Assembly: GCA_025350625.1 (NCBI GenBank)
Contig: JANXXL010000144.1
Coordinates: 1 to 32,045 of the forward strand
Source of the DNA: Bryobacterales bacterium
GTDB lineage: Bacteria; Acidobacteriota; Terriglobia; Bryobacterales; Bryobacteraceae
DNA: 32,045 bases
Reading direction: 5' to 3'
In this document: piece after piece, positions 1-32,045 of the stretch
How positions within the stretch are numbered: position 1 is the first letter of the stretch
How the letters are laid out: every line of letters starts with the position of its first letter
Notes under the pieces: generated by a model
The model's input: the letters and a program-made list of their open reading frames with translations, nothing else
Database searches by the model: none
Told to the model about the DNA's origin: nothing
Translations under genes and position numbers: made by a program

Positions 1-1218
1 TAGTCGCGGCAACTCCATGGCGCCGTGAACTACGATCAGCAGCCCGAATCCCATTGAGAAAAAGAAAAAACGCGGCCACAGATTATGACCTAACGCCAGC
101 ATCGAACCGCCACCGATTAAAGCGGGGAGAATCATAGCCCACGCCGCTCGAGGCTGGCGGCGGAGAATATCGAGGAATCCGGCAGCGACCATGACCGCGC
201 CGCAAAGCAGAATGGCAGAGCTGGCGAAACCGATCCGCAGACTGCGAATACTTTCCGTCACCACCCACAGCGGGTTGGTCCACTCCGAGTCCGGCGACAC
301 CTCCGCCGCGGCGGTGCGCAGAAATTCCGGCAATGCCAGAGCGTAAAGTTGGAGCGCAACGGTGCCGCAAAGCGCGAAGGACGCTGCGGCTCTGGTTAGC
401 TGTGCAAGTTGCCGTCCTGTGCGCAGCCAGACAATCGCGAATATCGCCACATGCGCCGCCACCACGAATAGCATGGTCATGTGAATCCAAAGTCCCATCA
501 CAACCGAAGCGGCGTAAAAGAGCCAGGTGCGCCAAACGTCCCGGTCCATGGCCTCCAGCCATAGCCAAGTCGCCAGAAGCGTAAAGAACAACAGCCCCAT
601 GTACCCGCGAGCATTTCCTGAAAACCAGATGTGATGGTAGGAAACCGTCATCAGTGCGCAGGCCAGCAACGCCTGCGTTTCTCCGATTAGCCGGCGACCC
701 AACAAAAAGAGCGCCCACACGCTTCCCGCGCCAAAGAGCACTGAAGGGAGCCGTAGTGCCCAGGCCTGTTGTCCGAAAATCTGCATGGAGCCATGCGCGA
801 GCAGCGAGTAAAGCAGGTGTTGATTCTGATCCGGGAAGGCAGTGAATATCCAGGCTAATGGAGGGCGGCCGTAGCTCACCATGGTGAGGACTTCATCCAG
901 CCACAGGCATGAATTGAGAGTTGGAATACGTAATAGAACGGCAATGCCGGTGAGTGCCCCGAGCAGTATCCAAGTCCGGCGGCTCATGCCCGCTCCAAGC
1001 GTCCCGCCGTCGGATTGCCGCTTCGCGAAACTCGCAAGCATCAGAATGATTCCGTGCAGAGCTAGAAGCACTCGGAATAGCGTGGGGCCCCAGGCCAGGG
1101 AATGAGGAGCTCGCCCGGACACCTGCTCGAAAAAAGCGTTGGGCACCAGGATCGCCGCGATCGCCAGACCCGCGCCGGCCGCAATCATCAACGGCGAGCG
1201 GATGGCCCTCGCGGTCAT
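1..1218 (-). CDS. GT39/ArnT-like polytopic membrane glycosyltransferase (3' part lies outside the window)
   Basis: This reading frame starts at ATG 1218 and stays open through base 1, so 406 codons are visible and the C-terminus is missing. The protein is strongly hydrophobic with many membrane segments. The first extracytoplasmic loop carries the acidic pair typical of GT-C enzymes (LNSCLWLDEVLTM, D108-E109), and NARGYMG further on resembles the conserved Arg-Tyr region of the PMT/ArnT superfamily. Such enzymes transfer a sugar from a polyprenyl-phosphate donor to an acceptor on the outer face of the membrane; donor and acceptor are unknown here. The start overlaps the stop of the upstream GT2 gene as ATGA, which suggests translational coupling and a donor-maker plus donor-user pair. 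The family call is firm and the substrate unknown. Confidence 0.85.
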   Translation of the reverse strand, partial: MTARAIRSPLMIAAGAGLAIAAILVPNAFFEQVSGRAPHSLAWGPTLFRVLLALHGIILMLASFAKRQSDGGTLGAGMSRRTWILLGALTGIAVLLRIPTLNSCLWLDEVLTMVSYGRPPLAWIFTAFPDQNQHLLYSLLAHGSMQIFGQQAWALRLPSVLFGAGSVWALFLLGRRLIGETQALLACALMTVSYHHIWFSGNARGYMGLLFFTLLATWLWLEAMDRDVWRTWLFYAASVVMGLWIHMTMLFVVAAHVAIFAIVWLRTGRQLAQLTRAAASFALCGTVALQLYALALPEFLRTAAAEVSPDSEWTNPLWVVTESIRSLRIGFASSAILLCGAVMVAAGFLDILRRQPRAAWAMILPALIGGGSMLALGHNLWPRFFFFSMGFGLLIVVHGAMELPRL

Positions 1219-1985
1219 AGCCGCCGACGGTCGGCGTCCGCCACGGGCGCTTGCGCCAGCCGCCGGTTCCATAACTGCCGGCGGACCCGGAGTACACCTT
1301 TGATATCGTCCCAACCGGTCCGGAAGATTTTGACCCGGCTGTCGTCGTCTTCTTCCCAAACCACCGGAATATCTTTAATCCGGTAGCCCTGTTTTTCCGC
1401 AAGCACCAGCAATTCCGTGTCGAAAAACCAGGTTTGATCCTCGATTTTCGGGACGATCGCCTCGACGGCGCGGCGGCTTACGGCCTTAAAACCGCACTGC
1501 GCGTCGCTGAATTTTGTAAACAGCACCGCCTTGACCAGCAGGTTGTAGATTCGCGAGATAACCTCACGCTTGAATGACCGGGTCGTGCGCGATCCTGACA
1601 TGAGCCTGGATCCCGTGGCGACGTCGTAGCCTTCATAAGCGATTGCGCTAAGCAACGCCGGCAGATGCTCCAGGCGGGTTGAAAGATCGACGTCCATGTA
1701 GCACACGATATCAGCTTTGCTTTGCAGCCACGCGTGCCGTAGCGCGCGCCCGCGGCCTCTTTGCAGCAGGTGAATAAACTTCACGTCATGGTGCTCGGCG
1801 GCGAGTTGTTCTGCCACTTGCTGTGTGCCATCCGTCGATCCGTTATCCACGACCACGATCTGCCACCCGTAACGAGCATAGGCGCACAGGAAACCACGGA
1901 CGGTTTCAACGCTTCTACGCAGCACATGCGCTTCGTTAAGAACCGGTATAACTACGTCGACAGTGAAATTAACGTCATCCTTCAT
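1215..1985 (-). CDS. GT2 glycosyltransferase, polyprenyl-phosphate glucose/mannose synthase type
   Basis: This is a 256-residue GT2 (GT-A fold) protein without an obvious membrane domain. Visible motifs are VVIPVLNEAH (11-20), VVDNGSTDGT (45-54), the metal-binding CYMDVDLST (D98, D100) and GSR (125-127), followed by SDAQCGFKA and WFFDTELL. This motif set is that of ALG5/DPM1-like enzymes, which move a sugar from a nucleotide sugar to dolichyl or undecaprenyl phosphate. The frame is open far upstream, but the family N-terminus begins right after ATG 1985; no strong ribosome binding site is seen there. The stop overlaps the start of the GT39-like gene by ATGA, so the product is likely the lipid-linked donor for that enzyme (inference). 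The class is confident, the sugar unknown. Confidence 0.88.
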   Translation of the reverse strand: MKDDVNFTVDVVIPVLNEAHVLRRSVETVRGFLCAYARYGWQIVVVDNGSTDGTQQVAEQLAAEHHDVKFIHLLQRGRGRALRHAWLQSKADIVCYMDVDLSTRLEHLPALLSAIAYEGYDVATGSRLMSGSRTTRSFKREVISRIYNLLVKAVLFTKFSDAQCGFKAVSRRAVEAIVPKIEDQTWFFDTELLVLAEKQGYRIKDIPVVWEEDDDSRVKIFRTGWDDIKGVLRVRRQLWNRRLAQAPVADADRRRL

Positions 1986-2125
1986 GATGGGCTCGCTTGA
2001 GGAAACCAGGCTGGCAAAGGCACTTGATGTTCCAAATCCGGGCCATAACAATCGACCGTTTTTCAGCTCCCCGCCAAAGCTGGATAATCCCAAAGAACCT
2101 CTCTGTTTCCAAAGCTTTGGTATGT
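1986..2125. other. Intergenic gap with a 12-base palindrome just past a stop codon
   Basis: The 140-base gap separates two minus-strand genes. CCAAAGCTTTGG (2109-2120) is a perfect palindrome five bases beyond the stop of the membrane protein gene, and a second CTTTGG-type arm (CCCAAAG on the plus strand) follows downstream, so the minus-strand RNA could form alternative small hairpins. There is no T-run, so I do not call a terminator. No promoter is evident. Confidence 0.3.
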
Positions 2126-3718
2126 CTAATGGCTGAGCGCCGCGAATTCGGTGTGTTCTTCCGTCTGCGTGCTGGCCGGAACGGAAACTCCCGGCCACCA
2201 AATCACGCAAATCAACGCCACTGCGACCGCAAACACCGGCAATGGAGAAACGCCCAAAGAGGCGTAGTCGCCGTACTGCCCGCTCATCCGAGAGATCACC
2301 GTCAGCGCGGGTAATTGGAAGCCCCCGATGAATACGTGCAGAAGCGGATCGAGTACGCCCACACCACGCTCGACATCGCGGTACATAGCCATTGACCAAG
2401 CCTCCATAACGGCGATGATTGAGAACATATAAGCGACGCGCCGCGGCAGGCGAACCAGCACAATCGCGGCAGAGACGAAGAGGAAAGGCAGTAGCGGCGC
2501 CAGATAACGCAGCCCGTTGTTAAATTGCAGGCGCACATAGCTAATTCCCCCGCAAAACAGCCATAGGCCCAGCGGAACCAGCATCAACACCAGGAACTCT
2601 CGTGTAGGCAAGACTTTTTTAACTCCGCGATTGAACCACGGAGCCAGCAACGCTATGAGCAAAAGCGGGCAGGTTGCAAAAAGGCCATACCGGTAATCGA
2701 CCAATAGCAGCCGGAGCAATTCTGGTTGTGGCAACGAAAAGCCCTGATACCCGATGTCGATCCATTCTACTGGCAGCATCCAGTGCTGTCCGGGAAGGAA
2801 CGGATTGCCGAAACTCTGCCACTGGTAGAGCCACAAAAGCAGGATGGGGCCGGCCGCTCCTAAAGCAAAGGTTGCGGATTTGCGTATAACGTGCTGAACC
2901 TGCTTCTCTTCCCACGCCTTGACAACTCCGTAACAGAATAGAATTGCCAACAGGACCACCCCCGAATAATCCAGCAGCAGCGCCGTTCCCCCAGCGAGTC
3001 CTCCCAGAAAATATCGACGATTTTCCCCCCAGCGAGTGGACTCGCCAGGATTCCACATCGCCAGGAACCCCATAAACGAAAGGTGGCCCAGGATCATGTT
3101 GTGGTTCAGAAAACCGGTTCGGAAAAACACCGGCGTGCCAAACGCATAAAGCAATGCCAGCAAGAGTCCTGTCCTGTCGGAACCAAAAATTCGGCGCAAA
3201 AGGTAGAACATAGCCACTACACCCACGGCGGAGATAGGCGCCATGCAAAAGACCTGCATAACCACCGCTGCAAGGCCGAATTTCACATCCAGCCCCCGCC
3301 GCCAAGCCTCGCGGTAAAACTCCCTCGCCATGGGCCAGGGCGAGTTGTACTGCGGGGGCTCCTTCAGTCCGCTGGCAGCGCGGCTGCGGTTTACCTTTTC
3401 GACAACGCGATCGATCACGGGGCGGCTTAAAAAATAAGGTACCGCGCCCAGCATGGACGCGCCCGGATTGGCCCCGATATGCCAACCGAATCCCTTTTTC
3501 TCAAAAAGATCGGAATGCATATTGGCATAGTCGTCCACCCGGAATGAAAGGTGGTCGCCGATAGCGAGCGCCAGGTAAATCTCCCGAACCGTGTTCGTTG
3601 CCAGATGAATGGAGTAAATAAGCCAGCAGGTGAGGAAAAGACGTACGGCTAAGCCTTGGGTAGGAAAGATCCAGCGCTTGGGAGTGCCAAGCACACTACT
3701 GCCTCCGAACTGAGCCAT
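2126..3718 (-). CDS. Large polytopic membrane protein, putative GT-C glycosyltransferase (paralogue of 11991-13463)
   Basis: The 530-residue protein has roughly ten hydrophobic segments starting near residue 25 (FLTCWLIYSI). ATG 3718 is preceded by GGAAGGGGAAT, a good ribosome binding site. I see no classical WLDE motif, but the first large loop is acidic (RVDDYANMHSD). It shares ordered blocks with the plus-strand gene at 11991: FLTCWL.Y, NPGAS..GA.P, LLDYSGVV, the LNHN region, and GLFA.CP.LL. The two are clearly paralogues of one family. By topology and neighbours it is probably a GT-C type transferase or a polymer-handling membrane protein; this is inferred, not shown by a catalytic motif. 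It heads the minus-strand group and is divergent from the SDR gene at 3790. Confidence 0.8.
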   Translation of the reverse strand: MAQFGGSSVLGTPKRWIFPTQGLAVRLFLTCWLIYSIHLATNTVREIYLALAIGDHLSFRVDDYANMHSDLFEKKGFGWHIGANPGASMLGAVPYFLSRPVIDRVVEKVNRSRAASGLKEPPQYNSPWPMAREFYREAWRRGLDVKFGLAAVVMQVFCMAPISAVGVVAMFYLLRRIFGSDRTGLLLALLYAFGTPVFFRTGFLNHNMILGHLSFMGFLAMWNPGESTRWGENRRYFLGGLAGGTALLLDYSGVVLLAILFCYGVVKAWEEKQVQHVIRKSATFALGAAGPILLLWLYQWQSFGNPFLPGQHWMLPVEWIDIGYQGFSLPQPELLRLLLVDYRYGLFATCPLLLIALLAPWFNRGVKKVLPTREFLVLMLVPLGLWLFCGGISYVRLQFNNGLRYLAPLLPFLFVSAAIVLVRLPRRVAYMFSIIAVMEAWSMAMYRDVERGVGVLDPLLHVFIGGFQLPALTVISRMSGQYGDYASLGVSPLPVFAVAVALICVIWWPGVSVPASTQTEEHTEFAALSH

Positions 3719-3789
3719 ATTCCCCTTCCGGTGAGCAAATCTGGGACCATAGAGCGCGTTCGGTCCTTCGTTTGCCAGAATACCTAGGT
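3719..3789. promoter_or_regulatory. Divergent intergenic region, presumed start of both strands' transcription
   Basis: Only 71 bases separate the divergent starts at 3718 (minus) and 3790 (plus). Genes on both sides run away from it, so promoters in both directions are expected here or inside the flanking coding sequence. The minus-strand ribosome binding site (GGAAGGGG) is visible. I cannot support a specific -35/-10 pair in either direction. Confidence 0.35.
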
Positions 3790-5112
3790 ATGAATGGCTT
3801 GATCTTTCTGACCGGGGCGACCGGTTTCTTGGGCAGTCGCGTTCTAACGCGCCTCTCCCGGAACCCGCAGCAGACGGTCATCTGTCTGATTCGCGGGACA
3901 CCGCCCAGCGGCCATCCCCCGAATGTCCACTTCGTGCGGGGCGATTTGCTCGAACCAGCCTTATATACCCAAGCTCTAACCGAGTGCGACACGGTCTTAC
4001 ATCTGGCCGCTGCCACCGGGAAAAACGCGCCCGCTGAGTATATGCGTGTAAACCGCGATGGAACCAAAGCGCTTCTCGATGCCGCAAGGCGGGCCGGTGT
4101 CGAACGATTTCTGTTCGTGAGCACGATCGCCGTGAAATTTCCCGATAAGTCCCACTATTATTACGCACAATCGAAACAACTGGCCGAGGAAGCGATCATG
4201 CAAAGCGAGCTGCAGTGGACTATCGTGAGACCGACCATGATCTTCGGCAGCGGATCACCCGTGCTTGAGGGGCTGGCGCGGTTGGCTACGCTGCCGTTGG
4301 TGCCGGTTTTTGGCGACGGCCGCGCCCTTGTGCAGCCGATTTTCGTGGACGATCTTGCCGACTGTCTGACCGAGATGTGCGACACCCGGGATCTCGCCGG
4401 CCAGACCATCGAAATCGGCGCACCAGAGGTACTGAGCATCGAGAATTTGTTGCTGCGCATTCGGCGTGGAAAGACAACGGTTCTGCACTTGCCGGCGCGG
4501 CCTATCTCCGTGTCATTGGGTTTTTTGGAAACGTTTTTGCGACCCGTGCTCCCAATTACCGCCGGGCAATTGTGCTCCTTTACCAACGACGGGACCATTA
4601 CAGCAAGCCCATGGGTTAGAGACCGCCAGACGCGGATGAAGGGCATCGACGAGATGCTAGGATTGTCGCAAACGGGCTTGGCTACCCGTCAAGTAGATCA
4701 GATCGAGCGGGAATGCCGGACCTATTCACGGTGCTTGATCGGACAAGATCCCTCCGGCTACGTGATCGAGAAATATCGAATTTTTCACCAACAATTAGAA
4801 ACCGATTTGGCGCTCGACCGATTCGACCGGTACCTGATAGCCGCGTCCGCACGGTCGCCCTTGTGGGCGCGTCTCGCCGACAGCTACGCCAGTCTGTTGC
4901 GTAAGAACTCCGGTGTCCGCAAGAAGCTGGTCCTGACCCTGGCGCTGCTCGAGTGCACGCCCCCTAGTTTCGCGGCCCTCGATCGGGTTCCTCGCGGCGG
5001 TCCCTTGGGCGCCCTATTCCGGCTCGGATTCGGCGCCATGCAGTACGCGTTTACGTTGTTGCTGGCGGCAATCATTTTCACGCCCGCACGCCTGTGGATG
5101 AGCGAGCGTTGA
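3790..5112 (+). CDS. Extended SDR (NAD-dependent epimerase/dehydratase) with long C-terminal extension and hydrophobic tail
   Basis: The product has 440 residues from ATG 3790; an in-frame TTG at 3772 is possible, but the Rossmann strand begins directly at the ATG (MNGLIFLTGATGFLG, glycine motif at 9-15). The catalytic pair is Y125-x3-K129 (YAQSK), with STIAV upstream supplying the serine. The family acts on nucleotide sugars or sterol/lipid alcohols using NAD(P). The SDR domain ends near residue 290. The remaining 150 residues match no family I recognise and end in a hydrophobic stretch (about 417-436, MQYAFTLLLAAIIF) before a short basic tail, suggesting membrane attachment. The stop overlaps the start of the GMC oxidoreductase gene (TGATG), so the two are probably co-translated and may act on one substrate. 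Confidence 0.85.
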   Translation: MNGLIFLTGATGFLGSRVLTRLSRNPQQTVICLIRGTPPSGHPPNVHFVRGDLLEPALYTQALTECDTVLHLAAATGKNAPAEYMRVNRDGTKALLDAARRAGVERFLFVSTIAVKFPDKSHYYYAQSKQLAEEAIMQSELQWTIVRPTMIFGSGSPVLEGLARLATLPLVPVFGDGRALVQPIFVDDLADCLTEMCDTRDLAGQTIEIGAPEVLSIENLLLRIRRGKTTVLHLPARPISVSLGFLETFLRPVLPITAGQLCSFTNDGTITASPWVRDRQTRMKGIDEMLGLSQTGLATRQVDQIERECRTYSRCLIGQDPSGYVIEKYRIFHQQLETDLALDRFDRYLIAASARSPLWARLADSYASLLRKNSGVRKKLVLTLALLECTPPSFAALDRVPRGGPLGALFRLGFGAMQYAFTLLLAAIIFTPARLWMSER

Positions 5113-6716
5113 TGGATCATCCCATTGTTGTAGTAGGCTCCGGAGCGAGCGGGATTCATTTCGCACTTACGGCTCTACGCAAAGGGCGGAGTGTGCTGAT
5201 GCTGGACGTGGGCCATAAAGGCTCCGAGACGGTGCGCCCGGGCGATACCCTAAACGGTTTAAAGCAAAACCTTTCGGACCCGGCCGCCTATTTCCTGGGA
5301 ACACGATATCAGTCTTTGGTGTTGCCGGGCAATGCCGGTGAGTACTACGCATTCCCTCCCGCGAAAGAGCACGTGTTCCGGACTCGCAGCGAATTTCAAA
5401 TGCAGTCGCATGGATTTTCGCCGCTCCACTCATTCGCCGCAGGGGGCTTGGCCGAGGTATGGACTGGCGGTTCCTATCCTTTCGACGATCGCGATCTGAC
5501 GGCGTTTCCTTTTGGATACCAGGAACTCGGCCCGTATTACACTCGTGTGGCGCAGCAGATCGGAGTCACCGGTACCGAGGACGATATGGCCGCCGTGTTT
5601 CCCTTGCATGGCGGCCTCATGGAGCCGCTCGATCTGGACGGCCATTCCGCAGCACTGCTAGCGGCCTACGGGAAGCACCGTGCCGATTTGCAGGAGCGCT
5701 TTCACTGCCGCATGGGCCGTGCGCGCGTCGCGGTCCTCAGCCGCGATCTGAACGGCAGAAAGAAATGTAGCTACTCCGGACGTTGCTTGTGGGGATGTCC
5801 GAACCTATCGCTCTACACCCCTTCGGTGACCCTTGCAGAGTGCCGCGAATTCCCGAATTTCCAGTATTGCGCGGGACTTTACGTGGACCATTTCCGCATG
5901 GACGGCGCGGGCAAAGTCACAGCCGTAGTGGCGCATTCGGCGGACGGGCAGACGCGGGAATTCGCAGCTACTTCGCTGGTCTTAGCCGCTGGAACGCTCT
6001 GCTCGGCCAGGATCTTTCTCGAGTCAATGTATCGAGACACCGGTAAGGTCGCAGAACTTCGCGGCGTCATGGACAACCGCCAGATCCTGATGCCGTTCGT
6101 GAATCTGAAGATGCTCGGCAAGCCCTGGAATCCCGAGACCTATCAGTACCACCAGGTAGCCATGTCGGTGCGAACGCCGGAGACTGGCGATGCCGTTCAC
6201 GGCCTGATTACTACCTTGAAAACCGCGCTCGTTCATCCTCTGGTGCAGACCCTCCCGTTCGACCTGGGAACGGCCGCCTCCGCATTCCGCAATATCCATG
6301 GGGCGCTGGGAATGATAAATATAAACTTTGCCGATCACCCTCGCGACAACAACTACATTACCCTCGATACTGACAGTACTCCCCACAAGCTGGCGATTCA
6401 TTACCGTCCCGAGGATTCCGAGCCGCAGAGACTGAAACGCACCATTACCGATTTTAGGAACATTTTGCGGAAGTTAGGCTGTTTTGCGCCCAGCCGGACG
6501 GTTCACATCCGTCCCATGGGAGCGAGCGTCCACTATGCCGGCACTTTCCCCATGACGGATACCCCCGGGCCGAACACCTGCACAAAATACGGCGCCAGCC
6601 GCGACGTCGAGAATCTATATTATGCGGATGGCAGCACCTTCCCAGACCTCCCGGCCAAGAACCTTACTTTTACCTTGATGGCAAACGCTACCCGGATCGC
6701 AGAAGAGGCTTTCTAG
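5112..6716 (+). CDS. GMC-family FAD-dependent oxidoreductase
   Basis: The 534-residue protein opens with the FAD-binding motif VVVGSGASG (GxGxxG at 9-14) and ends with the GMC C-terminal domain: H474 in SVHYAGTFPM and N517 in AKNLTFTLMA fit the usual His/Asn catalytic pair, with NLYYADGSTFP between them. A Cys cluster C219-x5-C225-x3-C229 (CSYSGRCLWGCP) lies between the domains. GMC enzymes oxidise alcohols, including sugar hydroxyls; the substrate here is unknown. ATG 5112 overlaps the TGA of the upstream SDR gene; an in-frame GTG at 5094 is less likely because the FAD strand starts right after the ATG. An oxidation by this enzyme followed by reduction by the SDR is a reasonable guess for the pair. 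Confidence 0.9.
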   Translation: MDHPIVVVGSGASGIHFALTALRKGRSVLMLDVGHKGSETVRPGDTLNGLKQNLSDPAAYFLGTRYQSLVLPGNAGEYYAFPPAKEHVFRTRSEFQMQSHGFSPLHSFAAGGLAEVWTGGSYPFDDRDLTAFPFGYQELGPYYTRVAQQIGVTGTEDDMAAVFPLHGGLMEPLDLDGHSAALLAAYGKHRADLQERFHCRMGRARVAVLSRDLNGRKKCSYSGRCLWGCPNLSLYTPSVTLAECREFPNFQYCAGLYVDHFRMDGAGKVTAVVAHSADGQTREFAATSLVLAAGTLCSARIFLESMYRDTGKVAELRGVMDNRQILMPFVNLKMLGKPWNPETYQYHQVAMSVRTPETGDAVHGLITTLKTALVHPLVQTLPFDLGTAASAFRNIHGALGMININFADHPRDNNYITLDTDSTPHKLAIHYRPEDSEPQRLKRTITDFRNILRKLGCFAPSRTVHIRPMGASVHYAGTFPMTDTPGPNTCTKYGASRDVENLYYADGSTFPDLPAKNLTFTLMANATRIAEEAF

Positions 6717-6857
6717 ACTGGGTGGACTCCGAAACGGCAGAAAGAATCCCAAACCTTGGGATGTTCGCCGCACATTTTGTACGCTCGTGCGGCAAAGCTT
6801 GTCCGAATGGAATCATTGGACTGGCATCGGACGTGCACTCGCGAGTGAGTCCCTGCA
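6717..6857. promoter_or_regulatory. Structured leader between two operon parts: two hairpins and a palindrome
   Basis: The gap contains three inverted repeats in a row. ATCCCAA/TTGGGAT (6746-6752 and 6756-6762) is a 7-bp stem with a 3-base loop. GCCGCAC/GTGCGGC (6767-6773 and 6787-6793) is a 7-bp stem with a 13-base loop. CACTCGCGAGTG (6836-6847) is a perfect 12-base palindrome ending ten bases before the ATG at 6858, where it would cover the ribosome binding region. There is no T-run after either hairpin, so a simple intrinsic terminator is not supported; an RNA leader or operator is possible. Confidence 0.45.
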
Positions 6858-8192
6858 ATGGCTGCTTCGATCTCGGTTATCGTGCCGGTCTACAACTCAG
6901 CGGGATATTTGCATACATGTCTGGAACACCTGCGCCGCTCGAGTTTAACCGATTACGAATGTATTGTAGTGGACGACGGGTCTACCGATACGTCGGCCGA
7001 CGTAGCACGCCAGTTCGGCGTGACTGTTTTATCCACCGACAAGCGCCGCGGACCGGCTTTTGCCCGTAATCTCGGAGCGAAGTCATCTCACGGCGACATC
7101 CTGTTTTTCATCGATGCCGATGTCTGCGTAGCGGCGAACACGTTAGACCGCGTGAGCGCGAATTTTGAGCAGGACGCGGACCTGGCTGCGGTGATGGGGT
7201 CCTACGACGACGAACCCGACTCCCAGGATTTCTTGTCGCTCTATAAGAACCTCATGCACTGTTACGTTCATCACAACTCCAAGCGTGAGGCGTGCACTTT
7301 CTGGAGCGGATGCGGAGCCATCCGCAAAACGGTCTTCCTCGAAGCCAGCGGATTCGATGAATCCTACGACCGGCCGGCCATTGAAGACATCGAACTGGGC
7401 TACCGGCTCAAAGCCGCAGGGAAGAAACTAGCGCTCGACACCACCATGCTGGTGAGGCATCTGAAGCGCTGGAGCTTTTTCGGTCTGGTGAAAACCGACA
7501 TCCTGGACCGCGGCATTCCCTGGACGGAGTTGATCCTGCGCGACCGGCATCTGCCGAATGACCTGAACCTGCAACTCAGCCAGCGCGTCAGCGTCGCTCT
7601 GGTATTCCTGCTGATTGGTGTGGCGGGATTTACGGCTCTTTACGAAGGGCGCTCGTTTGTGCTCGCGCTGTTGACGCTTCTGTTTTTGTTCCTGGCGCAA
7701 TTTGGAGTGGAAAGTACCTGGAAGTCGCAGCCCAAGGCGGTGATCGGCACGCTGGTGCTAGTCAGTTCAATTGTTTACCTGGCGTATCAAAATAACAGCC
7801 GCTGGCTGATTCCTCCGGTGCTGCTGGCTTACGCGCTGTTGTTTATCCGCCACCGCTACGCCTTCATTTCAGCGCGGCGGCGCAAAATAACGGGCTTCTT
7901 CTGCGGCGGATATCTTCTTTTCGTCATGCTTTTTGTGCTGGTTTATTTGCCGCACCATCCGTTAGTGTTCCTGTGCTACCTGATGTTAAGCGTGATCATA
8001 TTGTTGAACACGCAATTCTATGTTTTTCTGGCTGGCCGCACTGGCCGTCTTCTGGCATTGGCGGCGATTCCCTTCCATCTTCTATTTCACTTCTACAATG
8101 GAATCTCATTCATGATCGGAGTCGTCCGTCATGTATTCCGGCGGGTTTTTTCGACACGGCCCAAGAGCATTCCGGCTTCGCAGGATCCATGA
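6858..8192 (+). CDS. GT2 glycosyltransferase with C-terminal multi-pass membrane domain
   Basis: The protein has 444 residues. The GT-A domain occupies about 1-240, with ISVIVPVYNS (5-14), VVDDGSTD (37-44), FFIDADVC (DxD at 86-88) and IEDIELGYRL (E176-D177). Residues 245-430 form several membrane segments. This arrangement is shared with processive and membrane-bound GT2 enzymes; the QxxRW motif of cellulose/hyaluronan-type synthases is not visible, so single-sugar transfer is at least as likely. It starts a run of seven genes with no intergenic bases; its stop overlaps the deacetylase start (ATGA at 8189). The GT2 plus deacetylase pairing recalls poly-N-acetylglucosamine systems, but only loosely. 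Confidence 0.88.
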   Translation: MAASISVIVPVYNSAGYLHTCLEHLRRSSLTDYECIVVDDGSTDTSADVARQFGVTVLSTDKRRGPAFARNLGAKSSHGDILFFIDADVCVAANTLDRVSANFEQDADLAAVMGSYDDEPDSQDFLSLYKNLMHCYVHHNSKREACTFWSGCGAIRKTVFLEASGFDESYDRPAIEDIELGYRLKAAGKKLALDTTMLVRHLKRWSFFGLVKTDILDRGIPWTELILRDRHLPNDLNLQLSQRVSVALVFLLIGVAGFTALYEGRSFVLALLTLLFLFLAQFGVESTWKSQPKAVIGTLVLVSSIVYLAYQNNSRWLIPPVLLAYALLFIRHRYAFISARRRKITGFFCGGYLLFVMLFVLVYLPHHPLVFLCYLMLSVIILLNTQFYVFLAGRTGRLLALAAIPFHLLFHFYNGISFMIGVVRHVFRRVFSTRPKSIPASQDP

Positions 8193-8932
8193 CCGGCGGG
8201 CGCTCTTCGATCCTCACCTATCACTCCCTGGATACCGCGAATTCTGTAATCTCGGTCGCTCCGCAATTGTTCCGCGAGCAAATGGCCTGCTTGGCCGAGA
8301 TGGAGATGCCGGTAGTGCCGCTGGCTGCGATTCGCGAAACCGAGGGCGCCGTGGCGCTGACCTTCGACGATGGATTTAGAAATTTTTTCGAACATGCATT
8401 TCCCGTGCTTCAGGAATACGGCTTCCCGGCGACGGTGTTTGCCGTCTCAGGATACTGCGGGCGCCAAAATACCTGGCCTTCTCAGCCGCAGCGCCCGTTT
8501 GTTCCTGCATTGGATCTGATGTCCTGGAGCCAACTGGAGCAAATCTCGAAAGCCGGGGTCTCGGTAGGATCGCACACCGTGACGCATCCGCGAATGAGCC
8601 GCCTCCCGGAAGCCGAAGTAGAAGACGAACTGCGGAATAGCCGGTCGGAACTGGAAGATCGCACCGGAACAGCGGTCGATGTATTCGCTTATCCCTACGG
8701 GGATTCCACGCCGTCAGTCCGGCAAGCGGTGGCGCGTCATTTCCGGCTCGCGTGCGGCACGAAGCTTGACTTTATTACCCCCGATTCCGACGCTCTCGAA
8801 CTTCCCAGAATCGACGTTTATTATCTCCAAAACCTTCTCTGCTTCAAATCTATGGGCACAAGATATGGGTCCGCCTATATCGCCGCGCGCAGGTCGCTTC
8901 GGGGCGTGCGCCAGAGCTGGGTGGGGGCCTGA
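8189..8932 (+). CDS. Polysaccharide deacetylase (NodB homology domain)
   Basis: This is a 247-residue NodB-type carbohydrate esterase (CE4). LTFDDGF supplies the catalytic Asp and metal ligand (D60, D61), SHTVTHP gives the His pair H129 and H133, and YPYGD and the C-terminal LPRIDVYY complete the usual order. CE4 enzymes remove N- or O-acetyl groups from sugars or polysaccharides. No signal peptide is visible, so it may act on a cytoplasmic intermediate or be tethered through partners. The frame is open upstream into the preceding gene, but ATG 8189, overlapping the TGA of the GT2 gene (ATGA), puts the domain start at the expected place. The next gene starts on the base after its stop. Confidence 0.9.
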   Translation: MTGGRSSILTYHSLDTANSVISVAPQLFREQMACLAEMEMPVVPLAAIRETEGAVALTFDDGFRNFFEHAFPVLQEYGFPATVFAVSGYCGRQNTWPSQPQRPFVPALDLMSWSQLEQISKAGVSVGSHTVTHPRMSRLPEAEVEDELRNSRSELEDRTGTAVDVFAYPYGDSTPSVRQAVARHFRLACGTKLDFITPDSDALELPRIDVYYLQNLLCFKSMGTRYGSAYIAARRSLRGVRQSWVGA

Positions 8933-10351
8933 ATGAGCGCGAATCGCATCCCCATAACTATTCTCGGAGCGGGCCCCGCGGGCCTGGGAGCCGCCTACCG
9001 CTTGGCGCGTCGCGGAAAGTTCAACATAACCGTTCTAGAGCGGGGAGGCGCGGTCGGAGGGAACGCCGGCAGCTTTGACCTGGCGGGGATGAAAGTCGAT
9101 TACGGCAGTCACCGCCTGCATCCTTCCTGCGCCCCGGAAATTCTGGCCGACCTCCAGCGCATGCTGGGAAACGAGCTGCTCGACCGCCCCCGGCACGGTC
9201 GCATTCGGCTGCACGGAAAATGGGTGCACTTCCCTCTCAAGCCGGCAGATCTGATTTCGCACCTGCCGCCATCTTTTTTGGGCGGCATCGCCTGGGATAG
9301 CGTCGCCAAATTAATTCCTCAGAAGAAACCCGATACTTTCGCGGCGGTACTCGAGGCAGGGCTAGGAAAGACCATCTGCCGCGACTTTTATTTTCCTTAT
9401 GCGCGAAAAATCTGGGGAGTGGACCCGGACTCGCTGGATGCCGAACAGGCCCGCCGGAGGGTATCGGCCGGTTCCCTTCTGAAAATGGTCCGCAAAGTCC
9501 TGAACGCCGTTCCGGGAATTAAACGGAAAGGCAGCGGCCGCTTTTTCTATCCGCAGAACGGCTACGGTGCAATTTCAGAGGCATACGGCTGCGCCGCCGT
9601 CGAGCTGGGGGCGAAATTAAGACCGTTAACCAGCGTGGCTGCCCTTGAAACCTGTGACGGACGTGTGCAAGCGATCCGGGCCATTGGACCGGCGGGCGAA
9701 GAAGTAATAAAGGCAGACCACGTGCTTTCGAGCATCCCTATTGCGCAACTTGCCAGGCTGGTGCAGCCTGCGGCTCCCGAGGATGTCCAGAAGGCGGCAT
9801 GCGCCCTGAAGTTCCGGGCGATGGTACTCATTTATCTGGTACTAAAAACTGACCGGTTCACCGAATACGATGCCCACTATTTTCCGGACTCCGATATCAT
9901 GATCACCAGATTGTCCGAGCCAAAAAATTACGGCCTCACCGGCGTTCCCGGACAGACCGTTCTCTGCGCCGAACTTCCTTGTTCGATCAATGACGCGGTG
10001 TGGCGCGCGAGCGACTCTGAGCTGGCGAAAATCGTCACTTCGGCGCTTGAAACCGCGAAGTTGCCGGTGCGCTCCCCGGTGGTGGAAGTAGCCAGCCGCC
10101 GCTTACCGCAAGCCTACCCGATCTACTCGCGAGATTATCGGCAACATTTTGAATGTGTTGATGAATGGGTGAGCGGTTTTGATGGGTTGATCACATTCGG
10201 CCGGCAAGGCTTGTTTGCTCATGACAATACGCACCACGCGCTGGCCATGGCCTACGCCCTTGACCGCTGTTTAGAGGACGACGGAAGCTTCGACGAGAAA
10301 CGCTGGGAAGAATACAAACAGGAATTTCAGAAGCACGTGGTGGAAGATTGA
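8933..10351 (+). CDS. FAD-dependent amine-oxidase-fold protein (protoporphyrinogen oxidase / UDP-galactopyranose mutase-like)
   Basis: The 472-residue protein opens with a dinucleotide motif, ITILGAGPAGLGAAYRL (G12, G14, G17), followed by VLERGGAVGGNAGSF, the FAD ribose and pyrophosphate region of amine oxidase-fold flavoproteins. VDYGSHRLHP, HGKWVHFPLKP and RFFYPQNGYGAISEA resemble the protoporphyrinogen oxidase-like and UDP-galactopyranose mutase-like proteins common in polysaccharide clusters. The end (LITFGRQGLFAHDNTHHAL) is the usual C-terminal FAD contact. Heme genes are absent, so a sugar or isoprenoid substrate is more likely than porphyrin. It begins directly after the deacetylase stop and overlaps the next gene by TGATG. 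Confidence 0.85.
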   Translation: MSANRIPITILGAGPAGLGAAYRLARRGKFNITVLERGGAVGGNAGSFDLAGMKVDYGSHRLHPSCAPEILADLQRMLGNELLDRPRHGRIRLHGKWVHFPLKPADLISHLPPSFLGGIAWDSVAKLIPQKKPDTFAAVLEAGLGKTICRDFYFPYARKIWGVDPDSLDAEQARRRVSAGSLLKMVRKVLNAVPGIKRKGSGRFFYPQNGYGAISEAYGCAAVELGAKLRPLTSVAALETCDGRVQAIRAIGPAGEEVIKADHVLSSIPIAQLARLVQPAAPEDVQKAACALKFRAMVLIYLVLKTDRFTEYDAHYFPDSDIMITRLSEPKNYGLTGVPGQTVLCAELPCSINDAVWRASDSELAKIVTSALETAKLPVRSPVVEVASRRLPQAYPIYSRDYRQHFECVDEWVSGFDGLITFGRQGLFAHDNTHHALAMAYALDRCLEDDGSFDEKRWEEYKQEFQKHVVED

Positions 10352-11991
10352 TGGAAGCGGTAACGGCAAAAGACTCGGTGCAAAGCGGGACACCCGCCTC
10401 TATTTCGCAGGCGAAGGAAGCGAAAGTCCCTGCCGGCGCCGCATGGATACCCTATGTCTTGGCGATCTTCTTTTCTCTTTCCGTTCTATGGGGCGTGGGC
10501 AACACAGACGTAATCGATACCGACGCTGCCAGGCACGCGATGAACGGGGCCTTCATCTATGACATGGTTCGCGGTGGCCATATCATGCATCCGATCAAGT
10601 ACGCCCAGCAGTATTACGGTCACCTTCCGGCGCTCTCGATGCCTTACCATCCGCCAATGTTCCCGGCGATAGAGGCGCTCTTCTTTGCCTTGCTGGGAGT
10701 CAAATTAGTCGCGGCGCGCGCGGCCGTTGCTATCAGCGTGGGAATTTCCGTGCTGCTATTGTACCGGCTGGTCGAGACTACCCTCGGGAGCCGCATCCTG
10801 GCGGCGTGCGTTACCGTGACCACACTTTCTCTCTGGACGGTCCAAGTGGTATCGCGGGATGTCATGCTGGAGTTCCCCGCCCTGGCGTTCACTCTCGCTG
10901 CGTTGTACTGCCTGCGCGACATGGATCGCTTCTTTACGGTGCGCCGGGCGCTCCTTTTCGGGGTGCTTGCGGCCGCCGCGGTGTGGACCAAACAGCACGC
11001 CGTGTTTTTGGGCGCGATGCCCTTCCTCTGCGCTCTAGGGAAAGGGCGGCGGCATCTTTTCTTCGAAAAACCGCTGTGGATTGCCACTGCGATCTTCAGC
11101 ATAGCCGTCCTTTGCCTGATCGCTCTGTCGAAGCAATCGAATAATACCGGAATCGATCAGGTCAGCACCTCGGCGAGCGATATCCATTGGATTCTTACCC
11201 GCACGATTCCGGCGTATCTCATGTGGGTCGCGACCGATCTGCGGGGACTCGCGGGCGTCTTCGCGCTTTGCGCGATCGCGATATATCTTGCGGCGTGGCG
11301 GAAGCGCAGCCGGCAAACCCTGCGGCTAGGCATATACTTCTCCTGGATCTTTTCCTACGCCTTCGTTCTTCTGCTCCTGGGAGACACCAATACACGATAC
11401 CTGTTCTTCATTTCTCCCGCTTTCGTGGCGATCGGTTACGCATGGCTTTTTGAAGGATGCTTCCGCCTCTGGGGCGAGCGTCGCGCGCGCTTCGTGGCCG
11501 GCGGATTCGCAATTACCTGGTTAGTAGTGGGATTTTTTATTCCTCGAGAATTTTTACGTGGACCCGGAGAAGCCGCCGCCTTCATAGCGCATGGCTCACC
11601 CGCGCGTGTGCTCTATGCAGGAGAGGCCGACGGGAATTTCATCTTCGCGATCCGCAGCCTCGATCCGAAATTGCAGATCACGGTGATCCCGGCCGGAAAA
11701 CTGCCGCCGGCTACCTTTGAGCCGGATGCCCTGGAAAACTTTTGCCGCCGCTACGGGGTTGATTGGATCGTATTTGAGAACGTGCAGGGTAAGCAGCTAT
11801 GGTCCAACCTGGCGAACGCCCGCCCGGCGTATTTGAAGCTTGAAAAATCGTTTCCGATTGCGTCGTCTCGTTCACGCTGGCGCACCGGCACAATTGATAT
11901 CTACCGGCTTAACGGCCCCGTCAATCCTCCGGGTGGAGTGCTCCAGCTCCCGGTCCACAAACTCGGCGGCACGATCGGGGTAAAGCTTTGA
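10351..11991 (+). CDS. GT39-like polytopic membrane glycosyltransferase with C-terminal soluble domain
   Basis: The product has 546 residues from ATG 10351, which overlaps the preceding TGA. A short polar N-terminus is followed by a first membrane segment (about 33-50) and a loop with NTDVIDTDAARHAM (D56, D58), in the place where PMT/ArnT enzymes carry their acidic motif. Further membrane segments follow up to about residue 400 (LLLLGDTNTRYLFFISPAF fits the distal Tyr-containing helix). The last 140 residues are soluble and probably extracytoplasmic. A polyprenyl-phosphate-sugar transferase is the best guess. The stop overlaps the next start (TGATG). Confidence 0.82.
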   Translation: MEAVTAKDSVQSGTPASISQAKEAKVPAGAAWIPYVLAIFFSLSVLWGVGNTDVIDTDAARHAMNGAFIYDMVRGGHIMHPIKYAQQYYGHLPALSMPYHPPMFPAIEALFFALLGVKLVAARAAVAISVGISVLLLYRLVETTLGSRILAACVTVTTLSLWTVQVVSRDVMLEFPALAFTLAALYCLRDMDRFFTVRRALLFGVLAAAAVWTKQHAVFLGAMPFLCALGKGRRHLFFEKPLWIATAIFSIAVLCLIALSKQSNNTGIDQVSTSASDIHWILTRTIPAYLMWVATDLRGLAGVFALCAIAIYLAAWRKRSRQTLRLGIYFSWIFSYAFVLLLLGDTNTRYLFFISPAFVAIGYAWLFEGCFRLWGERRARFVAGGFAITWLVVGFFIPREFLRGPGEAAAFIAHGSPARVLYAGEADGNFIFAIRSLDPKLQITVIPAGKLPPATFEPDALENFCRRYGVDWIVFENVQGKQLWSNLANARPAYLKLEKSFPIASSRSRWRTGTIDIYRLNGPVNPPGGVLQLPVHKLGGTIGVKL

Positions 11992-13463
11992 TGGTGGAAG
12001 TGTCCGCAGGCCACTCACACGAAAGCAGCTCAGTGGCGCGGCGCGTGTTCTTGACCTGTTGGCTGGTGTATGCGGTTTTCTGGACGCCCTACATCGTGCG
12101 TGAGCATTTCCCCGCAATCACCATCGCCGAACAAAGCAGTATGAATGTCCTGCGCTACCTGGGCTGGACCGAAGATATTTTTCAAGGTCCCAGAGGAGGC
12201 GCGTACATCAACAATAATCCCGGAGCGTCCCTCGTGGGAGCTATTCCGCTGGTGCTGCTCCGGCCCTTTCTCGCCGGAGTCGACCGTTGGAACCAACAGC
12301 GGCCGCGCTCCATGCCACTCAAAAACGACGGAGAGCTATTCTGGCGCACAAAGGCAGAGGGTCGGGAATTTTATTTTCTGTTGGTCGCCTTTCTGACTGT
12401 GGCCCTGGTGATGGCGCCGGCGACGGCAGGCACAGCTGCGTACCTGTGCTCCCGTTTATCTCAAGGGGGCGTGCCGCTGCGATCCGCCGCGCAGGCAGCT
12501 GTTTTGTATGGCCTGGCGACGCCGGTGCTTTACCGTACTGCATATCTAAATCACAACTTGCTGGCCGGCGATGCCGGGATCGCCGCCCTCCTGCTGCTCT
12601 GGGATCCGCAAGGCAAACCGCTTGCCGCCAAACGGGCCATTCTCGCGGGACTGTTCGCTGGCTTTGCGCTTCTATGCGATTACAGCGGAGTGGTGGTGAT
12701 TGCGGTCGCCGCGCTTTACACTTGGCTCCGCAGTGCCGGGATGTACACGGGCGAGCGCTGGCGTATCCTCATCGCATATGGATCTGGCGTCTTTCCGGCC
12801 GTGGCTGCACTCGCGATCTATCAGGCGTGGGCTTTTGGTTCGCTCTTCCGGCCATCGCAGCATTATATGACCCCCACCGCTCCTACGGCACTCGGGTATC
12901 GTGGTTTCGGTTGGCCCTCTCCAGCGCTCTTATGGGGCAATTTCTTTGATCCGCGGTTCGGCTTGTTTGCGTATTGTCCGGCTTTGCTGCTGGGACTGGC
13001 GGCCCCGTTCGTGACGCGTGTGGCCTATAGAATCCCCCGGCGCGAGACTTGGATTTTATTGCTCTACTTTGGTCTATTCGTTCTCTTTTGCGCTGCGAAC
13101 CAATATTCCTGGCTGCAGCCATTGACCGGGTTTCGTTATCTTGTGCCAGTAGTCCCCGGACTCGCCCTGCTTGCTATGCAAGTCGCGCAATCTTTTCCCC
13201 GAATGGTGAACTCGGCAATTGCTTTGGCCTCGTTAGGGCAAAGCTTGCTCATGGCTGCTGTCCATGAAAATAGCTTGCGGGCGTCTGTCGATGCTCTTTT
13301 GACCAGACGTTTGGTTTTCGCCTGGATGACGCGCCTCAGTGACGCAGGCGTGCAGATGGGTCGCGCCGTGCCGTGGGTGACTTTTGGACTGCTCGGACTG
13401 GCGTTGGCGCTAATCTGGATCATGCCTGCGACTCGGCCGTCCGCGAAGGTTATCGCGAGCTGA
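11991..13463 (+). CDS. Large polytopic membrane protein, putative GT-C transferase (paralogue of 2126-3718)
   Basis: The 490-residue protein is a clear paralogue of the minus-strand gene at 2126: shared blocks in the same order include FLTCWLVY near the N-terminus, NNNPGASLVGAIPL, GREFYF, LYGLATPVLYRTAYLNHN, LLCDYSGVVV and GLFAYCPALLLGLAAPF. About ten membrane segments are expected. No residue can be named as catalytic from the sequence. ATG 11991 overlaps the previous stop (TGATG), and its own stop overlaps the next start in the same way, placing it in the middle of the zero-gap run. A GT-C or glycan-processing membrane role is inferred from topology and neighbours. Confidence 0.8.
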   Translation: MVEVSAGHSHESSSVARRVFLTCWLVYAVFWTPYIVREHFPAITIAEQSSMNVLRYLGWTEDIFQGPRGGAYINNNPGASLVGAIPLVLLRPFLAGVDRWNQQRPRSMPLKNDGELFWRTKAEGREFYFLLVAFLTVALVMAPATAGTAAYLCSRLSQGGVPLRSAAQAAVLYGLATPVLYRTAYLNHNLLAGDAGIAALLLLWDPQGKPLAAKRAILAGLFAGFALLCDYSGVVVIAVAALYTWLRSAGMYTGERWRILIAYGSGVFPAVAALAIYQAWAFGSLFRPSQHYMTPTAPTALGYRGFGWPSPALLWGNFFDPRFGLFAYCPALLLGLAAPFVTRVAYRIPRRETWILLLYFGLFVLFCAANQYSWLQPLTGFRYLVPVVPGLALLAMQVAQSFPRMVNSAIALASLGQSLLMAAVHENSLRASVDALLTRRLVFAWMTRLSDAGVQMGRAVPWVTFGLLGLALALIWIMPATRPSAKVIAS

Positions 13464-15589
13464 TGCGGAATGGAATCCGCCTACTAAGCCTGGGCGCCGC
13501 AGTCTGGATCGTGGCGGCTGCGTGGGGGAGCCCTTTTTTCCGCAACGACGAAGGCGATCTGAATGGGCATTTCGTGCTCGCTTTGGCCCTGGCCGGGGCC
13601 GGCGTCCTTCTCGGATTCACAGCACGTACGGGCTGGAGTCACTTCGGACGTTGGCTGGCGCTGGCATTAGTTGGTCAGGCCGCTGCCCTGCAGCTTATTG
13701 ACGCCGGAACGCGAATTCACTTTCAGCATTACCGGCTGCCTCCCGAAGTTCTGGCGGATCCATTTTTGCGTTGGGCGATTTTACTGGTCGGGCTTCAGAC
13801 GCTGGCCGTACTGGCCGGGATCGGAGCCCAAGCAGGCTTCATCGGCCAGTGGATGAGACGCCCCGGACATGCCGTTCGTCTCGCGGCGGTGTTTATCCTG
13901 AGCAGTTGCGCCGCCGCGGCAGTTTCGCGAGATCAACGGTTTTTCGCGCTGGAGCTTACTTTCGCCGCGTTTGTTCAAATGGTGAATGCGGCGAACATCC
14001 TCTTCCTCGCATGGTCTATTCCGCAGGATAAACTCAAGGTTCTTTCAATGCGATTCGATTCTTGGCTCGGTAGCCGTGAGACGCGACCCGGAGCCCTCGA
14101 TCGCTTCGCGCTGCTGGCCGCGCTGTGGGTAACATTGCTTTCGGCCGGGCTGTCCTGGGGCGTTTACCAGCGTCATCCGCACGTCGCCGATGAAGTCGCC
14201 TATCTCTACAATGCCCGGTATTTCGCCGCCGGAAAAGTGGTGATGGCTCCGCCGCCGCTCGTCGGCGCATTCAACGTCGACTTGATGGATTACCAGCCTG
14301 ATAAATGGTTTTCCGCCGTACCTTTGGGCTGGCCGGCGGTTTTGACTGTGGGAGCCGCGCTGGGAATTCCATGGCTGGTGAACCCGATCCTGGCCGGCTT
14401 TAATGTCCTTCTGGTCTACCTGCTGCTCGGCGAAATTTACTCTCTTCGAATTGCCCGCATTTCGGTGCTGTTATTGTGCGCCTCCCCGTGGCACGCCTTC
14501 TTAGCCATGAGCTTCATGACGCATACCGTAACCATGACCTTCGCGCTATTGGCGTTACTGGGCGTGACGCGCGCCCGGCGGAACGGTTCGACAGCCTGGG
14601 CATTGTTGGCAGGCGCGGCGGTCGGCGCCGGGAGCCTGGTCCGCCCACTCGATGGCCTGATTGTGGGAGTTCTTGTCGGTGCCTGGGCCATTGGGGTCGG
14701 GGGAACCCGCCTGAAACTTTCGGGACTCGTCGCACTTGCGGCGGGTACGGTGCTGGTAGGCGCGCTGGTGCTCCCCTACAACAAGGCTCTCACCGGAAAT
14801 CCGACCGCCTCTCCATTAATCAGTTACTTGAATAAACAATACGGACCACACTCCAACGATTACGGTTTCGGGCCGGAACGCGGCATGGGCTGGCCTACCG
14901 ACGCGTACCCCGGCCACACGCCCTTCGAGGCACTCATCAACGCCCAATTGAATGGGGCATCGCTCAATACCGACTTGTTTGGCTGGGGGGCCGGCTCTCT
15001 ATGTCTTATCGCCGCTCTGCTATTCTCGGGAGCGTTGCGGCGTCCTGACTACCTGATGTTGTCGGCAATCGCGGTGGTCCTTCTCGCCTACGCGCCCTAC
15101 TGGGGGAACGGCGGACCGGATTTCGGCGCTCGCTATTGGTACCTGATTCTGGTGCCTTGCGTAGCCCTTTCCGCGCGCGGCCTCGAATGGCTGGAAACCG
15201 TCAGCGGCGTACGTGCCACTGCGGCAGTGGCGGTTCTGTGCGGCCTGGCGTTATTCAACTATTTACCTTGGCGATCGCTAGACAAATATCATCATTATCT
15301 TCGGATGCGCCCCGATATCCGCACCCTCTCTCAGGAGCGGAGTTTCGGCCGTAGCCTGGTCCTGGTGCGCGGCGAGCGCTTTCCGGATTACGCCTCCGCA
15401 GCGATTTACAATCCTCTGGATCTTAACTCCAACGCTCCAGTATTCGTATGGGACCACGACGCCTCGGTACGCGCGAAAATATTGAGTATTTACCCGGACC
15501 GGCCCACTTGGATCGTCGAAGGCCCCTCGATCACGCACGCCGGCTACCGGGTAGCAGCCGGGCCATTGCCTCCTGGCAGCCCGCTATGA
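13463..15589 (+). CDS. Large GT39-like membrane glycosyltransferase with extra N-terminal membrane domain
   Basis: The 708-residue protein starts at ATG 13463, overlapping the TGA of the gene before it; the frame is open further upstream but only inside that gene. The first 200 residues make about five membrane segments that other family members lack. The GT-C core then starts near 215 with a loop carrying HPHVADEVAYLYN (D243-E244), the typical acidic pair, followed by many membrane helices (MSFMTHTVTMTFALLALLG, LVRPLDG). PDFGARYWYLILVP near 580 fits the distal Arg-Tyr region. The C-terminal 90 residues are soluble. The substrate is unknown. Its stop overlaps the epimerase start (ATGA). Confidence 0.83.
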   Translation: MRNGIRLLSLGAAVWIVAAAWGSPFFRNDEGDLNGHFVLALALAGAGVLLGFTARTGWSHFGRWLALALVGQAAALQLIDAGTRIHFQHYRLPPEVLADPFLRWAILLVGLQTLAVLAGIGAQAGFIGQWMRRPGHAVRLAAVFILSSCAAAAVSRDQRFFALELTFAAFVQMVNAANILFLAWSIPQDKLKVLSMRFDSWLGSRETRPGALDRFALLAALWVTLLSAGLSWGVYQRHPHVADEVAYLYNARYFAAGKVVMAPPPLVGAFNVDLMDYQPDKWFSAVPLGWPAVLTVGAALGIPWLVNPILAGFNVLLVYLLLGEIYSLRIARISVLLLCASPWHAFLAMSFMTHTVTMTFALLALLGVTRARRNGSTAWALLAGAAVGAGSLVRPLDGLIVGVLVGAWAIGVGGTRLKLSGLVALAAGTVLVGALVLPYNKALTGNPTASPLISYLNKQYGPHSNDYGFGPERGMGWPTDAYPGHTPFEALINAQLNGASLNTDLFGWGAGSLCLIAALLFSGALRRPDYLMLSAIAVVLLAYAPYWGNGGPDFGARYWYLILVPCVALSARGLEWLETVSGVRATAAVAVLCGLALFNYLPWRSLDKYHHYLRMRPDIRTLSQERSFGRSLVLVRGERFPDYASAAIYNPLDLNSNAPVFVWDHDASVRAKILSIYPDRPTWIVEGPSITHAGYRVAAGPLPPGSPL

Positions 15590-16536
15590 GTGATTACGAT
15601 GGCAGTTACCGGGGCGTCCGCGTGGCGGTTTTAGGCGCATCCGGGTTCATCGGAAGGTGGGTTGCGCGAAAGCTATACGCGGCCGGCGCTTGCACCTACC
15701 TGGTTGTAAGGGATGCTGCAGGCGCGGTGCGAAGCGGAATTTCTGGCGAATTAGTCGAAGCCGATCTCTCGGATACCGCAGCCGTCCGCGAAATTTACAC
15801 GCGTATTCGTCCAGCGATTACCTTCAACCTGGTGGGTTACGGAATCGATCCCGGCGAGCGCGACGAAGCCATTTCCTATCGTGTGAACGCCGCCCTTCCC
15901 AAGGACATTTGTGAAGCGGCCGCAGGCTGGAAGGATTCAACTTGGGCCGGACAGCATATCGTACACGCCGGTTCGGCTCTCGAATACGGGGAAATCGGCG
16001 GGGATCTACGCGAGGACGGGGGCGCGCGGCCCACCACGGTCTATGGTAAATCGAAGCTACAGGGAACGCAGGCGATAGCGGAGCATTGCGCCGCGCTCGG
16101 ATTGCGCGGCCTAACGGCGCGCCTGTTCACGGTCTACGGCCCCGGCGAACATGCCGATCGACTCCTGCCCTCTATGATCCAGGCGAGCCGCACCGGAGAG
16201 CCTCTCAATCTCACTGCAGGCACACAAAAGCGTGACTTCACATACGTTGAGGATGTCGCCGACGGCCTGCTTCGCCTGGGGTTGGCGGAAGGAGTGGAAC
16301 CAGGCGCCGTGGTGAATCTGGCGACCGGTGAATTAGTCTCCGTCCGTGTCTTTATCGAGGAAGCAGCGGCCGTTTTGAAGGTTCCTAGCGTCAACCTAAG
16401 ATTTGGAGCGCTCCCTACCCGGCTCGAAGAAATGCAGCACGATCAAATCTCCATTCATAGACTTCGAAGTATGCTCGGGTGGATGCCCCGAACCTTAATC
16501 AAAGACGGCATCCGGCTGACCGCCGCTCCCAGATAG
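15586..16536 (+). CDS. NAD-dependent nucleotide-sugar epimerase/dehydratase (extended SDR)
   Basis: The 316-residue SDR has VAVLGASGFIG (glycine motif 17-23), HAGSALEYG (126-134, catalytic serine region) and Y153-GKS-K157. RLFTVYGPGE and RDFTYVEDVADG are the usual sugar-nucleotide-binding signatures of GalE/RmlB-like enzymes. Length and motif order suit a 4-epimerase, 4,6-dehydratase or 4-ketoreductase; the exact reaction cannot be read off. ATG 15586 overlaps the preceding TGA, and the frame upstream lies inside that gene. It is the last gene of the zero-gap run; a T8 run lies 29 bases past its stop (16565-16572), but no convincing hairpin precedes it. Confidence 0.88.
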   Translation: MSDYDGSYRGVRVAVLGASGFIGRWVARKLYAAGACTYLVVRDAAGAVRSGISGELVEADLSDTAAVREIYTRIRPAITFNLVGYGIDPGERDEAISYRVNAALPKDICEAAAGWKDSTWAGQHIVHAGSALEYGEIGGDLREDGGARPTTVYGKSKLQGTQAIAEHCAALGLRGLTARLFTVYGPGEHADRLLPSMIQASRTGEPLNLTAGTQKRDFTYVEDVADGLLRLGLAEGVEPGAVVNLATGELVSVRVFIEEAAAVLKVPSVNLRFGALPTRLEEMQHDQISIHRLRSMLGWMPRTLIKDGIRLTAAPR

Positions 16537-16612
16537 CCGACAGATTTTGTGGGATTTTAACCAGTTTTTTTTCATCGCGGGAACGCATCGCCACGGCTTC
16601 TCTGGCAAGTTT

Positions 16613-16674
16613 CGAGGGTTGGCCTGGGACCTGCAATCAACTTGGCCATAGCTAAGGAATCGGAAGCGCCGCGC
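16613..16674 (+). repeat. Copy A of a duplicated leader (matches 17829-17891)
   Basis: This non-coding stretch aligns with the leader of the radical SAM gene with one gap. The best block is CGAGGGTTGGCC then GGACCTGCAAT against CGAAGGATGGCC then GGACCTGCAAT. The alignment carries straight on into the relic coding sequence at 16675. Confidence 0.6.
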
Positions 16675-16810
16675 GTGGGATCGCCATCGGATAGGCTGAT
16701 CTATCTTGTCGATACCGCACGATGGGTTAGGCGTTAATATTGGCGTTTATCCCTCGGGAGTCTGGAACTTGGCGACATTTGCCCAGGATTTGGGAATATG
16801 GCGAGCATGA
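16675..16810 (+). pseudogene. Frameshifted 5' relic of a B12-binding radical SAM gene (paralogue of 17892-19964)
   Basis: GTG 16675 aligns exactly with the TTG start of the intact gene at 17892. The relic reads MGSPSDRLIYLVD against MGKTTDTLIYLAD. It then loses two bases relative to the intact gene and hits TAA at 16735-16737 in the original frame. In the shifted frame it continues as GVYPSGVWNLATFAQ against DVYPLGVANLATYAQ. Over 16745-16786 I count 34 of 42 identical bases by eye. The shifted frame stops at TGA 16808-16810, overlapping the second ATG of the desaturase gene. Only about the first 45 codons survive. This looks like a duplicated gene whose body was lost or replaced, with the desaturase now starting inside it. 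Confidence 0.75.
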
Positions 16811-17808
16811 GCGAGTCGAGAACGGTCTATAACGGCGCACCGCCGGCATCGGAGCTCATCACCGAGGACGGTTTGACTTGGCTCGAATACCGCAAGACCC
16901 TGAAACCCGATTATGCTCGCGCGTGGCGGGACGCCGCATTCTGCTATATCATGCTGTTCGGCGCCTTTGCCCTGCACATCGCGATTACCGTCCACCGGGG
17001 CAACACGGTTGGGCTAATACTGACGCCGCTGTCGGCCCTATGGATCGGGTTCTGGCTGCATGCCCTCAATCAGTTCGCGCATGAGGGAGCCCACGGTAAC
17101 CTCGCCCGCGACCGCAAACGTAACGACTTGCTTTCAGACTGGCTTCTTTGGCCCCTCTTCGCCCAGACAGTTCGGACCTACCGCGTAAGCCACATGCAAC
17201 ACCACGTACATCTGGGCGACCTCCAGGACACCGAGATAAACTACCACGAATGTATGCATCCGTGGCTGATAACCAAGTGTCTTACCGGCGTTCAATTAGT
17301 GGTGCTGCTGGGACATAACCTCCTGAAACCAAAGCCCGCGGCTCGCACCAGCAAGAGCGGTTCGGCTTCGCAGCGTGACCTGCTGCTGGCGGTAGCTCGG
17401 ACGGGCCTGATTCACGGCCTGTTGATTGCCGTTCCTGCCCTCTTGGGGATTTTCGGTCCGGCCTTAGCTTGGCTGGTCGGCCTGGTGGCCATTTACCCCT
17501 GCTTCGGCTCAACTCGTCAGATGCTCGAACACCGGGCTTACGACGCCCCCTGTAAGACCGATTTTTCGAAGATCGAGCACGGCGCGATCAACCGGCACTT
17601 TGGCAACGATATCTTCTCGCGCTACTTCGGCGCCGCCGGGGTCAATCACCACCTGCTCCATCACTGGGACCCCGGCATTTCGTATACCCGATTCGCCGAT
17701 ATGGAAGCTTTCATCCAGCGGACCCCCTACGCCGCCAAGATGGAAGAGGGCCGCACTACCTATTGGCGGGCTGTCAGCACTCTCTGCCAGACCGCTTTTA
17801 AGTCGTGA
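16798..17808 (+). CDS. Fatty acid desaturase-like membrane di-iron enzyme
   Basis: The 336-residue protein carries the three histidine boxes of the membrane desaturase/hydroxylase superfamily: HEGAH (95-99), HMQHH (132-136) and HHLLHH (284-289), plus LEHR (243-246) in place of the extra metal ligand seen in some members. Hydrophobic stretches near 48-90, 162-175 and 203-236 fit a membrane fold. The family introduces double bonds or hydroxyls into acyl chains or isoprenoids with O2; the substrate is not deducible. ATG 16798 has AGGA nine bases upstream; ATG 16807 (MSES) is a real alternative because it overlaps the stop of the relic frame as ATGA. The gene lies among glycan genes, next to a radical SAM enzyme, suggesting lipid tailoring. 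Confidence 0.88.
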   Translation: MASMSESRTVYNGAPPASELITEDGLTWLEYRKTLKPDYARAWRDAAFCYIMLFGAFALHIAITVHRGNTVGLILTPLSALWIGFWLHALNQFAHEGAHGNLARDRKRNDLLSDWLLWPLFAQTVRTYRVSHMQHHVHLGDLQDTEINYHECMHPWLITKCLTGVQLVVLLGHNLLKPKPAARTSKSGSASQRDLLLAVARTGLIHGLLIAVPALLGIFGPALAWLVGLVAIYPCFGSTRQMLEHRAYDAPCKTDFSKIEHGAINRHFGNDIFSRYFGAAGVNHHLLHHWDPGISYTRFADMEAFIQRTPYAAKMEEGRTTYWRAVSTLCQTAFKS

Positions 17809-17828
17809 ACGCCAGCGCGTCTTTTAGC

Positions 17829-17891
17829 CGAAGGATGGCCGAGGACCTGCAATAGAGGGACCAGTTCACAACGATAGGGCTGAGGCAACGC
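17829..17891 (+). repeat. Copy B of the duplicated leader, with the ribosome binding site of the radical SAM gene
   Basis: This leader is homologous to 16613-16674. It includes TGAGG (17881-17885) six bases before TTG 17892, which supports that unusual start codon. No hairpin or promoter is evident. Confidence 0.55.
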
Positions 17892-19964
17892 TTGGGTAAA
17901 ACAACGGATACGCTGATCTATCTCGCCGATCTGGGGCACAATCAGTTGACGGTCAGTTCCGACGTTTATCCCCTGGGAGTCGCGAACCTGGCGACCTATG
18001 CGCAGTCCACCGTTTCTTCAGCCAGCCTCAAAGTCCGCATCTTTCGTGAACCGGAAGATCTTAAAACCGCCATTGATGCGCAGGTTCCCGACATCCTGGG
18101 CTTGAGCAGTTATTCCTGGAATCACCATCTTGCCCTGTCCTTTGCCAGATACGCCAAGGCCAAAAATTCTGCAGCGTTGACGCTGATGGGTGGGCCGAAT
18201 TTTCCGCTGATCAGGGAGGAGCAGGAAAGCTGGCTGCGAAAGATGCCCGAGATCGACATCGCAGTGCGCGGTCCGACATACGAAAGCGAACGTGCATTCC
18301 GGAACTTGATCCAACGCTACCTGGACACCGGGAGTTCGATCGATGGACTCCAGGAAGAGTCCGTACCCGGCAATCTGTGGATTGACCGGCGAACTCGCGC
18401 CTTCGTTGTGGGCGCGGAAGTGGACCGCATTTTGGATCTGGACGAAATCCCTTCCCCCTATTTAGCGGGATTTATGAATTCATTCTATTCCACCGGCTAT
18501 CTGCCCATGCTGCAGATTACCCGTGGTTGCCCGTTTACTTGTTCTTTCTGCAATTCTTCGGTCCGCTCCAACAGCAAGGTCTACCGTCATTCGATCGAAA
18601 ACCTCCGGGCCGATTTGATTCACGTCGCGGAGCGAGTCCGGCCCGAAGTGGCTCTCACCTTCGCCGACGATAACTTCGGCATGTACGACGCCGACGAAGA
18701 GGTCGCAGACTTCATCGCGCATCTTCAGGAACGCTACGAATGGCCGAACTACATTCGCACCACGACCGGCAAAAATCGGGGCGAGCGGATCATCAAAATC
18801 ATGCGGAAGATTCGCGGCGCGCTGCCCATGACCGCAGCCGTTCAATCGATGAATCCAATGGTTTTGAAGAACATTGAACGATCCAACATCAAGCTGGACA
18901 CCTATACGCAGATTCAGACCGAGGTCCGGGCGCAAGGCATGCAGTCGTATGGCGAGATGATCCTGTGCCTTCCTGGCGAGAGCAAGGAGTCCTTCATGAA
19001 AGGCGTCCGCGACCTGATGGACGCGGGTGTGACCAGAATCTCCGCCCACCAGTTAATGCTCTTGCACGGCGCGCCGCTCAGCAATCCGGAGAGCCGCAAA
19101 AAGTTTGGCTTGAAGACCATGGTGCGAGTGGTGGCGAGGGATATCGGAAATTACACCGGCGAACCGGTGATCGAGACCGAGGAGATGGTTGTCAGCACGC
19201 CCACGTTCAGCTTCGAGGAATACCTGGAAGTCCGCGTATTTCATCTCTTACTCACCATCTTTTACTACGAAGGCAATTTTGAAGAAGTCTTCGAGCTCGC
19301 GCGCCAGCAAGGCGTGAAAGCTTTCGACCTCGTCGTGCGTATGCAAGCCATGCTGGACGACGCGCCGCCGAAGTTCCGCCAGTTGATCGACGATTTCGTG
19401 CGCGAAAGCCGTGAAGAATTGTTTCCAACCAGAGAAGAGTGCGTGGCCTGGGCGCGCCAGAATTTTGCCGGACTGCTCAGCGGGGAGCTAGGGGGCAACC
19501 TGCTCAGCAAGTACTCCATGCTCGGCCGGTTCTATGTGACGCACGATGCTCTGGATTTCCTGCGCCAAGCCGTACATGCCGCGACAGCCGGCACGCGGGA
19601 GCAAACTGAAGACGTTGTCGAGTATCTGCGCTGCCTTCTGCTGCACTCTCCTTTTATCGAAACCTTGAGGGAAACTCCGGCCTGGAAGGGCGGTTTCGAT
19701 GTCGAGGCATGGAGGGAAGAAAAGTACCAGAAACCTCTCTCTGCTTTCCGTTACCCGGCAACCCGAACCTTCGCAACCGCCGTCGAACCCGAGCGGAAGG
19801 CCCTGATCGAGAACCGGCTCAGAACCTTCGGCGAGCATCCGTCCGGATTGGGGAAGTTTACGCGTACGATGTTTGCGCGAGACCTGCGGCGGACCCTGAT
19901 TTCTTTGCCACCGCCTGAAATGCTCGCCGGCGCTCGCCAGGTCGCCTTAACGGACAGGCCCTAA
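17892..19964 (+). CDS. B12-binding domain radical SAM protein
   Basis: The 690-residue protein has an N-terminal cobalamin-binding-like region (VYPLGVANLATYAQS at 25-39; ILGLSSYSWNHH; TLMGGPNFPL near 97-106) and a radical SAM core with RGCPFTCSFC (C213, C217, C220 binding the [4Fe-4S] cluster). The core is followed by about 200 further residues that I do not recognise. Members methylate or rearrange unactivated carbons, often on lipids, hopanoids or antibiotics. The start is TTG 17892, backed by TGAGG at correct spacing and by alignment with the GTG start of the relic upstream; no in-frame ATG precedes the conserved N-terminus. Adjacent to the desaturase, it probably modifies a lipid or an unusual sugar. 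The class is certain, the reaction unknown. Confidence 0.9.
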   Translation: MGKTTDTLIYLADLGHNQLTVSSDVYPLGVANLATYAQSTVSSASLKVRIFREPEDLKTAIDAQVPDILGLSSYSWNHHLALSFARYAKAKNSAALTLMGGPNFPLIREEQESWLRKMPEIDIAVRGPTYESERAFRNLIQRYLDTGSSIDGLQEESVPGNLWIDRRTRAFVVGAEVDRILDLDEIPSPYLAGFMNSFYSTGYLPMLQITRGCPFTCSFCNSSVRSNSKVYRHSIENLRADLIHVAERVRPEVALTFADDNFGMYDADEEVADFIAHLQERYEWPNYIRTTTGKNRGERIIKIMRKIRGALPMTAAVQSMNPMVLKNIERSNIKLDTYTQIQTEVRAQGMQSYGEMILCLPGESKESFMKGVRDLMDAGVTRISAHQLMLLHGAPLSNPESRKKFGLKTMVRVVARDIGNYTGEPVIETEEMVVSTPTFSFEEYLEVRVFHLLLTIFYYEGNFEEVFELARQQGVKAFDLVVRMQAMLDDAPPKFRQLIDDFVRESREELFPTREECVAWARQNFAGLLSGELGGNLLSKYSMLGRFYVTHDALDFLRQAVHAATAGTREQTEDVVEYLRCLLLHSPFIETLRETPAWKGGFDVEAWREEKYQKPLSAFRYPATRTFATAVEPERKALIENRLRTFGEHPSGLGKFTRTMFARDLRRTLISLPPPEMLAGARQVALTDRP

Positions 19965-20000
19965 CGGGGATTCGGAATTGCCAACATCCAGCAAATGTTT

Positions 20001-20080
20001 GGCCCAATTCCTGCAATCGCCTAACTATATACCATGCGAATCCGGACAATGGATGTTCCGGGAGTGCCTGACTTGACGGC
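20001..20080 (+). repeat. Possible third, decayed copy of the radical SAM leader and 5' end
   Basis: GGCC-x5-CCTGCAATC (20001-20018) matches the element at 16621-16638. CGGGAGT-x5-ACTTG (20059-20075) matches 16755-16771 with identical spacing, and reads GVPDLTAGTSQS against GVANLATYAQS. The distance between the two blocks is 76 bases shorter than in the relic, so an internal deletion must be assumed. The similarity is suggestive only. The rest of the gap (19965-20177) holds no gene that I can support. Confidence 0.3.
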
Positions 20081-20177
20081 CGGGACCTCCCAATCCGTGG
20101 GAATTATGACGGTTAATTTTCCTCAAAAACATTGCGGCTGCCGACCGAAGCGCGCCCAAAAAGGGAGGGCGTAACTT

Positions 20178-20969
20178 GTGCCTTTTGAAAACCCACTAGC
20201 GGGCATGGGGGAGCGCAGGCCCGAACTTTCCTTAGTGATGCCCTGTTACAACGAGGAAGAATGCCTGGAGCTAACCGTACCGCCGCTGGTTCAGGCGTTC
20301 CAGCAGGCGGGAGTCGACCTGGAATTAATCCTGGTAGATAATGGATCGGTCGATGGCACAGGCGCGGTCATCAGCCGTCTCATCGAACAGGGCCTTCCCA
20401 TCGTCAAAGCAGTGGTGCCGGTCAACCGGGGTCTGGGTCTGGGGATTCTTACCGGTCTGCGAATCTGCAGGGGACGCTATGCCGGGTACCTTTGCGCGGA
20501 CGGCCAAGTCGCTCCCGAGAGTGTGTTGCTGGTTTACCGCGCGCTCCACGCCGCCGATGGAAGGACGCTTGCGAAAGTGCGCCGGCGCTTCCGTAAAGAC
20601 AGTTGGATTCGTAAGATCGTCTCGATGGGGTACAACGGCCTGATGTTACTGCTGTTTCCCGGCATGCCCTCTCTCGATATCAATGGCAACCCCAAAATTT
20701 TGCCGGCCGAGGTCCTGGCATTGATGGACCTCACATCAACCGACTGGTTTGTCGATGCCGAGGTGATGCTGAAAGCCCAGTATCTGCGGTTGATGGTAAT
20801 GGAAATCGATGTCCCCGGCTATCTGCGGCAAAGAGGGAATTCAAACGTTCGCATTCAGACGGTGTTCGAATTCGCCGGCAACATCGTGAGGTATCGCTTT
20901 GGCGGACCGTGGCGTCAATGGCGCAAACAGGTCTCGGAAATACCTGCGCCCGAGGTCAATGTGGTTTGA
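20178..20969 (+). CDS. GT2 glycosyltransferase, polyprenyl-phosphate glycosyltransferase type
   Basis: The 263-residue protein starts with GTG 20178, preceded by GGGAGG at 8-9 bases, a strong ribosome binding site that decides the start. LSLVMPCYNEEE (18-29), LVDNGSVDGT (52-61) and NRGLGLGILTG are typical of DPM1-like GT2 enzymes. The metal-binding region reads YLCADGQVAP (104-113), so the first Asp of the usual DADGQ is replaced by Cys. There is no C-terminal membrane domain. The likely role is transfer of a sugar to a lipid phosphate or to a growing glycan on the cytoplasmic side. It starts the second CDP-sugar group; its stop overlaps the methyltransferase start (TGATG). Confidence 0.86.
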   Translation: MPFENPLAGMGERRPELSLVMPCYNEEECLELTVPPLVQAFQQAGVDLELILVDNGSVDGTGAVISRLIEQGLPIVKAVVPVNRGLGLGILTGLRICRGRYAGYLCADGQVAPESVLLVYRALHAADGRTLAKVRRRFRKDSWIRKIVSMGYNGLMLLLFPGMPSLDINGNPKILPAEVLALMDLTSTDWFVDAEVMLKAQYLRLMVMEIDVPGYLRQRGNSNVRIQTVFEFAGNIVRYRFGGPWRQWRKQVSEIPAPEVNVV

Positions 20970-22204
20970 TGAGAAGCTTTCATCACCGGCGAACCTCTTG
21001 CCGCGCCTGCGACGGTGAACGCCTGATGCCATTCTTGAACCTGGGGCGGCAGCCCTTGGCGAATGCCTTCCTCGAGTCCCCCGACGAGTTTGCGCGCGAG
21101 GCGTTTTATCCGCTCGAAGTCTATTTTTGTGAGAACTGTTCCCTGGTGCAATTGCTCGATGTCGTCGATCCCGACGTGCTGTTTCGCGATTACATCTATG
21201 TGACCGGGACTTCGGAAACCATGGCGACTCATAATGCCGCCTACGCGCACACGGTTCGAGATCTATTGAATCTTATGTCGAGCGATTTAGTGGTAGAGGT
21301 CGCCAGCAACGACGGCAGCCTGCTACGGCAATTTCAAAAGCTGGGCGTTCGCACGCTAGGGGTCGAACCGGCGCGCAACCTTGCGGCGGTGGCGCGAGCT
21401 GGTGGTATCGAGACGGTCGACCATTTTTTCAGCTCCGATACCGCGCGCGCCGTGCGCGAGTCTCACGGGGCAGCCAAAGCGGTGATCGCAAATAATGTCC
21501 TCGCGCACGTCGACGACACCCGCGATTTTTTATGCGGGGCGCGCCACCTGCTCGCGAGCGACGGCCTGCTGGTGTTCGAGGTTCCCTACGTCGCGGAATT
21601 ACTCGATCGCCTGGAATACGACACGATTTACCACGAGCATCTGTGCTACTTCTCGGTGATGGCCCTTCGCAAACTGTGCGAAAGCGCCGGCCTTTCCATT
21701 ATGCGAATCGATCGTGTGCCGGTGCATGGCGGGTCGCTGCGGGTCTACGCCGGCCTTCAGCCAACTCACGCCGCGGCGGTGGCCAGTTTCATTGACGTCG
21801 AGGGGGAGATGGGGCTGCATTCTCCGCTGCGCTACCGGAAATTCGCCGCCGATGTCGAGAAAAGCCGCTTGCTTTTGCGCAAGATGGTCTGCGGTTTGCG
21901 CACCCAGGGGCGTACTGTAGCCGCTTATGGCGCACCCGCCAAGGGAAATACGCTGTTGAACTATTGCGGCATCGACGCCAGCATTATTTCCTATACCGTC
22001 GACCGCAATGAACGCAAGGTGGGACTCTACACCCCAGGAATGCATATTCCGGTGCGGCCGGTTTCGGTCCTCGAAGAATCCCAGCCCGACGACGTTCTCA
22101 TTCTCGCCTGGAACTTCGCCGGCGAAATTATGAAGCAGCAGGCAGGGTACCGTGCCCAGGGCGGACGCTTCATTACTCCCGTGCCGGAACCGGTGGTGCA
22201 CTGA
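20969..22204 (+). CDS. Class I SAM methyltransferase, sugar C-methyltransferase type (zinc-binding N-domain)
   Basis: The 411-residue protein has three parts. An N-terminal zinc-binding region carries C11-x2-C14 and C54-x2-C57. The SAM-binding core has VVEVASNDGSLL (108-119). The C-terminal domain has AYGAPAKGNTLLNYCGI, the signature of the NovU/TylC3/TcaB9-like sugar methyltransferases. Family members put a methyl group on a ketosugar carbon, usually C-3, making branched deoxysugars. ATG 20969 overlaps the GT2 stop; the frame is open 60 bases upstream, but that is inside the GT2 gene. It is followed two bases later by the cytidylyltransferase, so a CDP-linked ketosugar is the likely substrate (inference). 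Confidence 0.9.
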   Translation: MRSFHHRRTSCRACDGERLMPFLNLGRQPLANAFLESPDEFAREAFYPLEVYFCENCSLVQLLDVVDPDVLFRDYIYVTGTSETMATHNAAYAHTVRDLLNLMSSDLVVEVASNDGSLLRQFQKLGVRTLGVEPARNLAAVARAGGIETVDHFFSSDTARAVRESHGAAKAVIANNVLAHVDDTRDFLCGARHLLASDGLLVFEVPYVAELLDRLEYDTIYHEHLCYFSVMALRKLCESAGLSIMRIDRVPVHGGSLRVYAGLQPTHAAAVASFIDVEGEMGLHSPLRYRKFAADVEKSRLLLRKMVCGLRTQGRTVAAYGAPAKGNTLLNYCGIDASIISYTVDRNERKVGLYTPGMHIPVRPVSVLEESQPDDVLILAWNFAGEIMKQQAGYRAQGGRFITPVPEPVVH

Positions 22205-22205
22205 T

Positions 22206-22976
22206 ATGAAAGTGGTCCTACTCGCCGGCGGTAAAGGGACGCGTCTCGCAGAAGAGACTATCGTGCGCCCCAAACCTATGGTCGAGATCGGGGGGAAGCC
22301 GCTGCTGTGGCATCTCATGAAGGTCTACGCCGCGCATGGATTCACCGAGTTTTTAGTCGCCTGCGGATACAAGGGCGAGATGATCAAGGAGTATTTCCAC
22401 AATTTCCCCATCCATAGCAGCGATTATTTTATCGATCTGGCCACCGGGAATCGAACCGAGGTGCACGGCAGCGGGATTAACTGGCGCGTCGGGCTTATCG
22501 ATACCGGCCTCGAAACCAATACCGGCGGGCGAATACGGCGGCTTCGGGAAATGATCGGGGATCAGCCCTTCATGGTGACCTACGGCGACGGCTTGGGAAA
22601 TATCAATATCTGCGCGCTGGCGGAATTTCACCGGTCACATGGAAAGATCGCCACCGTGACTGCCGTGCGGCCCCCTTCGCGTTTCGGGAATTTGACATTG
22701 CAGGGCACGACTGTTTCCGAGTTTGCCGAAAAACCTCAGGCCCACGAAGGCTGGATCAACGGCGGCTTCTTCGTCTTCAGCCCGGAGATTTTCGACTACC
22801 TGGCCGATGACGACACATGTCTTGAGCAAGAGCCCTTAGAGCGGCTGGCGAAGGAGCACCAGCTTATGGCTTTCCGGCACTCGGGTTTCTGGCAACCGAT
22901 GGATACTTTGCGCGAAAAGCAGCTTCTCGAATCGCTGTGGTCGGCGGGCCAAGCCCCCTGGAAAATATGGAACTGA
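22206..22976 (+). CDS. rfbF: Glucose-1-phosphate cytidylyltransferase
   Basis: The 256-residue protein has the nucleotidyltransferase signature [13 protein letters not shown] (5-17) followed by [42 protein letters not shown] and [17 protein letters not shown] follow in the order seen in RfbF/DdhA. It makes CDP-glucose from glucose-1-phosphate and CTP, the entry step to CDP-6-deoxysugars such as abequose, paratose, tyvelose and yersiniose. Length equals that of known RfbF proteins. The start ATG 22206 lies one base after the methyltransferase stop, and the stop overlaps the dehydratase start by ten bases. This is one of the firmest functional calls in the window. Confidence 0.93.
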
Positions 22977-23968
22977 ACGGCTGGAAGAATCGCAACGTTT
23001 TCGTTACCGGCGCCGCGGGCCTGCTCGGCTCCTGGCTGACCGAGGCTTTGATCGAACGAGGCGCCACCGTCACCTGTCTGCTGCGCGACTGGGTGCCGGA
23101 CAGCCGGCTGGTAAGCTCGGGCCTATCGAACCGGTCGAATATCGTCCGCGGCGAACTCGAAGACGTGGCGCTTCTAACCCGCGTGCTGAATGAGTACGAA
23201 ATCGACACAGTGTTCCATCTTGGGGCGCAGACCATCGTGGGCACTGCGTCGCGTTCGGCGCTGTCAACCTTCGAATCGAATATTCGCGGCACCTGGAATC
23301 TGCTCGAAGCCTGCAAAACCTGTTCGCGGTTGATAAAGCGAATTGTGATCGCGTCGAGCGACAAAGCCTACGGCGCGCATGACCATCTGCCCTATACCGA
23401 AGATATGCCTCTGCAGGGCCGCTTCCCCTACGATGTCTCGAAATCCTGTGCCGACCTGATTGCCTTCTCCTATTTCCACACCTACCGCCTCCCCGTGGTG
23501 GTCACGCGTTGCGGCAATTTATTTGGCGGAGGCGACTTGAACTACAACCGCCTCATACCCGGCACGATTCGCTCGATTCTCCGTGGCGAAGCACCTATTA
23601 TCCGCAGCGATGGTAGTTTTGTGCGCGATTACTTTTACGTTCGCGATGCAGTGGAAGCTTATCTGCTGCTCGCCGAAAAGCTCTCCGAGGAGCAGATCGC
23701 CGGCGAGGCGTTCAACTTCGGCAATGAAACCCCGTTGTCGGTGATCGATGTGGTGCGCCGGATTCTGAGTTCAATGGGCCAGACCTCGCTCCAGCCGGTG
23801 ATCCTGAACGAGGCCTCGCATGAAATCCCGCGGCAATATTTGGATTGCTCCAAAGCCCAGCGTCTGCTTGGATGGAAGCCCGTATTCAGCTTTGAACAAG
23901 GATTAGAGGAAACCATCGCCTGGTACGAGGAACACCTTGGCGTTCGCGAAATGGTAATCCAGGCATGA
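22967..23968 (+). CDS. CDP-glucose 4,6-dehydratase-like SDR
   Basis: The 333-residue extended SDR starts at ATG 22967, inside the end of the cytidylyltransferase gene. Motifs are [14 protein letters not shown] (glycine motif 15-21), [15 protein letters not shown] (129-136, where RfbG-type enzymes have TSDKCY) and Y155-DVS-K159. [19 protein letters not shown] and [18 protein letters not shown] are typical of the CDP-glucose and GDP-mannose 4,6-dehydratase group. The direct overlap with the cytidylyltransferase gene supports CDP-glucose as substrate, giving CDP-4-keto-6-deoxyglucose for the methyltransferase upstream. A GDP-mannose or other NDP-sugar dehydratase cannot be excluded. Confidence 0.82.
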
Positions 23969-24213
23969 ACTGCCCCAAATGAAGCGCCTCTTGCAGCACC
24001 GTGACTTAGCTGAAGACGGTACCGATGGTTTGGAAAACATCCCTTCTTTTCGACTGGCGGCGCGCGAAGATTGCGCGAAAACCCCCCTCACCGCGACTTT
24101 CGACCTTTCTACCGCTCCGGACAAGCGCGCAAGCTAAGGTCCGGCGAATGGCCCTCGTTTTGCGAGTTGCAATAGCTTCCGGGGAGGCAACGAACTCACC
24201 GGTTAGTGCCTGA
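23969..24213. other. Intergenic gap without a recognised gene
   Basis: The 245-base gap breaks the otherwise tight plus-strand series. A 62-codon frame (24025-24213) abuts the next start but has no ribosome binding site or recognisable product. GGGGAGG at 24181-24187 is too far (26 bases) from ATG 24214 to serve it. No terminator hairpin with T-run or clear promoter is seen. Confidence 0.4.
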
Positions 24214-26037
24214 ATGACGAATTTCGCCCCAGTAACGCTAGCGCCCCCGTCTTTCGAACCGAAAGTGGCCTCGGTTCGGAGAATCGCGCTTTATTCGGCT
24301 GGCGTCCTAGCCGTGGCGCTGGCGCTCGCCGACGGTATCCACGCACTCCAGGTGGGTCGTCAGCCGGAAAAAGCGGTCTTGGTAGTGGGTATCGTATTTG
24401 CCGCGATGCTTGCGGCGATACCCTGCTTCTATGTGCTGCGGATGCGCCGCCAAGCCGAACCCGGAATGGTTGGGTTGATTTTTTTGGCGACCTGCTCGAT
24501 ACTGCTGCTGGCGATCTACTTTTTCTGGGTGAGCTGGTACGTGTTCTTCCCCGCCGATTTCCTGATCTGGTCGGAAGGCGACTTCGTCAACGAGATGTTG
24601 AAATTCTCGGTCGGATACCCGCTCTATAGTCCGCAGATCAATAACGATTCTTTCCATTACGTCCCAGGGCCGCCTCTCCTGACACACCTGATCGCATCGC
24701 TTGCCGGGCAGGCGTGGTCGATTCCCATGTACCGGGGAATCCAAGTGGCTTACACCGCAATCGCGGCATTTCTCGCCACCCTGTGCTGCCGGAAGATTCT
24801 CCGCGTGGCCTGGCCTGAATTGCGGGCGGCGGATTCGCCGCTTTGGATAGGTATGTGGTACGCCGGATTGTTGCTGATTGCTTCGAACTCGATCAGCAAT
24901 CCGTTCAGCCACAACCTCAACGCCGACGCACTCGCACAAGTTGGAATGCTGGCGGCGTACTATCTTTTGTTGACCTACATCGAAACCGGAAGCCCGCGTG
25001 TGTTGGTGGCGATGGCTTTCATGGCTCCCGTAGGTTTCCTGCTTAAACAGAATCTATTGATCTGGGCAGCCTGCTACGCGGTATTTCTGGCGATTTGGGG
25101 GAGCTCGCCTAAACGCCTGGCAGCCTTTGTCGGCGGCACAGCGGGACTGTGCGCCATCGTCATCGGTTCGTGTTTCCTGATTTGGGGCGAGCCCTTCGTT
25201 TACTGGGTGTTCTACATTTTAAGCCGGCATCCCGTCTCTCCACTGCGGGCCTTTCAGCATCTCTTGAGCTGCTGGACTTACGTCGCCGCCGGACTGCTTG
25301 GCGGAGCGGCAATCTTACGCGGCAGGAAATCGAATAGGTTACTGGGGGCCTGGCTGGTCGGGCTGGGGATCCTCGGTGCCGAAGCCTACACCAGCGGCAT
25401 CGCATGGATGCTGAACCATATGGGTCCCGGTTGTCTCATAGCAGGCGTGTGGTTCTTCGCGGGCCTCACTTCTATTTGGGATACAGCCACCGGATTGTCG
25501 GCGGTTCTCCCCGCTGAAGCCTGGATCCGCGCTGGTGCACTCACGGCTACCGTAGCACTGATGTTCAGCGGCATGGGATTGGTGCGAATTCCACTTCGTC
25601 CCATCTCCGACGACGCCTACCGCTACGTGCGCGATATCGAGAAAGAATTTCAAGGGCAGCCTGCCTCACGCGTTCTGTTGGATATGGGCAGTTGGGTCTA
25701 CCTGAAAGATCGTGTGATCATGGGCGATCGAGCGCCGTCAATCGGCGAACGTGGTTTCAGCCAGACCGGCGATTTTTCGGGCATCCTGGAGCGCATTGGA
25801 AGCCGGCGCTATTCGAAAATCCTTATGCGCGGTTTTCACGACCAGGATTTCGTATATGACTATTATTTGTGGCCGAAGTCGAGCGGAATCCGCAAAGCAC
25901 TGCTGGAAAATTATCGCGAAACCGGCCTGATCCGCGCCGTGGAGCCGCCTTTCGCAGTGCAAAACGCGGGACACGATCCGTATTACTTTGGCCGGATTTC
26001 GATTTTGGAGCCGAGAATCACCGCTCCTGAGAGGTAA
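24214..26037 (+). CDS. Polytopic membrane protein, GT-C (GT39/GT87-like) glycosyltransferase candidate
   Basis: The 607-residue protein has about eleven membrane segments, the first near 25-43. The large loop after the third or fourth segment contains FLIWSEGDFVNEMLKF, an acidic motif in the expected GT-C place, then FHYVPGPPLLTHLIA. The last 150 residues (from about 460) are soluble and probably outside the membrane. ATG 24214 lacks a clear ribosome binding site, so the true start may differ slightly. The gene is followed after two bases by the CDP-paratose 2-epimerase-like gene. A lipid-linked sugar transferase is likely by topology; the sequence match is weaker than for the genes at 1 and 13463. 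Confidence 0.75.
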   Translation: MTNFAPVTLAPPSFEPKVASVRRIALYSAGVLAVALALADGIHALQVGRQPEKAVLVVGIVFAAMLAAIPCFYVLRMRRQAEPGMVGLIFLATCSILLLAIYFFWVSWYVFFPADFLIWSEGDFVNEMLKFSVGYPLYSPQINNDSFHYVPGPPLLTHLIASLAGQAWSIPMYRGIQVAYTAIAAFLATLCCRKILRVAWPELRAADSPLWIGMWYAGLLLIASNSISNPFSHNLNADALAQVGMLAAYYLLLTYIETGSPRVLVAMAFMAPVGFLLKQNLLIWAACYAVFLAIWGSSPKRLAAFVGGTAGLCAIVIGSCFLIWGEPFVYWVFYILSRHPVSPLRAFQHLLSCWTYVAAGLLGGAAILRGRKSNRLLGAWLVGLGILGAEAYTSGIAWMLNHMGPGCLIAGVWFFAGLTSIWDTATGLSAVLPAEAWIRAGALTATVALMFSGMGLVRIPLRPISDDAYRYVRDIEKEFQGQPASRVLLDMGSWVYLKDRVIMGDRAPSIGERGFSQTGDFSGILERIGSRRYSKILMRGFHDQDFVYDYYLWPKSSGIRKALLENYRETGLIRAVEPPFAVQNAGHDPYYFGRISILEPRITAPER

Positions 26038-26039
26038 CT

Positions 26040-27104
26040 ATGCAACATTACGTGATTACAGGGGGGGCCGGTTTCATTGGAAGCAATCTGGCCGACTTCT
26101 ATCTTTCGAAGGCGAATCGCGTCACCATTCTGGACAACTTCTCACGTCCGGGATCGGAGCGAAATCTGGCTTGGCTCGAATCCCGCCACGGAAGCCGCTT
26201 AAAAGTGGTGCGTGCCGACATACGCGCCGCGGACCAGGTACTCGCTGAAACCATCGGCAGCGCCGACGTGGTCTTCCATTTGGCCGCCCAAGTGGCCGTC
26301 ACCACTTCGGTAACCGACCCGCGCCACGACTTCGAGGTTAATGCCCTCGGCACATTCAATGTGCTCGAAGCGGCCCGCCAGGCCCCTTCGAAGCCCACGA
26401 TGTTATACAGCTCGACCAACAAGGTCTACGGCAAAATGGCGGACCTCGGGATTATCGAACAGAATGGCCGCTACGCATATCAGAGTGCCGCGGAGGGAAT
26501 CGGCGAGGATCGTCCGCTTGACCCCTACTCGCCTTATGGCTGCTCCAAGTGCACCGGAGATCAGTATGTGCTGGATTATGCACGCATCTACGACATGAAG
26601 ACCATCGTATTCCGGCAATCCTGTATCTACGGGCCGCGGCAGTTCGGTATGGAAGACCAGGGTTGGCTGGCGTGGTTTTCGATCCGCGCGCAGCAGGGGA
26701 AACCCGTCAGTATTTTTGGTGACGGCAAACAGGTGCGCGACGTGTTGTATGTCCAGGATCTAGTCGCAGCCTACGACGCCGCGGTGAGCCACATAGAAAC
26801 CACATCCGGCAAAGCGTACAACATCGGCGGGGGTCCGCAAAATACGCTTTCGCTCCTAGAACTGGTCAAGATTCTGAACCCCCGTTTCGGATGTACGCTG
26901 GACTGTAAATTTGAAGATTGGCGGCCCGGCGATCAGCCGGTATTCGTAAGCAACATCGCCAAGGCGAAGGCAGATTTTGGCTGGCAACCGTCGGTTGGCG
27001 TCGAACAGGGAATCGTTCAACTCACGGATTGGATCAAGGCCAACGAAGGACTCTTCGAGCCCAGGGAACTGAATGCTCTTGCCGGTGCAGGAGTGCGCTC
27101 CTGA
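26040..27104 (+). CDS. rfbE: CDP-paratose 2-epimerase-like SDR
   Basis: The 354-residue extended SDR has ITGGAGFIGSNLADF (glycine motif 8-14), HLAAQVAVTTSV, YSSTNKVYGKM (123-133) and Y166-GCS-K170. SPYGCSK, DQYVLDYARIY, VFRQSCIYGPRQFG and EDQGWLAWF match CDP-paratose (tyvelose) 2-epimerase closely and in order. That enzyme interconverts CDP-paratose and CDP-tyvelose by inversion at C-2. RfbH and RfbS, which make CDP-paratose, are not in the window, so the natural substrate may be another CDP-6-deoxysugar or CDP-glucose. ATG 26040 is preceded by GAGAGG, which overlaps the end of the upstream gene. Confidence 0.85.
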   Translation: MQHYVITGGAGFIGSNLADFYLSKANRVTILDNFSRPGSERNLAWLESRHGSRLKVVRADIRAADQVLAETIGSADVVFHLAAQVAVTTSVTDPRHDFEVNALGTFNVLEAARQAPSKPTMLYSSTNKVYGKMADLGIIEQNGRYAYQSAAEGIGEDRPLDPYSPYGCSKCTGDQYVLDYARIYDMKTIVFRQSCIYGPRQFGMEDQGWLAWFSIRAQQGKPVSIFGDGKQVRDVLYVQDLVAAYDAAVSHIETTSGKAYNIGGGPQNTLSLLELVKILNPRFGCTLDCKFEDWRPGDQPVFVSNIAKAKADFGWQPSVGVEQGIVQLTDWIKANEGLFEPRELNALAGAGVRS

Positions 27105-27137
27105 TGGCAACGCGGAAAAGCAACAGGAGAAACGGAC

Positions 27138-27884
27138 ATGACTAAAGTAAGCGTAATCATTCCCGCCAAGGACGAAGAAGCAACTCTAGGGATGGTGCTC
27201 GAAGACCTGAACAAGACCATACCGACGCTCGACGGTTACACTTTCGAAGTCATTTGTGTAGACGATCACAGCCGGGACCGCACCGCTGCAATCGCAAAGG
27301 CGCTAGGCGCGCGCGTGGTCGAAAACACGCGCAAACCCGGCAAGGGGAACGCCCTGCGCGCCGGATTTGAAGCCGCTACCGGAGATCTGCTGATCATGAT
27401 GGATGCGGACTACTCGCACCGTCCTGAAGACATGCGGGAATTCTTGAGCGCTATGCGCGAAGGCGTCGGCCTGGTCATCGGCTCGCGAGTCTTCGGCGGA
27501 AGCGAAGAATACAATCACGTGCGCGCGCTGGGCAACGTATTTCTGAGCGCCACTACCGGCTTGTGCACCGGGCGCTATCTCTCCGACGCTCTCAACGGCT
27601 ACAAGCTATTCCGCCGCGATGTGTTCACGGACTTTCGCTATAACTCCCGCATGTTCGAGATCGAGATCGAGATCATTGCGAACACGCTGCGAAAAGGGTA
27701 TCGCGTGATCGAAGTGATCAGCCATGAAAGGGCGCGCGCGGGCGGCGAAATGAAGTCTCGCGTGGTCCATCATGGCACGCGTTTCCTGATGCGCATCCTA
27801 TGGGAAGGAATGCGCGGCGTGAAACCGCGAGTCCTTCCGGAACCTAAAGCCGCGCCAGTCGAATCCACCGGCGCGGGACAGTAG
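27138..27884 (+). CDS. GT2 glycosyltransferase, DPM1-like (polyprenyl-phosphate mannose/glucose synthase type)
   Basis: The 248-residue protein begins after AGGAGA (nine bases before ATG 27138). VSVIIPAKDEEATL (4-17), CVDDHSRD (40-47), KPGKGNALRAGF, MMDADYSHRPEDM (87-99; DxD 89-91) and VIGSRVFGGSEE are the ordered motifs of dolichyl-phosphate mannose synthases. LNGYKLFRRD and MFEIEIEII complete the pattern. There are no membrane segments at the C-terminus. It probably charges a polyprenyl phosphate with one sugar for the GT-C enzymes in the locus; donor sugar unknown. The next gene follows after four bases. Confidence 0.88.
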   Translation: MTKVSVIIPAKDEEATLGMVLEDLNKTIPTLDGYTFEVICVDDHSRDRTAAIAKALGARVVENTRKPGKGNALRAGFEAATGDLLIMMDADYSHRPEDMREFLSAMREGVGLVIGSRVFGGSEEYNHVRALGNVFLSATTGLCTGRYLSDALNGYKLFRRDVFTDFRYNSRMFEIEIEIIANTLRKGYRVIEVISHERARAGGEMKSRVVHHGTRFLMRILWEGMRGVKPRVLPEPKAAPVESTGAGQ

Positions 27885-27888
27885 GCAC

Positions 27889-28794
27889 ATGCCTGCTCCG
27901 TCTCCGCGCGTGTCGGTTGTGATTGCATCCCTGGTCGGTGCGCCTTTTATCGACGATTGCATCGCTTCCTTAGAGCGTCAGGCCAAGGAATGGGATGCGG
28001 AAGTGATCGTGGTCGCCTGCGGCCCCGATGAATACGCCGCCCGGATCGCGCGCAAATTCCCCTGGGTACGAGTGATTTCTCGCACCGCGCGGGAAACCGT
28101 GCCTGAACTACGCAAGTGCGGCGTGGAGCAAGCGGCCGGCGAAATCGTAGCCATCATAGAAGAGCATTGTGTAGCGGCGCCGGATTGGCTCACGCGTTTG
28201 ATCGAAGCTCATGCCGGGGGCGAATATGGAGTGGTCGGGGGGCCGGTGGTCGATCACGCCTACCTGCGATTGCGTGATTGGACAGTGTATTTTCTCGAAT
28301 ACAACGGCTACCTTCCCCCCTGGCGCGAAGGCGAGGCGCATGAACTCGGGAGCGCTAATATCGCCTATTCGCGGGCCCTTCTCATGAAGTACAGAGAATG
28401 TTTGGGAGACGGATACTGGGAAGCGGGTTTGCATCCGCGTCTGCTGGCGGACGGGGTCAAGTTCCGACCGGTTCCCGAGATGCAAGTGCGTCATCGCGGC
28501 CCCTTCGACTACGGCTATTACTTGCAGCAGAGGTATTGGTTTAGCCGCGCCTTTGCCGGTTGCCGCTCGCAACAGATGCCGGCTTCGCGGAGAATCGCCT
28601 ATGTCCTGGCGGCCCCGCTGCTGCCATTTCTGTTATTGGGGCGCATGTCGAAACGGATTCTGTCGAGGAACTGCCAGGTCGGAAAGTTTGCGGAATCGCT
28701 GCCGCTGCTCATTCCCGCTCTGTTCGTCTATGTAGCCGGGGAGTTCGTCGGATACCTTGCGGGTCCGGGCGACGCGCTCTCGAAGGTGGAATAG
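27889..28794 (+). CDS. Atypical GT2 glycosyltransferase (tandem copy 1) with C-terminal hydrophobic region
   Basis: The 301-residue protein has a GT2-like N-terminal strand (RVSVVIASLVGAPFI), but the usual DDGS is replaced by VVACGPDE (41-48) and the DxD by IIEEHCVAAPDW (E91, E92, H93). VVGGPVVD, LGSANIAYSR and RHRGPFDYGYY follow. Hydrophobic stretches near 240-253 and 274-291 suggest membrane contact. It is a paralogue of the next gene, sharing the E-(E/D)-H and APDW region, the VVGG block and the C-terminal (V)GEFVGYLAG-like end. The E-D/E-H variant is known in a branch of GT2, so activity is plausible. The stop overlaps the GTG start of the next gene. Confidence 0.82.
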   Translation: MPAPSPRVSVVIASLVGAPFIDDCIASLERQAKEWDAEVIVVACGPDEYAARIARKFPWVRVISRTARETVPELRKCGVEQAAGEIVAIIEEHCVAAPDWLTRLIEAHAGGEYGVVGGPVVDHAYLRLRDWTVYFLEYNGYLPPWREGEAHELGSANIAYSRALLMKYRECLGDGYWEAGLHPRLLADGVKFRPVPEMQVRHRGPFDYGYYLQQRYWFSRAFAGCRSQQMPASRRIAYVLAAPLLPFLLLGRMSKRILSRNCQVGKFAESLPLLIPALFVYVAGEFVGYLAGPGDALSKVE

Positions 28795-29783
28795 TGCTTC
28801 CGTCTGATCGTCCCAGTCTCTCGGTGGTGGTCGCGATCGTCAGTGATACGACGGGCGCCCCTAATTCCCTCCACCTTGCTCGCTGCCTGGCGGCGCTGAC
28901 AGAACAAGCCGCTGCCGGATCAATCGAGATCATCGTGCCGCACCTTCCCTCGACTACCGGGATCTCACTTCTCCGTGAGCAATTCCCGGCCGTCCGGTTC
29001 GCGGAAGTGCCGGATCTTCGAATGTCTACCGGCCGCAGTGGAAGCCGAGAGCATCACGACGAACTGCGCGCCCGCGGGCTGGCCCTGGCCCGCGGCAATA
29101 TTGTTGCCCTCATCGAAGACCACGGAATCCCTGCGCCGGATTGGTGCCGGCGCATTACAGAAAGCCACCGCCAGCCTTTCGCGGTGGTGGGAGGCGCGAT
29201 CGAGAACGGCATCGACCGCCCCCTGAATTGGGCCGTATATTATTGCGATTTTCTGCGCTATCAAAACCCCCTCCAGGCCGGAGCGTCAACCTTTGCGAGC
29301 GATGCGAATGTGAGCTATAAGCGCGCGGCCCTCGAATCCATCCGGCCAGTCTGGCAGGAGATTTTTCGCGAATCGTCGGTCAACGATACCCTGCATTCGC
29401 AAGGCGAGACGGTGGCGCTTGCGCCCGAGGTTGTGCTCCACCAGCATCGGCTGGGTCTGCGGTTAGCATCGGCGCTCAAAGAACGATTCGTATGGGGACG
29501 TTCCTACGCCGCGGCGCGAATTACACGGGCGGGAACGGGGCAACGAGTAGTTTGGGCGGCCTTATCACCCGCTTTACCTGTTCTTCTGCTGCTTCGGATG
29601 AGCATTTTAGCTTTTAAGAAGCGCCGCACCTTTGTACCTTTCCTAAAGGCTCTGCCGCTAACCGCGATCCTGCTCGTTTCCTGGGCCTGCGGCGAATTCA
29701 TGGGCTATGTCACCGGGCGCGCGAATTCCGATCCCGCCCAAACCGCAGACGCGATTGCGCGAGGCACGCACGCAACTTCGTAA
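28794..29783 (+). CDS. Atypical GT2 glycosyltransferase (tandem copy 2)
   Basis: The 329-residue protein starts at GTG 28794, which overlaps the previous TAG and has AAGGTGGA upstream; the frame is open further upstream only inside the neighbouring gene. LSVVVAIVSDTTG opens the fold. The first acidic motif is absent (EIIVPHLPSTTG), and the metal site reads LIEDHGIPAPDW (E108, D109, H110). VVGGAIENG, SDANVSYKR and LHQHRLG correspond to blocks in the tandem copy upstream, and the C-terminus ends in hydrophobic segments and CGEFMGYVTG. The pair looks like an old duplication that diverged to use different donors or acceptors. Two bases separate it from the GT4 gene. Confidence 0.8.
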   Translation: MLPSDRPSLSVVVAIVSDTTGAPNSLHLARCLAALTEQAAAGSIEIIVPHLPSTTGISLLREQFPAVRFAEVPDLRMSTGRSGSREHHDELRARGLALARGNIVALIEDHGIPAPDWCRRITESHRQPFAVVGGAIENGIDRPLNWAVYYCDFLRYQNPLQAGASTFASDANVSYKRAALESIRPVWQEIFRESSVNDTLHSQGETVALAPEVVLHQHRLGLRLASALKERFVWGRSYAAARITRAGTGQRVVWAALSPALPVLLLLRMSILAFKKRRTFVPFLKALPLTAILLVSWACGEFMGYVTGRANSDPAQTADAIARGTHATS

Positions 29784-29785
29784 CC

Positions 29786-30955
29786 ATGCAGATCGCGGTC
29801 GATGCAACTTGTTGGCATAACCGGCGGGGCTATGGGCGCCACGCGCGGGCCCTTCTGCGAGCCTTAATTCGCCAGGACGCCCACTCCCGCTACACGCTGT
29901 TTTTGGACTCGACCGAGGCGGCTGAGCCTACTCCCGAAGATTGCGACGTTCGAGTGCTGCGACCCTCCGTCCCCACCGTGCAGGCGGCCTCGGCCAACGG
30001 ACGCCGCTCCATCGCCGATATGTGGCGCATGTCCCGCGCTCTTTCTTCGGATGAGTTCGGCGCCGTGCTCTTTCCCACCATTTATAGCTATGTTCCCGTA
30101 TTCAGCCGCGCGCGTAAGCTGGTAATGGTGCACGATATCATCGCCGAAACGTTTCCGAAATTGACCACGCCCCGCCTGGCTTCCCGCATCTTTTGGAACA
30201 CCAAAGTAGCCTTGGGCCGCATGCAGGCGGATGCGCTGATTACCGTCTCGGATTATTCGCGCGCCGGCATTCTGAAGCATTTTCGGCTGGCGCCAGAACG
30301 CGTATTCGTAGTCGGAGAAGCCGCCGATCCTATCTTTCGCCGCCTCGAAAACCCCGTCCCCGGGCCGAAATTACGGAGCCTGGGAATCGACAGCACCCAT
30401 CGCCTGGCTGTATATGTAGGAGGCTTCAGTCCGCACAAAAACTTGGAAGCGCTGGTCTCTGCCTTCGCGGGAATCGCCGAGCGCGATGACCTCGCCGACG
30501 TTCGCCTGGTAATGGTCGGCGACACCTCGGGCGACGCTTTTCACACTTACTTCGGCGTCATAGCCGCGCAGGTCGAAGCCCTGAGCCTCCAAGACCGGGT
30601 GATCTTCAGCGGGTTCCTCGCAGATGAAGAGCTGGTAGTGTTGCTCAATCTTGCCTCCGTTTTAGTGTTGCCTTCGCTGATGGAGGGTTTTGGACTCCCC
30701 GCCGTCGAAGCTGCGGCTTGCGGATGCCCGGTGATCGCCACCAAGGCCAGCCCGCTCGAAGGTCTGCTCGGCGATGCCAGCATGCACATCAATCCGATTG
30801 AAACTGAGATTTCGCGCGCGCTCGTCGAAGTCCTGTCCTCTCCCGATTTAAGAACGCGCATGAGCGAGCGTGGTCTCGAAGCCGCCCGCCGCCTCACCTG
30901 GGATCATGCCGGGCGTCAGATGATGGATGTCATCGACAAGGTCACCGGGCGATGA
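29786..30955 (+). CDS. GT4 glycosyltransferase (GT-B fold)
   Basis: The 389-residue protein has the GT-B pattern: a glycine- and Arg-rich N-terminal loop (WHNRRGYGRHARALLRAL), VMVHDIIAETFP, ITVSDYSRAGI, then in the C-terminal half YVGGFSPHKNLEALV and the donor-binding EGFGLPAVEAAACGCPVIA with E300-x7-E308. GT4 enzymes are retaining transferases that often use GDP-mannose, UDP- or CDP-sugars. No membrane segment is seen, so it works in the cytoplasm on the growing lipid-linked glycan. The stop overlaps the next GT4 start as ATGA. Confidence 0.9.
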   Translation: MQIAVDATCWHNRRGYGRHARALLRALIRQDAHSRYTLFLDSTEAAEPTPEDCDVRVLRPSVPTVQAASANGRRSIADMWRMSRALSSDEFGAVLFPTIYSYVPVFSRARKLVMVHDIIAETFPKLTTPRLASRIFWNTKVALGRMQADALITVSDYSRAGILKHFRLAPERVFVVGEAADPIFRRLENPVPGPKLRSLGIDSTHRLAVYVGGFSPHKNLEALVSAFAGIAERDDLADVRLVMVGDTSGDAFHTYFGVIAAQVEALSLQDRVIFSGFLADEELVVLLNLASVLVLPSLMEGFGLPAVEAAACGCPVIATKASPLEGLLGDASMHINPIETEISRALVEVLSSPDLRTRMSERGLEAARRLTWDHAGRQMMDVIDKVTGR

Positions 30956-32045
30956 GGCGCCCGCTCAATTTTCTTCACCTGACCACTTTTTATCCGCCCT
31001 ACGCCTTCGGTGGCGATGCGGTGCAATTGTACCGGCTGTCGCACGCACTGGCCGATAGCGGACACCACGTCGACGTGATCCATTGCGTGGATTCGTATCA
31101 CATGATGCATCCGGCTCCCCCTCCCGTGGCCTTTGCCGAACATCCCGGCGTCATCCGGCACGAGCTTCGCAGCGGCTATGGAACGCTCTCGCCTCTCTTA
31201 AGCCAGCAAACCGGACGCCCTTGGCTAAAGCACAAAGCCATTGCCGAGGTGCTTGCCTCCCGGCCCTACGACGTGATTCATTTTCATAACATTTCGCTGC
31301 TGGGCCCCGAGATCTTATCCATCACGTCCCCGCACGGGAACGCGGTAAAGATGTACACCACACATGAGCACTGGCTGATCTGTCCGACGCACGTTTTATG
31401 GAAGATGAACCGCGAACCCTGCCGGCAGCCGGAGTGCCTGCGCTGCACCCTCCACGCCAAGCGCCCGCCGCAATTATGGCGCTATACCGGTTTGCTCGAA
31501 CGCATGTCGCAGAACGTCGATCAGTTCCTCGCCCCCAGCCGTTTCACCGCCGGCATGCACACCGAGCGCGGCTTCCCCCGCCCCGTAGCTTATCTTCCAA
31601 ATTTTATCGATCGAGTGGATAGCGATTGGCAGCAGCCGGAACCGCGTCCCCAGGATGCGCCTTACTTCCTCTTTGTGGGGAGGCTCGAGCTGATTAAGGG
31701 CTTACAAACCCTCATAGAACTTTGGGATAAAATGCCCGGACACGACCTGCTGGTCGTCGGCACCGGAAGTTATGAGCCGGAGCTGCGAGCCATGGCAGCC
31801 GCCAATCCCCGCATCAAATTCCTTGGACCGTTACCCCAGAAAGAACTGGGCGCGCTGTATTATCACGCTGTCGCCTGCGTCGTGCCATCGGTGACCTACG
31901 AGACCTTCGGACTCACCAGCGTCGAGGCGTTTGCCCGTAAGACACCCGTAATCGCGCGCGATCTGGGCGCTTTGCCGGAAGTCATCGACGATAGCGGTGG
32001 GGGCGTAGCGTACCGCACCCAAGAAGAACTGCTCACGGCTTTGAA
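30952..32045 (+). CDS. GT4 glycosyltransferase (3' end outside the window)
   Basis: 364 codons are visible from ATG 30952, which overlaps the preceding TGA. The N-terminal half has LHLTTFYPPYAFGGDAVQ, typical of GT4 acceptor domains, and THEHWLICP followed by a Cys group (EPCRQPECLRC) seen in a branch of GT4. The C-terminal half has FVGRLELIKGLQTLI, VVGTGSYE and YETFGLTSVEA with E317-x7-E325. The reading frame is open at the right edge, with probably a few dozen codons missing. It belongs to the same co-translated group as the GT4 upstream and would add another sugar to the same glycan. Confidence 0.88.
   Translation, partial: MRRPLNFLHLTTFYPPYAFGGDAVQLYRLSHALADSGHHVDVIHCVDSYHMMHPAPPPVAFAEHPGVIRHELRSGYGTLSPLLSQQTGRPWLKHKAIAEVLASRPYDVIHFHNISLLGPEILSITSPHGNAVKMYTTHEHWLICPTHVLWKMNREPCRQPECLRCTLHAKRPPQLWRYTGLLERMSQNVDQFLAPSRFTAGMHTERGFPRPVAYLPNFIDRVDSDWQQPEPRPQDAPYFLFVGRLELIKGLQTLIELWDKMPGHDLLVVGTGSYEPELRAMAAANPRIKFLGPLPQKELGALYYHAVACVVPSVTYETFGLTSVEAFARKTPVIARDLGALPEVIDDSGGGVAYRTQEELLTAL

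Follow-up and report, generated by a model that had tools for sequence, protein, structure and literature searches.

The intergenic region in front of a membrane fatty-acid desaturase/hydroxylase family gene in a Bryobacterales bacterium carries a decayed copy of the leader and first 38 codons of a B12-binding/radical SAM gene, whose intact parent copy is located on the other side of the desaturase. This arrangement was probably produced by a single event, namely entry of the desaturase at the 5' end of the radical SAM gene together with duplication of the target, the relic being the upstream copy of the resulting repeat. The features of the window (the entire stretch of DNA analysed, 32,045 nucleotides) that bear on this proposal are as follows.

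15586-16536, plus strand: NAD-dependent epimerase/dehydratase gene (Pfam PF01370, E 3.6e-35), which in relatives normally lies 5' of the radical SAM gene
16613-16674, plus strand: relic of the radical SAM leader (copy 1), matching 17829-17891 with a score reached by 0 of 2000 shuffles
16675-16786, plus strand: remnant of codons 1-38 of the radical SAM gene, short by a net 2 bases, defined by alignment score and codon-position differences
16785-16788, plus strand: AGGA, a Shine-Dalgarno-like sequence of putative function, 9 bases before the ATG at 16798 and straddling the relic/insert junction
16787-17828, plus strand: inserted segment between the direct-repeat copies, defined by the repeat boundaries and its absence at the same place in relatives
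16798-17808, plus strand: intact membrane fatty-acid-desaturase/hydroxylase family gene (Pfam PF00487, E 9.4e-23)
17829-17891, plus strand: leader of the functional radical SAM gene (copy 2), defined by alignment and repeat boundaries
17892-19964, plus strand: intact B12-binding/radical SAM gene, the parent of the relic (Pfam PF04055 and PF02310; CxxxCxxC at residue 213)

A frame-broken copy of a gene start

Positions 16613-16786 are a copy of the radical SAM gene leader and first 38 codons (17829-18005), with z values of about 16-19 relative to shuffled sequences. The original prediction had described such a match and had proposed a pairwise alignment of 16600-16830 with 17815-18040 as a check. 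This local alignment scores 62 under a 2/-3 scheme, whereas 2000 dinucleotide shuffles give 17.0 +/- 2.3 with a maximum of 29, and thus the predicted match lies far beyond shuffled sequence. Under a 1/-1 scheme the same two segments score 56.5 versus 13.4 +/- 2.4 (maximum 26), and a further alignment of the gap preceding the desaturase with the 5' end of the radical SAM gene scores 59.5 versus 14.4 +/- 2.7. The leader block and the codon block, each taken alone, exceed all 2000 shuffles, and the codon part of the relic reaches an alignment score of 45.5 versus a null of 10.2 +/- 2.1. Ungapped repeat finding resolves the match into three co-linear blocks with spacings of 1216, 1217 and 1219:

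Block 1, 16613-16637 and 17829-17853: 84% identity, 21 of 25 positions ungapped
Block 2, 16672-16713 and 17889-17930: 76% identity
Block 3, 16717-16786 and 17936-18005: 70% identity

When alignments are compared with shuffles, homology is undetectable 5' of 16613 and 3' of 16786, and the relic is therefore approximately 175 bases long (174 at 16613-16786). It covers 38 parental codons and not the 45 or so that had been proposed. The desaturase does begin where the relic stops, as had been suggested, but its start is not embedded in the relic, because homology ends 11 bases before the ATG at 16798.

The GTG at 16675 pairs with the TTG start codon at 17892, in agreement with the original prediction, and opens a frame that runs for 20 codons before a TAA at 16735-16737. 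The frame is broken by the predicted 2-base deletion, wherein 67 bases separate the start codon from the second coding block in the relic versus 69 in the parent, and the earlier count of 34 identical bases out of 42 over 16745-16786 is exact. A second frame of the relic ends with a TGA at 16808-16810, and this codon overlaps the ATG at 16807, as had been noted; the same ATG is an alternative start for the desaturase. The TTG start gives the parent about 6 codons beyond those of most homologs, which begin MRI(F/Y)LADLGHN, and the true start may differ.

Two further candidate matches in this region were rejected. A possible third copy at 20000-20017, just 3' of the radical SAM gene and with three mismatches to the leader motif, has an alignment P of 0.18-0.38 and an E of 6.5 in a profile search. 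In comparisons of 16537-16612 with the 3' end of the desaturase, the body of the radical SAM gene and the spacer that follows it, similarity is at chance level.

Decay and origin of the copy

Over 28 codons, the differences between the relic and its parent are distributed 7/7/5 by codon position, whereas those between the parent and its closest ortholog, a 76% identical gene in locus L005, are distributed 2/2/16 over 22 codons (Fisher P 0.001; P 0.0035 on matched codons). Five amino-acid changes fall in codons that could be polarised (A to V, D to G, L to S, A to W and Y to F), and every one of them is a departure of the relic from the resident residue, which is present in 21 to 24 of 24 homologs. 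The flat codon-position pattern and the relic-side changes at conserved residues show that the copy has been decaying in the absence of protein-level constraint, and on this evidence we judge the relic to be dead as a protein. Divergence now stands at approximately 23% in aligned codons, plus indels. Homology to a functional parent, a disabled frame and lost protein-level constraint, the marks of a pseudogene fragment, are all seen in the relic.

One could propose that the segment is instead a conserved functional element, such as a regulatory RNA, a leader peptide or a member of a repeat family, and the 84% identity of the 25-base leader block, the best kept between the two copies, is in keeping with this. 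However, a whole-genome search with the segment recovers only the neighbouring parent and no other copy, the one Rfam match is at chance level and outside the segment, and the coding part has lost its frame and shows substitutions spread evenly over codon positions. In addition, the relic DNA matches none of the related loci compared, the parent excepted, while the parent's own 5' end matches dozens. This last result also counts against the alternative raised with the original prediction, that relatives might carry the segment as an unrelated conserved element. We regard a functional element as extremely improbable.

Over 60 aligned coding bases, the relic is nearest to the resident gene (49/60; the next best is 42), and a 60-column tree joins the relic to the parent with a support of 85, with branch lengths of 0.25 for the relic and about 0 for the parent. 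The relic leader likewise resembles the leader of the resident gene and not that of L005. The grouping with the resident gene and the location of change on the relic branch show that the copy arose within its own lineage after the split from L005, the nearest relative. An identical layout would exist if the stub were the old native gene start and the desaturase and radical SAM gene had come together from a donor, making the stub and the gene xenologs. Divergence between orthologs should then be concentrated at silent sites, which is contrary to the flat pattern and the non-synonymous changes described above, and both the tree and the leader tie the relic to the resident gene. This history is thus very improbable.

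Gene order in related genomes

There are 80 related loci, collected by scanning genome contigs with a two-sequence profile. In ten of these (L006, L007, L008, L010, L011, L012, L013, L015, L026 and L044), which by record title come from Acidobacteria and several other phyla, the epimerase gene immediately precedes the radical SAM gene, and no desaturase separates the two. The genes downstream usually encode, in order, a GT2 glycosyltransferase, a C-methyltransferase, a nucleotidyltransferase and a further dehydratase. No relative of the desaturase was found at E below 1e-8 in 23 genomes that carry this radical SAM gene; the query is capable of detecting relatives, as it matches sequences in G000, G123 and G782 in other searches. 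The adjacency of epimerase and radical SAM gene in relatives that have no desaturase there marks the desaturase as a newcomer, and gene order thus argues that it is an insertion into an otherwise widespread module. A second full-length radical SAM gene, which the original prediction suggested looking for in related genomes, does not adjoin the first in any relative examined.

The radical SAM gene has moved within the cluster in L005, where it is located between two GT39-like genes (L005:8301-15820) and not after the epimerase. Because of this placement, the gene order of the immediate ancestor is not certain; the outgroups nevertheless share the order seen in the window, except for the desaturase. 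Neither the radical SAM gene nor the desaturase was found in 22 congeners at E below 1e-20. The genome is a draft of 417 contigs with an estimated 5.5% contamination, and since the cluster is also absent from congeners, the entire cluster may have been acquired laterally or may have been binned in error, neither of which alters the relation between stub and parent. An assembly misjoin is unlikely because the two copies differ by more than 20%.

The module of epimerase, B12/radical SAM, GT2, C-methyltransferase, nucleotidyltransferase and 4,6-dehydratase-like genes is widespread in several phyla, and is seen at 17892-24000 and in L006, L007, L010, L012, L013, L015 and L044. In L007, the C-methyltransferase and GT39-like matches (L007:6208-7358 and L007:152-2181) are each in two pieces, which suggests frameshifts or sequencing errors in that assembly. 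We also considered membership of the parent in the KedN5 family of B12 radical SAM C-methyltransferases, and rejected it because the protein scores 191.7 bits versus the NCBIfam NF033712 cut-off of 700 bits. By this score the protein is related to the KedN5 family without being a member, and the radical SAM proteins of the module may constitute an undescribed subfamily found in glycan clusters.

The inserted desaturase gene

The desaturase frame is open over 336 codons and includes the His boxes HEGAH, HMQHH and HHLLHH. It is the only coding content of the insert, which otherwise consists of 11 bases before the gene and 20 after it. Base composition is close to that of neighbouring genes (GC 0.592, GC3 0.730) and therefore provides no signal of a donor. 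The desaturase is rare in the genomes surveyed: the sole relative is 34% identical among 396 genomes of the same phylum and 39% identical among 398 genomes of another phylum; both adjoin other genes, and neither has a radical SAM neighbour of the parent's family. Viral contigs contain no relatives, and those on plasmids are weak (under 30%). No promoter consensus was found in 16400-18100.

The stub can serve as a local neutral clock, having accumulated its codon changes and indels while the neighbouring desaturase stayed open. A frame as long as that of the desaturase survives random substitutions at the level of the relic in only 20 of 20,000 simulated trials. Provided that insertion and duplication happened together, this contrast implies that the desaturase has been under selection, and it is then probably a working part of the cluster.

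Models for the origin of the arrangement

The desaturase segment is bracketed by direct repeats of its target, occupies the whole space between the two repeat copies, and is absent from this place in relatives, all of which is characteristic of insertion with target duplication. Since the desaturase is a newcomer between normally adjacent genes, a single insertion with partial 5' duplication needs fewer steps than its rivals. A segment of about 1 kb carrying the desaturase would have entered the 5' end of the B12/radical SAM gene, within a surface-glycan (sugar-polymer) cluster, and would have duplicated about 175 bases comprising the leader and 38 codons. The insert would then be preceded by a broken 5' stub and followed by the radical SAM gene in complete form. 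Incoming DNA could, for example, have been added through recombination that was in part illegitimate (additive insertion). Against this model, the junctions show neither clear microhomology nor clear mobile-element ends. We rejected a transposon target-site duplication, given a repeat of about 175 bp, the lack of an inverted-repeat pair at the insert ends and an insert that encodes only the desaturase. Among the relatives examined, none was found to share this layout, and the order of events is therefore inferred from one case.

The most serious competitor is a full tandem duplication of the radical SAM gene, in which the first copy later lost its body, either by deletion or by replacement with the desaturase. 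Side-by-side genes would predict a repeat that starts near the gene leader and an insert that ends just before the second leader, and this is what is seen. However, at least two events are needed, no relative examined has two adjacent copies, and the 20 bases between the desaturase and the second leader are unlike the sequence that follows the radical SAM gene (P 0.90). Nor was any body or 3' remnant detected, in a search of low power since only 11 + 20 bases lie outside the desaturase. The original idea of a tandem duplicate thus holds in that the segment is a decaying, non-coding paralogous 5' copy, but a complete copy that later lost its body finds no such remnant in its favour. We consider this order of events possible but rather unlikely.

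Perhaps the desaturase was inserted first, the desaturase and the radical SAM 5' end were then duplicated in tandem, and the first desaturase was later lost. A match can be drawn between approximately 16569-16591 and the desaturase end plus post-stop sequence (approximately 17796-17818), but it is at chance level (P 0.48; P 0.31 in a wider test), and because more events are needed as well, we view this sequence of steps as improbable.

Under insertion with target duplication, the stub would have no protein function and would persist as a scar, and its junction would now serve the desaturase as a ribosome-binding site. It is doubtful, though conceivable, that the stub has been kept because the junction provides the desaturase with expression signals, namely the AGGA sequence and the ATGA-type overlap between the second frame of the stub and the second ATG of the desaturase. 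If so, the insertion with duplication left the resident gene unharmed and at the same time equipped the incoming gene with a ready-made ribosome-binding site. The stub is a record of an accessory gene entering a surface-glycan cluster without breaking its target gene.

Comparison with known systems

Events of this type are already known, and the locus is best considered an ordinary but instructive genomic scar whose significance beyond the locus is modest. Bacterial intergenic pseudogene fragments are described in two reports (PMC522871, PMC3164680). The relic resembles the fragments described there in being a recognisable, frame-broken gene remnant that lacks protein-level constraint, and differs from them in that a 5' stub and an intact parent bracket an inserted gene.

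In the pneumococcal clone R3022, a small tandem duplication was formed by additive insertion during transformation (PMC3784515). There, too, cassette insertion was accompanied by duplication of the target locus in the absence of flanking repeats, and an intact copy was left. However, 3,276 bp were duplicated under laboratory selection in R3022, whereas the repeat reported here is about 175 bp, old and decayed, and its mechanism is inferred. A third comparison is the displacement of T6SS effector genes with retention of orphan genes, for which homology-facilitated illegitimate recombination has been proposed (PMC5361080). In both systems, the arrival of a new gene in a cluster leaves fragments of resident genes behind. 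The T6SS effector is displaced and its 3' parts stay, whereas the radical SAM gene remains intact and it is a 5' stub that is left.
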